This document shows, in pieces, positions 1-64,000 of a stretch of 64,000 nucleotides of DNA (positions are counted from its first letter, which is position 1; each line of letters opens with the position of its first letter). The notes beneath the pieces are model-generated. The model worked only from the letters and a program-made list of their open reading frames with translations, did not search any database and had not been told where the DNA came from. This stretch comes from Gammaproteobacteria bacterium. Its GTDB lineage: Bacteria > Pseudomonadota > Gammaproteobacteria > HyVt-429. Location of the stretch: the NCBI GenBank assembly GCA_013152415.1, contig JAADGI010000028.1:62001-126000 (forward strand), in the 5' to 3' direction. A program made the translations under genes and the position numbers.

Positions 1-1225
1 ACAGAGCTTCTACGCTAAAACGCAGGCCATCGCCGACGAAGGGGTTGGCGTTGGTCCCGGCCCCGCTCAGGGTCACGGTTTGGGAAAGATTCAAATTGGT
101 CAGGGTCCAGGCATTAGTGCCATCAAAGGTCAGACGATAATCCGCCGTGGTCAACGCACTGGCATCGTTAACGCTCACCGAAATATTGGTATTGCTGGTG
201 TTATTACGACTGGGAAACACCTTGGGGGTAGGCGCATTGAAAAATTGTCCGCCTTGGGCGCCGTTAAAATCCAGACCCAATTGCTGTTGGGCATTAAAAG
301 TTGTCGCCATACCAATGGCCAAACGCCCCAAAGTATTGCTGGCCTGGTCCAGTATCTCACGACGAAACTCGACCATACCACCGAGTCTGCCACCGCTGAT
401 AAAATCGGTGATAACACCGGAGCTAAATGGGGGCTTGAATGAGATCTCGGCACGGCTCAAATCAAACCCGGCGCTGCTCACTTCGAGTTCCCGGAATTGG
501 GTGCCCACCACCAGGGCTTGGCCGTTGCCGATAAAAACATTGGTGACACCACCGCCCTCATCAAGGGTGGTGGCACCCACCAACTTTGCCAATTCACTGA
601 TGAACTGATCCCGTGTATCGAGCAAACCATTGGGGGGCTGTCCTGGGGCACGGCCCTGGGCAATAATGATATCCTGGTTGGCCTGGGCAATAGATGAGGC
701 CAAACTATTGACCTCGGTGAGTGTGCTGCGCATATCGCTCTCAACACCATCATAGAGATTGTTAAAACGCGCGTCGATAAATTGAAATCGTGTCGCCATG
801 GCATTGCCCTGGCTGACCATGACCTGCCGCGCCGGTGCCGATGTAGGATCATCGGCCACGTCATGCACTGCATTGAAAAAATCCTGCAATGCCGGTGCCA
901 ACCCGGCCTGGGGATCGGCCAGCAAATTGTCTATCTGGCTGGCGAAGGCATAAATATTATCTAATTGATTAAAGGTTGAGCTGGTGGTACGCACCTGTTC
1001 CGACAAAAAGCTGTTAAAGATGCGGCGTACGCTGGTAACCTGGACACCCTGACCGATAAAACCATCACCCGCCACCTGGGGTAGGCGCGACCCCAAGTCT
1101 ACACGCTGGCGATTGTAGCCTTCGGTATTGACGTTGGCGATATTGTTTCCAACGGTCGCCAAGGCGCGTTGCATCGCCAGTAGTGCCGATACCCCGGTTC
1201 CTAAGACATTACCTGTGGCTGCCAT
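1..1225 (-). CDS. flgK: FlgK, flagellar hook-associated protein 1 (partial, C-terminus beyond window)
   Basis: Hook-filament junction protein, exported through the flagellar type III apparatus. About 408 N-terminal codons are visible, starting MAATGNVLGTGVSALLAMQR; the gene runs off the left edge. The conserved N-terminal coiled-coil block with NNIANVNTEGYNRQRV (about residues 28-43) is typical of flagellar axial proteins. It is the last visible gene of the flgB-flgK set and sits 167 bp after flgJ, the gap holding an inverted repeat. A start at 1225 is supported by a purine-rich GGAGGAAG-type site just upstream. Recognition is secure; the C-terminal half cannot be judged. Confidence 0.95.
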   Translation of the reverse strand, partial: MAATGNVLGTGVSALLAMQRALATVGNNIANVNTEGYNRQRVDLGSRLPQVAGDGFIGQGVQVTSVRRIFNSFLSEQVRTTSSTFNQLDNIYAFASQIDNLLADPQAGLAPALQDFFNAVHDVADDPTSAPARQVMVSQGNAMATRFQFIDARFNNLYDGVESDMRSTLTEVNSLASSIAQANQDIIIAQGRAPGQPPNGLLDTRDQFISELAKLVGATTLDEGGGVTNVFIGNGQALVVGTQFRELEVSSAGFDLSRAEISFKPPFSSGVITDFISGGRLGGMVEFRREILDQASNTLGRLAIGMATTFNAQQQLGLDFNGAQGGQFFNAPTPKVFPSRNNTSNTNISVSVNDASALTTADYRLTFDGTNAWTLTNLNLSQTVTLSGAGTNANPFVGDGLRFSVEAL

Positions 1226-1314
1226 AACCTACTTCCTCCACTGCGGCGCTTGATTTCGTAAATACCCACAACCGGGAATTTCTCGCAATGCCACTGGCCC
1301 AACAATAACGGGTC

Positions 1315-1382
1315 CTCTCGCCAAGGCACCAAGAAGAACCTGTTGTGTCTTTACCCATTCTTTCTTTGCGCCTTGGCGAGAG
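1315..1382. repeat. Inverted repeat pair between flgJ and flgK (dispersed family, copy 1)
   Basis: Left arm 1315-1337 (CTCTCGCCAAGGCACCAAG...) and right arm 1359-1382 (...TTTGCGCCTTGGCGAGAG) are near-perfect reverse complements, giving a hairpin with about 20 nt of loop. It belongs to the window-wide family built on GCGCAAAG next to CTAAG/CCAAG words. It ends 10 bp from the flgJ stop codon, so it would lie in the flgJ-flgK mRNA as a large stem-loop. Confidence 0.75.
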
Positions 1383-1392
1383 CCCATTTTGT

Positions 1393-2361
1393 CTAAGCCC
1401 GTGGTGGCTGTTCGGCTGCCTGGGCACGATGAATCTCCCTGGGCAATACATCGCCATCAAGTATGTTCCCTATCTTGCGCGCATAATGGGGGTCAGTGGC
1501 ATAACCCGCATCCTGCAGTGCACGGGCGTAGGCCTTGGGATCTGCTGCCTTTTCCAGGGCACCATCGTAGCGATTATTGGTGCGCAGAAAACGCGCATAG
1601 TCATCAAATGACTCGGCGTAGGAGCCATAGGACCGAAATGCTGAAGATTGCTTGACTGCTGTGCCACGAATAAATTCATAGGAGCCCACGGTAACCTCTT
1701 TGCCCGTCCAACCGGCACCGGCCTTAATGCCAAAAAGATTGTAGCTACTTTGACCCTCGGGATGTCGGGCAACAAACTGCCCCCAACCTGTCTCCAGGGC
1801 CGATTGCGCCAACAATACCTCTGGGACAACACCCAAAGTCTTGGCCACACGTTGGGCGTGGGGCAAGAGCGTCTTGATAAAGCTCTGGGCACTGCCATCC
1901 AACTCGGACTCGGACTGTAATTTTGTCGCCACCGAAACGGAAGCGGTGTCGGCAACAGCAACGGCCCGAACCGACTGCGCTGAAGAATTACGAGACAAAG
2001 GCAGCGTCGACGACCGACCCAAAGGCGACGGCATCGCAAATTGACTTTGGGTATTCACCGATTTGTCGAGTTGACGCACCAACATATCAGCGATGCCAAT
2101 ACCCTTAGTCGACATAGAGGTGCTGATCTGTTGATCGAACATATCGCGATACAAACGGGACTGATCAGAATCAAATGCGCCTTCACCCAGACTGGCGTTA
2201 CGCATACTCTTTAAGACCATTTGTAGAAACAGGGCCTCAAATTGTTTGGCCACTGCCCGTAATGCCACCGGGTCATCCTTGGCCGCACCTGCCGAGGCCT
2301 TCAGCCCTGTGAGGCCATTAAAATCGGTATAGACATTCGCAGCGGCCAGCGCAGGCATCAT
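1393..2361 (-). CDS. flgJ: FlgJ, rod-binding protein / peptidoglycan hydrolase
   Basis: Bifunctional rod assembly protein (322 aa). The N-terminal rod-binding domain (about 30-115, with KQFEALFLQMVLKSMR) caps the growing rod. The C-terminal glucosaminidase-type domain (about 175-310, with SALETGWGQF and YNLFGIKAG) opens peptidoglycan in the periplasm; the Glu in ALETGWG is the expected catalytic residue. The open frame extends 40 codons further upstream, but that extension translates a dispersed repeat; the start at 2361 has an AGAGG site 7 nt upstream. A second ATG follows immediately. The two-domain form is the one usual in gammaproteobacteria. Confidence 0.95.
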   Translation of the reverse strand: MMPALAAANVYTDFNGLTGLKASAGAAKDDPVALRAVAKQFEALFLQMVLKSMRNASLGEGAFDSDQSRLYRDMFDQQISTSMSTKGIGIADMLVRQLDKSVNTQSQFAMPSPLGRSSTLPLSRNSSAQSVRAVAVADTASVSVATKLQSESELDGSAQSFIKTLLPHAQRVAKTLGVVPEVLLAQSALETGWGQFVARHPEGQSSYNLFGIKAGAGWTGKEVTVGSYEFIRGTAVKQSSAFRSYGSYAESFDDYARFLRTNNRYDGALEKAADPKAYARALQDAGYATDPHYARKIGNILDGDVLPREIHRAQAAEQPPRA

Positions 2362-2422
2362 AATGAAACCTCTCCAACAATCCTGGATAACTCGAATAGC
2401 CGCGCATTCGAAGACAGGGAGA

Positions 2423-2453
2423 CCTTTGCGCCTTTGCGCCTTTGTGGCAAAAA
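2423..2453. repeat. Single copy of the dispersed GCGCAAAG-family repeat
   Basis: CCTTTGCGCCTTTGCGCC followed by TTTGTGGCAAAAA lies between flgI and flgJ. It resembles one arm of the inverted pairs elsewhere in the window; no facing arm was seen here. It makes up most of the spurious N-terminal extension of the flgJ reading frame. Confidence 0.6.
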
Positions 2454-2477
2454 TATCATTAGCACCAAACCACCACC

Positions 2478-3593
2478 TCAAATAACAATAAGATCGGCAC
2501 GCAATGCCCCCGCCTGTTTTAATGCTTCCAGGATCGCAACCAAATCCCCCGGTGCGGCACCAACCTGGTTGACCGCACGCACGATGGCATCCAGAGTAAC
2601 GCCGGGCTCAAACAAAAACATCTTCGTCCCTTCCTCAGAGATTTCGATGTCGGTCTTTTCGGCCACCACAGTCTGGCCCGCCGACAGCGGTCCCGGCTGA
2701 CTGATGACCGGTTCCTTGGTGATCGTGACGGTCAGGCTACCGTGAGATACCGCCACAGGCATGACCCGTACATGATCACCAATCACGATGGTGCCGGTAC
2801 GGGAGTTGACGATGACCCGGGCGGCCACCTCACCGGGCTCCAGGGTGAGGTTCTCAAGCGCCGACACAAAGGCGACACGTTGTGCCGGACTGGCCGGGGC
2901 TTCCACCCGAATGGTGGAGCCATCTATGGGTTGGGCCACGGCCTGGGAAAAGGCGGCATTGATGGTGTCTGCCACGCGCTTGGTGGTCGTAAAATCTGCG
3001 GTCTTGAGATTGAGTTCTATGCTACCGGCGGCCATGAAAGCTGTGGGCACGGCACGTTCCACAGTGGCCCCGTTAGGGACCCGGCCCGCACTAGGGATAT
3101 TGACCGTCACCCTGGAACCGTCTTTGGTCTTGGCGCCGAATCCCCCCACCACCAGATTACCCTGGGCGATGGCATAGACACTGCCATCGGCACCCTTTAA
3201 CGGGGCCATCAACAAACTTCCGCCACGCAGGCTTTCGGCGTTACCAATGGAGGCCACGGTAACATCGATACGCTGACCGACCTTAATAAACGGCGGCAAC
3301 TCGGCTTGCACCGTCACTGCGGCAACATTCTTGAGCTGTGGATTGACATTAGAGGGCATGTTAACCCCAAACTGGATCAACATATTCCTGATACTCTGGA
3401 GGGTAAACGGTGCCTGAGTGGTTTGATCACCGGTGCCATCGAGCCCTACGACCAGACCATAACCCACAAGTTGATTGATGCGTACACCGGCGATAGTCAC
3501 CAAATCCTTGATTCGATCGGCGTGTGCTGTGGTGCTAAGAGGCAACATCGTTAACGCACACATCACCACCCACCATGGCCTGTGTATTCTCAT
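2478..3593 (-). CDS. flgI: FlgI, flagellar P-ring protein
   Basis: Periplasmic P-ring subunit, the bushing of the rod in the peptidoglycan layer. From the chosen start the protein is 371 aa with a Sec signal peptide ([19 protein letters not shown]..., cleavage after AHA) and mature [13 protein letters not shown]... Family hallmarks are [17 protein letters not shown] and [11 protein letters not shown]. An upstream ATG at 3623 gives ten more residues before the signal peptide; the inner ATG fits signal-peptide architecture better, but the start remains open. The gene lies 42 bp downstream of flgH. Confidence 0.96.
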
Positions 3594-3635
3594 CGCCCCG
3601 CATCCAAAAGTGTTATTTTTCATGAGAGGATAACA

Positions 3636-4343
3636 TTAAAAGGGCCACCATTTACTCTGGAAGAATCGCCCCATCCAGCCATTGGCATTGGCATCTGCCA
3701 GGGCACCGCTGCCACCATAGGCAAGACGCACATTGGCCAATTGCGTCGACTGCACCGTATTGTCCGGAGTGATGTCTCGCTGGCGTACCACACCAGAGAT
3801 GCGAATAAACTCATCGCCCTGGTTCAGGCTAAGCAGCTTCTCACCACGCACAAACAAATTACCGTTAACCAGGACCTCGGCCACAGTGACACTGATGGTA
3901 CCTGTCAAGGTGTTGGTTTGGGTGCTACTGCCCTCGCCAGTAAACTCCTGGGCAGAATTCAGATCCTGCGCCAGAGTCAAATCGTAGGGGGATTTAAACT
4001 GTGGCAGTTGCTTGCCGAACACCGTGGGATTGGGGATAGTAATCTGGTTTTCCTTCTTGGTGCTGGTATTGGAAGCCTTATTGGAACTGGTGTTCTCCGT
4101 CAATATCACCGTCAGCAGATCACCCACCCGATGGGCACGCTCATCGGCGAACAAGGAATGAGCAAACCTTGATGCCTGGTATATGGCGCCATTACTGATC
4201 GGAGGACTGATTGCCAGTTGGGGCCTTGTCTCTGCAAATGCCGGATCCGGCTTGATGGGCGCCGAGACACAGGCCTGCAGGGCCACAAAAATCAGGGTCG
4301 TAATGGATAACTTCATGGCAGCCTGCCAGCTTATCTGGATCAT
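3636..4343 (-). CDS. flgH: FlgH, flagellar L-ring lipoprotein
   Basis: Outer-membrane L-ring subunit. The lipobox LQAC (VALQACVSAP) follows a hydrophobic segment at about residues 10-24, so the protein is predicted to be lipidated. The body contains the FlgH motifs RVGDLLTVILTE and NLFVRGEKLL, and the end (GRFFQSKWWPF) matches the family. The longest frame begins at a TTG (4361); the ATG at 4343 has a good GAGGG site 7 nt upstream and is preferred. An ATG at 4316 is also possible. Confidence 0.95.
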   Translation of the reverse strand: MIQISWQAAMKLSITTLIFVALQACVSAPIKPDPAFAETRPQLAISPPISNGAIYQASRFAHSLFADERAHRVGDLLTVILTENTSSNKASNTSTKKENQITIPNPTVFGKQLPQFKSPYDLTLAQDLNSAQEFTGEGSSTQTNTLTGTISVTVAEVLVNGNLFVRGEKLLSLNQGDEFIRISGVVRQRDITPDNTVQSTQLANVRLAYGGSGALADANANGWMGRFFQSKWWPF

Positions 4344-4371
4344 TGTCGTCACCCTCTTCAAAGTATCAGGT

Positions 4372-5157
4372 CTATAGGTTATTGCTCACGTAAGCGAGCA
4401 TCTGGTCGACGGTGGAGATCACCTTGGAATTCATTTCGTAGGCCCGTTGAGTCTCAATCATGTTAACCAACTCCTCGACCACATTGACGTTTGAACTTTC
4501 TACCGAACCCTGCACCAGGGTAGCCAGGCCCGTCAGCCCCGGAGTACCGGTCTGGGGAGTACCGCTGGCTGCAGACTCAAGAAACAGGTTTTCACCCGTG
4601 GCCTGGAGGCCCGCCGGGTTGATAAACTCGGCCAACTGAATATTGCCCAGAGTGGTGGGTGCTGTGGCACCAGGGGTCAAGGCTGACACCACGCCGTCAG
4701 ACCCGATGGTGATGCTCAGTGCGTTTTGTGGAATAGTGATGGACGGTTGCATGTTGTAACCGGCAGCATTGACCATCTGCCCCCGGAAATCGACTTGAAA
4801 AGAACCGTCCCGGGTATAGGCCACCGTACCATCAGGCAACAGCACCTGAAAAAATCCGCGACCGTTTAATGCCATATCAAGTGGATTACCGGTCTGGATG
4901 ATATTGCCCTGGGTATGAAGTTTTTCTGTGGCCACAGTGCGCACCCCGGTCCCCAGCGCTAGGCCCGAAGGCAATTGGGTACTCTGGGAGGACTGGGCGC
5001 CCACTTGGCGTACGTTCTGGTACAGCAAGTCTTCAAACACCGCTCGACTACGCTTAAAGCCAGTGGTATTTACATTGGCCAGGTTGTTGGAAATCACCGC
5101 CATACGCGTCTGTTGCGCATCCAGTCCGGTCTTACCTATCCATAATGCTGGGTTCAT
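4372..5157 (-). CDS. flgG: FlgG, distal rod protein
   Basis: Distal rod subunit, 261 aa, the usual family length. The N-terminus ([20 protein letters not shown]) and the [20 protein letters not shown] motif (about 28-47) are characteristic, as is the C-terminal [19 protein letters not shown] helix. A TAGGAG site precedes the ATG. It lies 17 bp downstream of flgF and 28 bp before flgH in the same transcriptional unit. It has no signal peptide, as expected for flagellar type III export. Confidence 0.97.
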
Positions 5158-5174
5158 TTCACGACTCCTACGCT

Positions 5175-5918
5175 TTAAGTGATTCGCATCATGCTTGCCG
5201 CAACGCGATCATTCTGCTCGGCGGTACTCATCAATTTCACTTGCATCTCAAACTGGCGTGCCAGGTTGATCATACTGACCAGGGCGCCGACCGCATCCAC
5301 ATTGCTGGCCTCCAGGGCACTGGGTACCAGCTGCACTGCCGCATCCGTCAGCACCACCTGATTAGGATCACGGCTATACATCAAGCCGTCATTGCCCTTG
5401 TCCAGGTCGGCGTTATTGGGCTTAACCAAACGAATACGGTCTACGACCACCAGGGCAGTGGCGTCCTGACCACGGGCCTGCAAAGAGATCGTGCCATCGG
5501 ATGCGATTTCAATTTTATCTGCGGGTGGCAGCGCGATCGGCCCGGAATTACCCATCACCGACCGACCGTCACTTGTCACCAGCCGACCACCACTGACAAT
5601 CTGCAGACTGCCGTTGCGGGTATAGGCCTCACGAGCACCCTCACCCAAAACAGAAATCCAGCCATCAGTTTTGACCGCCACATCCAAGTCACGGCCTGTA
5701 CTGATAATGCTGCCGGCAGCAAAGTCCGTACCGGGCCGCTCGGCCATGGCATAGACCCGGCTGGGGTGCCCCTCACCGAATACCGGCATGCTACGGAATG
5801 ACGATAAATCGGCACGGAATCCGGAGGTGCTGACGTTGGCCAGGTTGTGGGCATTCGCCGCTTGGGCCATCATCATCTGCTTGGCCCCACTCATGGCAAC
5901 ATAAAGCATACGATCCAT
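5175..5918 (-). CDS. flgF: FlgF, proximal rod protein
   Basis: Rod subunit, 247 aa. Starts [20 protein letters not shown] with [20 protein letters not shown] at about residues 23-42 and ends with the axial helix [17 protein letters not shown]. These fit FlgF rather than FlgG or FlgE. A CAGGAG site lies 8-9 nt before the ATG. The gene is 37 bp downstream of flgE. Confidence 0.96.
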
Positions 5919-5955
5919 TGATTCGTCTCCTGTCTACTGTGAGCTGGTGAATACG

Positions 5956-7245
5956 TTAACGAAGGTTAATAATGGTTTGGGTGATCTGATCGGCGGTATT
6001 GATCACCTGGGCATTGGCCTGAAAATTTCTTTGGGCGGTAATCAATTGCACCAATTGTTGGGTCAGGTCCACGTTGGAATCTTCCAGGGCCCCTGACTGG
6101 ATCACACCGAGACTGGATGAACCCGGTGTCCCCACCAAGGCCGAACCGGACGCGGCGGTTTCGGTCCAGGTGGTATCACCTAACTGACGCAAACCCTCCG
6201 GGTTATTAAAATTGGCCAGCAAGGCCTGGCCCAAGGCCTGAGACTGGCCATTGGTATAGCGGCCAAAGATGATCCCCGCAGAGTCCACGTCCACACTGGC
6301 CAAACGCCCGGTAGTAAAACCATCCTGGGTCAGGGAGTTGACACCGAATGCTGCACCAAACTGGGTAGTGTCTTCCAGGGCAATGGTGTAGGCCATGTCG
6401 GCGGCACCTGTGCCTACCGGTATAGCGGCATAGGTCAAGGTACCGACGGGGGGCCCAGCGGGAGTGATTAAACTGCCGGTATTGTCGAAGGTGATGGCAG
6501 TCCCTTCCGCTGGGGCCACAAAGGCCTGATTGTCCAGAGACATTTCGACAGTCCAGGCATTGTTCCCGGTCTTGCGAAAATAGGTGGTGATGGTGTGCGG
6601 CACCCCAAGACTGTCAAAACCCGTAAATGAAGTGGCCTGGTTATAACTGTCCGCAGGGGGTGGCTCAAACCGTGGTGGGACAAACGGGGTACCGTCATCC
6701 TGTAGTGCAGCAACGGTCAAGGCCAGTGCGGGATCCCCTCCATCCTTGGCCACCTCGGTGGCATCCAGGTTTAGATTGGCAGTGATGGCGGCTGTGGTCT
6801 TCGGGTCATTGTCTGCCAGAGAAAGCTGCAGTTCACCCTGGGTGCCGGTTACGGTACCGTTGGTGGCCTGAAACCCGGTCAAACGCAGCCCGGAACTGTT
6901 AACCACATAGCCTTCATCGTCCAGACCAAAGGCACCGTTGCGTGAATAAGAGATGGCACCATTTTCACTCATGCGGAAAAAACCCTGACCATTGACAGCA
7001 AGGTCAAAATTATTATTGGTAAAATTAATATTGCCCTGACCGAATTGCTGTCTCACCCCGGACAATTGCACACCACTGCCCACCGACAAGGTACCCGTAC
7101 CCAGTTTGGACACCGGTAGAACATCGGCAAACTCTGCGCGGGAACCTTTAAACCCCACAGTGCCTGCGTTAGCAATATTGTTTCCGATAACCCGCAATTC
7201 TGCAGATGATGCGTTGAGACCACTTATCGCTGTACGGAATGGCAT
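5956..7245 (-). CDS. flgE: FlgE, flagellar hook protein
   Basis: Hook subunit, 429 aa. The conserved N-terminus MPFRTAISGLNASSAELRVI and GNNIANAGTVGFKGSR are followed by the FlgE central region and the C-terminal coiled coil (LVQLITAQRNFQANAQVI). A GAGGAG site precedes the ATG. It is preceded in the operon by flgD, its assembly cap, 44 bp upstream. The length is in the normal range for gammaproteobacterial hooks. Confidence 0.97.
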   Translation of the reverse strand: MPFRTAISGLNASSAELRVIGNNIANAGTVGFKGSRAEFADVLPVSKLGTGTLSVGSGVQLSGVRQQFGQGNINFTNNNFDLAVNGQGFFRMSENGAISYSRNGAFGLDDEGYVVNSSGLRLTGFQATNGTVTGTQGELQLSLADNDPKTTAAITANLNLDATEVAKDGGDPALALTVAALQDDGTPFVPPRFEPPPADSYNQATSFTGFDSLGVPHTITTYFRKTGNNAWTVEMSLDNQAFVAPAEGTAITFDNTGSLITPAGPPVGTLTYAAIPVGTGAADMAYTIALEDTTQFGAAFGVNSLTQDGFTTGRLASVDVDSAGIIFGRYTNGQSQALGQALLANFNNPEGLRQLGDTTWTETAASGSALVGTPGSSSLGVIQSGALEDSNVDLTQQLVQLITAQRNFQANAQVINTADQITQTIINLR

Positions 7246-7289
7246 GATTTAACTCCTCACACTTATAGTGTTTCGATATGACCGGTCAT

Positions 7290-7970
7290 TTAAAGGATCG
7301 TTGAAATCGCTGACAGAGGTACCGATTTTGATCCAGACAAATTCAATATAATTTCACCCTGGCTTCGATCCATGCTGACGCTCTCAACCAACACTGCCAG
7401 TTGGGCATCGACGCCCACCACATCGGATCCAATAATGGCCTCGGCATTGACCCGGTAAGCCCCCGCCGGTGCCGGCGTACCACCATTGGTCAGGCCATCC
7501 CACTTAAAATTCACGGGTCCAGCGCGCTGGGGGCCCATCTCCAATTGGCGCACCAGCTGACCACTTTGATCGGTAATCTTGAGTGTGAGCGCAGTGGTGG
7601 CATCCGGCATGTCCACTACACCACTCAGGTTGCCGCCCGCTTGCAGTCGACCGTCAACCCCCGGGGCCAATACCGACCGGCCCACCAGTGCAGATGCCTG
7701 TAATGCCTGATTGGACTGCAACGCCTCGGCAAGGCCATTGATCGAATTTTGCAGTTCCTGGATGCCACTCACGGTACCGAACTGGGCCATCTGTCCCAAA
7801 AACTCACCGTTTTCCATGGGCTTGAGGGGGTCCTGATTCTTGAGCTGGGTAATCATGAGCTCAAGAAAGGCATCTTGACCGAGCTTGTCAGATTTTTCCC
7901 GGGTCTGCTCCTTGGGAACGGACAGCCCCAGCTTGTCGATATTGGAAATGGAATCGCTGTTTGAAGTCAC
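7290..7970 (-). CDS. flgD: FlgD, hook assembly scaffold (GTG start)
   Basis: Hook-capping protein, 226 aa. The conserved block LGQDAFLELMITQLKNQDP with NGEFLGQMAQF (about 30-65) identifies FlgD; the C-terminal half holds the FlgD Ig-like/tudor region (KWDGLTNGGTPAPAGAYRV). The start codon is GTG at 7970, with AGG-containing purines 4-10 nt upstream. It lies 21 bp downstream of flgC. Confidence 0.95.
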   Translation of the reverse strand: MTSNSDSISNIDKLGLSVPKEQTREKSDKLGQDAFLELMITQLKNQDPLKPMENGEFLGQMAQFGTVSGIQELQNSINGLAEALQSNQALQASALVGRSVLAPGVDGRLQAGGNLSGVVDMPDATTALTLKITDQSGQLVRQLEMGPQRAGPVNFKWDGLTNGGTPAPAGAYRVNAEAIIGSDVVGVDAQLAVLVESVSMDRSQGEIILNLSGSKSVPLSAISTIL

Positions 7971-7991
7971 TGTCCTAACCTCGGTTATCTA

Positions 7992-8408
7992 TTAACCCTG
8001 CCCCAAAGAGAGGGTACGGATGAGTAACTGCTTGGATGTATTGATCACCTCAACATTGTTCTCATAGGCCCGTGATGCCGCAAGCATATTGGCCATCTCT
8101 TCAATGCTGTTGACATTGGAGGTGTAGATATAACCCTTGTCGTCGGCCATGGGATGATCCGGTTGATGATGTTTTTGAAGGGGCGCGGCACTTTCCACTA
8201 CACCCAAAGTGGCTACGCCTGTACTGACCCCATCCATTCGATCAGGATTAAACACCGCCGAAAACACAGGATGACGGGCACGATATGTGGTATTGACACT
8301 ACTGCTGATGCTTTCGGCATTGGCCAAGTTACTGGCAGTGACATTGAGGCGCAGGGAATTTGCGCTCATGGCCGAACCCGAAATAGAAAAAACATTAAGC
8401 AAAGACAT
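7992..8408 (-). CDS. flgC: FlgC, proximal rod protein
   Basis: Rod subunit, 138 aa, the standard size. Motifs: SGSAMSANSLRLNVTASNLAN at the N-terminus, a YRARHPVFSAVF segment, and the C-terminal NMLAASRAYENNVEVINTSK helix. A GAGGAG site lies 6 nt before the ATG. Only one base separates it from the flgB stop codon, implying translational coupling. Confidence 0.97.
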   Translation of the reverse strand: MSLLNVFSISGSAMSANSLRLNVTASNLANAESISSSVNTTYRARHPVFSAVFNPDRMDGVSTGVATLGVVESAAPLQKHHQPDHPMADDKGYIYTSNVNSIEEMANMLAASRAYENNVEVINTSKQLLIRTLSLGQG

Positions 8409-8409
8409 C

Positions 8410-8814
8410 CTATTCTCCTCTCAAGGCACGCTTGATGCCGCTGATCCTGCCATTCAGAAAGGTCAGGCTGGCCATGTAGCGCAGGGAATTACGTGTGAAC
8501 TCGGCCTTCTCAACCTGCCCATCCACGGTATTGCCATCTATGGAGGGTTGAGAGGGGACACGATACAACAAGTCACCAAAGCCACCGCCCCGCACACCAG
8601 CGGTATGGCCAGGCTGGGATACTTGCAGGCGCAGCACCCCGGGATCACCGTTACCACGAGCCGAACGCAAGGCAGACTGAAAATCAAAGTCCCGGGCCAA
8701 ATAACCCGGGGTCTCGGCATTGGCCATATTCGCCGCCAACAACTCGGTACGCTTGGACCGCAGCAGCAAGGCTGCAGGGTGAATACCCAGGGCGGCATCT
8801 AGATTCAATGGCAT
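8410..8814 (-). CDS. flgB: FlgB, proximal rod protein, first gene of the flg operon
   Basis: Rod subunit, 134 aa from the chosen start MPLNLDAALGIHPAALLLRS. The axial motif LAANMANAETPGYLARDFDF is diagnostic. The open frame extends 19 codons upstream, but the ATG at 8814 has an AAAGGAG site 8-9 nt upstream, and the extension would start at or before the transcription start of the sigma-54 promoter at 8851-8867. It heads flgBCDEFGHIJK. Confidence 0.95.
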   Translation of the reverse strand: MPLNLDAALGIHPAALLLRSKRTELLAANMANAETPGYLARDFDFQSALRSARGNGDPGVLRLQVSQPGHTAGVRGGGFGDLLYRVPSQPSIDGNTVDGQVEKAEFTRNSLRYMASLTFLNGRISGIKRALRGE

Positions 8815-8850
8815 TCCTGACTCCTTTGTCATCGTTACGTTCTCTACAAG

Positions 8851-8867
8851 AGCAATAGCTGTGCCAA
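8851..8867 (-). promoter_or_regulatory. Sigma-54 promoter of the flgB operon
   Basis: On the minus strand the sequence TTGGCACAGCTATTGCT matches the RpoN consensus TGGCAC-N5-TTGC(A/T) at every defined position. GG (-24) and GC (-12) are separated by exactly 10 bp. The expected transcription start is near 8840, about 26 nt upstream of the flgB ATG. Sigma-54 control of hook-basal-body operons through an FleQ/FlrC-type activator is known in Pseudomonas and Vibrio; the activator itself is not in this window. Confidence 0.85.
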
Positions 8868-8973
8868 ACAATAAAACTACTTACAAACAGTAGCTTAGGG
8901 GCATTACCGGTCCGCCCAGGCGGCAAGGCATCACCCTTAGCGGCAACCGGGCGCCGCCGTGGAAAAGCTTTTG

Positions 8974-9024
8974 TTTCGCCCTAATGCAGGGGCGAATTTA
9001 TTCGCAAAAAAGGGAGGTGAGACT
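8974..9024. repeat. Dispersed repeat with TTTATTCGCAAAAAA core, copy A
   Basis: TTTCGCCCTAATGCAGG followed by GGCGAATTTATTCGCAAAA and a GGGAGGTGAGA tail. A close copy lies in the same orientation at 9938-9993. GGCGAATTTATTCGC-type words are imperfect palindromes. Confidence 0.65.
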
Positions 9025-9513
9025 CGATTATAATTGAGCATAAGTAGGGTCAGGTCGCAGGCCGTCATCGGCGACCAATCTAGCGGGAAAGGCAAAAGAC
9101 AATTGGAGTAGAGAGCAGCGCAACACCATGTAGTTAGTATTAACCCTATTTCTCATGCTAAAGAAGGCTAAAAAACCGGGCCGAAGCCAGAAGCTGTAAA
9201 GCGGGACGAGAACTGACAGGATGTTATAAAAATGGCACTTGGAAAGAAGCACCCCAAGGCGGGACAGCCCTTAACATCACACCTGAGGGGAGAAGATTTT
9301 AGCGCCCGGACGATGATCAGTGCGACAGTAATATCTCACCAATATAGTCAGGTAATTATGGGTATTTTTACACCGCACTGGTGTTTCCCGAGACCAGCCA
9401 TTAGTTGAATTTATTTGCCCATTGGTGATTTGCATTACCTATCTGGTGGCAAAACCCGCACAGTTTGCTGGCTTTACAATAATGATACTAAATCACCACT
9501 GAGGATTAATTGA
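9025..9513. other. Intergenic spacer without recognised gene
   Basis: About 490 bp between the first repeat copy and the small membrane protein gene. The only sizeable frame (minus strand, 9028-9252) starts without a convincing ribosome site, has no recognisable motif and ends in a repeat-like GTAGGGTCAGG segment. I see no RNA gene here. Confidence 0.4.
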
Positions 9514-9762
9514 ATGAGTAATGAAGCTGTAAGTGACCAGAATGTTAATAATAACGGCCGATTGATGGGCATATTGTCCATCGTTGTCGCCCCTGGAGCA
9601 CTATTGGTCAGTCCGACCATGTTTCCACTGCTGTCTTTCTTTTTTGCACTAATGGGCTTGACCGTGGCGTCTCCCAAAAATCGTTACCTCAGCTTCATCG
9701 GTATGGCTGCCGCTGCGATATTAGGCATAATAGGCCACCATTTTAATACCCCTATTATATAA
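9514..9762 (+). CDS. Small predicted inner-membrane protein
   Basis: 82-aa protein of unknown function. A hydrophilic N-terminus (MSNEAVSDQNVNNNGR) is followed by hydrophobic segments at about 17-52 and 58-76, probably two or three membrane helices. An AGGA site 8 nt before the ATG supports translation. It stands alone between two copies of a dispersed repeat, on the strand opposite to flg and cheR. A hairpin-prone GGGAG...CTTCCC segment and a T-run just downstream (about 9785-9835) may end the transcript. I do not recognise the family. Confidence 0.55.
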   Translation: MSNEAVSDQNVNNNGRLMGILSIVVAPGALLVSPTMFPLLSFFFALMGLTVASPKNRYLSFIGMAAAAILGIIGHHFNTPII

Positions 9763-9937
9763 AATGCGCAGCAGGCCTAAAGACAGGGAGTCCACCCTGG
9801 GTGGGCTTCCCGTTTAGGGTCCCTTTTTTAATTTTACGACTTAGCTTCCACGCAGACACATTATTAAGGATCATCTTTAGCAAGGCCTCGTCGGCGTGGT
9901 GCCAAGCCCACATTTATCGAACAGCCGACCCGCTCAC

Positions 9938-9993
9938 TTTTCGCCCTAAATGCAGGCACGAGTTTATTCGCAAAAAATGGGGAGATGAGATTT
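9938..9993. repeat. Dispersed repeat with TTTATTCGCAAAAAA core, copy B
   Basis: TTTTCGCCCTAAATGCAGG, then CACGAGTTTATTCGCAAAA and GGGGAGATGAGA, a direct copy of 8974-9024 with a few substitutions. It is followed by a GGCCGGATGAATCCGACC imperfect palindrome (10013-10030) just before cheR ends. Confidence 0.65.
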
Positions 9994-10043
9994 GGTGGAA
10001 TAATTACATCGGCCGGATGAATCCGACCCTACCGAATAAATAA

Positions 10044-10880
10044 TCAGGCTTTTTTTAGCTGATAGGCCACACCAGGTTTACCCCGCAACATAGTGAAATC
10101 ATCACAGTAACTTGTGGGCGCCTCGGCAGCCCCCATAAATAGGTAGGAACCTGGGTTCAGGCTAGTCACCATACGCGTAACGATGTCCCTTTTTAGTTCT
10201 GAAGAAAAATAGATCAGTACATTGCGACAAAAGATCACATCAAATTTGCCTAATGCGTTATAGCTCTGCTTAAGATTCAAGGGCTGGAACTTCACCAGCT
10301 GACTCACCTCTGGCTTAAGCGTCCATTGATCATCGATCCTTTCGAAAAATCGTTGTCGGCGTCCATCGGATATACCACGCACCAGGCTCTTACCATCATA
10401 GCTCGCCGACTTGGCCTGATTGAGCACCGTCGTGTCGATATCGGTGGCAATAATCTGAACAGTGCTAGGTAGAACACCGGCGTTGGCTTGTTGGAATTCA
10501 CGAACCGCAATGGCAATGGAGTAGGCTTCTTCGCCAGTGGAACAGGCTGCCGACCAAATACGTAATTGCGATAACCGACGTTGCCCCAATTCCGGCAAAA
10601 TGACCTGGGAAAGCATATTGAAGGGATAGGTATCACGAAACCACATGGTCTCATTGGTGGTCATGGCATCAATGATCCGCTCTCGCAACGGGCTGCCAGA
10701 ATGGCTGTCGGCACGAGATATCAGATCTTTGAGCGTAGCCACAGACAACTCGGCCATCAGCCGATTGAGACGATTCGCAACCAGATAGTCCTTGTTATCA
10801 CCCAACACCAAGCCACAACGGTCTTCCAGGTATCGACCAAAGGCCTGGTAGTCTTCCGGCTGAAAACTGAGTTCGGACAC
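10044..10880 (-). CDS. cheR: CheR, chemoreceptor methyltransferase
   Basis: SAM-dependent methyltransferase that methylates glutamates on chemoreceptors for adaptation. 278 aa: N-terminal CheR helical domain (about 1-75) and catalytic Rossmann domain with WSAACSTGEEAYSIAI (about 109-124), IIATDIDTTVLNQA and DVIFCRNVLIYF. The start is GTG at 10880 with AAGGA 6 nt upstream. In Pseudomonas, cheV-cheR precede flgB; here a receptor gene lies between cheV and cheR. Confidence 0.96.
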   Translation of the reverse strand: MSELSFQPEDYQAFGRYLEDRCGLVLGDNKDYLVANRLNRLMAELSVATLKDLISRADSHSGSPLRERIIDAMTTNETMWFRDTYPFNMLSQVILPELGQRRLSQLRIWSAACSTGEEAYSIAIAVREFQQANAGVLPSTVQIIATDIDTTVLNQAKSASYDGKSLVRGISDGRRQRFFERIDDQWTLKPEVSQLVKFQPLNLKQSYNALGKFDVIFCRNVLIYFSSELKRDIVTRMVTSLNPGSYLFMGAAEAPTSYCDDFTMLRGKPGVAYQLKKA

Positions 10881-11224
10881 CTAAATCCTTAAGCTGATTG
10901 GGTAGGGCTCAAGAATCCATTGATCTGCAATGGAGATACACCCCATCGCAATCGATGATAACAAGCCCTTGATCATGAAAACATAACTCGCACTCTTAAC
11001 CTAGCTGGACTTCGCTATCGGTTTCAGACAATCGGGATACACTTTAAACTTTTAAGTATACGAGGTTTTAGGATCAAGCAAGATGATCACTCTCCTTGTT
11101 GAGTACTTCTTGATTAACAAGATCACCAAAAACAAAGTCTATCGAATATCAACAAAAAATGCTCGGCGCACTGGGCACCTGGGCAACTAATCAGACCCAG
11201 CAAAACCCCTTAAACCTCAAAAAA
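10881..11224. other. AT-rich spacer between chemoreceptor gene and cheR
   Basis: 344 bp with no frame worth calling. No clear terminator for the receptor gene was found, so read-through into cheR is possible. A sigma-28-like box was looked for on the minus strand, but no pair with correct spacing was found. Confidence 0.35.
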
Positions 11225-13315
11225 CTACAGCTTAAATCCCCCCACCAAAGTCGTCAGTTCCGTTGCCAGTCGCGCCAATTCCTCACTCGCCTTGGCAATA
11301 TGCTGGGTGCCATCCCCAGTCTGGTGGGCAACCTTGTTGATATCCACCACATTTTTGTTAATCTCTTCGACCACGTGCTTTTGTTCATCCGCTGAATTGG
11401 CGATCTGGGTGTTCATTTCATTGATAGTGCGTGCAGAACGGGTAATGGCCCCAAGAGATGTGCCTGCCTTGCTCGCCTGCTGGACGGTCACTTGGGTTTT
11501 TTCCTGTCCCGATTTCATCACCTCCACCGCCTGGCCGGCCCGGCCTTGCAGGCGTTCCACCATCTGTTGAATCTCTTCAGTGGATTTTTGGGTATTCCCC
11601 GCCAAAGTGCGAACTTCATCCGCCACCACCGCGAAGCCCCGTCCCTGTTCACCGGCACGGGCCGCTTCAATGGCGGCGTTTAGAGCCAACAAATTGGTCT
11701 GCTCGGCGATACCTCGAATCACATCGAGTACCTTTCCAATTTCCAAAGAGTCCTCGGCCAACTGCTTAATGACCTCTTCGGCTTTGTTAACCTCTACCGA
11801 CAGGGCCTCTATACTCTCAATAACCTGGGTCACCACCTCGTAGCCCTCACGGGCTTCACTATCAGAAGCCTCGGCTGAAGATGCCGCTTGTGCCGCATTT
11901 CGGGCCACCTCGGTCACGGCTGCCGCGAGTTGGGTTACCGCAGTCGCTACCCTGTCAGTATTGACTTGTTGGCGATGCATGCCCTCTCGGGTTTGTTCGG
12001 TCACCGCCGACATCTCTTCGGCCGCCGCAGCAAGCTGGGTGGCAGACCCCGCCACCTGGCTCACGGTATGATGAATCTTACCCACAAACTGATTGAAGCT
12101 CCCCCCCAACCGGGCAATCTCATCCTTGCCGCTGTCCTCCAGGCGCCGGGTAAGATCCCCCTCGCCGGTGGCGATATCGTCCATGGTCGCAACCGCTAAA
12201 TCCAAAGGTTGGGTGATAAGTTTGCTGCTGACCCAGGCCAGCAGCAGACCCAAGCCCAATCCGGCAACGAGTAAACCGGTCAGCCACTTCATAGAGGCAC
12301 GGACCTGGGTAATGAGCAAGCCACTCGAGGTCTCGATGTCCTTGCGCTTGGCCCCCACCAGCCTATCCAACATAACATCGATATCACCCACCAACTGACC
12401 CACTTCGTTCTTGATCAGATAGGCGTCCATGCGCCAGCGCTCACCGCCATGCAATTCTTTGAGCTTTAGCAAATCGGCAAAATAGGCCTTCTGTAGTGCT
12501 GCGGCATCATTTAAGGAGACCTCTTCTTCTAAAGTAAGCTGGTCACCATAGGCACCAACCTTCTTTATCAGGCGTTCAATTTCTTCTTTGTAGTCTTTTA
12601 GCACCTCATCCAGAACCTCTGGCGCACGAAACCCCAGATAACCACGCACACCAAATAGCACCTGGGCCCATTGGTAGCGTAACTCGGCCATATCCAGCAA
12701 TATTTTCTTGCGCTTCAGGCTGGCCTCCTCATCGGCCTCAGACAGCAACATGGTACTCAACAGGCCTCTGATTTCCGCAGCCCTAGGTGCCAGGGTCTGG
12801 CGCGCAAAGGCCATACCCGGCATATTGAGACTGATATCTTGAACCAGTCCGATCATGTGTGTTTTATGGGCAACAAAGGTACGTACCTTTGCCTCTATCT
12901 GGCTGACCAGTTTACTGGTCTCCGAATCAATCTGTAACTTGGCATTTTTCTTTAGCGCGATCACGCTACGCTCTACACCAACCAGACTGTCTTCGTATTT
13001 CTGCCTATAACTGGGGTCCTTACTCAGCAAATAAAATCCCATCGCCCCGGTGGCTTCCCGCAATTTACTACTCAGGATCATGGAATCGATTACAATCGGC
13101 TGGTTCTGCTGCACCACTATAGACACCGTAGACTGCAACTTATCGAGATTGCTCAGTGCAATCAACGACACCACCACCAGAAATACCAGCAGTATGCCCA
13201 TGCTCCCCCACACCCGATGTTTAACAGAATACCTCGACAACAATCGGGATATTAGGTGGCTGCCCTGGAATAAACGATAAGTCTTTTTCTGTAACATCGC
13301 TGCGTTATCTCTCAT
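11225..13315 (-). CDS. Methyl-accepting chemotaxis protein with long periplasmic domain
   Basis: Transmembrane chemoreceptor, 696 aa. TM1 about 38-55; a 285-residue, largely helical periplasmic sensor (56-341); TM2 about 342-363; HAMP about 364-417 ([20 protein letters not shown]); cytoplasmic signalling coiled coil to the end, with the hairpin tip [20 protein letters not shown]. The size of the sensor fits two stacked helical bundles, as in HBM-type receptors, but the ligand cannot be told. It has no C-terminal NWETF-type CheR-tethering pentapeptide. M1 (13315) or M7 (13297) could be the start. It lies between cheV and cheR. Confidence 0.92.
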
Positions 13316-13531
13316 TCAGTCAGTTCTACAAGCTACAACGAATAGATCCCTCCACTACACCGCATAGCTCACGAGCCAAATGCACCTGCACCTCTCCAGC
13401 CTGGAGCCCCCGCGTACGGCACGTACCCGGAACCCTTTACGAAGAACACACGGCCACAGCAGCACCTGTCTCCTGCGTAGCAATAACCAAGCCAAGGGAT
13501 CGATTCAGGGCTGTACTCAGAACGCTATATT

Positions 13532-14473
13532 TTACGCGGCGTCCGCCGTATGTTGGTTTTTAGCGACATGGCCAAAGACAAACTCTATGAGGCCATCGGC
13601 GTTAAACTTGGGCAAGAAATGGTCCGCCCCAACCTCTTTTACCATGCTCTCATTGAAGACACCGCTTAAAGAACTGTGCAGCAAGACATAAAGCCCCTTG
13701 AGCCGTGGATCATCTTTGACCCCCTTGGTGAGGGTGTAGCCATCCATTTCGGGCATCTCAATATCCGATATCATCATGCTGATTTGGTCGTCGATGGCTT
13801 TGCCCCCTTCGCACCAACCCTGCAACATCTCCAGGGCCTCACGGCCATTGATAGCCGTTATGTAATGCAGTCCCGCCTGGTCCAGCGCACGGGTAATCTG
13901 CTTGCGTGCCACAGCGGAATCATCCACCACAAAAATGGGTTTAATATCGTCGTTTTTCTCAATTTTTCGTGTCAACTCTTCCGAGACTTCTACCACCAGG
14001 CCGGTAACCTCGGCATGAACCTTCTCTACATCAATAACCTCCACCAACTCACCGTCCACCTCTGTCACGGCGGTAAGATAATTCTCATCCCCCAAACCCG
14101 GTGGAGGTTGCCGTATATCCTTCCATTCGTGATTAACAATACGGTCCACGCCACCCACCAAAAACCCTTGCACCGAACGATTGTATTCAGTAACGATGAC
14201 AAAGCTGTCCTCAATGTTTTCCGTGGGTTTCCCCCCCAGGGCCATATTCAAATCAACAATACTCATGGTGTTACCCCGCAAATGGGCCACCCCCCGAACC
14301 ACCGGCATGGAATCTGGAAGTTTGGTCAGTGGAGGACAATGGATCACCTCTCGCACCTTAAAAACATTAATACCGTAACGTTGCCGCCCGGCAAGCTTAA
14401 ACATCAAAAGCTCAAGGCGGTTACGCCCCGCAAGTCGTGTACGCAGATCGACCCTGTCTAAGACTCCGGCCAT
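13532..14473 (-). CDS. cheV: CheV, CheW-receiver chemotaxis coupling protein
   Basis: 313-aa hybrid: N-terminal CheW-like domain (about 15-165; LLMFKLAGRQRYGINVFKV, VVRGVAHLRGNTMSIVDL) and C-terminal receiver domain (about 185-305; IFVVDDSAVARKQ, ISDIEMPEMDGYTL with the phosphoacceptor Asp). It couples receptors to CheA and tunes the array by phosphorylation. A GGAG site precedes the ATG. It is divergent from flgA. Confidence 0.96.
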   Translation of the reverse strand: MAGVLDRVDLRTRLAGRNRLELLMFKLAGRQRYGINVFKVREVIHCPPLTKLPDSMPVVRGVAHLRGNTMSIVDLNMALGGKPTENIEDSFVIVTEYNRSVQGFLVGGVDRIVNHEWKDIRQPPPGLGDENYLTAVTEVDGELVEVIDVEKVHAEVTGLVVEVSEELTRKIEKNDDIKPIFVVDDSAVARKQITRALDQAGLHYITAINGREALEMLQGWCEGGKAIDDQISMMISDIEMPEMDGYTLTKGVKDDPRLKGLYVLLHSSLSGVFNESMVKEVGADHFLPKFNADGLIEFVFGHVAKNQHTADAA

Positions 14474-14590
14474 ATCTATAGTCTCCGTATGTCAGTCGGT
14501 GATTCCAACAGGGCCAGTGGGCGGTTACCCAAACCCATCCCTGTTGCCTGAATATCGGCCCCCTGGCCCAGGACTTGAGTGCCCTGGCCT

Positions 14591-14606
14591 GGGCATGTGT
14601 CTTGCA
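14591..14606 (+). promoter_or_regulatory. Candidate sigma-54 promoter for flgA
   Basis: GGGCATGTGTCTTGCA matches TGGCACG-N4-TTGCA at most positions, with GG and GC 10 bp apart. The first T and the third base of CAC deviate. It lies about 110 nt upstream of flgA in the divergent cheV-flgA region. It is weaker than the flgB promoter and not confirmed. Confidence 0.45.
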
Positions 14607-14714
14607 TATTGTGATGTTTAAAGGGTTTTGGTGTGCCACTGCGGCGCGACGGACCCAGGTACATGAGACAAACAACGGTTTTCTGACACAAAATCGACCT
14701 TATCGAGAGTGGGC

Positions 14715-15464
14715 ATGGTCAAATTATTGTCGTATACCCGGTATTCAGCCCCAATTGGGGGGGTGACATGGTTGCTGAGCATAGGATTACTGGCAGGGGG
14801 CTTATTTGGCACTGGCGTCGAAGCTGCGGCCACCTTTGAAGATCACCGGCGAATTCGTGCCGTGGCCGAAGACCTGGCCCGGCAACAGAACCAGCGCCCC
14901 GGTGGCAAAGTGCAAATAAAAGCCGCAAACCTGGACCCGCGTCTGCGCTTGGCCCGTTGTGATACGGCCTTAGAGGCCTTTTTGCCTCACCGCTGGCAGG
15001 TACAGGGAAGGGGTACGGTGGGGGTGCGCTGTACAGGCCAACAGCCCTGGGTACTCTACGTGTCGGTGAATGTGAGTATTTATGACCAGGTGGTGGTGAG
15101 CGCCCACCCTCTACCTCGCGGAACAAGGCTGAGCCGGGCCGACCTAAGCCTGGAACAGCGCGATCTGGCAAGATTGGTCGGTGGATATTTACAAGATCCA
15201 CAACAGGCCATTGGTAAAGTGCTGCTTCGGCCTGTCGGTCTGGGCTCGGTGCTCACCCCCACCAGTGTTGAGTCTGAGCGCCTTATCCGCCGGGGCGATC
15301 GGGTTCAGATTGTGGCCTCATTAAGGGGCATGGAGGTACGCATGATCGGCAAGGCCCTCAACGACGGTGCCGCTGGCGATCGGGTACAGGTTCGCAATCT
15401 GTCCACCAAACGAATCATTGAAGGCACGGTAACCAACAAGGGTCGTGTGCGAGTGCAGCTATAG
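14715..15464 (+). CDS. flgA: FlgA, P-ring assembly chaperone
   Basis: Periplasmic chaperone for P-ring (FlgI) assembly, about 249 aa. A signal peptide/hydrophobic segment (WLLSIGLLAGGLFGTG) precedes mature AATFEDHRRIRAVAED. The C-terminal SAF-like domain (about 130-249) includes LPRGTRLSRADL and GDRVQIVASLRGMEVRM. A GTG at 14709 is an alternative start. It sits divergent from cheV and upstream of flgM, the same set as in Pseudomonas. Confidence 0.94.
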   Translation: MVKLLSYTRYSAPIGGVTWLLSIGLLAGGLFGTGVEAAATFEDHRRIRAVAEDLARQQNQRPGGKVQIKAANLDPRLRLARCDTALEAFLPHRWQVQGRGTVGVRCTGQQPWVLYVSVNVSIYDQVVVSAHPLPRGTRLSRADLSLEQRDLARLVGGYLQDPQQAIGKVLLRPVGLGSVLTPTSVESERLIRRGDRVQIVASLRGMEVRMIGKALNDGAAGDRVQVRNLSTKRIIEGTVTNKGRVRVQL

Positions 15465-15511
15465 GAGATGTACCGATCGTCGGTTGGTTTGTCTCAAGCA
15501 CAGGATAGGGC

Positions 15512-15539
15512 TAAAGTAATCACCTCAAGTGGCCGTTAA
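15512..15539 (+). promoter_or_regulatory. Candidate sigma-28 (FliA) promoter for flgMN
   Basis: TAAAGTAA, a 12-bp spacer and GCCGTTAA resemble the FliA consensus TAAAGTTT-N11-GCCGATAA, with one extra spacer base and one mismatch in the -10 box. It ends 29 nt before the flgM ATG. Feedback expression of flgM from a sigma-28 promoter is known in enterics and pseudomonads. Confidence 0.5.
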
Positions 15540-15568
15540 CCACCAAGTAGAGAAATCGGAGCAGAACA

Positions 15569-15907
15569 ATGGCTATTGAAATTACCGGTTCCACAGTGAA
15601 CCCAAATTCCGCAAATAGCGGCGAAACAAGCAATATCAGACGCGAACAGGGCAGCCAATCCACGTCCACCCGATCGCCTGAGACCGGACAATCGTCCACG
15701 GCTGACACCGTCAGCCTGACGGCGACGGCATCCCAACTACAACAGCTTGAGTCCGAACTCGTCAGCCTGCCAGTGGTGGATACCAACCGGGTCGAGGCCA
15801 TCAGGCAATCTATTCAATCGGGTAGTTTTGAGGTGGACGCCAACCGGGTTGCGGATAAACTGACCAGCCTCGAATCGGATATCTTCTCCAACGCGCCTGG
15901 CCAATAG
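15569..15907 (+). CDS. flgM: FlgM, anti-sigma-28 factor
   Basis: 112-aa inhibitor of FliA, exported when the hook is complete. The disordered, Ser/Thr-rich N-terminal half and the C-terminal sigma-binding helices (TDTVSLTATASQLQQLES-like segment, VDTNRVEAIRQSIQSGSFEV, ANRVADKLTSLE) fit the family. A GGAG site lies 9 nt before the ATG. It lies 104 bp after flgA and is followed 15 bp later by flgN. Confidence 0.94.
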   Translation: MAIEITGSTVNPNSANSGETSNIRREQGSQSTSTRSPETGQSSTADTVSLTATASQLQQLESELVSLPVVDTNRVEAIRQSIQSGSFEVDANRVADKLTSLESDIFSNAPGQ

Positions 15908-15922
15908 TCACGCCTTATTGCC

Positions 15923-16405
15923 ATGGTCGATGGAAACCAACAGGCGCAGCTAGAATCGCTGCTTGCCCAGGAAGAGGCGGCAGCCAGACTCCTGCTGCAA
16001 AGTCTTGAGGAAGAATTTTCTGCCCTTAGGGCCCACGATGCATCGGCGCTGGAACAGGCCGTCAATCAAAAACAGAATTACGTGCAGCGGCTGGAGGCAA
16101 CTGGCCGTCAACGCATGGGCCTGCTCAATCAACCGGCGGGATCTGCAAATGCCCAGGCTATAGAGCGACGCCTTCAAGACCAAGATAAAACCGGTAATTT
16201 AATCCGACTGTGGCATCAACTACAGGACACGGCAATCCGCTGTCAGGAACACAACCGACGCAATGGCAGATTGGTCAGCGTACACCAGGATCGTGTTACG
16301 CATATACTCGGTATTCTGCGTGGGCAACCCGTAAAATCAGGCTTATACGGGCCCGATGGATCAACAATCTCAAGCTCAGACGCGCACACGACGGTAAAGG
16401 CCTGA
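15923..16405 (+). CDS. flgN: FlgN, chaperone for FlgK/FlgL
   Basis: 160-aa, largely helical cytosolic export chaperone. Features: LEEEFSALRAHDASALEQAV and a long coiled-coil-prone stretch with the typical NRRNGRLVSVHQDRV segment near the C-terminus. Identification rests on this pattern plus the flgM-flgN pairing. The ribosome site is weak, so coupling to flgM translation is likely. Confidence 0.88.
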   Translation: MVDGNQQAQLESLLAQEEAAARLLLQSLEEEFSALRAHDASALEQAVNQKQNYVQRLEATGRQRMGLLNQPAGSANAQAIERRLQDQDKTGNLIRLWHQLQDTAIRCQEHNRRNGRLVSVHQDRVTHILGILRGQPVKSGLYGPDGSTISSSDAHTTVKA

Positions 16406-16529
16406 AGCCGATCACTACCCAATAATCCAGCTGCCACGATCAGTGCGCCATAAAAAAATCTCCCAGGAAAAATCTGTGAGTAGAACTCGACGCAGACAAA
16501 CGAACAAGTATATGATTTGGGAGCAGCTC

Positions 16530-16646
16530 CTCTCGCAAAAACGCCAAGTTCGCAAAACATGACGGGATCTATTCAACAAGGCGGTACCGCTCTTTATCAG
16601 GGATTCACTTGATAATCCCTTTGCGTACTCGGCATCTTTGCGAGAA
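16530..16646. repeat. Imperfect inverted repeat pair between flgN and ycgR (dispersed family)
   Basis: Left arm 16530-16556 (CTCTCGCAAAAACGCCAAG...) and right arm 16619-16646 (...GGCATCTTTGCGAGAA) are mutually complementary with mismatches; the loop is about 62 nt. It resembles the pairs at 1315-1382 and 24302-24380. Confidence 0.55.
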
Positions 16647-16693
16647 CCATTATCAGCTTGAATGACCCACAAACTACCTGAAGAATCCATTTT

Positions 16694-17434
16694 TTGAAAA
16701 CCAATAAACAGCCCATACCTTCACCCGCCGAACTGCTCAAGGATCCGGCCAGTATCGCTCAGATACTGACCCGATTGCAGATCAATAGAAACCTGGTCGC
16801 CCTGTCCCTGCCCAAGTCCAATGAGAATTACTTAAGCACGGTCATCAATGTCAATTTGGAACAAAGATTCCTGCTGCTGGATGAGCTCAGTTCTGCGGCA
16901 GCACACCGGCACCTGTTGACCGAAAAACGCTTTCACTTCCACTCCACGGTGGACGGGATAAAAATCAATTTCAATGGCACCATTGATCACTTTGATCACA
17001 GCAGTACGGGGGCCTTCTATAGAGTACCCTTGCCCACCAAAATCCAATACATGCAACAAAGGGCTCACTACCGTGCCCGTATCGCCATAGCCAACACTAT
17101 CGCTGTGGCCTTATCTCGCAATGAGCTGGAAAACCCAACAATAAAAGGTGGCTTGCATGATATTTCGGTGGGAGGCTTGGGTATTAACTTCAAAAAACAG
17201 CTCGAGAAACCGATTAAATTGGGAGACTTTTTCCCTGGCTGCATGATTACTTTACCTGATACCACCACAATCGCCTGCAGCTTTGAGGCTCGATTCGTCA
17301 AGCCCGAAAAAAATAAAAGCCTGCGTGTGGGGGGTCGCTTTGTGGACATCAATATGGCGCAACAACGCCACATCGAACACTTCGTGGCGGAAATGGACCG
17401 GGAATTCCTAAGGAGACTGGCAAGGAACCGTTAG
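16694..17434 (+). CDS. ycgR: YcgR-like flagellar brake protein, PilZ domain (TTG start)
   Basis: 246-aa c-di-GMP effector expected to slow or bias the flagellar motor. N-terminal YcgR domain (about 15-120) and C-terminal PilZ domain (about 122-240) with the binding signature RAHYRAR and then DISVGGLG (DxSxxG). The only usable start in this frame is TTG at 16694, because a stop lies a few codons upstream and the next ATG is inside the PilZ domain. The ribosome site is weak, suggesting low expression. It follows flgAMN and converges with pilU, the stop codons overlapping by 4 bp. Confidence 0.9.
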   Translation: MKTNKQPIPSPAELLKDPASIAQILTRLQINRNLVALSLPKSNENYLSTVINVNLEQRFLLLDELSSAAAHRHLLTEKRFHFHSTVDGIKINFNGTIDHFDHSSTGAFYRVPLPTKIQYMQQRAHYRARIAIANTIAVALSRNELENPTIKGGLHDISVGGLGINFKKQLEKPIKLGDFFPGCMITLPDTTTIACSFEARFVKPEKNKSLRVGGRFVDINMAQQRHIEHFVAEMDREFLRRLARNR

Positions 17435-18543
17435 AATGTTACGTTGCGCATGGACTCGCCCAACTCACCATGTTTTGAACGCTTGCTCTCCAACTTAATT
17501 CGAAGCCTCAGGTCATTAACGGAATCGGCGTTGCGTAGGGCGTCTTCATAACTGATCAGGTCATCCTCATACAGGGCAAACATCGACTGATCAAAAGTCT
17601 GCATCCCCGCCTCGGTAGACTTGGCAATAACCTCCCGCATCTCATTCACCTTACCTTTGAGCACCAGATCAGCTATGAGCGGGGTATTGACCAGAACCTC
17701 TACCCCCGGCACCCGGCCCTTGCCACCTTGCTTCTTAATCAACCGCTGAGACACGATGGCCTTGAGGTTTAAAGACAGGTCCATCAACAATTGGTCACGG
17801 CGTTCCTCCGGGAAGAAATTGATAATTCGATCCAAGGCCTGATAGCTGTTATTGGCATGGAGGGTAGCGAGACACAGGTGCCCGGTCTCGGCAAACACCA
17901 CCGCTTTATCCATGGTCTCACGGGTACGAATCTCACCAATGAGAATGACATCCGGTGCCTGTCGCATGGCATTCACCAAGGCGACCTCAAAACTATCGGT
18001 ATCCACCCCGACTTCCCGCTGGGTCACAATACAGTTGTTATGGTCATGCACAAATTCGATGGGGTCTTCAATGGTAATAATATGGCCATAGCTGTGTTCG
18101 TTGCGATAACCGATCATGGCCGCCAGAGATGTGGATTTACCGGAACCGGTGCCGCCAACAAAAATCACCAGACCACGGCGGGTCATGGCAACCTCAGAGA
18201 TTACCTTAGGTAACTGAAGCTCTTCAATCTTGGGTATCATGGTCTCAATGGTTCGCAGGACCATTCCGGTAAAACTTTGTTGCACAAATACATTGACTCG
18301 AAAACGCCCAATCTCCTGGGGGTGAATCGCAAAATTACATTCGTTGGATTCATCAAAGATCTTGCGCTGCTCTTCGGTCATGATGCTATAGGCAAAATCA
18401 CGCGACTGTTCAGGAGTCAGGGCCTGCTTAGTGAGTGCCTGGATACGACCATCTACCTTGATACTGGGAGGCACACCGGCGGTGATAAAAAGGTCCGATG
18501 CCTTTTTGTGTTTCATCAATTTGAGCAGATCAGTAAAAACCAT
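17431..18543 (-). CDS. pilU: PilU, type IV pilus retraction ATPase
   Basis: 370-aa PilT-dependent retraction ATPase. PAS-like N-domain, then the secretion-ATPase core: Walker A VGGTGSGKST (about 129-138), Asp box/Walker B PDVILIGEIRTRETM, His box TGHLCLATLHANNS. The C-terminal extension with KHGELGESMRNVTF is typical of PilU. It begins 8 bp after pilT, as in Pseudomonas. Confidence 0.96.
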   Translation of the reverse strand: MVFTDLLKLMKHKKASDLFITAGVPPSIKVDGRIQALTKQALTPEQSRDFAYSIMTEEQRKIFDESNECNFAIHPQEIGRFRVNVFVQQSFTGMVLRTIETMIPKIEELQLPKVISEVAMTRRGLVIFVGGTGSGKSTSLAAMIGYRNEHSYGHIITIEDPIEFVHDHNNCIVTQREVGVDTDSFEVALVNAMRQAPDVILIGEIRTRETMDKAVVFAETGHLCLATLHANNSYQALDRIINFFPEERRDQLLMDLSLNLKAIVSQRLIKKQGGKGRVPGVEVLVNTPLIADLVLKGKVNEMREVIAKSTEAGMQTFDQSMFALYEDDLISYEDALRNADSVNDLRLRIKLESKRSKHGELGESMRNVTF

Positions 18544-18551
18544 AACAAACC

Positions 18552-19613
18552 CTACCTGGCGCTCGCCACTGAAGCGATGGTAAATTTTTCCTTATCCGCA
18601 GCCCGGACACGGGCCTCATCAATACTGACCATCTTATTTTTAACCAATTCCACCAGACACTGATCCAGGGTCTGCATACCTGTCTTCTGTCCGGTCTGGA
18701 TGGCTGAATACATCTGTGGGATCTTGTTTTCACGAATAAGGTTACGTATGGCTGGGGTACCGATCATGATCTCATGGGCGGCAACCCGCCCCCCGGAAAT
18801 CTTTTTGAGTAGCGTCTGGGAGATCACCGCCCGCAGAGACTCCGACAACATAGACCGCACCATATCTTTTTCGGCGGCGGGAAATACATCGACGATACGA
18901 TCTATGGTTTTGGCTGCAGAACTGGTGTGTAAGGTCGCAAATACCAAATGACCGGTCTCGGCACCGGTCAAGGCAAGCCGTATCGTCTCCAGATCCCGCA
19001 TTTCCCCCACCAGTATCACGTCCGGATCCTCGCGAAGTGCGGAGCGCAAGGCCTCGGTAAACCCATGGGTGTGGATACCGACCTCGCGCTGGTTTATAAG
19101 GCAGTTCTTGCTCTGATGGACAAATTCTATGGGGTCTTCAATGGTAAGGATATGCCCAAATTCATTGTCATTGACATGGTCAACCATCGCCGCCAGGGTG
19201 GTCGATTTACCCGACCCGGTAGGACCGGTCACCAGCACCAAACCCCGGGGTTGGTTGGATATTTCCTTAAATATCTGTGGCGCATTCAGTTGATCCAGGC
19301 TTAACACCTGGGTAGGAATGGTCCTGAATACTGCCGATGGCCCCCGGTTCTGGTTAAAGGCATTGACACGAAAACGAGCAATATTGGGCAACTCAAAGGA
19401 AAAGTCGGTCTCAAGGAATTCCTCAAAATCCTTTTGCTGCTTATCATTCATGATGTCGTAGATCATATTGTGGACGGTGCGCTCATCCAGGGCATCCACA
19501 TTGATCCGCTTAACGTCACCATCCACCCGAATGAGCGGTGGCAGACCTGACGACAGGTGCAAGTCAGAAGCATTTTTTTTTGTGGCAAAGGCCAGTAATT
19601 CAGCGATATCCAA
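18552..19613 (-). CDS. pilT: PilT, type IV pilus retraction ATPase (TTG start)
   Basis: Hexameric motor ATPase that powers pilus retraction and twitching. 353 aa from the chosen start: MDIAELLAFATKKNASDLHL, Walker A TGPTGSGKSTT, Asp box LREDPDVILVGEMRDLETI, His box TGHLVFATLHTSSA, and the AIRNLIREN motif near the C-terminus. The longest frame begins at another TTG (19625), but the internal TTG at 19613 restores the canonical MDIAELL start and has a GGAG site 6 nt upstream. Confidence 0.96.
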   Translation of the reverse strand: MDIAELLAFATKKNASDLHLSSGLPPLIRVDGDVKRINVDALDERTVHNMIYDIMNDKQQKDFEEFLETDFSFELPNIARFRVNAFNQNRGPSAVFRTIPTQVLSLDQLNAPQIFKEISNQPRGLVLVTGPTGSGKSTTLAAMVDHVNDNEFGHILTIEDPIEFVHQSKNCLINQREVGIHTHGFTEALRSALREDPDVILVGEMRDLETIRLALTGAETGHLVFATLHTSSAAKTIDRIVDVFPAAEKDMVRSMLSESLRAVISQTLLKKISGGRVAAHEIMIGTPAIRNLIRENKIPQMYSAIQTGQKTGMQTLDQCLVELVKNKMVSIDEARVRAADKEKFTIASVASAR

Positions 19614-19779
19614 CGCAGGCTCCAAGTTTTGTCAATTGTAGGTTAACATCGGTTCGGTCAAACCCGTTGTCGCGCACACTATCAGTGATAATAGATGATT
19701 TTGGGCCTGGTGTTACATCGCACGAAACAATGCTGTATTGAATCCAGATCCAAGGCCGACCTAAATAACATTCAACCGA

Positions 19780-20514
19780 GTGGCAATACCGCCAACATAC
19801 ACCCAAGCCACCTTGAGCTACAAGCCACCTCCCTCTCTGGCAGATCGACTGTCAATATTGAACCAACAGATTCGCGATGCCGAGCAACGCTTTGGTCGTA
19901 CAGCCGGTAGCGTCCGCCTGCTTGCGGTGGGCAAGACCCAGGGTACAGCCCTTTTACGCATACTGGCCTCACTGGGGCAAAAGGATTTCGGTGAAAACTA
20001 CCTGCAAGAGGCCAGGGTCAAAATAGCCGCCCTCAAAGATATGTGCCTCTGCTGGCACTACATTGGTCGCATCCAAAGCAACAAGACCGCAGAATTGGCC
20101 ACCCAGTTTGGCTGGATACACAGCGTTGACCGTCTGAAAATAGCCCAGCGTCTCAGTGAGCAACGACCACAAAACATCAAACCACTGAATATCTGCTTGC
20201 AAATCAATCTAGACAAGGAAACCAGCAAAAGTGGCATATCCATATCTCAGGCACCAAAACTCGCCACTGAAATTGCCGGGCTACCCCATTTAAGACTACG
20301 GGGTCTCATGGCGATCCCCAAGCCTCAAGCAGATTTTGAGGTCCAACGCCAGCAATTTTCCCGGTTACGGCATATCCTGGAAGACCTGAACTCCTCTGGC
20401 CTGCATCTGGATACCCTGTCCATGGGAATGACCGACGACATGGAGGCCGCCATTGCCGAAGGGGCGACCATCATTCGCATCGGTACCGCCCTGTTTGGCC
20501 CACGCCAAGGCTAA
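19780..20514 (+). CDS. yggS: YggS-family PLP-binding protein (PLP homeostasis)
   Basis: 244-aa single-domain PLP carrier (alanine racemase N-fold) involved in vitamin B6 and amino-acid homeostasis. The PLP lysine lies in LLAVGKTQG (family LVAVSKT). Other motifs: FGENYLQEA, WHYIGRIQSNK, NKETSKSG-like NLDKETSKSG, and LSMGMTDDMEAAI. The frame opens with GTG at 19780 without a clear ribosome site; a TTG twelve codons downstream is possible. Divergent from pilT and followed by proC, a common gammaproteobacterial order. Confidence 0.92.
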   Translation: MAIPPTYTQATLSYKPPPSLADRLSILNQQIRDAEQRFGRTAGSVRLLAVGKTQGTALLRILASLGQKDFGENYLQEARVKIAALKDMCLCWHYIGRIQSNKTAELATQFGWIHSVDRLKIAQRLSEQRPQNIKPLNICLQINLDKETSKSGISISQAPKLATEIAGLPHLRLRGLMAIPKPQADFEVQRQQFSRLRHILEDLNSSGLHLDTLSMGMTDDMEAAIAEGATIIRIGTALFGPRQG

Positions 20515-20622
20515 AATGGGCCTCGCTACACTGTTTAGTCTTCTCGGTATTATGACTTTTGCTCTGGTTCATTGATAATACGTACTTGAGAAGTAACACG
20601 GACCCTTTATGGTAGGAGTACG

Positions 20623-21450
20623 ATGAAAGACACCAGAATAGGATTCATTGGCGGCGGCAACATGGGGCGTAGCCTTGTCGGTGGCCTGCTAAAAAACGGC
20701 TGGGCACCGGAGAAAATTGCTATTGCTGAGCGAGACCCCAACCAACGGGATACCGTATTCCGCCTGCTGAACCTGGTTTGCGAGCTATCCAACACTAACT
20801 TGGCAACCAAGGTCGATGTGTTGGTACTGGCCATCAAGCCACAAGATGTCAGATCCGTCATCAAGGAAATTGCCGCCCCGGCACAAGAAAGGGAGCTGCT
20901 TATCCTGTCTATCGTTGCCGGAATTCGCGAACAAGACATTCAGCGCTGGTTGGGTGGGGGCTTGGCCATCGTCCGTGCCATGCCCAATACCCCGGCACTG
21001 GTGGGCTCCGGAGCCACCGGCCTTTATGCCAATGCCTTGGTCAGTGAACCACAACGAGATTTGGCAGAGTCCATCCTGCGTGCGGTAGGTATCACCGTGT
21101 GGCTGGATGACGAGTCTTTAATTGACGTGGTCACCGCCTTATCCGGCAGTGGACCAGCCTATTATCTGATGATGATGGAATCCCTGGAAAAAGCCGCAGT
21201 GGCACAGGGCCTGACACCCACGACGGCGCGTCTGCTCACTCTGGAAACCGCTTACGGTACGGCCAAGATGGCCCTGGAGAGTCGTGAAGGGCCGGCTCAG
21301 CTGCGCCACCAGGTCACCTCTCCAGGTGGCACCACCGAGTGCGCCATTGATACGTTGACCCAGGGTGATATGCCGGGACTCTTGGCCAGCGCCCTGGATG
21401 CGGCCACCACGCGCTCGCGAGAGCTTGCCGAATTGTTGGGACAAGACTGA
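20623..21450 (+). CDS. proC: ProC, pyrroline-5-carboxylate reductase
   Basis: Last step of proline synthesis: NAD(P)H reduction of pyrroline-5-carboxylate. 275 aa with N-terminal dinucleotide fold IGFIGGGNMGRSLVGGL, RAMPNTPALVGSGATGLY, and the C-terminal ALSGSGPAYYLMMMESL and SPGGTTECAI signatures. A TAGGAG site lies close to the ATG. Its stop codon overlaps the yggT start codon. Confidence 0.97.
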   Translation: MKDTRIGFIGGGNMGRSLVGGLLKNGWAPEKIAIAERDPNQRDTVFRLLNLVCELSNTNLATKVDVLVLAIKPQDVRSVIKEIAAPAQERELLILSIVAGIREQDIQRWLGGGLAIVRAMPNTPALVGSGATGLYANALVSEPQRDLAESILRAVGITVWLDDESLIDVVTALSGSGPAYYLMMMESLEKAAVAQGLTPTTARLLTLETAYGTAKMALESREGPAQLRHQVTSPGGTTECAIDTLTQGDMPGLLASALDAATTRSRELAELLGQD

Positions 21451-22028
21451 TGGGGGGCTCTTATATTGGTCAAGCCGGTCAATTCTTGGTTCAGTTTGTC
21501 TTCGACCTGTACATCCTTGCGGTACTGCTGCGATTTTTGTTGCAATTGGTACGGGCAGATTTTTATAACCCCATCTCCCAACTACTGGTCAAGGTCACCA
21601 ATCCACCACTTCGTCCGCTGCGGCGCATCATTCCAGGTCTGTGGGGTATAGATATCGCTTCGGTGGTGCTGTTAATTGTCCTCACCGCCATAGAGCTCTC
21701 CCTGATCTACTTGTTCCAGGGTGTGATCCTGAAACCCATTGGGCTTTTGGTGTTGGCGCTGGCCGAGCTGCTACAAAAGACCTGGTGGATCTACATTATT
21801 GCCCTGTTTATCCGGGTCATCCTCAGTTGGTTTGGCCAGGCCAGCTACAATCCGGCCTTTCACCTGTTGGTTCGTCTCACCGAGCCCCTGATGGCACCGG
21901 CACGACGCATTTTGCCTCCCATGTCCGGTCTCGACCTGTCTGTGATGCTGGTCTTTCTGGTCATGGGGCTGTTAAGCCCCCTGGTCATACGTCCATTGAC
22001 AGATCTGGGCCTGATCTTGGCCCGGTGA
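21450..22028 (+). CDS. yggT: YggT family membrane protein
   Basis: 192-aa inner-membrane protein with two YGGT repeats. Each repeat is hydrophobic and is followed by the short signature seen in NPISQLLVKVTNPPLRPLRR and NPAFHLLVRLTEPLMAPARR. The function is not settled; family members are linked to osmotic and K+ homeostasis or membrane organisation. It is translationally coupled to proC (ATGA-type overlap). Confidence 0.93.
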   Translation: MGGSYIGQAGQFLVQFVFDLYILAVLLRFLLQLVRADFYNPISQLLVKVTNPPLRPLRRIIPGLWGIDIASVVLLIVLTAIELSLIYLFQGVILKPIGLLVLALAELLQKTWWIYIIALFIRVILSWFGQASYNPAFHLLVRLTEPLMAPARRILPPMSGLDLSVMLVFLVMGLLSPLVIRPLTDLGLILAR

Positions 22029-22183
22029 ACAAAACTGAACCCCACTCAAGCCTGGCAACAAAAGGTAACCGGGGGAAATACCGACGAAGTTGGCTGTTTT
22101 GCCGCCAAAGTGGCATTTAGCGGTTCGCGTGTCCCCCCAAAATGATGTATTTTTAGATAAGAACAGCGCATTCCCCAGCTGTC

Positions 22184-24178
22184 ATGACCCCGAAATCCGC
22201 CATGTTTGATATCGAATCTTCAAGCAGTCTACAAGCTACCGCTACCCCCGGCACCCTGAACGGTCGTCTCAATGAGTACGCCCACTGGCGCACTGCCCTG
22301 GGGGCAGACATCCAGGCCTATCGAGACTGGCTGGAAAAGGAGAATATGCTCCAGCCCGAGGATGAGTTGCGCCTGTTTGAGCTCATTGAAAGCCTCAACA
22401 GCGACAAGCTGTCTATCGCCTTGGTGGCTGAATTCTCCCGGGGTAAAACCGAACTGATTAACGCCATCTTCTTTGCCGACCAAAAACAGCGCTTGCTGCC
22501 CTCCACCGCAGGCCGCACCACCATGTGTCCCACCGAAATACAATATGACGCAGACATCGAACCCTGCATCATGTTGTTACCCATCGAAACCCGCAAGACC
22601 TCACTAACCATCAACGAATATAAACGTGCGCCCATCAACTGGAGCACCTTACCGCTGGATATCACCTCTCCCGCCGAAATGGCCAAGGTGATGCGCGAGC
22701 TCGTCAAGACCCAAACCGTCAGCGTCAAAGACGCCCAGACCCTGGGATTATATTTTCCCGCCGCCACCGGTGACGGGGGTATGGACAAAATGGACGGCAA
22801 GATAGAAATCCCAATCTGGCGCCACGCCATTATCAACTACCCCCATCCGCTGCTGGAAAAGGGCATGGTGATCCTCGACACTCCGGGACTCAACGCCCTG
22901 GGTACCGAGCCTGAACTCACCCTCAATATGTTGCCCAATGCCCATGCGGTGTTGTTCGTGTTGGCGGCAGACACCGGGGTAACCAAAACTGATCTTGATG
23001 TATGGAAAAACCATGTCTGCATCGCCACCCGTAGCCGTACCGACGGGCGTATCGCCATCTTGAATAAAATCGACACCCTCTGGGACGAATTGCTCACTGA
23101 AGACGAAATCCTAAAAAGTATCGACCGTCAGACCAAGGAATCTGCCCGGCAACTGGATATCAAGGTTGAAAATGTATTCCCGGTATCGGCTCAGAAGGGC
23201 CTGCTCAGCAAGATAAAGAGTGACCCCAAGTTGCTCAAACGTAGTGGTCTGCGTCTGCTTGAAGAGAAAATTTCTACGGACATTGTTGCCGCCAAACAAG
23301 GCATGATACGTGAAAAGGTGACTACCGAGATCGGCGACATGATTCAAGCCACTGCTGCCATCATTCAATCCCGCTTGGCCACCACAACCAAAGAACTTCA
23401 AGAGATTCAGGGGTTATGCGGCAAGAGCGCAGCGGTATTGGACGATATAGCCAATCGTCTGCGGGAACAAAAACGTATTTATGATGAGGAGGTCGAGAGC
23501 TTCGAAATTACCCGGCGCATGTTATCCACCCAGATTCGCACTTTACTCAGCCATATGAGCATGACCAGTTTTGATAAATTGATAGCAGAATCCCGCAAGG
23601 AGATGAAAGGCAGCTGGACTACTGCGGGGCTACGCACGAGCATGGTCATCTTCTTCGAAGGTGCCGGCAAACGCATGGAAAGAGTAAACACAGAAACCCG
23701 GCAAATCAAGGAACTGGTCGAGTCAATTTACACCAAGTTTCACGCCGACCACGGCTTGGCCAAGATCAAGCCTGCAAGCTTCTCGGTACTATCATTTCGC
23801 AGTGACATGCAACGACTTCAGGCCGAAGCCGACAACTTCCGCAACAGCACCAGCATGATGATGACCGAACAGCACTTCGTGATCAAAAAATTCTTCATCA
23901 CCTTGGTCAGTCGCGCCCGTGAGCTGTTTTACGACTGCAACCGTTCCACTAAGTCCTGGGCCAAATTCATCCTGACCCCGATCTATACCCAAATCCAGGA
24001 ACACAAGATCATGATCGATCGGCGCCTGGAAAATCTTGAGAAAATTCAGAATAACCATACCAGCCTGGCCACACGGATACAGGAACTGGAGGCCCAAACC
24101 TCTGAACTCAAGGCCCAGGAAGCCACCATCCATAAAATGATGTCTCATTTGCGACCGCCTGCCTCTGGCCAGCACTAG
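22184..24178 (+). CDS. Dynamin-like GTPase, lodged between yggT and metX
   Basis: 664-aa bacterial dynamin-family protein. GTPase motifs: G1 AEFSRGKTE (82-90, Ala replacing the first Gly of the P-loop), G2 Thr near 111-113 (RTTMCPTEI), G3 LDTPGLN (231-237), G4 NKID (294-297) and a G5-like SAQKG. The remainder is long alpha-helix with coiled-coil character (about 375-480 and 600-655), as in dynamin stalks; no obvious transmembrane hairpin is visible. Bacterial relatives act in membrane remodelling or phage defence, but the role here is unknown. The neighbouring genes are normally proC-yggT and metX-metW, so this looks like an insertion into a conserved neighbourhood. Confidence 0.88.
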   Translation: MTPKSAMFDIESSSSLQATATPGTLNGRLNEYAHWRTALGADIQAYRDWLEKENMLQPEDELRLFELIESLNSDKLSIALVAEFSRGKTELINAIFFADQKQRLLPSTAGRTTMCPTEIQYDADIEPCIMLLPIETRKTSLTINEYKRAPINWSTLPLDITSPAEMAKVMRELVKTQTVSVKDAQTLGLYFPAATGDGGMDKMDGKIEIPIWRHAIINYPHPLLEKGMVILDTPGLNALGTEPELTLNMLPNAHAVLFVLAADTGVTKTDLDVWKNHVCIATRSRTDGRIAILNKIDTLWDELLTEDEILKSIDRQTKESARQLDIKVENVFPVSAQKGLLSKIKSDPKLLKRSGLRLLEEKISTDIVAAKQGMIREKVTTEIGDMIQATAAIIQSRLATTTKELQEIQGLCGKSAAVLDDIANRLREQKRIYDEEVESFEITRRMLSTQIRTLLSHMSMTSFDKLIAESRKEMKGSWTTAGLRTSMVIFFEGAGKRMERVNTETRQIKELVESIYTKFHADHGLAKIKPASFSVLSFRSDMQRLQAEADNFRNSTSMMMTEQHFVIKKFFITLVSRARELFYDCNRSTKSWAKFILTPIYTQIQEHKIMIDRRLENLEKIQNNHTSLATRIQELEAQTSELKAQEATIHKMMSHLRPPASGQH

Positions 24179-24301
24179 TGTTTTGGCTCTTTCTGGTTGA
24201 ATGGGTCTTTCTGGGTCCTCGTATCTCTCACTAAGACACCCAGTACAGATGGGTTTTCCCAAATTAAGGCCCTGTGGGTGGCAAGAACAAACCCAAGCTT
24301 T

Positions 24302-24380
24302 CCTTTGCGTGCTTGGCGGCTTGGCGAGAGTAATCAGATGATATTCTCGCCAAGCCGCGGAGTTCGCCAAGGGTAAAGAA
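24302..24380. repeat. Inverted repeat pair upstream of metX (dispersed family)
   Basis: Left arm 24302-24330 (CCTTTGCGTGCTTGGCGG, CTTGGCGAGAG) faces right arm 24345-24380 (TCTCGCCAAGCCGCGGAG, TTCGCCAAGGGTAAAG) with only about 15 nt of loop. It fills most of the 315-bp gap between the dynamin-like gene and metX. No SAM riboswitch or MetJ-type box was recognised in this gap. Confidence 0.7.
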
Positions 24381-24493
24381 TCATTTCTTGGTGTGCTTGG
24401 TAAGAGCCTCCATTCTGGCTCCACTCCAAAAAACTGTTAGACTCGGGCCTGTTATTTCAAACCCATATTGACTGGATTGTACCTATCCCCCTA

Positions 24494-25639
24494 ATGCCTG
24501 ACTCTATTCCGCCGGACTCCGTCGGCTTGGTGACGCCCACAACCCACCACTTTCAGGACCCACTCAAATTGAGTGGTGGTGAAACCCTGCCTGACTACGA
24601 ACTGGTCTACGAAACCTATGGCAAACTCAATGCCTCCGGCAGCAATGCTCTGTTGGTCTGTCACGCCCTATCCAGCAATCACCACGCCGCAGGTTACTAC
24701 GACCCGGCAGACAAAAAACCAGGGTGGTGGGAAAATATCGTGGGTCCGGGCAAGACCATCAACACCGATCGCTTCTTTGTAGTCTGCTGTAACAACCTGG
24801 GTGGCTGTTTTGGCTCCACCGGACCTTCAACAATCCACCCCCTGACGGGCAAACCCTACGGCCCGGACTTTCCCATCGTTACGGTCCGCGACTGGGTAAT
24901 CAGTCAGGCACGACTGGCGGATGTGTTGGGTATTGATACCTGGGCTGCGGTCATCGGCGGCAGCCTGGGTGGCATGCAAGTACTGCAATGGTCGATGGAC
25001 TATCCGGATCGCCTGCGCCACGCCATCGTCATCGCCGCCTCATCAAAACTCACCGCCCAGAATATCGCCTTTAACGAAGTAGCACGCCAGGCCATTCGTA
25101 GCGACCCTGATTTTCACGATGGTCATTACTATGAAAATGGCACTGAGCCCCAACGGGGCTTGCGCATTGCCCGCATGTTAGGTCACATCACTTACTTGTC
25201 CGACGATATCATGGGGGAAAAATTTGGCCGCGACCTGCGTGACGGCAAGATTGGATTTGACTACAGCGTAGACTTTCAGGTGGAGAGTTATCTACGCTAC
25301 CAGGCCGACAGCTTTGTGGGCAACTTTGACGCCAACACCTATTTGCTCATGACCAAGGCCCTGGATTATTTTGATCCCGCCGGGCACACCCAGGGCAATC
25401 TCTCCAAGGCCCTGGCACCTGCAAGCTGTGAGTTCATGGTCATGTCCTTTACCAGTGACTGGCGCTTCTCACCTGAACGCTCCCAGGAAATCGTCAAGGC
25501 CCTGCACGACAATAGTCTTAATGTGAGCTATGCCGAGATCCAGGCCAGCCATGGCCATGACGCCTTCTTGATGAAGATCCCCCAATATCTGAATGTCTTC
25601 AGTGCCTATATGCACCGTATTGAACAGGAAATCGACTGA
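24494..25639 (+). CDS. metX: MetX, homoserine O-acyltransferase
   Basis: Alpha/beta-hydrolase that activates homoserine by acylation for methionine synthesis. 381 aa. Catalytic triad: Ser in GGSLGGMQ, Asp in [10 protein letters not shown] and His in SHGHDAFL. In gammaproteobacteria MetX paired with metW usually uses succinyl-CoA, so succinyltransferase activity is likely, but this is inferred from context. The metX stop overlaps the metW start by one base. Confidence 0.95.
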
Positions 25640-26247
25640 TGCTGGACCTCACCAACCGTCCCGACCTGGTCATTGTTGCCGATTGGATCAAACCCGACAG
25701 CCGGGTGCTGGACCTGGGCTGTGGTGATGGTGCCCTGCTCAGCCACCTCGCCCATCATAAACGGGTCAACGGTTATGGACTGGACCTGGAAGACAAATAT
25801 ATCCCCCGATGTATCCACGCCGGCATCAACATCATCCAGATGGATCTGGACCGGGGGCTGGCAGAATTTGCCGACAATTCCTTTGACTACGTGGTGTTAT
25901 CCCTGACCCTACAGGCCATGCGCCATCCAGAAAAGCTACTGGAAGATATGTTACGGGTAGGGCGCGAGGGTATTGTCACCTTCCCCAACTTTGGACACTG
26001 GCGGGCACGGGTTCAGCTGGGCATTTTTGGCAGCATGCCCTTCACCAAGACCCTGCCCAACACCTGGTACAACACCCCGAATATCCATCTGTGCACCCTC
26101 AAGGATTTCGAGTTCCTGTGTAAAACGCTAAATATCCACATCCTCGAGCACCAGGCCGTGGACAGCGAACACCGCTCGAACCCAGGCCTTAAACTTTTTC
26201 CCAACCTATTAGGTGAAATTGCCCTATACCGTTTTGAGCGGGGTTAG
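25639..26247 (+). CDS. metW: MetW, methionine biosynthesis methyltransferase-fold protein
   Basis: 202-aa SAM-methyltransferase-fold protein required with MetX for homoserine acylation in several proteobacteria. SAM-binding motif RVLDLGCGDGALLSHL (about 21-36); further family motifs IIQMDLDRGLAEF, GREGIVTFPNFGHW and NTPNIHLCT. Translationally coupled to metX (overlap of one base). Confidence 0.95.
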   Translation: MLDLTNRPDLVIVADWIKPDSRVLDLGCGDGALLSHLAHHKRVNGYGLDLEDKYIPRCIHAGINIIQMDLDRGLAEFADNSFDYVVLSLTLQAMRHPEKLLEDMLRVGREGIVTFPNFGHWRARVQLGIFGSMPFTKTLPNTWYNTPNIHLCTLKDFEFLCKTLNIHILEHQAVDSEHRSNPGLKLFPNLLGEIALYRFERG

Positions 26248-26259
26248 GTATTAATGGAA

Positions 26260-26293
26260 AACACGGTGGCCGCAGAGGCGCAGAGAAAAGAAA
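26260..26293. repeat. Single copy of the dispersed GCGCAAAG-family repeat
   Basis: AACACGGTGGCCGCAGAGG followed by CGCAGAGAAAAGAAA in the short gap between convergent metW and ampG. No facing arm was seen. Confidence 0.5.
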
Positions 26294-26337
26294 GGTAAAA
26301 TCAGCATCCATCAGGTAATAATTCCGCAAACTGATGG

Positions 26338-27693
26338 CTAAAGATTATTAGATTTTCTCTGTTGTCTATTTTCCCGCCACATCAGATAGACCACCAACAC
26401 TATCGCCGGTATGCCCAGCGCAGCGGCGTATACAAAGAAATCTACGTAGCCATAGGCAACCACCACATCACCGGAAAACCCGCCAATGAATTTGGGAAAC
26501 AACAACATCAGAGAACTGAACAAGGCGTACTGGGTGGCGGTGTAGGCGCGGTTGGTCAGACTCGACAGGTAGGCAATAAAGGCCGAGCCCGCCATACCAC
26601 CGCTCAGGTTGTCACCGCTGATCACCAACATCAATAAACGGATGTCCGCCCCCTGGGTCGCAAACCAGGCAAAGGCCAAATTGGTCAGGGCAACTAATAT
26701 GGCACTCAGCAAAAGCATACGCATAACACCAAACCGCACCACCAATACACCGCCCACCAAGGCACCCAGTATGGTCATGCCCAGACCAAACACCTTGGTC
26801 ACACTGGCGATCTGGGCCTCATTGAACCCATGCTCCAGATAAAACGGATTGGCCATGATACCCATGGTGATATCACTGATACGAAACAGGCTGATAAAGG
26901 CCAGAATGACCAGAGCGAATTTTCCGTTACGGGCAAAGAAATCCACAAAGGGACAGACCACGGCACCGATAAACCAGGCCACTACATGCCGCAAGCGTGG
27001 CGACCAATGATGGGTTCGATCCAGAAAGCCCATAACACGTTCTTCCTGCAACCAGGTGGCTTCACTGACCTTACGTTCCGGTTCCGAAATAATGAGCGTG
27101 GTGACCACACCGACACCCATGGCACAGGCCATGGCAAAATAGGCCACAGGCCAGGATTGATAGTGTGCAACATAAAATGCACCGGCGCTGGCCACCATCA
27201 TGCCGAGCCGGTACCCCAGTTGGTAGGTCGCTGCCATCGCCCCCTGCCATTCCACGACGGCGGCCTCAATACGCCAGGCGTCGATGCTGATATCCTGGGT
27301 GGCAGAGGAAAACGCCACCAACAAGGCGGCCCAAACCAATGCCGTCAATTGTGTCTGGGGGTCACTACCGGACATGCTTATCAGCCCGAAGATGACCCCG
27401 GCCTGGGCCAACAACATCCAACTGCGGCGCTGACCCAACAGGCGGGTGAAGACTGGTAATGACACCCGATCCACCAAGGGCGCCCAAACAAATTTGAACG
27501 CGTAGAGCAAGGCTACCCAGGAAACGTGACCGATGGTGCTTTTATCGACCCCGGCCCGAAATAACCAGGCGGACAGGGTGCCGAACACCAACAAAATAGG
27601 TAACCCAGCGGAAAAGCCGAGAAAGGCCATGGCGATCACCCGCGGGCGGGTGTAGATGGCGAAGGCCTCGCCCCAGGTCAGGGTATGGTTCAT
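26338..27693 (-). CDS. ampG: AmpG-family muropeptide permease (MFS)
   Basis: 451-aa major-facilitator protein with about 12 membrane segments, expected to import anhydro-muropeptides for cell-wall recycling. The AmpG start is recognisable (PRVIAMAFLGFSAGLPILLVFGTL), as are WVALLYAFKFVWAPLVDR and SSATQDISIDAWRIE. An AAGGG site precedes the ATG. A lytic transglycosylase that would generate such substrates lies 3.6 kb away but not in the same operon. Confidence 0.9.
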   Translation of the reverse strand: MNHTLTWGEAFAIYTRPRVIAMAFLGFSAGLPILLVFGTLSAWLFRAGVDKSTIGHVSWVALLYAFKFVWAPLVDRVSLPVFTRLLGQRRSWMLLAQAGVIFGLISMSGSDPQTQLTALVWAALLVAFSSATQDISIDAWRIEAAVVEWQGAMAATYQLGYRLGMMVASAGAFYVAHYQSWPVAYFAMACAMGVGVVTTLIISEPERKVSEATWLQEERVMGFLDRTHHWSPRLRHVVAWFIGAVVCPFVDFFARNGKFALVILAFISLFRISDITMGIMANPFYLEHGFNEAQIASVTKVFGLGMTILGALVGGVLVVRFGVMRMLLLSAILVALTNLAFAWFATQGADIRLLMLVISGDNLSGGMAGSAFIAYLSSLTNRAYTATQYALFSSLMLLFPKFIGGFSGDVVVAYGYVDFFVYAAALGIPAIVLVVYLMWRENRQQRKSNNL

Positions 27694-27741
27694 TTATTAT
27701 CCCTTGTTGCGGGTAGATAGCACCCACAGCTTTTATTGAAT

Positions 27742-28515
27742 TTATAGATCATAGTCATAATCAATAATTAACGGTGCATGATCCGAGAACCATTTGTCTT
27801 TATAGGTACGATCTTTGGTAGCGGTTTTAGCGATCTCCGGGGTGGCAATGTGATAATCAATACGCCACCCCACATTTTTCTCTCGGGCCCGGCCACGATT
27901 GGACCACCAAGTATATTGGTCTTCTTTGTCATTGATCTCCCGAAACACATCCACCCACCCTTCTTTATCGAACAGCTTGCTCAGCCAGGCCCGCTCCTTG
28001 GGTAGAAACCCGGAATTCTTTTGGTTAGAGCGCCAGTTTTTAATGTCGATATTTTTATGGGCGATATTCCAGTCGCCACAAAAAATGACATGGCGCTGCT
28101 CTTTGCGCAAATCTCCCATGAATCTTTCAAACTCGCGCATAAAACGATACTTGGCGGCCTGACGATGGTCACCGCTGGAACCAGAAGGGACATAAACCGA
28201 CAGAACGCTCAGATCACCAAAATCGGCACGTATGCAACGCCCTTCCTGGTCCGCCTCTGGCCACCCCATGCCGCGCAGCACCCGATCTGGCTGCCTTTTG
28301 CAGTACAGGGCCACGCCGCTATAACCCTTCTTTTGGGCATCGAAGAAATAACTGTGGTAGGCCTTGGGCCAAAAAATCTTGTCTTCGAGCTGATGAACCT
28401 GGGCCCTGGTCTCCTGTACACACACGATGTCGGCACGCTGGCGGCTCATCCAGCTATAGAATCCCTTTCGGGCGGCGGCACGTATCCCGTTGACATTGGC
28501 AGTGATGACTCTCAT
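27742..28515 (-). CDS. xthA: Exodeoxyribonuclease III (XthA/Crc family)
   Basis: 257-aa EEP-fold enzyme: AP endonuclease and 3'-5' exonuclease in base-excision repair. Catalytic motifs: ITANVNGIRAA, CVQETRAQ, VPSG, FCGDWNIAHKNID, WRIDYHIAT and WFSDHAPLIIDY. In pseudomonads the gene at this place next to pyrE encodes Crc, a catalytically dead relative. Here the catalytic Glu, Asp, Asn and His are present, so true nuclease activity is likely. Confidence 0.92.
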   Translation of the reverse strand: MRVITANVNGIRAAARKGFYSWMSRQRADIVCVQETRAQVHQLEDKIFWPKAYHSYFFDAQKKGYSGVALYCKRQPDRVLRGMGWPEADQEGRCIRADFGDLSVLSVYVPSGSSGDHRQAAKYRFMREFERFMGDLRKEQRHVIFCGDWNIAHKNIDIKNWRSNQKNSGFLPKERAWLSKLFDKEGWVDVFREINDKEDQYTWWSNRGRAREKNVGWRIDYHIATPEIAKTATKDRTYKDKWFSDHAPLIIDYDYDL

Positions 28516-28694
28516 ATCAGATTCACATTTCGCCCGGTGGGTCCGTCCTTGGGGGGAAACTTGCGGGCAAACCCATCCTGGATTTATCGGAACTCCCCGG
28601 ATAGCCCATAAATAGTATCACGTGGATTATAGGGTGATTTATTTTTTGTCGGCTATTTTTGTACTTGTGTCTTTTCTCTTGTATCTTGGCCCCT

Positions 28695-29336
28695 ATGAAA
28701 GACTACCAATACGAATTTCTTGAGTTCGCCCTTAAAACCGGTGTCTTGCGCTTCGGTGAGTTCACCCTCAAGTCGGGCCGCAGCAGCCCCTATTTCTTTA
28801 ACACCGGTTTATTCAATACAGGCCAGTCTCTGGCCAAACTGGGCCGCTTTTATGCCCGGGCCATGATCGACAGCGGCTGCGAGTTCGATATGCTCTACGG
28901 TCCGGCCTACAAGGGCATCCCCCTGGTGGCCACCATCGCCATCGCCCTGGCAGACCACCATGGCCACGACATCCCCTATTGCTTTAACCGTAAAGAGGCC
29001 AAGACCCATGCCGAGGGGGGCATCATCGTGGGGGCCGAGCTATCGGGCCGGGTGTTGATCGTGGACGATGTCATTTCCGCAGGATTGTCGATAGACGAAT
29101 CCGTGATTAATATTCACGCTGGCGGCGCCAAGGTGGCGGGGGTCTTTGTCGCCCTGAATCGCCAGGAGAAGGGGCAAACCGGCCGCCAGTCTGCGGCCCA
29201 CGATGTCGAGCAACGCCATGGTGTGCCCTTGCACAGCATTGCCACGCTGGAACTATTGATAGCATTTTTGAAGCAGCGCCACGAATCCAAACACCTCGAA
29301 GCCATCATGGCCTACTACGCACAATACGGCGCTTAA
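28695..29336 (+). CDS. pyrE: PyrE, orotate phosphoribosyltransferase
   Basis: Converts orotate and PRPP to OMP in pyrimidine synthesis. 213 aa from the chosen ATG ([20 protein letters not shown]); the longer frame from a TTG at 28659 adds twelve non-homologous residues. Motifs: [40 protein letters not shown] and the PRPP loop [11 protein letters not shown]. No good ribosome site is visible. Divergent from xthA. Confidence 0.95.
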
Positions 29337-29350
29337 ATAATTAAATACCT

Positions 29351-29518
29351 CTTGCCGCTAAGACGCTAAGGCGCAAAGAAAATCAAAGTTTAGCCGCCCC
29401 GTGTTCTAGGATAGGCTCAGGGTATTCTTTAGCCATAGCGAAAGATGTTCAGGTGTTTAGTGGGGTGTGCATTAGGATAACCGGATTTTTCTTTGCGCCT
29501 TAGCGTCTTAGCGGCAAG
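29351..29518. repeat. Perfect 32-bp inverted repeat pair between pyrE and aldehyde dehydrogenase gene
   Basis: Arm 29351-29382 reads CTTGCCGCTAAGACGCTAAG + GCGCAAAGAAAA; arm 29487-29518 is its exact reverse complement. The loop is 104 nt. The element fills the gap between two convergent genes. It is the best-preserved pair of the dispersed family and could fold into a very stable hairpin on either strand. Confidence 0.9.
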
Positions 29519-29530
29519 TGTTTTTTGGGG

Positions 29531-30895
29531 CTATCCAATCCAGATCGTCTTAGCATTCACAAATTCCTTGATGCCCAACACAGACAGCTCACGGCCATAG
29601 CCCGAGGCCTTGGTGCCACCAAAGGGCAGACGTGGGTCACTCTTAACCATGCCGTTTACAAAACAGGCCCCGGCCTGCAGACACCGGGCCAGGGCCTCAC
29701 CCCGCTGCCGATCTTGTGTCCAGATGCTACCGCCCAAACCAAAACGTGACGAGTTGGCGATGGCCAGGGCATCCTCTTCATCCTTGGCACGGATCATGAT
29801 GGCCACCGGGCCAAACAGCTCTTCATCGTAGGCCCGCATCCCCGGTGCAACTCGATCAAGGATAGAGGGCTGATAAAAACTTCCCTGGCCCTCCACTGGT
29901 TCGCAACCACTCACGACGATTGCACCGGCGGCAACGGAGTCAACCACCTGACGGTGTAGTTCATCACGCAGATCATCTCGTGCCATCGGTGCCAGCGTTG
30001 TGGCTTCATCATCAGGATCACCGGGGACCAGGGCATCGACCTTTTGCTTGAACAGGGCCATAAAATCTTCGGCAATGGCCTCGACGACGATAAATCGCTT
30101 GGCGGCGATACAGCTCTGGCCGGCATTCATAAAACGGGATACCACCCCCTGGGTTGCGGCCAACTCTAAATCCGCATCATGCAAAACGATGAACGCATCG
30201 GAACCACCCAGCTCCAACAAAGATTTTTTCAGACAGGCACCGGCGGCCGCTGCGACCTTACGTCCCGCCGGTTCACTACCGGTCAGCGTCACCGCATGGA
30301 TACGGGAATCCTCAATAACGCCTTGTACCTGTGGTGCAGCAATCATCAGGCTCCTAAATACACCCGCCGGGAAACCCGCCTTGTGGAATACTTCTTCAAT
30401 GGCCAGGGCACACTGGGGGACATTTGAGGCATGCTTGAGCACACCGGTGTTCCCCGCCATAAGCCCCGGCGCAGCAAACCGAAACACCTGCCAAAATGGG
30501 AAATTCCATGGCATTACCGCCAGCACCGTGCCGATGGGTTGATAGGCCACCAAACTGCGTTGTGCGTCCGACTCAATGACCTCATCGGCGAGAAACTGCT
30601 CGGCGTTGTCGGCATAGTAATCACATACCCAGGCGCACTTCTCAATTTCCCCCAAGGCCTCTTTCTTTAGTTTGCCCATTTCCAGAGTGATGATCCCAGC
30701 ATAACGGTCGGCCTCGGCACGAAGTTGCGCCGCAGCCTTTTTCATCAGGGCCGATCGATCGGTGTAGCAGGTGGCCTGCCAATTTAGTGTGGCCGCAGCA
30801 ACCTGGGACAGGGCCGCCTCTAACTCTGTTTGGCCCCAGGTGGGAAATATTTTGACCGATTTCCCGGTTGCCGGGCTGAGTGTCTCTAATGCCAT
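29531..30895 (-). CDS. Aldehyde dehydrogenase, succinate-semialdehyde type
   Basis: 454-aa NAD(P)-dependent aldehyde dehydrogenase, closest in pattern to the short Sad/YneI-like succinate-semialdehyde dehydrogenases. Motifs: MPWNFPFWQVFRFAAPGLMAGN, LTGSEPAGRKVA, catalytic Glu in LLELGGSDAF, catalytic Cys in MNAGQSCIAAKRF, and EELFGPVAIM. An AAGGA site precedes the ATG. Substrate assignment is inferred. It may link GABA or succinic semialdehyde to the TCA cycle. Confidence 0.88.
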   Translation of the reverse strand: MALETLSPATGKSVKIFPTWGQTELEAALSQVAAATLNWQATCYTDRSALMKKAAAQLRAEADRYAGIITLEMGKLKKEALGEIEKCAWVCDYYADNAEQFLADEVIESDAQRSLVAYQPIGTVLAVMPWNFPFWQVFRFAAPGLMAGNTGVLKHASNVPQCALAIEEVFHKAGFPAGVFRSLMIAAPQVQGVIEDSRIHAVTLTGSEPAGRKVAAAAGACLKKSLLELGGSDAFIVLHDADLELAATQGVVSRFMNAGQSCIAAKRFIVVEAIAEDFMALFKQKVDALVPGDPDDEATTLAPMARDDLRDELHRQVVDSVAAGAIVVSGCEPVEGQGSFYQPSILDRVAPGMRAYDEELFGPVAIMIRAKDEEDALAIANSSRFGLGGSIWTQDRQRGEALARCLQAGACFVNGMVKSDPRLPFGGTKASGYGRELSVLGIKEFVNAKTIWIG

Positions 30896-31274
30896 CGTGC
30901 CAGTCCTTTATCGTGGTTTAAATTCTGCATCATCATTCATGCTATACATAACTAATGAACTCATTAGTAACAACTTAAGGATATATGCCCGAAACCCTCA
31001 TGATGGCCAACAGCCATAATAGGCAAGATCATTCTACCCCACGAGGGGGCGCCGAGGTCCGCACCTCTGTGGCAAATGTGACGGGTTAACCGGGTAATAT
31101 GGGGAAGACCCATATTATGAATTATTGGGATGCTCCAAAAGTCTCTGGTCTGGGCAGAGATTTTCTTGAAAAATGGCCTACCCTTTAAGCTAATGATCCA
31201 CCGCATTGACCCGGTGGTCAACAATATTAGCGAGCATTTCTGAATCTGTGCAGTTCAGTGCTAGAGTATAGACG
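30896..31274. other. Intergenic region with a repeat copy and a small hairpin
   Basis: Divergent gap between the aldehyde dehydrogenase and slt genes. It contains the repeat at 31033-31076 and a perfect hairpin AATATGGG-GAAGA-CCCATATT (about 31098-31118). No gene was recognised. Confidence 0.4.
31033..31076. repeat. 44-bp direct repeat (TACCCCACGAGGGGGC type), copy 1
   Basis: TCTACCCCACGAGGGGGC followed by GCCGAGGTCCGC and CTCTGTGGCAAA. A copy with few differences lies at 38151-38194, embedded in a dispersed-family element. Confidence 0.65.
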
Positions 31275-33251
31275 ATGTCCCCAACGGCCAAGACAATAAT
31301 ACACTCGGGCAATACATGGCAAAGCGGGTTGCTCGCAGTGCTGTGTTTTATCGTAATTGCCCCTACGGTACAGGCAGGTACCGACCTCAAGAGCCAACGC
31401 CAGCAATATCGCCAGGCCCAAGATGCTCTTAAGAAGGGTCAGATTAGCCGTTACAAGCACCTACGTAAAAACCTGGAGGGCTACGTCCTCAGCGGTTATC
31501 TTGACTACGCCTATTTAAAAAAACGTATCGCAATTACACCCAATCGGCTGATCCTCCAAACCATCGAAGAGAACCTAGACGCCCCCACCAGCCAATGGCT
31601 TCGACGCAAGTGGTTAAATGAATTGGTGCGCCGCCGGGATTGGGATGGGTTTATGGAGGCCTACCAGGATATCCCAAGGCGAACTGGCCTGAAGTGCCAT
31701 TATCTACGTCAACAACAAAAACGTGGCCGCCCCTGGGAACAGCTGGATACGCCGCTACGAGAACTGTGGCTCACCGGGCGCAGTCAACCCGCCACCTGTA
31801 ACACCCTGTTCAAGACTTGGCATAAGGCCGGTTTCCTCAAACGGGATTTGGTATGGGCCCGTGTCCGTAAAGCTATGGAACGGGGTCAATTAGGTCTGGC
31901 ACAACAAATATCCAAATCGTTTCTGGAAAAACAGGACCGCACCTGGGTGACTCGCTGGGTGGCCATGCACCGCAAACCACAAACCCAGCTCAAGCACATC
32001 AAATTTAAAATGAAGCGACCGGTAGCACGGATGGTCGTCAAACATGGTGTGAAGCGCCTGGGCAAACGAGATCCAGAGTCGGCCATGCAAGTCTGGAACC
32101 ACCTGACTAAAAAATACGACTTTAATCAAACCGATCATGATGAAATTTACCGCAAACTAGGCTTACTGGCCGCATGGCGCCATATGCCCATCGCCGTAGC
32201 GTGGTTAGCACAGGTCCCTGCCGCCCCCGACGACGACGAACTGCGTCACTGGCGCATGCGTGCAGCCCTGAGAGGGGGTCACTGGTCAATTGCAGATCGC
32301 TTTCTGATCGCCGCGACTGCTGAAGAAAAAAAGGAAAACACCTGGCGCTATTTTCGTGCCCGGGTGTTGGAAAAATCGGGCCACCAGGACCAAGCCAACT
32401 TCATATACAAACGCCTGGCCCGCGAACGGGACTACTATGGTTTTATGGCCGCAGATCGTATCGGGGGTGATTATCAGATGCGCCATCGCGACATCCAGGC
32501 CAGCGAATCCGAAATTGAACAACTCAGTATCCGCTCCGGAATGCGCATGGCCAAAGAATTATTCTCTCTGGGCCAACTGGCCCAGGCACGCCGCCAATGG
32601 GCCTGGGTAACGAAAGACCTGAACAAAAGAGAGTTACAAATCGCCGCCTTACTGGCCCACCAGTGGGGCTGGCATGACCGCGCCATTTTGACCGTCAACA
32701 AGTCGGGGCACCGGGATGACCTCAATCTGCGGTTCCCGGTGCTCTACCAAGACCTGGTAGAACAAAATGCCAAAATTTCCCGTATCGATCCAGGCTGGGT
32801 CTTTGGTGTGGTCCGCCAGGAGAGTGCCTTTATCACCGATGCCCGCTCTCATGCCGGTGCCCTGGGGCTCATGCAACTCATGCCCAGTACCGGTCGCTTG
32901 GTCGGTCGACGCATTAAGCTCAAGATCCGTAACCGCTATTCCATCCTCAATGTCAAAAACAATATACGCCTGGGAACCAGTTACTTACGTACGGTGCTGG
33001 ACACCCACAAAGGCAACCAGGTACTTGCCACGGCCGCCTACAATGCAGGCCCCCACCGGGTACGACGCTGGCTGCCCAAGCATACCCTGGATGCCGACCT
33101 GTGGGTGGAAAGTATTCCATTTGATGAGACCCGGCGCTATGTCAAAAATGTACTGGGGTTCGCCACCATTTATAACCAACGCCTGGACTATCCCCGGCTC
33201 CGTCTTGGCGAACGCATGTTGCCCATCGATCCCCTGACCCGCTCCAACTGA
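31275..33251 (+). CDS. slt: Soluble lytic murein transglycosylase
   Basis: 658-aa periplasmic enzyme that cleaves peptidoglycan with formation of 1,6-anhydromuropeptides. A signal peptide (about 1-35, ending PTVQA) is followed by a long superhelical U/L domain and a C-terminal SLT domain (about 505-640) with catalytic Glu in VVRQESAFITDARSHAGALG, LMQLMPSTGR and AAYNAGPHRVRRW. It matches Slt70-type enzymes in size and layout. Confidence 0.95.
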   Translation: MSPTAKTIIHSGNTWQSGLLAVLCFIVIAPTVQAGTDLKSQRQQYRQAQDALKKGQISRYKHLRKNLEGYVLSGYLDYAYLKKRIAITPNRLILQTIEENLDAPTSQWLRRKWLNELVRRRDWDGFMEAYQDIPRRTGLKCHYLRQQQKRGRPWEQLDTPLRELWLTGRSQPATCNTLFKTWHKAGFLKRDLVWARVRKAMERGQLGLAQQISKSFLEKQDRTWVTRWVAMHRKPQTQLKHIKFKMKRPVARMVVKHGVKRLGKRDPESAMQVWNHLTKKYDFNQTDHDEIYRKLGLLAAWRHMPIAVAWLAQVPAAPDDDELRHWRMRAALRGGHWSIADRFLIAATAEEKKENTWRYFRARVLEKSGHQDQANFIYKRLARERDYYGFMAADRIGGDYQMRHRDIQASESEIEQLSIRSGMRMAKELFSLGQLAQARRQWAWVTKDLNKRELQIAALLAHQWGWHDRAILTVNKSGHRDDLNLRFPVLYQDLVEQNAKISRIDPGWVFGVVRQESAFITDARSHAGALGLMQLMPSTGRLVGRRIKLKIRNRYSILNVKNNIRLGTSYLRTVLDTHKGNQVLATAAYNAGPHRVRRWLPKHTLDADLWVESIPFDETRRYVKNVLGFATIYNQRLDYPRLRLGERMLPIDPLTRSN

Positions 33252-33334
33252 CGATCTTCGCACCCACCATCGAAACACTTGCTATAATATCGGCCCGGTA
33301 CAGAGGTGGGTGTAGCAGAGGACAAACATAGAAC

Positions 33335-34309
33335 ATGACAACAATAAAAATATGTGTTCTGGGGGGTACCGGTTTTGTGGGCCAGTCCATAGCCTCACGC
33401 CTGTCACAGATGGGACACGAGGTGCATATCATCTCCCGCCATCGTGAGCGGCATCGGCGCCTACTGGTCATACCGACAGTTAAGCTCATCGAGGGCGACC
33501 CCCATGACATGGGTCTGTTACGCACCTTGTTCCAAGATGTCGACGCCGTCATCAATCTGGTGGGCATCCTCAACGAGAAGGGTCGAGACGGCAAAGGGTT
33601 TGAACACGCCCACTACGAGTTGGCCAACAAGGTCGTACAGGCCTGCACCCAAACCAAGGTCAAGCGTCTGCTGCACATGAGTGCCCTGCATGCTGATGAG
33701 GCGGGACCCAGCCACTACCTGCGCAGCAAAGGCCGTGCAGAAAAACGCGTTCACCAAGTCTCCAGTCACGACATCAACGTCACCAGCTTTCGGCCTTCGG
33801 TTATATTTGGTCCCGGTGACAGTTTTCTAAATCGATTCGCCGACCTGTTGAGGCGACTGCCCTTTGTCTTTCCCCTGGCCTGCCCAAAGTCACGTTTCCA
33901 GCCCGTCTATGTCGACAACGTAGCCCAGGTCTTCTGCGACGCCTTGGGTAGCCATGAAACATACGGCCAGACCTACAATCTGTGTGGCCCTCGAACCTAT
34001 ACCCTCCAGGAATTGGTGGAGTATGTGGCGAAACTGACCGGCACCAAGCGCTATGTTTATGGACTCAACGACTGGCAGTCCTGGACGCAGGCAGCGGCCG
34101 TAGAGTGGTCGGCATGGCTACCCTGGGTCAAAGAAAAACCCTTCTCCCTGGACAATTACCGCTCCCTGAGCGTGGATAGTGTTTGCCCTGATGGCCATAA
34201 ACTGCCCCTGGGGATCACCGCCGATGCACTCGAAGACATCGCCCCTGGCTATCTGCTCCCCAAGCCAGACCCACTTATAACATTACGCCGTCATGCCGGG
34301 CGCGGCTGA
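33335..34309 (+). CDS. NDUFA9-like NAD(P)-binding epimerase-fold protein
   Basis: 324-aa extended short-chain dehydrogenase of the type called complex I NDUFA9-like in bacteria. Rossmann motif VLGGTGFVGQSIASRL (about 8-23), INLVGILNEKG, MSALHAD, and SFRPSVIFGPGDSFLNRFA. The canonical YxxxK is represented by YLRSKGRAE. Function uncertain: it could stabilise a quinone enzyme or act on a nucleotide-linked substrate. A TATAAT hexamer at 33284-33289 is a likely -10 element. Confidence 0.85.
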   Translation: MTTIKICVLGGTGFVGQSIASRLSQMGHEVHIISRHRERHRRLLVIPTVKLIEGDPHDMGLLRTLFQDVDAVINLVGILNEKGRDGKGFEHAHYELANKVVQACTQTKVKRLLHMSALHADEAGPSHYLRSKGRAEKRVHQVSSHDINVTSFRPSVIFGPGDSFLNRFADLLRRLPFVFPLACPKSRFQPVYVDNVAQVFCDALGSHETYGQTYNLCGPRTYTLQELVEYVAKLTGTKRYVYGLNDWQSWTQAAAVEWSAWLPWVKEKPFSLDNYRSLSVDSVCPDGHKLPLGITADALEDIAPGYLLPKPDPLITLRRHAGRG

Positions 34310-34320
34310 TATTAGACTGG

Positions 34321-34569
34321 AATTGATATAGACAGGATTTGCCGCGAAGACGCTAAGGCGCAGAGAATAAAAGAGTGATAATAGATGTACTCAACGGGGT
34401 GCGCTGATAGTGATAGCGTCAAGATGCAGTAATAGTCAAATTACTGGGGAGAATAAAAATTTCCCGCATCGCTATCAGTAAGAACGAATTCTTTTCTCTT
34501 TAAGGAAAAACAAGAATTGACCTTCTTTGCGTCTTAGCGTCTTCGCGGCAAATCCTGTCTATATCAATT
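34321..34569. repeat. 45-bp inverted repeat pair between NDUFA9-like and aminopeptidase genes
   Basis: Arms 34321-34365 and 34525-34569 are reverse complements with only two mismatches in 45 bp. Each carries GATATAGACAGGATTTGCCG then CGAAGACGCTAAG and GCGC/ACGC words. A shorter internal pair (CTGATAGTGATAGCG facing CGCTATCAG) lies in the loop. The right arm contains the stop codon of the downstream minus-strand gene. Confidence 0.88.
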
Positions 34570-35613
34570 TACAGCCAAAATCGCATGTCGTTCATCTGCC
34601 GAGTTCTTACTCAACCTACGCACTGCTGCATAGAACGCCGCTAGATCACCCCCGTTGTCTGCCAACAAGCGCTCAAAACCCTTTACGAATTGATGATAGG
34701 TACCTATAGACGCGATGTGTGCATTATTTAAATCCTGGGCAAACCAACCATCGTAGGCCGACTGTGCCTTTTTGTGTTTGCGCATCTTTTTGTAGTCGGC
34801 TTTTAGTGCCGCAATAAGTTTCTGCTTTTTAATCAGCTTGGCTTTATCGGTTCCCTCGCCCCCATAGACCACCTCGAGGCGACCACGATAGTCCATGATA
34901 AGGTCGACGAGTTTTTGCTCTATGACCTTCTTGTCGGCATAATTCTGGGCCTGCTGAGGCCTGCCCAAATGATCGAACCAACGCCGCGCCCCTTCCAGCT
35001 CAACGGTGGTGGCAAAGGATTCGTTAAAGGTGCTGTCGCCAGACACATAGACCAGCTGATGGGCCAGTTCATGAAAGACCAGCCCAGCCAGTTCCGCCTC
35101 GGGACGATTGATAATGGTGTTTAACACCGGGTCATCAAACCAACCCAGGGTGGAATAGGCCGTCACGCCCCCCACGTATACATCCAGACCTTGATCCGCC
35201 AGGCCAGCGGCAAACGCATGGGCCTCGGCGGCGGCGAAGTAACCACGATAGGCCACACAGCCCACCACCGGGAAACACCATCGCTCGGGGGTAACCGATA
35301 AGGCCGGTGCCGCAAACACATTCCACACCACATAAGGCCGGTGCAGATCCACATACTGGGTATAGCTGGCGTTATCCGGCAGGCCCAGCGCCTCGCTGGC
35401 AAAGCGCCGAATCTTGATAACCCGGCGCAGTTTCCCTTTTAGGGACTCATCGACAGCGGGGTCAACGAGCAACTCACTGATGGGCTGGGCATTCAGCAAC
35501 AGGCTCGCCTGGCCACGTACGGATTGGCCATAATAGCCCAAACCTGCGCAACCGCTTAGAAGTGTCACGCATAACATGACAGAGATGAGAGTTTGTGGGA
35601 AAGTGAAGAACAT
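34564..35613 (-). CDS. Lipoprotein zinc aminopeptidase (COG4324 / Aminopep family)
   Basis: 349-aa predicted lipoprotein (lipobox LLSGC, about residues 18-22). It carries a zinc-protease HELAHQ motif preceded by EAELAGLVF and followed by a downstream Glu (NESFATTVELEGARRW), as in the putative aminopeptidase family. The C-terminal part is lysine-rich and helical. Its stop codon is inside a repeat arm. The substrate is unknown. Confidence 0.85.
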   Translation of the reverse strand: MFFTFPQTLISVMLCVTLLSGCAGLGYYGQSVRGQASLLLNAQPISELLVDPAVDESLKGKLRRVIKIRRFASEALGLPDNASYTQYVDLHRPYVVWNVFAAPALSVTPERWCFPVVGCVAYRGYFAAAEAHAFAAGLADQGLDVYVGGVTAYSTLGWFDDPVLNTIINRPEAELAGLVFHELAHQLVYVSGDSTFNESFATTVELEGARRWFDHLGRPQQAQNYADKKVIEQKLVDLIMDYRGRLEVVYGGEGTDKAKLIKKQKLIAALKADYKKMRKHKKAQSAYDGWFAQDLNNAHIASIGTYHQFVKGFERLLADNGGDLAAFYAAVRRLSKNSADERHAILAVN

Positions 35614-35680
35614 CCTGAAGGTATCCAGTTTTAGCCTAAAAAACGATCGCTGGGCTCATTAGAAACCAAGAGTGCACAAA

Positions 35681-36901
35681 ATGGAAATCTATCTGGTCGG
35701 TGGTGCGGTGCGCGACAAGCTACTCAGCCTTGAGGTCAAAGACAGGGACTGGGTGGTAGTGGGCGGGTCACCCCAGGAAATGGAAAAGCTGGGCTACCGC
35801 GCGGTGGGCAAAGACTTTCCCGTATTCCTCCATCCCGACAGTCACGAGGAATATGCCCTGGCCCGCACTGAGCGTAAGACCGCACCGGGATATAGTGGCT
35901 TTGCCTTCAATGCCGCTCCCGACGTCACCCTGGAAGAAGACCTCAAGCGCCGCGACCTCACCATCAACGCCATGGCCGAGACCGCCGACGGCACGCTCAT
36001 CGACCCCTATCACGGTGCCGAAGACCTGCGTAGTGGCACCCTGCGCCACGTCTCATCGGCCTTCGCTGAAGATCCGGTACGTATTCTACGGGTCGCCCGC
36101 TTTGCCGCCCGCTTTGCCGCCTGGGGATTTAAAGTCGCCCACGACACCAACACACTTATGCGCAAGATGGTGGAAAACGGTGAAGTCGATGCCCTGGTGG
36201 CAGAACGGGTCTGGGTGGAGACACGGCGGGCACTAACAACAGACAAGCCGTCCCGATTCTTTGAAGTGCTGCGGGGTTGTGATGCCCTGGCCAAAGTCTT
36301 TCCCGAGATTGACGCTCTGTTTGGTGTGCCTCAACCAGAACATCACCACCCGGAAAAAGATACCGGCATCCATGTAATGATGGTGCTGGATCAAGCAGCA
36401 CAATTAAGCCAGGACCCCCAGGTGCGCTTTGCCGCGCTGACCCATGACCTGGGCAAGGCGACAACCCCAAAAAAAGACTGGCCCCGCCACATCGGCCATG
36501 AACAACGTAGTGTGGTGCTCATTAAAGAACTGTGCCAACGCCTTCGGGTCCCCAAGGACTACCGGGAACTGGCCATGGCCACCGCCCACTATCACACCCA
36601 TTGCCACCGGGCCGCCGAGCTCAAACCCAGCACCCTGCTCAAGACCCTATTGGCCCTGGACGCCTTTCGCAAACCCAAACGTCTGGAACAATTCCTGCTC
36701 GCCTGCGAGGCCGATGCCCGGGGCCGCAAAGGAAAGGAGAAGGATACCTACCCCCAGGCGAATATTTTCCGCAAGGCCCTGACTGCGGCACAAACGGTAG
36801 ATGCCAGTGAAATTGCCGCCACCGGACTTGGCGGTGAGAAAATGAAGCAAGAACTTTTTCGGCAACGGACGGAGGCGATTAAAGATGCTCTATCCGGTTA
36901 A
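35681..36901 (+). CDS. cca: Cca, tRNA CCA-adding enzyme with HD domain
   Basis: 406-aa multifunctional enzyme that adds or repairs the 3' CCA of tRNA. Nucleotidyltransferase head: MEIYLVGGAVRDKLL, the DRDWVVVGG acidic motif, RRDLTINAMA, and DPVRILRVARFAARF. The C-terminal HD phosphohydrolase domain includes RFAALTHDLGKAT. The ATG at 35681 is preferred to an in-frame GTG at 35672. Confidence 0.96.
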   Translation: MEIYLVGGAVRDKLLSLEVKDRDWVVVGGSPQEMEKLGYRAVGKDFPVFLHPDSHEEYALARTERKTAPGYSGFAFNAAPDVTLEEDLKRRDLTINAMAETADGTLIDPYHGAEDLRSGTLRHVSSAFAEDPVRILRVARFAARFAAWGFKVAHDTNTLMRKMVENGEVDALVAERVWVETRRALTTDKPSRFFEVLRGCDALAKVFPEIDALFGVPQPEHHHPEKDTGIHVMMVLDQAAQLSQDPQVRFAALTHDLGKATTPKKDWPRHIGHEQRSVVLIKELCQRLRVPKDYRELAMATAHYHTHCHRAAELKPSTLLKTLLALDAFRKPKRLEQFLLACEADARGRKGKEKDTYPQANIFRKALTAAQTVDASEIAATGLGGEKMKQELFRQRTEAIKDALSG

Positions 36902-36928
36902 ACGCAGAGGCCACCAAGGCGCAAAGAT
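36901..36928. repeat. Single copy of the dispersed GCGCAAAG-family repeat
   Basis: AACGCAGAGGCCACCAAGGC followed by GCAAAGAT, immediately after the cca stop codon. No facing arm was seen nearby. Confidence 0.5.
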
Positions 36929-37058
36929 CTTAGGTAAGTTGCCGAGAAGACCAGCAACTTTGCGAGTAAGTTGCTTGGCCACAATTCATCGTTATGGTAA
37001 AAAGCATTTTCGTATTCAATGTATAACGGTCTAGACATGGGGAGAACGTAGACCGCCA

Positions 37059-37078
37059 AGTATTATGAAGCAAGCGAC
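37059..37078 (+). repeat. Flanking inverted repeat of the M23 island, left arm
   Basis: AGTATTATGAAGCAAGCGAC, followed by TTGACCCC. The reverse complement, with one mismatch, lies at 38020-38039, so the pair brackets the AT-rich peptidase gene. Confidence 0.7.
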
Positions 37079-37141
37079 TTGACCCCATATTGTTTAGTAT
37101 GCTTACTCATAATATTTTTTAATGCACTTTAATTTCTTTCA

Positions 37142-37846
37142 CTACAAACATGATCTTATAAATGATTTTATTTTTGGTACGTTTAGTTTCTGTGTTTCCC
37201 ATTTTTCGCCACTACTCAATTCTTGGTATTCTTTAAACACAAACGGTAAAACCATTGCTGTATATGGATCATCCATTTGATCGAATATATTCATATGCAA
37301 GTGTGGAGCAGTTGAGTTCCCTGAGTTTCCCACATTGCCAATTAAATCACCGGTCTTTACTATTTGTCCACTTTTTACCGTTGTGGTACCACATTTTAAG
37401 TGAGCGAGAAAAACAATTTGCCCCCCACCTGTTTTAATCATGACGTAATTACCAACATTTGGCCTCAAGTCTAATTTACCATCTGCATCATTTGGCTGGT
37501 TTTTATATGTAGCGTTATACCAAATTTTTATTGTTTTCCAAATATTAGTTTCTTGATGATCTTTCCATTCAACACCTGTCTGTAAAATTACACCATCACA
37601 AGGGGAATAAACAGGTTGCTCCCAACAATAATATTTCGTAGAGGGAATATTACCTAGCAAAAATCTGATTTTACTTTCTGTTGAATATTTTTTCCGTTTA
37701 TCATCCATCTTAACAAAATCGAAAGCAAATGGGTGATGCCCAGGAGGCCTCAAAAAACGCCATTCACCTTTAAGAGGAAACTCAATTGAGATTTTTTCTA
37801 TTTCATTCATATTTGCTTTATAACTCATCCTTGATTGCTTACACAT
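37142..37846 (-). CDS. M23-type peptidase domain protein, AT-rich, no signal peptide
   Basis: 234-aa protein with a LytM/M23 fold. Likely zinc ligands: HPFAFDF (about 38-44, the HxxxD motif) and the C-terminal HLHMNIFD (HxH), with YVMIKTGGGQIVFLAHLKCG and GQIVKTGDLIGNVGNSGNS between them. Typical M23 enzymes act on peptidoglycan outside the membrane, but no signal peptide or membrane segment is visible. Base composition is clearly more AT-rich than the neighbours and the gene is bracketed by an inverted repeat, suggesting transfer. The start is uncertain: ATGs at 37846, 37828 and 37810, none with a clean ribosome site. Confidence 0.75.
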   Translation of the reverse strand: MCKQSRMSYKANMNEIEKISIEFPLKGEWRFLRPPGHHPFAFDFVKMDDKRKKYSTESKIRFLLGNIPSTKYYCWEQPVYSPCDGVILQTGVEWKDHQETNIWKTIKIWYNATYKNQPNDADGKLDLRPNVGNYVMIKTGGGQIVFLAHLKCGTTTVKSGQIVKTGDLIGNVGNSGNSTAPHLHMNIFDQMDDPYTAMVLPFVFKEYQELSSGEKWETQKLNVPKIKSFIRSCL

Positions 37847-37949
37847 AACATTGATTGGACTGTGTTTGCGGTACTATAAACAATCTCTGCATCTATCTTT
37901 CAAGTTGGCATATCTGTAAAGGTGGTTTCCAATACTAGGAACTTGAAAC

Positions 37950-38093
37950 CTATGGCATGCCGTCAAGTATACGGCTCAATCCCAGCTGATAGACGACTTG
38001 CAGTAATGAGCATTTAGGGGTCGCTTGCTTCATGATACTTTCCACCACTGCATCGACTGTACGAATTAAACCCCTGTCCTCTCTTTTCCTGGC
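37950..38093 (-). pseudogene. Possible C-terminal gene remnant
   Basis: On the minus strand a frame between two stop codons reads ARKREDRGLIRTVDAVVESI and onward to LSRILDGMP. Composition looks coding, but there is no upstream start and only an internal ATG. The right arm of the flanking inverted repeat is inside it. I do not recognise the parent family; it may be chance. Confidence 0.3.
38020..38039 (-). repeat. Flanking inverted repeat of the M23 island, right arm
   Basis: GTCGCTTGCTTCATGATACT on the plus strand, the reverse complement of 37059-37078 with one mismatch. Similarity extends a few bases on each side (AAGTAT... and ...ACCCC). Confidence 0.7.
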
Positions 38094-38130
38094 CTAGTAT
38101 GACAATGTCCTTGAGCTTTACATCCGCCAT

Positions 38131-38196
38131 TCCTCTGCGAACCCTTTGCGTCTACCCCACGAGGGGGCACCGAGGTCTGCGCCTTGGCGGCAAAAA
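38131..38196. repeat. Dispersed-family repeat carrying the TACCCCACGAGGGGGC segment
   Basis: TCCTCTGCGAACCCTTTGCG is followed by TCTACCCCACGAGGGGGC (38151-38168) and then ACCGAGGTCTGCGCCTTGG, CGGCAAAAA. It joins the two repeat types seen separately elsewhere. It ends near the uppP stop codon. Confidence 0.65.
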
Positions 38197-38207
38197 CTAA
38201 TAGAAAC

Positions 38208-39005
38208 TCATAGATACAACCACAGCAACACCGCCCCCAGCAGCAATCGATAAATCACGAACGGCAGCATACTGACCCGCTCAATGAGTTTCAGGAAAAA
38301 ATGAATGCACAGGTAGGCGCTTATTGCCGACACCACCACGCCCAAAATCATCGCACTCCAATCCGGGCGCTCGGCACTTTGTAACAGTTCCCAGGTATTA
38401 AACCCTCCAGCAAGCAGGATGATGGGAATGGACAATAAAAATGAAAAGCGTGCCGCGGCTTCACGGGTGAGACCGAGAAACAGACCGGCGGTCATGGTGA
38501 TACCAGAACGGGAGGTGCCGGGGATTAAGGCCATCGCCTGGGCACAGCCCACCATCAACACATCGCCAATAGTTAAGCTGTGTTCATCCCTTTTTCTCTT
38601 ACCCTTTGCATCCGCCCACCACAGCAACAGGCCAAACAAAATAGTAGTCGCCGCAATAACCAACGGTGAACGCAAGCGACCGGCAACCAGGTCTTTTAAC
38701 AGCAGACCCGCCAGCCCCGCCGGGATCGTTCCCAGGATCACCGCCCAGGCCAGTCGACTATTCTGAGTGGCATCACCACCACTGACGTGACTGAACCAAT
38801 CGGTGGTCATGGGGGCAATGTCACGTCTGAAATAAACCAACACCGCCGACAGGCTGCCGACGTGTACCGCCACATCAAAGGCCAGACCCTGATCGTCCCA
38901 ACCCAATAGCTTGGGAAATAAAATGAGATGGGCGCTACTGGAGATTGGCAAAAATTCTGTTAGTCCCTGTATCAGAGATAGAAGGACTGTTTGTAATAGA
39001 TCCAT
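38208..39005 (-). CDS. uppP: UppP (BacA), undecaprenyl-diphosphatase
   Basis: 265-aa integral membrane enzyme that recycles undecaprenyl pyrophosphate for cell-wall synthesis. Motifs: GLTEFLPISSSAHLIL (about 15-30, catalytic Glu region) and PGTSRSGITMTAGLFLGLTR (about 161-180). Seven or eight membrane segments. An AAGAG site precedes the ATG. Confidence 0.96.
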   Translation of the reverse strand: MDLLQTVLLSLIQGLTEFLPISSSAHLILFPKLLGWDDQGLAFDVAVHVGSLSAVLVYFRRDIAPMTTDWFSHVSGGDATQNSRLAWAVILGTIPAGLAGLLLKDLVAGRLRSPLVIAATTILFGLLLWWADAKGKRKRDEHSLTIGDVLMVGCAQAMALIPGTSRSGITMTAGLFLGLTREAAARFSFLLSIPIILLAGGFNTWELLQSAERPDWSAMILGVVVSAISAYLCIHFFLKLIERVSMLPFVIYRLLLGAVLLWLYL

Positions 39006-39098
39006 TTATTTTCTCTTGTTAAATACGCTCAGATTCACTTAGTCCTAAGATAATCAGGATGGGTGGCTGAACAAGAAAGCAGAGATATTCAAAAATCT

Positions 39099-39133
39099 CC
39101 TTCTTCGCGCTTTTGCGTCTCTGCGGCAAAAAG
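39099..39133. repeat. Single copy of the dispersed GCGCAAAG-family repeat
   Basis: CCTTCTTCGCGCTTTTGCG followed by TCTCTGCGGCAAAAAG between uppP and the MidA-like gene. No facing arm was seen. Confidence 0.5.
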
Positions 39134-39159
39134 TTCTTTTATCGCATCAAGGCCGTAAC

Positions 39160-40359
39160 TTACAACCGCCCCCGCATATCGTTGAGTGCAAAACCTCGTA
39201 ACGGACCCTCAATATCACGCCCCAGGGCTATTATTTTAAACAGCTCCCCCATTTCCGACGGCGAAGTCAGAGTCTTGACCTGTTGGGTCAGGCGAAGATG
39301 GGCCTGAACATCTCTGGCGTCACTGGCCGCTACAATCTCCTCAAGACCTGTTGCGATCAAAAAAGAAGCCTGGTTGGTATAACCCATCACCGACAACCCA
39401 CTGTCGTCGGCGGCCTCGGCCATGGCAGTAAAATCGATATGGGCAGTGATGTCCTGTAGCCCTACCAGGACCAGGGGATCACCATGGGCGCGATGTCGAT
39501 AATGGCACATCAAGGTCCCTTCGCTACGCTGGGGATGATAAAACTCGTGCCGGGGAAAACCGTAATCGATGGCCAGAATCAGTCCGGCTTTCAAAAACGA
39601 GGCCATGCTCCGCACCCAGGCCTCCGCCCGTAAATTGATCTCCGACTCATAGCCCACTGGCATATCAAATCCCTTGAGGCGGCGCTCAAGCACCTTAGCC
39701 GTTGACGAATCCATGGCCTGCCACTGGGCCTTGAACTGACCGTGCTCCATAGCAACGTATTGCAACTCGAGCCCTTTGTCTCCTACCCGAAAACGCTGCA
39801 CTGGCATGGCGTCGAGCACTTCATTGGCCACCACCACACCACGAAAGCCACTGCCCGGCAAGCTACCCAGCCAACTGACCCGATCGGCAAACTGTGGCAA
39901 TGACCGGGCAATAGTCCGTTGCTGGCGTCTCTTTAACTCAGCACTGGTTTCCAGGATAAAGTAATGGTTGGGCAAGGCATCAAGCTGGCTCAAGGCCGAC
40001 ATCAAACCCAATGCCAAGGCACCACTACCGGCCCCCATTTCCAACACCTCATAACTGCCAAGCTGGTCTTTGATCTGCCGGATCTGTTGCGCCAGACAAG
40101 AGGCAAAAACTCCAGACTTTTCTGAGGCCAACTCCGGGGCAGTCACAAAATCCCCATCTTTGCCAAACTTTCTTAGCCCCGCAGCGTAATAACCTAAATC
40201 CGGGGTATACAGAGCCCTGTCCATGAAATCGGCAAATTCAATACTGCCTTTATCGTCTATCCGTGAAATGATGTGGCTACACAATATATCCGAGTGCGCC
40301 TGGGCCTGGGCATCCGGTGGGGGTAATCGGCTAATATCTTCCTCAGTCTCGGTGATCAT
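39160..40359 (-). CDS. MidA/NDUFAF7-like SAM-dependent methyltransferase (COG1565)
   Basis: 399-aa class I methyltransferase. Family signs: DFMDRALYTPDLGYYAAG near the N-terminus, FGKDGDFVTAPELA, SAM motif VLEMGAGSGALALGL (about 105-119), VVVANEVLDAMPVQRF and LAIDYGFPRHEFYHP. Eukaryotic relatives methylate an arginine of complex I subunit NDUFS2; the bacterial target is not known. Divergent from the pteridine reductase gene. Confidence 0.9.
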   Translation of the reverse strand: MITETEEDISRLPPPDAQAQAHSDILCSHIISRIDDKGSIEFADFMDRALYTPDLGYYAAGLRKFGKDGDFVTAPELASEKSGVFASCLAQQIRQIKDQLGSYEVLEMGAGSGALALGLMSALSQLDALPNHYFILETSAELKRRQQRTIARSLPQFADRVSWLGSLPGSGFRGVVVANEVLDAMPVQRFRVGDKGLELQYVAMEHGQFKAQWQAMDSSTAKVLERRLKGFDMPVGYESEINLRAEAWVRSMASFLKAGLILAIDYGFPRHEFYHPQRSEGTLMCHYRHRAHGDPLVLVGLQDITAHIDFTAMAEAADDSGLSVMGYTNQASFLIATGLEEIVAASDARDVQAHLRLTQQVKTLTSPSEMGELFKIIALGRDIEGPLRGFALNDMRGRL

Positions 40360-40460
40360 AGTTTAAAACTTAAGATTAATAAGTGGCGCCCAGTTGCGGA
40401 GTCGTAACCCAAGCAGGTATTGTTACATTTTTCCAGCATCAACGGATGGTGATTTTTTCC

Positions 40461-41213
40461 ATGGACACAAACCCATTAACCGACAAGGTCCTGTTGATTA
40501 CCGGTGGCGCCCAACGCATCGGTGCCGATATCTGTCGGCTGCTACACGCCGAGGGAATGCGGCTGCTTATCCACTACCGAAACTCGGGCACCGAAGCCGA
40601 GGCCCTGAAACAGGAATTAGAACAACAACGCGCTCATTCTGTCGACTTGGTGCATGGGGACTTGCTCAACTCCCCCAATAAACTGCGGCAACTGGTTTCA
40701 CAAGCGGTCAAGACTTTCGGTCAACTCGATGTGTTACTCAACAACGCCTCTGGTTTTTACCCTACGCCGGTCCACTTGGCTGATGAAGCACAGTGGGACG
40801 ACCTCATGGGCACCAACCTCAAGGCACCTTACTTTCTCAGCCAGGCCGCGGCCCCCCATCTCAAGTCAACCGCTGGCTGCATCATCAACATTGCCGACAT
40901 CCATGCCGATCGTCCGCTTAAGGATCACAGCATCTACTGTATGGCCAAGGCCGGACTGGTGATGATGACCCAATCCCTGGCAAGAGACTTGGCGCCCGAC
41001 ATACGGGTCAATGCCATCGCCCCAGGTGCCATCCTGTGGCCTGAACCAGAACCCAGCAACGCAACCAAGACCCAGGCCATCGCAAAACTGCCACTGCAAC
41101 GCCTCGGCGACCCTCGGGACATTGCTCGTAGTGTTCGCTTTTTGATTCGTGATGCCGATTACATCACCGGCCAGGTCATCACCGTGTGTGGTGGTAAGTC
41201 CGTCACCCTCTAA
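40461..41213 (+). CDS. folM: Pteridine reductase (FolM-like SDR)
   Basis: 250-aa short-chain dehydrogenase expected to reduce dihydromonapterin or dihydrofolate. TGGAQRIGADICRLLH is the TGxxxRxG variant with Arg characteristic of pteridine reductases; others are LLNNASGFYPTP, the catalytic YCMAKAG, and ITGQVITVCGGKSV. The frame is open 26 codons upstream; the ATG at 40461 with GGTGA 8-9 nt upstream is preferred. Proximity to folK and folB supports a folate/pterin role. Confidence 0.9.
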   Translation: MDTNPLTDKVLLITGGAQRIGADICRLLHAEGMRLLIHYRNSGTEAEALKQELEQQRAHSVDLVHGDLLNSPNKLRQLVSQAVKTFGQLDVLLNNASGFYPTPVHLADEAQWDDLMGTNLKAPYFLSQAAAPHLKSTAGCIINIADIHADRPLKDHSIYCMAKAGLVMMTQSLARDLAPDIRVNAIAPGAILWPEPEPSNATKTQAIAKLPLQRLGDPRDIARSVRFLIRDADYITGQVITVCGGKSVTL

Positions 41214-41281
41214 TTGAACCTGAGCCTCCAGGTATTTTCTGAGATTCAACAGCCTTTCCCCTTGGCAGTCGAACGTGTTAT

Positions 41282-41773
41282 TCAGAGACTCCCCAAATCC
41301 ACTTCCCATAATATCTGGCTGGTGTCATCAAACTGCTGCCACAGCTCGTCTAATCTCTGGCCTGTCTCTGGGTGTTTCAGGTCACCGGCAATCTGGGCCA
41401 GGGGTTTGAGCATAAAAGCATAACGAAGGATGTCGCTACGCGGGATATTTAGCCCATCATCACGCCTGACCTCATCCCCATAGAGTAAAATATCCAGATC
41501 GAGACTGCGATTATCAAATTTCTTGCCCCGTCTTTCTCTCCCCTGTCGCTGCTCGATCTTTGCCACAATCGTCATCAATTCTTCCAATGACCGCACCGTA
41601 TCGAAGGCCACCACCAAGTTGTAGAACCGGTGACCCACAAAACCCACCGCATCACTCTCGTATACCCTGGAGAGGGTCAGATCACCGAAGTACTTACGCA
41701 GGGCATCGACACCAACATGAATGTTCCGTTCACGGTCGATATTGCTACCGATGCTGACAAAGACGCGAGGCAC
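41282..41773 (-). CDS. folK: FolK, HPPK (GTG start)
   Basis: 163-aa 2-amino-4-hydroxy-6-hydroxymethyldihydropteridine pyrophosphokinase in folate synthesis. Motifs: VFVSIGSNIDRERNI, VGHRFYNLVVAF, and NRSLDLDILLYGDEV containing the catalytic acidic residues. The start is GTG at 41773. It lies downstream of folB, separated by a 182-bp gap that contains an inverted repeat. Confidence 0.92.
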   Translation of the reverse strand: MPRVFVSIGSNIDRERNIHVGVDALRKYFGDLTLSRVYESDAVGFVGHRFYNLVVAFDTVRSLEELMTIVAKIEQRQGRERRGKKFDNRSLDLDILLYGDEVRRDDGLNIPRSDILRYAFMLKPLAQIAGDLKHPETGQRLDELWQQFDDTSQILWEVDLGSL

Positions 41774-41799
41774 TATTCACTCAGCCCCAGACTTAAGGA

Positions 41800-41950
41800 C
41801 ACTTCTATTAACCCCCTCTCCCTCCGGGGAACACCCCTAGGGCATAAAAGGACTAGGATGAGGGGAGAAAATAAAGCTAAGACACTGATTTTATTATCCC
41901 CTCATCCCAACCTTCTCCCGCAGGGAGAAGGGGTTATCAATTAACAGAAG
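41800..41950. repeat. Inverted repeat of the CCCTCTCCCT...GGATGAGGGG type between folB and folK
   Basis: Left half (ACTTCTATTAACCCCCTCTC... to ...AGGATGAGGGGAGAA, 41800-41869) faces right half (TTATCCCCTCATCCCAACC... to ...GGTTATCAATTAACAGAAGT, 41892-41950). This family is distinct from the GCGCAAAG repeats; similar CTCTCCC/GATGAGGGG elements are widespread in proteobacterial intergenic DNA. Confidence 0.75.
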
Positions 41951-41955
41951 TACCC

Positions 41956-42315
41956 TTAAGATTGCTGACCTCTTTCCACCACTACCCCCACATCACGGGC
42001 ACCACGAATCGCGCCTTTCTTGTTGATACGTACTCGACACCAAGGGATATCAAACTCATCTCTCAACACGGTGGCAATATTTTCACCCAGGGTTTCCACC
42101 AATTGAAATTTGGACTGACTAACGAACTCGACAATCCGCTTGGCCACCGCCTTATAATCCAAGGTGTCATCAATGCGATCAGTAGCGGCGGCCCTGGCAA
42201 TGTCGGCAGCCATATCCAGGTCGATGGTCACCGACTGTTTGCAACACCGCTCCCACTCCCAGATGCCGATGACACAATCGACCTTCAAACCATGTAAGTA
42301 GATGATATCCATCAT
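41956..42315 (-). CDS. folB: FolB, dihydroneopterin aldolase
   Basis: 119-aa enzyme converting dihydroneopterin to hydroxymethyl-dihydropterin. Motifs: DIIYLHGLKVDCVIGIWEWE, TLDYKAVAKRI, and the C-terminal INKKGAIRGARDVGVVVER. Two adjacent ATGs (42315, 42312) could start it. Divergent from plsY, the standard gammaproteobacterial arrangement. Confidence 0.95.
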   Translation of the reverse strand: MMDIIYLHGLKVDCVIGIWEWERCCKQSVTIDLDMAADIARAAATDRIDDTLDYKAVAKRIVEFVSQSKFQLVETLGENIATVLRDEFDIPWCRVRINKKGAIRGARDVGVVVERGQQS

Positions 42316-42401
42316 ATAATCCTAACTACGGTAGAGGCACTATAGCCCATCATAAAAATGATGTCTTGACGCGGGACCGCGCACCGATTCCAATGCGCCC
42401 T

Positions 42402-43016
42402 ATGCTAAATCTTTTGCTACCCATTTTGTTAGTACCTGGGGCCTACCTTATAGGCTCCATTTCCTTTGCCATCGTGGTGGCGCGTATTGCCAACCTCCAG
42501 GATCCACGACAAATCGGGTCGGGCAATCCCGGTGCCACCAATATGCTGCGCCTCGGCAGCCGCTGGGCCGCGCTGTTCACCTTGTTGGGTGATTTACTCA
42601 AGGGCACTCTGGCAGTGGTGGTCACCAGCCTGCTGACCCAGGACCCCAGAATCTTGGCCGCTGTGGTCCTGGCAGTGTTTCTGGGACACCTGTATCCGAT
42701 TTATTTTGGCTTTAAAGGAGGCAAGGGGGTGGCCACCGCCCTGGGGGCCTACCTTGCCCTCAATCCCTGGTTGGCCCTGGCCATGGTATTGACCTGGGCT
42801 ACAGTAGCCTGGACCCTGCGCTATTCCTCCCTGGCTGCCCTGGTCACCACCGCCGCATCACCATTCTATATATGGTGGCTGCTCAAAGATCCAATCTACC
42901 TGGCCATGGGACTGATACTGGCCCTCATTATGTTTTGGCGTCACCGCTCCAATATCCGCAACCTGCTCCAAGGTACCGAGACCCGTATTGGTGCGGGTAA
43001 GTCCACTACGGGATAA
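42402..43016 (+). CDS. plsY: PlsY, acyl-phosphate:glycerol-3-phosphate acyltransferase
   Basis: About 204-aa membrane enzyme that makes lysophosphatidic acid. The three conserved cytoplasmic loops are present: GSISFAIVVARI, GSGNPGATNMLRLG, and GHLYPIYFGFKGGKGVAT. The open frame starts at TTG 42366; an ATG at 42393 or 42402 is more likely, the latter placing the first membrane helix at the N-terminus as in relatives. Confidence 0.94.
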   Translation: MLNLLLPILLVPGAYLIGSISFAIVVARIANLQDPRQIGSGNPGATNMLRLGSRWAALFTLLGDLLKGTLAVVVTSLLTQDPRILAAVVLAVFLGHLYPIYFGFKGGKGVATALGAYLALNPWLALAMVLTWATVAWTLRYSSLAALVTTAASPFYIWWLLKDPIYLAMGLILALIMFWRHRSNIRNLLQGTETRIGAGKSTTG

Positions 43017-43033
43017 ACTTTTAAGTACCTGGA

Positions 43034-43203
43034 AAAACGCGGAGACCGCAGAGGCGCAAAGATAAATAAGTAAAAGAGACAAGAGAAAAGATGTGGTTCG
43101 TGAGAAAAAGACGAAGCATTTAAAAATGCCCCCCGAAATTCAAGATAGGCAGGACAGACCTTCTTTTCTTTGCGCCTCTGCGCCTTTGCGTCCTCCGCGT
43201 TAA
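43034..43203. repeat. Inverted repeat pair between plsY and tsaD (dispersed family)
   Basis: Left arm 43034-43066 (AAAACGCGGAGACCGCAGAGG, CGCAAAGATAAA) faces right arm 43165-43203 (TTTCTTTGCGCCTCTGCG, CCTTTGCGTCCTCCGCGTTAA). The arms match apart from a six-base insertion. The pair occupies the gap between convergent genes. Confidence 0.75.
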
Positions 43204-43238
43204 TGTTCAGCACACAAAAAGAAGGGCCCTAAACCCAG

Positions 43239-44246
43239 TCAGGGTGCCTCAAGGGTCTCCAGGCTCCAGCGGGGTTGTATAGAAAATCCCCCCGACTGCG
43301 TTGCCCCTGACCGTAGACGGCAACAACCTGCGTAGGCGATCATGGCGCCGTTGTCGGTACAAAATTCGGCCCGGGGATAATAGAGCCTGACCCCTTCGGC
43401 GATACTGGCCGCATCGAGCCGTTGCCGTAAAAAGGCATTGGCCGCCACCCCCCCGGCCACCACCAGGCGTCGATGTTGAGTCTGCTGCCAGGCACGACGA
43501 CATTTGATCACCAGGGTATCCACCGCCGCCTCCTGAAAGGCGTAGGCGATATCCGCTACGGTCTGCGGGTCGAGGGTATGGTCTTGTGCGGTATTGAGGG
43601 TATAGGTCTTGAGGCCACTAAAACTGAAATCCAGGCCGGGGCGATCAACCATGGGCCGGGGAAATTTAAACCTCCCGGCCTGACCTTCGAGAGCCGCTGC
43701 CGCCACCTGCGGCCCCCCGGGATAACCCAGATCCAGGAGTTTGGCCACCTTGTCAAAGGCCTCCCCTACCGCATCATCCAGGGATTGGCCGAGTATGCTG
43801 TAGTCACCCAAACCTCTCACATCTGCCAATAGGGTATGGCCACCAGAGACCAGCAGGGCCAAAAAGGGATAATCCGGGGGCTCGGCCTCCAGCATGGGTG
43901 CCAACAAGTGGCCCTCCAGGTGATGCACCCCCAGCGCAGGTACGCCCCAGGCTCGGGCCAGTCCCTGGGCCACCGCCGCACCGACCAACAGCGCCCCGGC
44001 CAGACCCGGACCTGCGGTATAAGCCACGCCGTCTGCCCGGGCCACCCCAGCCTCTTTAAGGACCTGATCCACCACCGGCAGTAGCTTTTGGATATGATCC
44101 CGGGCGGCCAGCTCGGGGACCACCCCCCCGTAGTCCCGGTGGAGGGTGGTCTGGGAATACAGGCAGTGGGCCAACAGGCCCTGATCGGTGGCGTAGATCG
44201 CCGCACCGGTATCATCACAGGAGGTTTCAATACCGAGAATTCTCAT
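43239..44246 (-). CDS. tsaD: TsaD, tRNA N6-threonylcarbamoyladenosine transferase
   Basis: 335-aa ASKHA-fold enzyme that transfers the threonylcarbamoyl group to A37 of ANN-decoding tRNAs. Motifs: [14 protein letters not shown], the metal-binding [21 protein letters not shown], and [12 protein letters not shown]. An AGAGG site precedes the ATG. Divergent from rpsU. Confidence 0.97.
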
Positions 44247-44500
44247 CGAGGCCCTCTAATTTGAGTCCAACACCTTAATATAGTGACTGTACGTTCTGGC
44301 TAAATTCCGCCCAGAAACGACCAAAACGCAGAAAAACCAAGACGTAGGTTTTGTTTTTATTACAAAATCAAATACTTATGTCGAATACCGTGGGCAGTGC
44401 CCCCGACCGCCAAAATCTCTGAATGAGGCATCACGAACCCAATCAGTGAGCCCATAAGGTATACAAACCGGTGCCAAATCGCTAGAATTCGCCGCTTTCT

Positions 44501-44519
44501 CGGGCCGTGGCCCGGTTTT
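44501..44519 (+). terminator. Terminator-like hairpin in the rpsU leader
   Basis: CGGGCC-GT-GGCCCG followed by GTTTTA lies 34 nt upstream of the rpsU ATG inside the 306-bp tsaD-rpsU divergent region. With only four Ts it would be a weak terminator, so an attenuator role for the rpsU-dnaG-rpoD operon is possible but untested. No gene lies in the rest of this gap. Confidence 0.4.
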
Positions 44520-44552
44520 ATCGTAATCTATATATAGTGAGGTAGTCGTTGT

Positions 44553-44768
44553 ATGCCAACGGTACGTGTCAGGGAAAACGAACCCTTTGAAGTCATTCTA
44601 CGCCGCTTCCGGCGTTCCTGTGAGAAGGCCGGTATCTTTTCAGAGATCCGCCGCCGCGAATCCTATGAGAAACCCACCACGGTGCGCAAACGCAAAGCAG
44701 CAGCAGCCCGCAAGCGCGAAGCAAAAAGGGTCTCCAGGCAAAATGCGCGTCTGGTACGGGCCTACTAG
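44553..44768 (+). CDS. rpsU: Ribosomal protein bS21
   Basis: 71-aa small-subunit protein involved in initiation, first gene of the macromolecular-synthesis operon. The sequence [20 protein letters not shown] with the basic tail [14 protein letters not shown] is canonical. It is followed 48 bp later by yqeY. Confidence 0.98.
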
Positions 44769-44816
44769 CCCCATCACGTTCACTCACTGACCACACCTCC
44801 CGTCCACCACAAACCC

Positions 44817-45269
44817 ATGGGCGATCTCAAAGACAGAATCGAGACTGATCTCAAGCAAGCCATGCGTGACAAAGACGCGCCGCGGCTTGAGCTCATCCGA
44901 ATGATTCGGGCCGGCATCCAACGCCGTGAAGTCGATGAGCGCATTAGCCTGGACGACAGTCAGACCCTGGCGGTAGTGGAAAAGCTGGTCAAACAGGCCC
45001 GGGATTCCATTGAGCAGTTTACCCAAGGTGGCCGCGACGATTTGGTCAAACACGAATCCGCCCAGTTGGCAGTACTGCAAACCTACCTGCCTGAGCCCCT
45101 GAGCGATAAGGACATCACCAAGCTGATTGATCAGGCCATTGCCGACACCGGTGCCAGCAGCATCAAGGAAATGGGCAAGGTCATTGGTAAACTCAAACCC
45201 ACACTCCAAGGCCGTGCCGACATGGGCAAGGTCAGCGCCCAAATCAAACAAAAACTCGCCGCCGGTTAA
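44817..45269 (+). CDS. yqeY: GatB/YqeY domain protein
   Basis: 150-aa protein related to the C-terminal tRNA-binding domain of GatB. Motifs: MGDLKDRIETDLKQAMRDKD, LIRMIRAGIQRREVDER, YLPEPLSDKDI, and the terminal GRADMGKVSAQIKQKL. The exact role is not established. The position between rpsU and dnaG is conserved in gammaproteobacteria such as Pseudomonas. Confidence 0.95.
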   Translation: MGDLKDRIETDLKQAMRDKDAPRLELIRMIRAGIQRREVDERISLDDSQTLAVVEKLVKQARDSIEQFTQGGRDDLVKHESAQLAVLQTYLPEPLSDKDITKLIDQAIADTGASSIKEMGKVIGKLKPTLQGRADMGKVSAQIKQKLAAG

Positions 45270-45320
45270 TTCCGTCCCCCCGTGCGGTGGCGCAGGGAAT
45301 GACGCTAAAATATCCCCATC

Positions 45321-47078
45321 GTGGCCGGACGCATTCCCAAACAATTTATTGACGACCTCATTCTGAGGACGGATATCGTTGATATCATCGATGCCGTCAT
45401 CCCTCTTAAAAAGATGGGCAAAAACTACGGTGCCTGCTGTCCCTTTCACGAAGAGAAGACCCCATCGTTTACGGTCAGCCCAGACAAGCAGTTTTATCAC
45501 TGCTTTGGCTGTGGCGCCCATGGCACCGCCATCGGCTTTCTCATGGAATACGAGCACATGGACTTCCTTGAGGCGCTGGCCGACCTGGCCTCCCGGGCCG
45601 GTCTACAGGTCCCCACCACCGAGGGTTCACGCCCTGCCGTCACCCAGGATTTTACCCGGCTGGCCAAGGTCCTGGAGCAGGCGGACCACTTCTATCGCCA
45701 ACAACTGCGCAACCACCCTGAGGCGGATGGGGTCATCGACTACCTTAAGGGCCGTGGCCTGAGTGGCGAGATCGCTGCCGAATTCGGCCTTGGCTTTGCA
45801 CCGGAGGGGTGGGACAACCTGCTGCAGGCAGTGGGGACAGACGAAAAAATAGTAGTGGATCTCAAGATTGCGGGGCTGGTCACCCAAAAAGACGGCGGCG
45901 GGCACTATGACCGCTTTCGCAATCGCATCATGTTTCCCATCCAGGATTACCGCGGCCGCCTGGTGGGCTTTGGCGGTCGGGTGGTGGGTGATGGTGAACC
46001 CAAGTATCTCAATTCACCTGAGACCCCTTTGTTCCACAAGGGCCGTGAACTCTATGGCCTGCACAAGGCCCGTGACGAGATTCGCCAGCACAAACAGGCC
46101 CTGGTGGTAGAGGGTTACATGGATGTGGTGGCCCTGGCTCAACACGGTATTCGCCACGCGGTGGCCAGCCTGGGCACCGCCGCCACCCGCAACCACATGG
46201 AGCGCATCTTTCGTTACACCCCGGAGGTCGTGTTTTGTTTTGACGGTGACCGGGCCGGTCGCGAGGCGGCCTGGCGTGCCCTGGAAAATGCGCTGCCGGT
46301 ACTGGAGCAAGGCCGCCAAGTATCCTTTCTGTTCTTGCCTGAGGGTGAAGACCCGGACAGCATGGTACGTAGCGAGGGTACCGAGGCCTTCTTACAGCGC
46401 ATTACCGGGGCCCAGGCACTGCCAGACTTTTTGTTTGCTCGCCTTGCGGACGGCATCGACCTTGGCCGTATGGACGGTCGCGCACGCTTGGTCGAACTGG
46501 CCCGCCCCCTCGTAACCCAGGTCCCCAGCGGGATATTACGAGACATGATGGTAGATCGCCTGGCCCAACTGGCCCAGACCGACCGTCTCGGGCTGGCACC
46601 CACCGAGTCTGCCCCTCCCCGCCGCCCCAGAGCCACCACCAGAGTCAAGCGTCCGCTCCAAGGATCTTTGGTCAGACACGCCATCAGCCTGTTGGTACAA
46701 AACCCGAGCCTGGCCCATGGGGTAGATGGCCCGGAAGACCTCCAGGGCCTGGATTTACCTGGGCTGAATCTGCTGTGCGATCTGCTCTCGGTAGCCGGTG
46801 AACGGGACAAAATCAGTACCGCAACCCTACTGGAACACTTTCGTGGCAACGAACACCATGGCCACCTTGAAAAACTGGCCACAGAACAGCATATGGTGGA
46901 AGACGGGGCTCTGATCCGTGAATTTCAGGATACCTTGTTGTGCCTGAAGGTGCAGCGGGTGGAACAGACTCTGGATCGCCTGCTCGTCAAGGCCCAACAC
47001 AGCCCGGAAGAGCTGGAACAGATCAACCGGCTGTACCGGCAACGAGAAGATTATAAGACCCAGCGAACAAAACGTTAA
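45321..47078 (+). CDS. dnaG: DnaG, DNA primase (GTG start)
   Basis: 585-aa replication primase. N-terminal zinc-binding domain (CCPFHEEKTPSFTVSPDK with HCFGCG, about 38-66), catalytic TOPRIM domain (VEGYMDVVALAQHG, CFDGDRAGREAAWRAL), and a helical C-terminal helicase-binding region. The start is GTG at 45321 (MAGRIPKQFIDDL...). 51 bp after yqeY. Confidence 0.97.
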   Translation: MAGRIPKQFIDDLILRTDIVDIIDAVIPLKKMGKNYGACCPFHEEKTPSFTVSPDKQFYHCFGCGAHGTAIGFLMEYEHMDFLEALADLASRAGLQVPTTEGSRPAVTQDFTRLAKVLEQADHFYRQQLRNHPEADGVIDYLKGRGLSGEIAAEFGLGFAPEGWDNLLQAVGTDEKIVVDLKIAGLVTQKDGGGHYDRFRNRIMFPIQDYRGRLVGFGGRVVGDGEPKYLNSPETPLFHKGRELYGLHKARDEIRQHKQALVVEGYMDVVALAQHGIRHAVASLGTAATRNHMERIFRYTPEVVFCFDGDRAGREAAWRALENALPVLEQGRQVSFLFLPEGEDPDSMVRSEGTEAFLQRITGAQALPDFLFARLADGIDLGRMDGRARLVELARPLVTQVPSGILRDMMVDRLAQLAQTDRLGLAPTESAPPRRPRATTRVKRPLQGSLVRHAISLLVQNPSLAHGVDGPEDLQGLDLPGLNLLCDLLSVAGERDKISTATLLEHFRGNEHHGHLEKLATEQHMVEDGALIREFQDTLLCLKVQRVEQTLDRLLVKAQHSPEELEQINRLYRQREDYKTQRTKR

Positions 47079-47085
47079 CTAAGCT

Positions 47086-47113
47086 TTGGCTAATTGGGGA
47101 TTCCAGCTATAAT
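47086..47113 (+). promoter_or_regulatory. Sigma-70 promoter upstream of rpoD
   Basis: TTGGCT (47086-47091), 16-bp spacer, TATAAT (47108-47113), in the gap between dnaG and rpoD. The -10 box is perfect and the -35 matches 4 of 6. A separate internal promoter for rpoD is known in the E. coli operon, where it lies within dnaG. Confidence 0.6.
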
Positions 47114-47158
47114 TGGCTGTTTTGACCCGATTGATTAATATCCAACCACGGTAACAGA

Positions 47159-48979
47159 ATGGACCAGGACACGAAACGCACTGAATTGAAGAAGCTCATC
47201 CTGCGCGGCAAGGAGCAGGGCTTTTTGACCTACCGGGAGATCAATGACCACCTCCCGGAGGATATGCACGATACGGACCAAATTGAGTCGGTGGTCACCA
47301 TGATCAACGATATGGGCATCAATGTCTATGACCATCCACCCGACCCCGACACCCTGCTGCTCAAAACTGAATCCGCCGATGAAGAGGCCGCAGAAGAGGC
47401 CGAGGCCGTACTGACCACCGCTGTGGAAAGTGAGTTCGGCAGGACCACCGATCCGGTGCGTATGTACATGCGTGAAATGGGTACGGTCGACCTTCTGACC
47501 CGCAAGGACGAGATTGCCCTGGCCAAACGTATCGAGAGCGGCATTCGCCAGAGCACTGAGGCCATGGCCGGTTGCCCCATGACCATCGAAGAGCTTCTCA
47601 ACATGGCTGACAAGATCGCGGCCGAGGAGATGCGCCTTACCGATTTGGTCGTGGACTTTATCGACCCCAATGCCCCGGATGAAGTGCCCATCCCGATGCC
47701 GATCAAGCGAGACCAGATTGAAGCGGCCAAACAGGAAAAGAAAGAAGAGGAGGAAGAGGTAGACCTGGGGCCCGACCCCGAAGAGGCGATCAAACGGTTT
47801 AAGCGTATCCGCAAACTCTACAATAACTTGGTCAAGACCTTGAGCCGTGGTGGCCTGGATAGTGACGAGTGCATCAAGCTACAAGTCAAACTCGCCAGAG
47901 AGCTGATTGAGATTAAGTTTGTCCCCAAACAGATTGATCGCCTGTCCGAACAGGTGCGCAATATCGTGGATCAGGTTCGATTCCGGGAACGGGCCATAAT
48001 GGAAATCTGCATCAGAAAGGCCCGGGTTCCGCGTAAAGTCTTTTTGGATAGCTTTATCGGCAAAGAGACCAGCCCCAATCTGCTGAAGTCCCTGCTGAAG
48101 AAGAAGCAGGGCAATATTGATATGCTCAAGGAGAGATCAGACGATATCAAGGGTCTGCAAGCCAAACTGACACTATTGGAACACAGGGTTGGCCTGCCCA
48201 TTGGTGGACTCAAAGAGCTCAACCGCCGCATGTCAATTGGTGAAGCCAAGGCACGCCGGGCCAAAAAGGCCATGGTCGAGGCCAATCTGCGTCTGGTGAT
48301 CTCTATCGCCAAAAAATACACCAACCGCGGCCTGCAGTTCTTGGACCTGATCCAGGAAGGCAACATTGGGCTTATGAAGGCTGTCGACAAGTTTGAATAC
48401 CGGCGTGGCTATAAATTTTCCACTTATGCCACCTGGTGGATTCGCCAGGCCATTACCCGCTCCATTGCCGACCAGGCCCGTACCATTCGTATTCCGGTAC
48501 ACATGATCGAGACTATCAACAAGCTGAATCGGGTCTCTCGTCAGATTCTCCAGGAGAAAGGTCGCGAGGCCCTGCCCGAAGAATTGGCGGAACGCATGGA
48601 GATGCCGGAGGAGAAGATCCGCAAGGTTCTCAAAATCGCCAAGGAGCCCATCTCCATGGAGACGCCCATTGGGGACGACGAGGACTCTCACCTGGGTGAT
48701 TTTATTGAAGACAAAGCGGTACAAATACCCCTGGAAGCAGCGACCGGTTCGGGCCTCAAGGGTGCCACCGTAGACATCCTCGACACCCTCACCGCCCGTG
48801 AGGCCAAAGTGCTGAGAATGCGCTTTGGCATCGGCATGAATACGGATCACACCCTGGAAGAAGTGGGCAAACAATTCGACGTCACCCGTGAGCGTATACG
48901 TCAGATCGAAGCCAAGGCCCTGCGTAAATTGCGGCATCCCACCCGCTCGGACCATCTACGCACCTTCATAGAAGGCTAG
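47159..48979 (+). CDS. rpoD: RpoD, primary sigma factor (sigma-70)
   Basis: 606-aa housekeeping sigma factor. Region 1.1 ([20 protein letters not shown]), region 1.2 ([20 protein letters not shown]), a nonconserved acidic insert ([17 protein letters not shown]), region 2 ([15 protein letters not shown]-type block [19 protein letters not shown]), region 3 and region 4 ([20 protein letters not shown]). The size fits gammaproteobacterial RpoD. Confidence 0.98.
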
Positions 48980-48987
48980 AAACCGTA

Positions 48988-49012
48988 AACGGACCCCTCG
49001 GGGTCCGTTATT
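48988..49012 (+). terminator. Terminator after rpoD
   Basis: AACGGACCCC-TC-GGGGTCCGTT followed by ATTG, nine bases after the rpoD stop. The ten-base stem is perfect and GC-rich, though the T-run is short. It separates the operon from the tRNA gene. Confidence 0.75.
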
Positions 49013-49151
49013 GCTTCATGGGTGCAAACCGGAATATCGGCAATTAAGGGGTAGAACAAACTCCATTTATCCCCTTTCTGGTTGGACAGGGACATTAAAT
49101 CCACTGCGGGAGTAAAAACTCTCTCAAAAGACTGCTAGAATCCCGTCCCTT

Positions 49152-49487
49152 GGGCCTGTAGCTCAGTTGGTTAGAGCAGGGGACTCATCTAAAAAGGTGC
49201 CGCCATATTGAAAGATATGGCTGGAACGGGATGAATTCAGGGAAACCTTAACGCCCATCATAGTATCGGTGGGGCTGATGGCAATCCTGAGCCAAGCCGG
49301 GGGTACACCTCCGGAAGGTGCAGAGACTACCTGGGGACTTGAGTGTCCTTAATCACAGGCTAGAGCGTCCCGCACCCCAGCAATTTGCGTTATGCGATTG
49401 CGGGTGATGAGATAGTCCACTCCCGCTAGAAATACCGGGGCAAAGTGAATCCCTTGGTCGTAGGTTCGAGTCCTACCGGGCCCACCA
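49152..49487 (+). tRNA. tRNA with CAU anticodon, probably tRNA-Ile2, split by a group I intron
   Basis: Exon 1 is 49152-49188 (acceptor GGGCCTG, D arm GCTC-AGTTGGTTA-GAGC, anticodon stem and CAT). Exon 2 is 49448-49487 (AATCCCTTGG, T arm GTAGG-TTCGAGT-CCTAC, acceptor CGGGCCC, encoded ACCA). Joined, they give a normal 77-nt tRNA with loop CTCATAA. The CAU anticodon fits tRNA-Ile2 (lysidine-modified) or elongator tRNA-Met; the TTGGTCG variable region resembles Ile2. A TAGAAT -10 box (49136-49141) with a GC-rich discriminator precedes it. Confidence 0.92.
49189..49447 (+). ncRNA. Group I self-splicing intron in the tRNA anticodon loop
   Basis: 259-nt insert directly after the anticodon U36, ending in G. 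Seen directly: GTG at 49197-49199 pairs with exon CAT, giving the U-G wobble at the 5' splice site (P1); P2 GCCATAT/ATATGGC (49202-49208/49215-49221); P/Q-like AGGGAAACCTTAACG (about 49239); R-like GGTGCAGAGACTAC (49318-49330); S-like GATAGTCC (49411-49418), with GACTA pairing TAGTC as P7. These are the conserved core elements of group I introns. No homing endonuclease frame is inside. Tiny tRNA introns of this class are known in Azoarcus tRNA-Ile(CAU). Confidence 0.9.
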
Positions 49488-49624
49488 TTTCACGCATTAA
49501 CGGCTTAGCTGTATGCAACACCAAAAATCTGCCCAAGCCAAACTTGATCCCGCAATCAGCTATCACCCACAAAGCGGACGATAGCTGATTTACTGAAAAC
49601 AACTTCAAACGATCAGCCTGAAAT

Positions 49625-50071
49625 ATGCACATTTGGGTCGATGCAGACGCCTGCCCTAAGGTTATCAAGGATATCCTGTTCCGCGCCGCACAGCGGGTCC
49701 AGCTGCCCACGACCCTGGTGGCCAATCAATTCCTGCAAACCCCACCCTCTAAATTCCTTAAAACCGTACAGGTCGCCAGTGGTTTTGATGTCGCTGACAA
49801 CTACATTGTCCAGCATATGGAAGCGGGCGATTTAGTGATTACTGCGGATATCCCACTGGCCGCTGAAGTCATCGAAAAAGACGGGCATGCCCTAAATCCA
49901 CGCGGTACGTTTTACACCAAAAATAATATAAAAGAACGGCTTGCCGTGCGTGACTTAATGGATGGTTTGCGCAGTACGGGCATCCACACCGGGGGGCCAA
50001 ACACCATGAGCCAATCAGATCGACAGGCATTTGCAAATCAGCTGGACCGGTTTTTGGCCAAACAAGCCTGA
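49625..50071 (+). CDS. yaiI: YaiI/YqxD family protein (DUF188)
   Basis: 148-aa conserved protein with a PIN-like/NYN-type acidic fold. Signature [20 protein letters not shown] at the N-terminus, [28 protein letters not shown] and the C-terminal [20 protein letters not shown]. The biochemical role is not established. The ribosome site is weak. Confidence 0.92.
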
Positions 50072-50100
50072 ATCATACCCATACCAATAGGGACCATTCC

Positions 50101-50388
50101 ATGTCGGTTGAAAATCGCAAGTATCCCCGCATCGACGTGAGTATCTCCGTGGAACTTTGCTATAAAGGCAAGGGCAAAGCGGCGGTGTGTACCCGCAATC
50201 TGAGTGACGGCGGCTTGTTTCTTGAGATGGCGGAACACCCACTACCGCCATTAGGCACGCGAGTAGAGCTAAAACTCACGGGCACTCTGGGACAGGGTGA
50301 AAAACCGCCTGTCGTCCGGGCGGAGGTGGTACGTGTTGAGGACAATGGTATTGCCGTTTATTTTCTCGATCGGGACAGAGCGGGGTAA
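50101..50388 (+). CDS. Small PilZ-domain protein
   Basis: 95-aa single PilZ domain, a likely c-di-GMP binder. The signature NRKYPRID (RxxxR-like) near the N-terminus and NLSDGGLFLEM (DxSxxG-like, NxSxxG here) are present. It lies 29 bp after yaiI. It could act in pilus or motility control alongside PilT/U and YcgR, which is inference. Confidence 0.85.
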   Translation: MSVENRKYPRIDVSISVELCYKGKGKAAVCTRNLSDGGLFLEMAEHPLPPLGTRVELKLTGTLGQGEKPPVVRAEVVRVEDNGIAVYFLDRDRAG

Positions 50389-50530
50389 CGTCAGCATTAC
50401 ACCAACACCACCGCATGATAATGGGAGTAAAACAACGACGGTGCCGAACCCAAAACCGACACCAGACTCAAACCCAGCGCCGCCACCAAAGCCCTATAAT
50501 TTTAGCGTATTCCCGGCGATCTGCCCGTAA
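50389..50530 (+). other. Proline-rich open frame overlapping and beyond the PilZ gene
   Basis: In another frame the DNA after the PilZ stop reads VSITPTPPHDNGSKTTTVPN, then a Pro-rich stretch ending FSVFPAICP and a stop at 50530. The low-complexity Pro/Thr bias looks protein-like, but the frame overlaps the end of the PilZ gene and has no independent start signal. It may be a lost C-terminal linker or chance. Otherwise 50389-50613 holds nothing recognised. Confidence 0.25.
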
Positions 50531-50613
50531 GACCCGAGGCCACCGCCCCGTTCGTATTGGTTATATTACTCGTCTGAGACATATATAGGGTTCCCCCCTG
50601 ACAACAAGGCAAT

Positions 50614-50637
50614 AAAAAAGCGCCTATCAGGCGCTTT
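50614..50637 (-). terminator. Terminator for the histone-like gene
   Basis: On the minus strand AAAGCGCC-TGATA-GGCGCTTTTTT forms a perfect eight-base-pair stem with a T-run, about 100 nt downstream of the stop codon of the lysine-rich gene. Confidence 0.8.
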
Positions 50638-50738
50638 GAAAACTCGCTCTGCGCGATGGGCGGCTGGCCTACGGCCAACCACCCTTTCACGACTACCAGA
50701 GCTTAAAAATGTCTTCCGCCGGTGGCGAAGACTTTACT

Positions 50739-51212
50739 TCATTTTTTTTTTTCGACCTTATTGGCCGTTACACGTTTAGACTTCCGCTTCTTGGGAGCCT
50801 TTTTGGCCTTTTTCTTGGCCTTCTTGACCTTCTTAGCCTTTTTCTTGGCCTTCTTCTTTTTCTTCACCTTTTTCTTAGCCTTTTTTTTCTTCTTCACCTT
50901 TTTCTTTTTCTTGGCCTTCTTCTTTTTCTTTACCTTTTTCTTCTTTTTAGCCTTTTTCTTCTTTTTCTTTACCTTTTTCTTCTTTTTCTTGGTTTTTTTC
51001 TTCTTTTTCTTTACCTTTTTCTTCTTTTTCTTGGTTTTTTTCTTCTTTTTAACTGCTTTCTTCTTTTTCTTTACCTTTTTCTTCTTTTTAGTGGCCTTCT
51101 TCTTTTTCTTGGTCACTCGTTTTTTCTTAGTGGCCTTTTTCTTAGCCGTCTTCCGTTTCTTGGTGGCCTTTTTCTTAGTGGCCTTCCGTTTCGTCTTTCG
51201 TTTTACAGCCAT
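50739..51212 (-). CDS. Histone H1-like, extremely lysine-rich DNA-binding protein
   Basis: 157 aa from the ATG at 51212 (MAVKRKTKRKATKKK...), which has an AAGGAG site 7 nt upstream; a longer frame to 51284 lacks this. Well over half of the residues are Lys, arranged as KKKKK blocks separated by single Ala, Val or Thr, with no other domain, and the chain ends VTANKVEKKK. Such H1/AlgP-like tails bind DNA nonspecifically and are known in several proteobacteria; a role in nucleoid compaction is inferred. The coding strand is A-rich and repetitive, so length may vary between strains. Monocistronic with its own terminator. Confidence 0.88.
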   Translation of the reverse strand: MAVKRKTKRKATKKKATKKRKTAKKKATKKKRVTKKKKKATKKKKKVKKKKKAVKKKKKTKKKKKKVKKKKKKTKKKKKKVKKKKKKAKKKKKVKKKKKAKKKKKVKKKKKAKKKVKKKKKAKKKAKKVKKAKKKAKKAPKKRKSKRVTANKVEKKK

Positions 51213-51831
51213 AGTGCTTCTCCTTTTCAGGGTGTGATAATCGGTCAGGATTATAAATAGGATGTGCGCTGTACAAGTGCACACGTACCCAAGGTACGAA
51301 ACACGCCCTTTACGGCCACACAGACCGTGCGGGAGCGTATTTCAGGTTGGATTCTTTTAAGTAGAGTGAACGAGGCACCTGCACGGGCTAGTACCGGCTT
51401 ATGCACGCTCTTGGACGTTGACAGGATACTCAATGTTCCATTTCGTCGCGTAGTTGTTTGTGTTTTGGTTCGTTTTACAATTTTTTCATTTAATGAAATT
51501 CAATGCAGTTGTTAATACGATGGTCTGTTTTTCGTTTTCTTCAAAACTCAAAAACCATCATACATCGAAAATCGAACTCAACTATAACTAGCAAACATTA
51601 AAAGTCAAGTTTCTATGCTACTCATAATTCTGACTTTTATCTCCATATTGACGACACTACAACTTAAATTTTCTTAAATTTTAAAATTTACCTGCACTCA
51701 AACCCTAAAATTGTTTCTAATACTCGACTGAAGGTGAATTATTGAAATTATCGGTGTTATAAATACGCCTTAAAGACAAAATTTCCGTTAATTGCACCTT
51801 TAGTTAAGTTTTTCTACATTAAAATGGATAC
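51213..51831. other. AT-rich intergenic region
   Basis: About 620 bp between the histone-like gene and nrdJb, markedly AT-rich from about 51470. Frames on either strand are short and without motifs. No repeat of the dispersed family was seen. It may hold promoters or an unrecognised small RNA. Confidence 0.4.
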
Positions 51832-52557
51832 TTAGCCACATTTTGACTCACCACAGTTAAGACAAGTCATGCAACCGTCCATTTTGATCGCCGCTTTGGT
51901 GCTGCACTTAAAACAAAGTTGCGCGTCGGCGGGGAAAGACCCCTCCGTATCTCCATCTGCTAACGTTGCAACGTCTGTATTTTCCTCATACTGTTTGCGC
52001 TTCTCGGCGATGAGCTGTTTTTGTGCCTCATCAAGCCCCTCTTCAACAATAAGCCCGATCATCTTGAGGTGATTCTCGATGGCATCACCGATTTCGGCGA
52101 CCAGTGAGGGCATATAGTGACCCCCCTTCTTGAAGTAACCGCCACGGGGATCAAATACGCTACGCAGTTCTTCAACCAAAAAGGTGACATCACCACCCTT
52201 ACGAAATACCGCAGAAATAATACGCGTCAGGGCCACAATCCACTGGAAATGATCCATGTTCTTGGAATTGATGAATATCTCAAAGGGTCGGCGTTTCTCG
52301 TGGCTGGTGTGGGGATTGAGTACCAGATCGTTGATGGTGACATACAGGGCGTGCTCAGACAGGGGGGTTTTGATCTTGTAGGTACTGCCCACCAGCATCT
52401 CCGGACGCTCCAGTTTTTCGTGCATATGGACGACATTATCGACCCCGGTCTCTTTCTCGGTGGTCGTCTGTGCTACCCGCTCGGGTAAAGCGGCAGCCGA
52501 ACCGCCGTCCTTGAGCACTTCGTATTTCATTATTTTCTTATCAATCTTGATGGTCAT
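51832..52557 (-). CDS. nrdJ: NrdJb, second subunit of split class II ribonucleotide reductase
   Basis: 241 aa from the ATG at 52557, which has a GAGGAAAG site upstream; the frame is open 18 codons more. It contains the TSCPD-type region (HALYVTINDLVLNPHTSHEK, RPFEIFINSKNMDHFQWIVAL) and a C-terminal cysteine cluster (CFKCSTKAAIKMDGCMTCLN, CGESKCG) likely to serve in redox relay or zinc binding. It lies 63 bp after the large subunit. Split NrdJab forms are known in Pseudomonas. Confidence 0.9.
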   Translation of the reverse strand: MTIKIDKKIMKYEVLKDGGSAAALPERVAQTTTEKETGVDNVVHMHEKLERPEMLVGSTYKIKTPLSEHALYVTINDLVLNPHTSHEKRRPFEIFINSKNMDHFQWIVALTRIISAVFRKGGDVTFLVEELRSVFDPRGGYFKKGGHYMPSLVAEIGDAIENHLKMIGLIVEEGLDEAQKQLIAEKRKQYEENTDVATLADGDTEGSFPADAQLCFKCSTKAAIKMDGCMTCLNCGESKCG

Positions 52558-52620
52558 CTTGCTTTCCTCCTGCCTCAACCCAACGATGGGGGGGTGGGCG
52601 CTGTCTTTCAAATCTATGGG

Positions 52621-54747
52621 TCAGAATTTACCGTAGTAGCCTTCTTTTAAGGCATCGTAGAGATTGGCGGCGGTATGGGTCTCGCCGTCATAATCTATTT
52701 CTTCGTTTCCCTTGGCCTCAATGATCTCGCCATTCTCTAACTGGAACCGGTATATCGTTTTCTCCAGATCCTCATCCTTGACCAGCACCCCCTGAAATGC
52801 AGAGGGGTTAAACCGGAACGTGGTACACCCTTTTAACCCCTTCTTATGGGCGTAGAGATAGATGTCTTTGAAATCTTCATAGGGATAGTCTGTGGGGACA
52901 TTGGCCGTTTTTGAGATTGATGAGTCTATCCAACGTTGTGCCGCCGCCTGCACATCGACATGCTGCTTGGGTGTGATTTCATCGGCACTGACAAAGTAGT
53001 CTGGAAGTTGGTCGGCGGGGTCCTCTGCGTTCGGAGCAGCATTAGGATTCACCAGATTGCGATAGGCAAGCAGTTCGAGAGAATAAACGTCCACCTTCTC
53101 CTTGGTCTTCTTGCCCTCTCGAATCACATTGCGACTGTACTGATGGGCAAACGAGGGTTCGATACCGTTACTGGCATTATTGGCCAATGACAGACTGATA
53201 GTACCGGTGGGGGCGATGGAGGTGTGATGGGTATAACGGGCACCGGTCTCGGCGATCTGGTCGGTGAGATCATCATCAAGCTGCTGCATATAGTGGCTGT
53301 AGCGAGCAAGCAATACTTTGCCGGGAACCTTGTCACCAATCTTGTACCCATCACGACTCATCCTTGGCCGCTTGGCCAACATCTCGGCGGTGACGGTGAA
53401 CTCTTCCAGCATAATCGGGGCCGGCCCCTTCTCCTCGGCCAGGGCCAATCCGGTCTCCCAACCCGTTTGCGCCATGACTTTAGACACCTGATCGGTAAAA
53501 GCCAAAGACTCTGTTTCACCGTATTTCATTTTCATCATGGTCAGGGTCGAACCCAAGCCCAAAAATCCCATACCATGACGACGCTTATTTTCGATCTCGT
53601 GACGCTGCTGCCCCAGAGGCAAGCCATTGATTTCCACTACATTATCCAACATACGGGAAAAGATACGCACCACCTTGCGATAATTCTCCCAATTGAATTT
53701 CACAAAATCGGTAAACGGATTTTCGACAAACTTGGTTAGATTGATCGAGCCCAACAGACAACTCCCATAGGGGGGCAAGGGTTGTTCACCACAGGGGTTG
53801 GTGGCACGAATCTCTTCGCAGAACCAGTTGTTGTTCATCTCATTGATGCGATCAATAAGGATGAAGCCCGGCTCCGCGTAGTCATAAGTGGAGGACATGA
53901 TGGTGTCCCACACCCGCCGCGCCGGCACGGTCTTGTATACCCGGCAGGCCACCTTGCCCACATCATCGGTGATGTAGCCTTCCTTTACTGGCCAATTTTG
54001 CCACACGATAGGGGTCTTTTTGTCCTCGTACTCCTGGGGGCTGGCGGGAAATACCAGGTCCCAGGGGGCATCCTCTCTGACCGCCTGGATAAACTCATCC
54101 GTAATCAGGCACGACAAATTGAACTGGCGCAGGCGGCCATCCTCCCGCTTGGCACGAATAAATTCCAAAATATCTGGATGGGCGATGTCAAAGGTCCCCA
54201 TTTGGGCACCGCGGCGGCCACCGGCGGAGGACACGGTAAAACACATGGCATTGAAGATATCCATGAAGGACAGCGCCCCGGAGGTATAGGCCCCGGCACC
54301 ACTGACAAAGGCCCCTTTTGGACGCAGGGTGGAAAATTCATAGCCGATCCCACAGCCGGCCTTGAGGGTCAACCCGGCCTCATGGACCTTTGACAAAATA
54401 CCGTCCATAGAATCAACGATGACACCGGACACGGTGCAGTTAATGGTGCTGGTAGCGGGCTTGTGCTCCAGGGCACCGGCATTGGACAAGATCCGTCCTG
54501 CCGGGATGGCACCCTGTTCCAGAGCCCACAGGAATTGGTCGTACCATTCCTCCTGTTTTTCAGGGGTTTGCTCTACGTCTGCCAAGGCCCGCGCCACCCG
54601 CTCATAGGTCTGATGGACAGTGGTGTCCAAAATGTCGCCTTCCTTGGTTTTTAGTCGGTACTTCTTGTCCCAAATATCCTCTGAGGCAGGCTGTAGCGGA
54701 ATCTGGGCTACAGATTGGGACTGGGGGTGGATGGGGACCGCTTTCAT
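52621..54747 (-). CDS. nrdJ: NrdJa, adenosylcobalamin-dependent ribonucleotide reductase large subunit
   Basis: 708-aa class II reductase that makes dNTP precursors with B12 and without oxygen. Motifs: IPAGRILSNAG, STINCTVSGV, ATNPCGEQPLPPYGSC with the thiyl-radical Cys region, MGFLGLGSTLTM, and SIAPTGTISLSLANNASNGIEP. The start ATG at 54747 has a GGAGGAG site about 10 nt upstream; an in-frame ATG at 54765 overlaps that site. No cobalamin riboswitch is visible upstream; NrdR-like boxes are. Confidence 0.95.
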   Translation of the reverse strand: MKAVPIHPQSQSVAQIPLQPASEDIWDKKYRLKTKEGDILDTTVHQTYERVARALADVEQTPEKQEEWYDQFLWALEQGAIPAGRILSNAGALEHKPATSTINCTVSGVIVDSMDGILSKVHEAGLTLKAGCGIGYEFSTLRPKGAFVSGAGAYTSGALSFMDIFNAMCFTVSSAGGRRGAQMGTFDIAHPDILEFIRAKREDGRLRQFNLSCLITDEFIQAVREDAPWDLVFPASPQEYEDKKTPIVWQNWPVKEGYITDDVGKVACRVYKTVPARRVWDTIMSSTYDYAEPGFILIDRINEMNNNWFCEEIRATNPCGEQPLPPYGSCLLGSINLTKFVENPFTDFVKFNWENYRKVVRIFSRMLDNVVEINGLPLGQQRHEIENKRRHGMGFLGLGSTLTMMKMKYGETESLAFTDQVSKVMAQTGWETGLALAEEKGPAPIMLEEFTVTAEMLAKRPRMSRDGYKIGDKVPGKVLLARYSHYMQQLDDDLTDQIAETGARYTHHTSIAPTGTISLSLANNASNGIEPSFAHQYSRNVIREGKKTKEKVDVYSLELLAYRNLVNPNAAPNAEDPADQLPDYFVSADEITPKQHVDVQAAAQRWIDSSISKTANVPTDYPYEDFKDIYLYAHKKGLKGCTTFRFNPSAFQGVLVKDEDLEKTIYRFQLENGEIIEAKGNEEIDYDGETHTAANLYDALKEGYYGKF

Positions 54748-54780
54748 AGTAAATAACTCCTCCATGGCTGTTAGGTGTAA

Positions 54781-54828
54781 TACCTAGATATACCGTTTTT
54801 TGCTTGGGTTGACCCCAACATATTGTGT
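54781..54828 (-). promoter_or_regulatory. Candidate pair of NrdR boxes upstream of nrdJ
   Basis: Minus-strand ACACAATATGTTGGGG (54813-54828) matches the NrdR consensus ACACWATATATWGTGT at 13 of 16 positions; ACGGTATATCTAGGTA (54781-54796) matches 10 of 16. Their centres are 32 bp apart, about three helical turns, as in known NrdR operators. Confidence 0.5.
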
Positions 54829-55004
54829 TTGGTCGAAAAGAGTAATCCTCTCAAGATCGGCCGTCAATAGACAATTTACAATGGGTGTATCGATGCTCGA
54901 CAAAGGGTCAAAAATGGGGTTTGAGTGGGTATTTTCACAACACCAATCTGGAAATCTGAACCAGATTTCTGAAAAACAGGCCCAACCCTATCTTTCTGCC
55001 CTTT

Positions 55005-57116
55005 TTAACTCGTCAGACGTCGATAGATATCCGCTACCCGGTGAGGCAGGCGCCGGACATCATCAATGACCGTATAATTAACCGCCCCGTACATATGGGG
55101 CAAATAATCCCGTGCCTCACTGTCGATGGTGATACAAAAACTGTGCACACCGGCCTGCTTGGCCTCGATCAGGGCCTTGCGGGTATCTTCAATACCATAT
55201 TGTCCCCGATAGCCATCGTAATCATCGGGCTTGCCATCGGACAGGGTGATCAGTAGCTTGGTACGGGCCTCCACGGCCTGGAGGAGTCCGGTCAAATGGC
55301 GAATGCTCACCCCCATACGGGTGTAGTCCTGGGGCTCGATGCCATTGATCCGGGCGCGCACCTCATCCGTATAGGGCTCCTCGAAGCGCTTGACCCGAAA
55401 TAGCTCACAGCGCTTGCGGGTCATGCCGGAGAATCCATAAATACCGTAACGATCCCCCAATATCTCCAGGGCCTCACACAGCAGTACCAGAGATTCCCGT
55501 TCGGCCTCGTTGATCCAGCCCTTGGTGGAACCACTCATATCCACCATAAACAGCACCGCAATATCCCGCTCGACGCGATGAGACTGGGTAAAGACACGCT
55601 CACTCAGCTCGTGCCCAGACTGGGCATCGGTGAGAGCTTCGACCAGGGCATCCAGGTCCACCTCGTCACCATTTTTCTGCCGTCTCAGGGTCCGGTTTTC
55701 ACCTCGCAGGGCCTCGAAGGTCTTACGCAGAGACGCCACCAGGCCAGCATATTTGACCAGGGTATCGGCCACAAAGGGACCGTCCTGGGGCTTGATGTCG
55801 AGTTCCCGCAACACACACCAGTTCTTGCGATAGTCCTGGCGACGATGATCCCATTCATTATAGAGGTGGGCCCCCTCCTCATGATAAGTCCCCCTCCACA
55901 CATCCTCCGGGGGCCTTTGCGGGCTGGTATCGGGCCGGTAATCCCCGTCTCCAGCGGCATAGAGATATTCATCCGGAATATCACCCAAATCTTGATAGAT
56001 GGACCGTAACAGGGCCTGCACATCATTCGGTGGCACGATAGGCTCCCCGTCCAAGGTCAACTCCGGGGGGCGGTCAATATCGGCCTCAGCCCCCTCGGAT
56101 TGAGTGCCAAAACGACGCTTGGCCGGGGTCAAGGGGTTATCTTGCTGTGCCTGGGCGCCCTCCAGGCCCTCTTGCATCCGCAACAAGGCCTGCTGCAGTA
56201 GGGCCTTTTCCTTTTCCAACCGTGCCTGCATGGCCTGTGCTACCCGTCGCGGTGACAGACTGCCCTGATAACAACAGGGGGCTGGAAGATCACTATTATA
56301 GAGGTGCGACATCAGCCTCACCGTATCGGTGATACTGGCACCGGTTTCACGCAAAGCAGATACCTTGGCCTGCCACCGGCCAGGGGGTTCCGGCATGTCG
56401 GCCAACTGATTGAGGACCTGCATCTCCCGGTACAGCCCGCTCAGATCTCGTTCAATGGCGGCATCAAGACGTACTAATTCCAGGCCATGAAAAAGCTCCA
56501 GCGCCCGTTCCGGGTCTGGGTATTGCGCACACACCGCCTCGATGTCTACCCGGAAACTGCCGTACCAGGTCTGAGCCCACTGGTGGGCGGCCATGGCCTT
56601 GTAAAGGCGAAAATTGTCTTCCTGGCGACTGAATTGCTGCAGACGTGGCGGCAAAAACAGGCTATCGCTGTCGGTATAGACCTCATCGGACGGCGCCACC
56701 TTAAGGGGACGGCCCGACAGGCCTTGTACAAAATGGGCCATCACACCGGCAATGTCGTCAAACTCCACCACCACATCCTTAAATTGCAGCCTGGCGGCAA
56801 AATCGCTGGCGTTCTGCAACACCGCACTACTGGGGAACAGTCCCTTGCGGTCATACACATCCAGGGCACTGAGTATCCATTCCGTAATACCACCCTCATC
56901 CATAACTTTCAGGGCCGCAGCGGCGTGGGAGGCAAACTGATAGGCCAACTCAGGATTGGTCTTGGTGATGACCACCGTCCAGCGCAACACAAAGTCCTGC
57001 TGTGTCCGCATCAAAGGCACCAGCAACGCCGCCGGTTCCTCGGGACGCTGACTGGAGTAAAACAACATCGCCAGTTCGTCTTCGATTTCGTCTAAGCTAA
57101 GAGGTTTATCGCTCAT
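55005..57116 (-). CDS. cbbO: CbbO/NorD-family VWA protein
   Basis: 703-aa adaptor of a MoxR-type ATPase. The N-terminal two-thirds are helical and substrate-binding, with an acidic linker around 340-380. The C-terminal von Willebrand A domain (about 515-700) has the MIDAS motif FMVDMSGSTKG and TLSDGKPDDYDG. In autotrophs CbbQ-CbbO remodels inhibited RuBisCO. The closely related NorQ-NorD and GvpN systems are alternatives. No RuBisCO gene is in the window, so assignment rests on family pattern and on pairing with the ATPase upstream. Confidence 0.85.
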   Translation of the reverse strand: MSDKPLSLDEIEDELAMLFYSSQRPEEPAALLVPLMRTQQDFVLRWTVVITKTNPELAYQFASHAAAALKVMDEGGITEWILSALDVYDRKGLFPSSAVLQNASDFAARLQFKDVVVEFDDIAGVMAHFVQGLSGRPLKVAPSDEVYTDSDSLFLPPRLQQFSRQEDNFRLYKAMAAHQWAQTWYGSFRVDIEAVCAQYPDPERALELFHGLELVRLDAAIERDLSGLYREMQVLNQLADMPEPPGRWQAKVSALRETGASITDTVRLMSHLYNSDLPAPCCYQGSLSPRRVAQAMQARLEKEKALLQQALLRMQEGLEGAQAQQDNPLTPAKRRFGTQSEGAEADIDRPPELTLDGEPIVPPNDVQALLRSIYQDLGDIPDEYLYAAGDGDYRPDTSPQRPPEDVWRGTYHEEGAHLYNEWDHRRQDYRKNWCVLRELDIKPQDGPFVADTLVKYAGLVASLRKTFEALRGENRTLRRQKNGDEVDLDALVEALTDAQSGHELSERVFTQSHRVERDIAVLFMVDMSGSTKGWINEAERESLVLLCEALEILGDRYGIYGFSGMTRKRCELFRVKRFEEPYTDEVRARINGIEPQDYTRMGVSIRHLTGLLQAVEARTKLLITLSDGKPDDYDGYRGQYGIEDTRKALIEAKQAGVHSFCITIDSEARDYLPHMYGAVNYTVIDDVRRLPHRVADIYRRLTS

Positions 57117-57134
57117 TTTTTGGGTCTATTGAAG

Positions 57135-57341
57135 TAACGCAGAGTTCGCGGAGGCGCAAAGGACGCAAAGATAATCCCTGTATCACTGTGACCGTATCGT
57201 TAGCATAGCCACCAATGCAGTAGTGTATTGCTCATTTCTCAAGTGACCGAATTAACACAGACTTCGGTACACCCCTCGAGAGGTAGGGCACCAGGAGTCA
57301 ATCTGTCTCTGCGCCTTTGCGCCTCCGCGAACTCTGCGTTA
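57135..57341. repeat. Perfect 28-bp inverted repeat pair between cbbQ and cbbO
   Basis: Arm 57135-57162 (TAACGCAGAGTTCGCGGAGG then CGCAAAGG) and arm 57314-57341 are exact reverse complements with 151 nt between them. The loop includes an ACCCCTCGAGAGGTAGGGCACC segment similar to the TACCCCACGAGGGGGCACC repeats at 31033 and 38151. It separates two genes that are usually close together. Confidence 0.88.
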
Positions 57342-57351
57342 AATACGGGCG

Positions 57352-58164
57352 CTAAAACAAGGAAGAACTCAATTCATGCACCGCAGTGAGCATTTCCACG
57401 TCGTCGGTGAGGGCCTCGGTCACGGCACTGCGACAGGCATCCCGGGGGGCGATGCCGGAGACGATCAATTTACCCGCATGAACCAATAATCTTGTGCTGG
57501 CCCCTTCATCCAGGCCGCTGCCCTTGAGGTTGCGGGTCATGTGGGCAAATTTCACCAGCTTGGCCGCCACCTGGGGGTCCACCCCCGACTCCTGAACCAC
57601 AATCTTTTGTTCCAAACTTTTGTCGGGATAATTGAAGTCCAGGGCAATGAAGCGCTGCCGGGTACTCTGTTTCAGCTCCTTGAGTACACTCTGGTATCCC
57701 GGGTTGTAGGAGATGACCAAACTGAAATCAGCGGTGGCGGTTAATAGCTCACCGGTCTTCTCCACCGGCAGTTGGCGGCGGTCATCCGCCAGGGGATGAA
57801 TGACCACGGTGGTGTCTTTACGGGCCTCCACGATTTCATCCAGATAGCAGATACCACCACAACGGACAGCCTCGGCAAGTGGGCCATCCACCCAGCGGGT
57901 CTCACCCCCTATAATGAGATAACGGCCCACCAAATCTGAAGCCGTCAGATCATCGTGACAGGAAACGGTGATCAGGGGCCGTTTCAGCCGCCAGGCCATA
58001 TGCTCCATGAAGCGGGTCTTGCCACAGCCAGTAGGCCCCTTCAACAACACTGGCAATTGGTTGTTGTAGGCCGCCTGAAATAACTCAATTTCACGCCCCA
58101 CGGACTCATAATAGGGTTCCTCACTAACGAGGTATTGTTCAGATTTTAGAATTTGTGCAGCCAA
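57352..58164 (-). CDS. cbbQ: CbbQ/NirQ/NorQ-family MoxR ATPase
   Basis: 270-aa AAA+ ATPase. Walker A LLKGPTGCGKTRFMEHMAW (about 41-59), SCHDDLTASDLVGRYLI, Walker B GGICYLDEIVEARKD, and the sensor region FSLVISYNPGYQSV. The ASDLVGR and PGYQ motifs are characteristic of CbbQ/NorQ. It pairs with the VWA protein downstream as a RuBisCO-activase-type machine. The 235-bp gap with a hairpin-forming repeat before cbbO may lower expression of cbbO relative to cbbQ. Confidence 0.88.
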   Translation of the reverse strand: MAAQILKSEQYLVSEEPYYESVGREIELFQAAYNNQLPVLLKGPTGCGKTRFMEHMAWRLKRPLITVSCHDDLTASDLVGRYLIIGGETRWVDGPLAEAVRCGGICYLDEIVEARKDTTVVIHPLADDRRQLPVEKTGELLTATADFSLVISYNPGYQSVLKELKQSTRQRFIALDFNYPDKSLEQKIVVQESGVDPQVAAKLVKFAHMTRNLKGSGLDEGASTRLLVHAGKLIVSGIAPRDACRSAVTEALTDDVEMLTAVHELSSSLF

Positions 58165-58698
58165 ATCAGGATATCCTTAAAATGTTTTCAGTCACCGTGT
58201 ATTTGAAGGGGAAGTGCCGTAGGCAGGCCACCGCACCGGGCTTAACCGCAAAAGCGAGAGTATGCCAAAGAATGTCTGTCAAGGGTGTCCTTTTTGCACC
58301 AGGATTTGCCAACCCTGCAGCAGAATGACGATCCTTTTGTAGGGTGATCAACCTTGGCCAAAACAGTCATTCATCCAATCTATCAAGGCATTAAAATTTC
58401 AATCTTCATTACAGCAACCGGGAGTGGCGAAGTGATCGCCAGCAGGGTATTGTTCCCCCTCCCCGCACCCCGGCCCTGGTGGTCTTTTAGGGTACAGAAG
58501 CGACCCGTTGGGTGTTGGATGGGTTTGAATTGGGTTGTTACGGTGCCTGTTTAGGCCGTTTCAACCACTGCCACGCGGGAATCAAAAATCCCGGCCAGGC
58601 CTTTTCTCCAATCTACAAGGTCAGGTTTTAAATGTCCGGAATATCCGGCGTGGTCATTTTAAAGGTTTTAATTTCACGAATCTGGTGGAGGTTCATCA
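58165..58698. other. Divergent regulatory region between cbbQ and qmoA
   Basis: 534 bp, expected to hold the promoters for both cbbQO and the qmo operon. Visible elements: a perfect TTGACA on the minus strand near 58275, without a well-spaced -10, and a TCCGGAATATCCGG palindrome (58634-58647) about 50 nt before the qmoA start. The short frames here are not convincing. Confidence 0.45.
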
Positions 58699-59991
58699 AT
58701 GACGGATTTAGTCGCGACAAACGAGACTATCCTGGTAGTCGGTGGCGGCATCAGCGGCATGACTGCGGCTATTGAAGCCGCCGAATGCGGCAAGGATGTG
58801 GTCCTGATCGAAAAGTCCCCGGCCCTGGGTGGGCGGGTGAGTCAGCTCTATAAGTACTTTCCCAAGCTGTGTCACCCGACTTGTGGCCTGGAAATCAACC
58901 TACGTCGGCTCAAGGCCCAAAAGCGTCTGCGTGTGGTGACCATGGCAGAGGTCACCGGCATCAGCGGCAAGGCCGGTGACTACAGCGTGTCGGTCAAGGT
59001 ATCACCACGTTATGTCAACGATAATTGCACCGCCTGTGGTGCCTGTGCTGAAGTGGTCAGCAGCGAGATCGATGATCCGTTTCAGTACAACATGAGCAAG
59101 ACCAAGGCCGCCTACCTGCCCTTTAACATGGCCTACCCCCAACGCTACGTCATTGATGGCTCTATCATCGGCACCCCGGAGGCCGATCAGGCCAAGGCCG
59201 CCTGTAAATTTGATGCCGTGGACCTGGACATGACCGAAGAAACCCTTGAACTCAAGGCCGGTGCAGTGATCTGGGCCACCGGTTGGAAGCCCTATGATGC
59301 CAACAAGATTCAACCCTATGGCTACGACCGCTACGCCAACGTCATCACCAGCGTCGAATTTGAGCGCATGATGGACCCCTTTGGCCCCACGCAAGGCAAA
59401 TTGTTACGCCCTTCGGATGGCAAAGAGGCCAAGAATATCGCCTTCATCCAGTGCGCCGGTTCCCGTGATCGCAATCACCTCACCCATTGCTCACGCATCT
59501 GCTGCATGGCCTCACTCAAGCAAAGCACCTATCTCACCGAGCAATACGGTGATGACGATGCCGCCCAGTCGACCATCTACTATATCGACATCCGCGCCAT
59601 CGATCGCTTTGAAGACTTCTACAAGAAGGTCCAGGCCGACCCCAAGACGGCCTTTATCAAATCCAAGGTCGCCAACATCACCGAAGACAGTGGCACCGGT
59701 GACGTCATCCTCCACGGGGTCAATACGGAAGGCTATCACCGCTATGACAACAGTCATGACCTGTGTGTGCTGGCCGTGGGCATGACCCCCAATGCCAACA
59801 TCGAAGAAGTGACCGCCGATGTCCACACCGACGTCAGTGGATTCATCGAGGCCGACGAGGCCAACGGTGCCATCTTTGGGGCCGGGTGTGCGAGCAATGC
59901 CCTGGACGTGAACCGCTCGATTCAACACGCGACAGCGGCAAGTTTACGCGCGATTCAAGTCGTGAATCGCGTTGCCACTGCGGAGGCTTAA
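58699..59991 (+). CDS. qmoA: QmoA, HdrA-like flavoprotein of the Qmo complex
   Basis: 430-aa FAD protein related to HdrA. FAD-binding VVGGGISGMTAAIEAAECGK (about 14-33), conserved Cys motif KLCHPTCGLEINLRR, a further Cys cluster NCTACGACAEVVSS, and CAGSRDRNHLTHCSRICCMA. In sulfate reducers and some sulfur oxidisers Qmo shuttles electrons between APS reductase and the quinone pool; oxidation of sulfite via APS would use it in reverse. A GGAGG site precedes the ATG. First gene of qmoAB-hdrCB. Confidence 0.95.
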   Translation: MTDLVATNETILVVGGGISGMTAAIEAAECGKDVVLIEKSPALGGRVSQLYKYFPKLCHPTCGLEINLRRLKAQKRLRVVTMAEVTGISGKAGDYSVSVKVSPRYVNDNCTACGACAEVVSSEIDDPFQYNMSKTKAAYLPFNMAYPQRYVIDGSIIGTPEADQAKAACKFDAVDLDMTEETLELKAGAVIWATGWKPYDANKIQPYGYDRYANVITSVEFERMMDPFGPTQGKLLRPSDGKEAKNIAFIQCAGSRDRNHLTHCSRICCMASLKQSTYLTEQYGDDDAAQSTIYYIDIRAIDRFEDFYKKVQADPKTAFIKSKVANITEDSGTGDVILHGVNTEGYHRYDNSHDLCVLAVGMTPNANIEEVTADVHTDVSGFIEADEANGAIFGAGCASNALDVNRSIQHATAASLRAIQVVNRVATAEA

Positions 59992-59995
59992 GACA

Positions 59996-62215
59996 ATGGC
60001 AGACGAAAAAAAGATAGCAGCATATATTTGTCAGGGCTGTGGGCTGGGCGATCGCCTGGATACCTCAGAATTGGCGAAGGTTGCAGAGAAAGAAGGTAAG
60101 GCCGCAATCGTGCGCGAACACGCATTCCTGTGTAATGCCGATGGTGTGGCCACCATCCAAAAAGATATTGATTCCGAGGGTGTCACCCATGTCTGTGTGG
60201 CAGCCTGTTCACGTCGCGCCAAGACCGAGGCCTTTGGCTTCGATAAGGTGGCCGTATCTCGTGCCAATCTGCGTGAAGGCGTGATCTGGAGCCAGCCGAA
60301 TACTGATGATGCCAAGGAACTCACCCAGGACATGGCCGCCGATTACATACGTATGGGCTGCGCCGAAGTGAGTTTCATGAAGGCCCCCGATACCAACCCC
60401 AATCACGGCAGCAACAAGCGTATCCTGGTGGTGGGGGGCGGTATCACCGGCATGACGGCCGCGCTGGAAGTGGCGCAGACCGGCTATGATGTGCTGCTGG
60501 TGGAAAAAGACGCCCAACTGGGTGGCCAGGCCGCCAAGCTGCACAAGCGTCAACCCAACCACGAACCCTATGCCGACCCCCAGGACACCGGCATCAGTGA
60601 GATGATCGCAGCGATTGAGGCCGAGGCCAAAATCACCGTCAGCCTCAATGCCCATATCACCCGTACCAGCGGTGCACCGGGGCAATTTAGCGTGGACATC
60701 TCCACCGAGAGCGGCAGCACCCAGACTGAGAATGTAGGCGCCATCATCCAGGCCTCCGGTTTCACCCCCTACGACGCCAGCAAGCTCGACTATCTGGGCT
60801 ATGGCAAGGGGGCCGACATCGTCGATCAGATGGGGCTGGAAGAACTGGCCCGCAAGGCCAATGGCAAGGGCATCACCCGCCCCTCCGATGGCCAGGAAAT
60901 CAAAAAGGTGGTGTTCGTCCAATGCGCCGGCCAACGTAGCGAGAAGGATGGCGAACTGGCCTATTGCTCTGGCCACTGCTGTAACACCTCCATCAAGCAG
61001 GCTATGTATTTCAAAGACGCCAACCCGGAGGTGGACACCACCATCCTTTATACCGACCTGCGCACCCCGGGGAACGGTGAAGACTTCTATCGCAGCGCCC
61101 AACGTAAGGGTGTGATCTTTGCCAAAGGCCAGGTCAGTGAAGTCGATGCCAACGGCAACGGTGCCAAGGTCAAATTCAAGGATCTCATCCTCGATGATGA
61201 TGTGGAGATAGATGCGGATCTCGTGGTTCTGGCCACCGGCCAGGTGGCCAATTCCGGTGTCGACATCGACGAGGTGCCACAGAATGAACCCGGCCAGTGG
61301 GAAGTCTCAGTGGACTCCATCCTCAACATGGACTATCGCCAGGGCAAAGACATGCCCCACCTGCGCCACGGCTTCCAGGATTCCCACTTCATTTGTTTTC
61401 CTTATGAAACCCGCCGCACCGGTATCTATACCTGCGGACCGGTACGCCGCCCCATGGACATGGTACAGGCCAGCGAAGACGCCACCGGCGCGGCCCTAAA
61501 GGCGATCCAAGCGGTGGAAAACGCGGAGCTGGGCCGTGCCGCCCATCCCCGTTCCGGTGATCTGTCCTATCCGGAATTTCGCAAGGAAGGCTGCACCCAG
61601 TGCAAACGCTGTACTGTGGAATGCCCGTTCGGTGCCATTGATGAAGATGAAAAACGTTACCCCAAATTCAACGAGAGCCGTTGCCGCCGTTGTGGCACCT
61701 GCATGGGGGCCTGCCCGGTGCGCGTGATTTCGTTTGAGAATTATTCCATCGACACCGTCGGCCAACAGATCAAGGCCGTGAGCATGCCCGATGAATTTGA
61801 GGAAAAACCACGTATCCTGGCGCTGGCTTGTGAGAATGACGCCTACCCGGCCCTGGATATGGCAGGCATGAATAGGCTGCAATACAGCGCCTTCGTCCGT
61901 GCCATACCGGTACGTTGCCTCGGTTCAGTAAGCACCTCCTGGATCACCGATGCTATGAACAGCGGCTATGACGGGGTCGTCCTGATGGGTTGTAAACACG
62001 GTGATGACTATCAGTGCCACTTCGTCAAAGGTTCAGAACTGGCCAATACCCGCATGAGCAAAATTGGTGACACCCTGGAGCAGCTTGACCTGGAGGGCGA
62101 ACGTGTCGCCACCCACGAAGTCGCGATTACCGACATCCAGCGGGTTCCGGAATTGATTAACGAGATGGCTGCCAAGGTTGAAGAACTGGGCATGAATCCG
62201 TTCAAAGACTTCTAG
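59996..62215 (+). CDS. qmoB: QmoB, HdrA/MvhD-like flavoprotein with two [4Fe-4S] clusters
   Basis: 739 aa from the ATG at 59996, which has GGAGG 10 nt upstream; a longer frame overlaps qmoA. N-terminal Cys motif YICQGCGLGD; FAD motif VVGGGITGMTAALEVAQTGY (about 143); GQRSEKDGELAYCSGHCC; two ferredoxin-type clusters CTQCKRCTVECP and CRRCGTCMGACP (about 535-580); and a C-terminal MvhD-like domain (VVLMGCKHGDDYQCHFVKGS). This layout is diagnostic of QmoB. Confidence 0.95.
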   Translation: MADEKKIAAYICQGCGLGDRLDTSELAKVAEKEGKAAIVREHAFLCNADGVATIQKDIDSEGVTHVCVAACSRRAKTEAFGFDKVAVSRANLREGVIWSQPNTDDAKELTQDMAADYIRMGCAEVSFMKAPDTNPNHGSNKRILVVGGGITGMTAALEVAQTGYDVLLVEKDAQLGGQAAKLHKRQPNHEPYADPQDTGISEMIAAIEAEAKITVSLNAHITRTSGAPGQFSVDISTESGSTQTENVGAIIQASGFTPYDASKLDYLGYGKGADIVDQMGLEELARKANGKGITRPSDGQEIKKVVFVQCAGQRSEKDGELAYCSGHCCNTSIKQAMYFKDANPEVDTTILYTDLRTPGNGEDFYRSAQRKGVIFAKGQVSEVDANGNGAKVKFKDLILDDDVEIDADLVVLATGQVANSGVDIDEVPQNEPGQWEVSVDSILNMDYRQGKDMPHLRHGFQDSHFICFPYETRRTGIYTCGPVRRPMDMVQASEDATGAALKAIQAVENAELGRAAHPRSGDLSYPEFRKEGCTQCKRCTVECPFGAIDEDEKRYPKFNESRCRRCGTCMGACPVRVISFENYSIDTVGQQIKAVSMPDEFEEKPRILALACENDAYPALDMAGMNRLQYSAFVRAIPVRCLGSVSTSWITDAMNSGYDGVVLMGCKHGDDYQCHFVKGSELANTRMSKIGDTLEQLDLEGERVATHEVAITDIQRVPELINEMAAKVEELGMNPFKDF

Positions 62216-62227
62216 GAGAAATTAGAA

Positions 62228-62851
62228 ATGACAGCGACCAACACCGCAATGGTGGCCAAGTATCAAAACAACTTCCTGCAGGAAGTTGAGGCCAACGTAG
62301 AGGAAGGGGATTGGGTCAAGATGTGCATGCAATGCGGCGTGTGCGCCGGGTCCTGCCCCCTGGGCAATGCCTGGGAACACCCACCCCAGGAAATCTTCAT
62401 GATGATTCGAGCCGGCAAGCGTGAAGAGGTGCTGAGCTCGGAAAGCATGTGGATGTGCACCTCTTGTTACAACTGTATCGTGCGTTGTCCACGAGAGTTG
62501 CCCATCACCCACATCATGCATGGCCTGGCCAACTACGCCCACCGTCTGGGTATCGCCCACAAGAAAAACCCGACCCGGCGCTTTGCCAAAATCTTCTGGA
62601 ACAATATATCCAAGAGTGGTCGTGTCAACGAACTGTCCCTGTCCATCAAATTGTACTTTATGGACGGTATTGTGAGTGGCATCAAAAAGGGCCTGCAAAT
62701 GATGGGTGTCGGTCTGGGGCTGGTGAAAACCGGTCGTCTGGACCCCATGGCACTGATCTCCCACAAGGGCATCAAAGACACCAAGGGCCTTCAAGCCATG
62801 TTGAAGAAGGCCAACGAAATCGAAGACAAGCGCAAAGGTTACGCTTCTTAA
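62228..62851 (+). CDS. hdrC: HdrC-like [4Fe-4S] protein, replaces the N-terminal part of QmoC
   Basis: 207-aa iron-sulfur protein with two cubane motifs, CMQCGVCAGSCPLG (about 33-46) and CTSCYNCIVRCPREL (about 77-91). It matches HdrC and the N-terminal half of QmoC but stops before the cytochrome-b-like membrane domain found in true QmoC; no long hydrophobic helices are present. 12 bp after qmoB, 14 bp before hdrB. Confidence 0.93.
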   Translation: MTATNTAMVAKYQNNFLQEVEANVEEGDWVKMCMQCGVCAGSCPLGNAWEHPPQEIFMMIRAGKREEVLSSESMWMCTSCYNCIVRCPRELPITHIMHGLANYAHRLGIAHKKNPTRRFAKIFWNNISKSGRVNELSLSIKLYFMDGIVSGIKKGLQMMGVGLGLVKTGRLDPMALISHKGIKDTKGLQAMLKKANEIEDKRKGYAS

Positions 62852-62865
62852 GGGGCACTAAAATT

Positions 62866-63771
62866 ATGGCGAAAAAAGAATATTCCTTCTATCCCGGCTG
62901 TTCGTCTGAACGCAAGGCATCGGCCTCCAACTACATGGTCTCGGTGGAATCCATGTGCAAGACCCTGGATATTCAGCTCAACGAGATTCCAGACTGGAAT
63001 TGTTGTGGTGCCTCCATTGGCTATGCCGAGGGCGGTGAACTACCCCGCCATACCCTGAACGCACGCAATATCGCCCTTAGCGAGAAGCACAATGCCAATC
63101 AGGACATCGTCGCCACCTGTGCCGCCTGCTGGTTGGGCACCAAAGAGACCCAGGAACGGCTATCCCACTCCGAACAAATGCTCGCCGATACTAAGGAATC
63201 CCTTAAAGAGGCCGGCTTGGAGAATGACTACAAGGGTGAAGTTCCCATTCGTCATATGGTGGAAGTGCTTATTGAAGACTTCGGTTATGAAGCACTGGGC
63301 AAACCGGTGACCAAACCTCTGCAAGGCATCAAGATCGCCGGTTATGTGGGCTGCCAGACTAACCGCCCCTTCGGTGTGGACGGCGAATCATTTGAAAACC
63401 CCAAGTATCTGGACAAACTGGTGGAGACCATGGGCGCCGAGCCGGTGGAAAACTATGACCAAAAGGTCACCTGCTGTGGCGGAGCTTTAGCCTTTTCCGA
63501 ACCGGAAAAGAGCCAGGTCCAGATCAAGAAGATCATTGAGTCCGCCTATGATCACGGTGCCGAGATGATCGTCACCCCCTGCCCGGTGTGCCAGATGAAT
63601 GTGGAGGTCTATCAGGACCAGATCAACAAGACCTACGGCACCAAGTTCAAAATCCCGGTGACCTACTACAGCCAATTGATGGCCGTGGCCTATGGCAGTA
63701 ACGCCAAAGAGGCCGGACTCAATGGCAATATCGTGCGCGCACCTCAACTGGAAGAGATTGCAGCAAAGTAG
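62866..63771 (+). CDS. hdrB: HdrB-like protein with two CCG domains
   Basis: 301 aa from the ATG at 62866 (MAKKEYSFYPGCSSERK). Two CCG-type cysteine-rich domains: YPGC...WNCCGAS...CAACW, and GCQTNRP...VTCCGGA...CPVCQMN, the ligands of the noncubane cluster in heterodisulfide reductase. The reading frame is open for 139 codons further upstream, but that part overlaps hdrC in another frame and is not real. Last gene before the terminator. Confidence 0.94.
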   Translation: MAKKEYSFYPGCSSERKASASNYMVSVESMCKTLDIQLNEIPDWNCCGASIGYAEGGELPRHTLNARNIALSEKHNANQDIVATCAACWLGTKETQERLSHSEQMLADTKESLKEAGLENDYKGEVPIRHMVEVLIEDFGYEALGKPVTKPLQGIKIAGYVGCQTNRPFGVDGESFENPKYLDKLVETMGAEPVENYDQKVTCCGGALAFSEPEKSQVQIKKIIESAYDHGAEMIVTPCPVCQMNVEVYQDQINKTYGTKFKIPVTYYSQLMAVAYGSNAKEAGLNGNIVRAPQLEEIAAK

Positions 63772-63823
63772 AGAAAGCCTCCTGTGACCACAATCAATCA
63801 ACACGGTCTCTAAAAGTGCTACC

Positions 63824-63849
63824 AAGCCCGCCATTCGGCGGGCTTTTTT
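63824..63849 (+). terminator. Terminator of the qmoAB-hdrCB operon
   Basis: AAGCCCGCC-ATTC-GGCGGGCTT followed by TTTTG, about 53 nt after the hdrB stop. Perfect nine-base stem and a T-run: a classic intrinsic terminator. Confidence 0.92.
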
Positions 63850-63939
63850 GTTCCTGATACCCCGCTTCACAACAACAGGAAAGAGCGTTGTCGCATCCCC
63901 ATTGACTGGGGCAGGAATGATAAACTACCCCACCCTGCC

Positions 63940-64000
63940 ATGAACGCACACAAGCTCACCCTGGGTAAAAAACACCATGCCAATCGGGGCAGCGTACCCG
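63940..64000 (+). CDS. Possible start of a gene running off the right edge
   Basis: An ATG at 63940 opens a frame MNAHKLTLGKKHHANRGSVP that stays open to the window end (20 codons). Too short to identify and without a clear ribosome site. Confidence 0.25.
   Translation, partial: MNAHKLTLGKKHHANRGSVP

Follow-up and report, generated by a model that had tools for sequence, protein, structure and literature searches.

Sequence comparison leaves little doubt that a group I intron, which has no ORF and is presumably self-splicing, interrupts the primary transcript of tRNA-Ile2(CAU) in the 64,000-nucleotide stretch of gammaproteobacterial DNA analyzed here (the window), that decoding of AUA should depend on its splicing, and that it belongs to a patchily distributed gammaproteobacterial clade of introns with a P7.1-like helix. 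The gene lies in two pieces at window positions 49152–49487, split after U36 by a 259-nt intron (Table 1). The original prediction, that a CAU tRNA gene adjoining rpoD is split by a 259-nt group I intron just after U36, was exact in its coordinates, its length, and its insertion point, with the exons matching an uninterrupted gene in a relative from the same family.

Table 1 Coordinates in the window of the interrupted tRNA-Ile2 gene, its upstream neighbor, and the structural elements of the intron (G003 is a genome of the same family).
Feature	Position	Strand	Evidence
rpoD, upstream neighbor	47159–48979	+	Order rpoD then tRNA-Ile2 shared with G003
5′ exon of tRNA-Ile2(CAU), ending in anticodon C34 A35 U36	49152–49188	+	Nucleotides 1–37 of the uninterrupted, syntenic G003 tRNA, 100% identity
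Group I intron, 259 nt	49189–49447	+	RF00028, 72.7 bits; covariation
3′ exon of tRNA-Ile2, first base A37, CCA encoded	49448–49487	+	Nucleotides 38–77 in G003, 100% identity
P1: CAU/C (49186–49189) with GGUG (49196–49199), U36-G wobble at 5′ splice site	49186–49199	+	Invariant in 34 sequences
P2 hairpin, GAAA loop	49202–49221	+	Double-sided changes in 8/8 pairs
P3: 49227–49231 with 49368–49372	49227–49372	+	Invariant
P4 (49236–49241 with 49286–49291) and P5, longer loop (49246–49281)	49236–49291	+	Rfam alignment, intron alignment
P6 and P6a	49292–49318	+	Double-sided changes in 6/7 P6a pairs
P7: 49323, 49325–49329 with 49413–49418, including guanosine-site G-C pair	49323–49418	+	Invariant
P7.1-like helix between P7 and P3: base CCUG/CAGG, upper part GGGAC/GUCCU	49330–49359	+	Upper part: double-sided changes in 3/5 pairs
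P8	49373–49406	+	Intron alignment
P9.0 (49419–49420 with 49445–49446), P9 (49422–49439), omega-G 49447	49419–49447	+	Intron alignment

Identification of the intron and its empty sites

Sequence criteria confirm the insert as a group I intron inside the tRNA-Ile2(CAU) gene. A scan of the window against Rfam at gathering thresholds, the check suggested with the original prediction, returned a single match in 64 kb, which covers the full length of the Intron_gpI model (RF00028) with a score above the 50-bit threshold (E 1.6e-16), and this match is the only one across the whole 2.74-Mb genome. The insert has the features that define group I introns: a core of P3-P8 and P4-P6 domains with a guanosine-binding G-C pair in P7, a P1 helix built by an internal guide with a U-G wobble at the 5′ splice site, and a terminal omega-G preceded by the P9.0 pairing. 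Open stretches reach at most 46 codons on its coding strand and 53 codons on the opposite one, and the insert encodes no homing endonuclease, as had been predicted.

The joined exons form a 77-nt sequence that ARAGORN folds into a perfect CAU cloverleaf, in agreement with the claim that they make a perfect tRNA. On the raw window, ARAGORN reported no tRNA with default settings and misnamed the interrupted gene tRNA-Gln(CUG) when introns were allowed, a warning that standard annotation misses such genes.

Empty sites are found in relatives. In G003, the uninterrupted tRNA-Ile2 downstream of rpoD is identical to the joined exons, and in genome G002 the uninterrupted tRNA-Ile2 is 94% identical to them. 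These empty sites fix both splice sites to the base, slippage ambiguity aside, and imply that the insert was either gained in the host or lost in the relatives. A genome of the same genus (G001) was left out of the scoring, its contig stopping 23 bp past the rpoD match. In G003, the first 19 nt of tRNA-Ile2 (GGGCCTGTAGCTCAGTTGG) also recur as an isolated copy ~150 bp upstream of the tRNA-Ile2 gene (L180, G003:C19).

No consensus promoter was detected upstream of the interrupted gene, and a promoter and terminator scan gave nothing usable. A plasmid search returned only partial matches that cover at most 23% of the query and probably correspond to the tRNA exons. Elsewhere in the window, positions 50739–51284 on the reverse strand hold a 181-aa ORF with KKKA/KKKV repeats throughout nearly its entire length, which we take to resemble AlgP-like proteins of the histone H1 type.

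Structure of the intron and comparison with known systems

A structure of 67 pairs was derived from the group I template and scored on 34 related introns. Standard pairs occupy 97.4% of the cells in this alignment, and double-sided changes occur in 238 cells, compared with 72 on average in shuffles and 29–51 in slid controls. Covariation is seen in P2, P6a, P8, P9, and the upper part of the P7.1-like helix. It cannot test P1, P3, P4, P5, P6, P7, or the base of P7.1, which do not vary among the 34 introns. The two P9.0 pairs are A/G-U and C-G in 34 of 34 introns. An unconstrained fold of the whole precursor recovers the acceptor and T stems together with P2, P4, P6a, P7.1, P8, and P9 (z = −2.7). 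A P10 pairing is not evident in the window intron. The P1 wobble, P2, P7, and terminal G that had been read from the sequence beforehand are all present in the structure alignment.

In Azoarcus, the intron measures about 205 nt, and we take it to interrupt tRNA-Ile(CAU) after U36. The window intron shares with the Azoarcus sp. BH72 intron its tRNA, this site, the guide pairing with CAU, the absence of an ORF, and the core, but adds to the compact form a P7.1-like helix and a longer P5, which together make up the extra length. Compact Azoarcus-type IC3 introns are not extended between P7 and P3, whereas the window intron has nine covarying or conserved pairs there, and for this reason we assign it to no subgroup. 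The expectation that the additional sequence would lie after P7 was thus borne out for the P7.1-like helix and not for the part that lies in P5. The Azoarcus pre-tRNA-Ile(CAU) intron belongs to group IC3 and has been studied by crystallography (PMC3984707); its report is attributed to Reinhold-Hurek and Shub (1992) where cited in PMC4033280 and PMC3984707.

The td ribozyme (IA2) differs from the IC3 introns of Azoarcus and Synechococcus by P7.1/7.2 between P7 and P3 (PMC4498298). By description, the T4 td intron (group IA2) is like the window intron in the position of its extension between P7 and P3, but it interrupts a protein gene and its extension is larger, whereas the window intron lies in a tRNA gene. 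For Acidovorax and Burkholderia, group I introns within the tRNA-Ile2 gene have been reported as a reason for a "missing" Ile2 (Chan et al, 2021; PMC8450103). As in those cases, the window intron is a group I intron in tRNA-Ile2 that escapes tRNA finders and leaves a genome seemingly without Ile2, but the Acidovorax and Burkholderia hosts are Burkholderiales, an order in which introns at this site are either compact or have a different J7/3 insert, whereas the window intron belongs to the gammaproteobacterial clade. A 2014 review listed tRNA group I introns only for cyanobacteria, alphaproteobacteria, and betaproteobacteria (PMC4033280), and the open-licence literature yielded no direct description of gammaproteobacterial tRNA-Ile2 introns or of P7.1 in IC3 introns.

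Distribution of introns at the tRNA-Ile2 site

In a sample of 369 genomes from the class, tRNA-Ile2 is interrupted in 23 and uninterrupted in 290. Introns of this type are common in the class, and their rarity had been overstated. No uninterrupted Ile2 copy was found in 22 of the 23 interrupted genomes, as expected if the introns splice; G114 alone of the 369 has both forms. Interrupted and uninterrupted genes mix within genera (e.g. g48, g83, and g218).

A pattern scan of named genomes found at least 119 stretches in which an Ile2-like 5′ exon is not followed by A. From the matches listed and the loci of the class search, at least 107 intron-bearing Ile2 genes were delimited, with introns of 203–334 nt plus one of 685 nt; some of the 107 are one locus fetched twice, and two duplicates were taken out for the tree. 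Among the matches listed, named genomes hold about 100 introns at this site. A 1175-nt match in L106 was rejected as a false pairing with another tRNA. The size of the window intron had been regarded as unusual, which does not hold: 259 nt is average for the site, in the middle of the 203–334 nt range among the matches listed, and the P7.1-like helix is found throughout the subfamily instead of being specific to this genome.

Inserts at the tRNA-Ile2 site are of three kinds. The compact, Azoarcus-like kind (203–212 nt) occurs in Limnohabitans, Rhodoferax, and Burkholderiales MAGs, and forms a separate deep branch in the intron tree. A second kind, with a different J7/3 insert, occurs in Burkholderiales and Bacteroidota. 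The third, with the CCUG/CAGG helix, is gammaproteobacterial and includes the window intron; a CCUG-type P7.1 helix is present in all 23 interrupted genes of the class sample. Support in the tree is low around the window intron, whose placement suits transfer and vertical descent alike. The deep splits of the tree are long branches that drew a program warning, so we claim no deep relations from it. Introns at the same site in gammaproteobacterial MAGs (e.g. L125, L087, L034, L084, and L148) are at most 84% identical to the window intron over 234 columns and have the same P7.1-like helix, differing from it only in the sequence or loop length of P2, P5, P6a, P8, and P9. On the best reading of these comparisons, the window intron would be a typical representative of a known kind, presumably active and not exotic.

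Identity of the tRNA and probable dependence of AUA decoding on splicing

A CAU anticodon is shared by the tRNAs for Met, initiator Met, and Ile2, and Ile2 reads AUA once its C34 has been modified to lysidine. The acceptor stem of the joined exons has C4-G69 and C5-G68, which are determinants for E. coli TilS (PMC12514573). The host genome has its own elongator Met tRNA, with the U4-A69 and A5-U68 pairs that are among the bacterial Met determinants (PMC9976931), as well as a separate initiator Met tRNA and a tilS gene (TIGR02432, 184 bits against a cut-off of 93.6). Because of these acceptor-stem pairs, the separate Met and fMet tRNAs, and the tilS gene, we assign the interrupted tRNA to Ile2, which settles by sequence a choice between Ile2 and Met that the original prediction had left to be made.

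A whole-genome tRNA search of the assembly, which is 93% complete, found no second Ile2 or UAU-Ile tRNA among the 41 other tRNAs, and a pattern for uninterrupted Ile2 had no match in the host genome. The proviso that this be the only CAU isoleucine tRNA is therefore borne out within the limits of a 93% complete assembly, and the search for an intact intronless copy, which would have marked the locus as a dead gene, found none in the host assembly. tRNA-Ile(GAU) and tRNA-Ala(UGC), both encoded within rRNA operons in many bacteria, are likewise absent from the assembly. AUA codons are present in rpoD (4), dnaG (2), tsaD (2), and nrdJ (3), and total 14 of 2804 codons over seven genes. With no other reader of AUA among the tRNAs detected, cellular AUA decoding likely depends on removal of the intron, as judged from a 93% complete assembly, and the interrupted gene is probably vital to the cell.

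The tRNA-Ile2 site is occupied by an intron of the gammaproteobacterial clade, which is patchily distributed and has empty sites in the same family. The guide GGUG pairs with CAU and the first intron base to form P1, placing the U-G wobble at the splice site. In the proposed mechanism, exogenous guanosine would attack after U36, and the freed 3′-OH of U36 would attack after the omega-G, ligating the exons. Only after ligation would TilS convert C34 to lysidine, allowing the tRNA to be charged with isoleucine and to read AUA. The gene offers a clear-cut example of a sense codon whose decoding seems to rest on a single ribozyme.

Other readings of the locus carry little weight. The CAU anticodon, and the label of Met that ARAGORN gave to the joined exons, would suit an intron hosted by elongator Met instead of Ile2, but this identity can be ruled out for practical purposes by the acceptor-stem determinants, taken with the GACUCAUAAUC loop context, and by the separate Met and fMet genes; were the tRNA Met, AUA would have no tRNA to read it. 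Loss of function, with a pseudogenised tRNA, a decayed intron, and AUA read by another tRNA missing from the assembly, would be compatible with the incompleteness of the assembly, with the presence of both forms of Ile2 in G114, and with a truncated intron and 3′ exon that G004 holds in addition to its full gene. We nevertheless consider decay very improbable and set it aside, because the exons are 100% identical to the tRNA of a functional relative and all core helices of the window intron are intact; searched with the same pattern, 22 of 23 interrupted genomes gave no other Ile2 copy.

It is also unlikely, if less so than decay, that the intron is something other than a neutral self-splicing insert, either needing a protein cofactor in vivo or having a regulatory role such as conditional splicing that limits AUA decoding. 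The peripheral helix P7.1 is conserved in every gammaproteobacterial member sampled and the intron persists in a single-copy essential gene, both of which would fit such a role, but the patchy occurrence within genera and the uninterrupted Ile2 of most of the class argue against an essential role for the intron itself, and regulation has no direct evidence. A presumably self-splicing insert in tRNA-Ile2 is thus the reading that we retain. The class set, with its 23 interrupted and 290 uninterrupted genes, provides a comparative system for the gain, keeping, and loss of ORF-less tRNA introns, and is equally suited to studying the function of the P7.1 extension in a tRNA ribozyme that is compact in other respects.

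Related introns and variant loci

A related group I intron lies after U36 of the tRNA-Lys(CUU) gene at about 25950–26189 of L036 (G014:C134). The guide in this intron reads GAG, matching CUU, and the guide thus changes with the anticodon. The base of P7.1 reads GCGG/CCGC, not CCUG/CAGG, in this tRNA-Lys(CUU) intron and in L078 and L159. It is conceivable, though we hold it only tentatively, that the P7.1-bearing gammaproteobacterial tRNA-Ile2 introns form an undescribed structural subgroup in which an IA-like extension between P7 and P3 is added to an IC3-like core. Such a subgroup would have undergone repeated gain or loss in a tRNA gene that is essential and single-copy, and would have relatives in tRNA-Lys(CUU) with a matching guide.

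The 685-nt tRNA-Ile2 intron is at the same site in a Saprospiraceae MAG (L104, JAHDEQ010000213.1) and has a 142-codon frame upstream of its core. This frame has an HNH endonuclease-like HHID...CANCHAEKH pattern and matches Pfam HNH weakly (14.8 bits, below the cut-off), making L104 a candidate homing-endonuclease-bearing member of the tRNA-Ile2 intron family. In two other loci, L042 (G049:C213) and L043 (G035:C46), the terminal G and the joined exons indicate that tRNA-Ile2 apparently has a group I intron between U33 and C34. At L050 (G004:C149:6973-7295), the 3′ part of an Ile2 intron and a complete tRNA 3′ exon are fused to unrelated upstream sequence; the full Ile2 gene of G004 is on C134, and L050 has the appearance of a duplicated 3′ half. 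Three contigs with Ile2 introns bear the labels Akkermansia, Actinomycetes, and Halobacteria group (L068, L098, and L172); their introns fall inside or beside the proteobacterial ones in the tree, and the contigs are probably mislabelled or misbinned.
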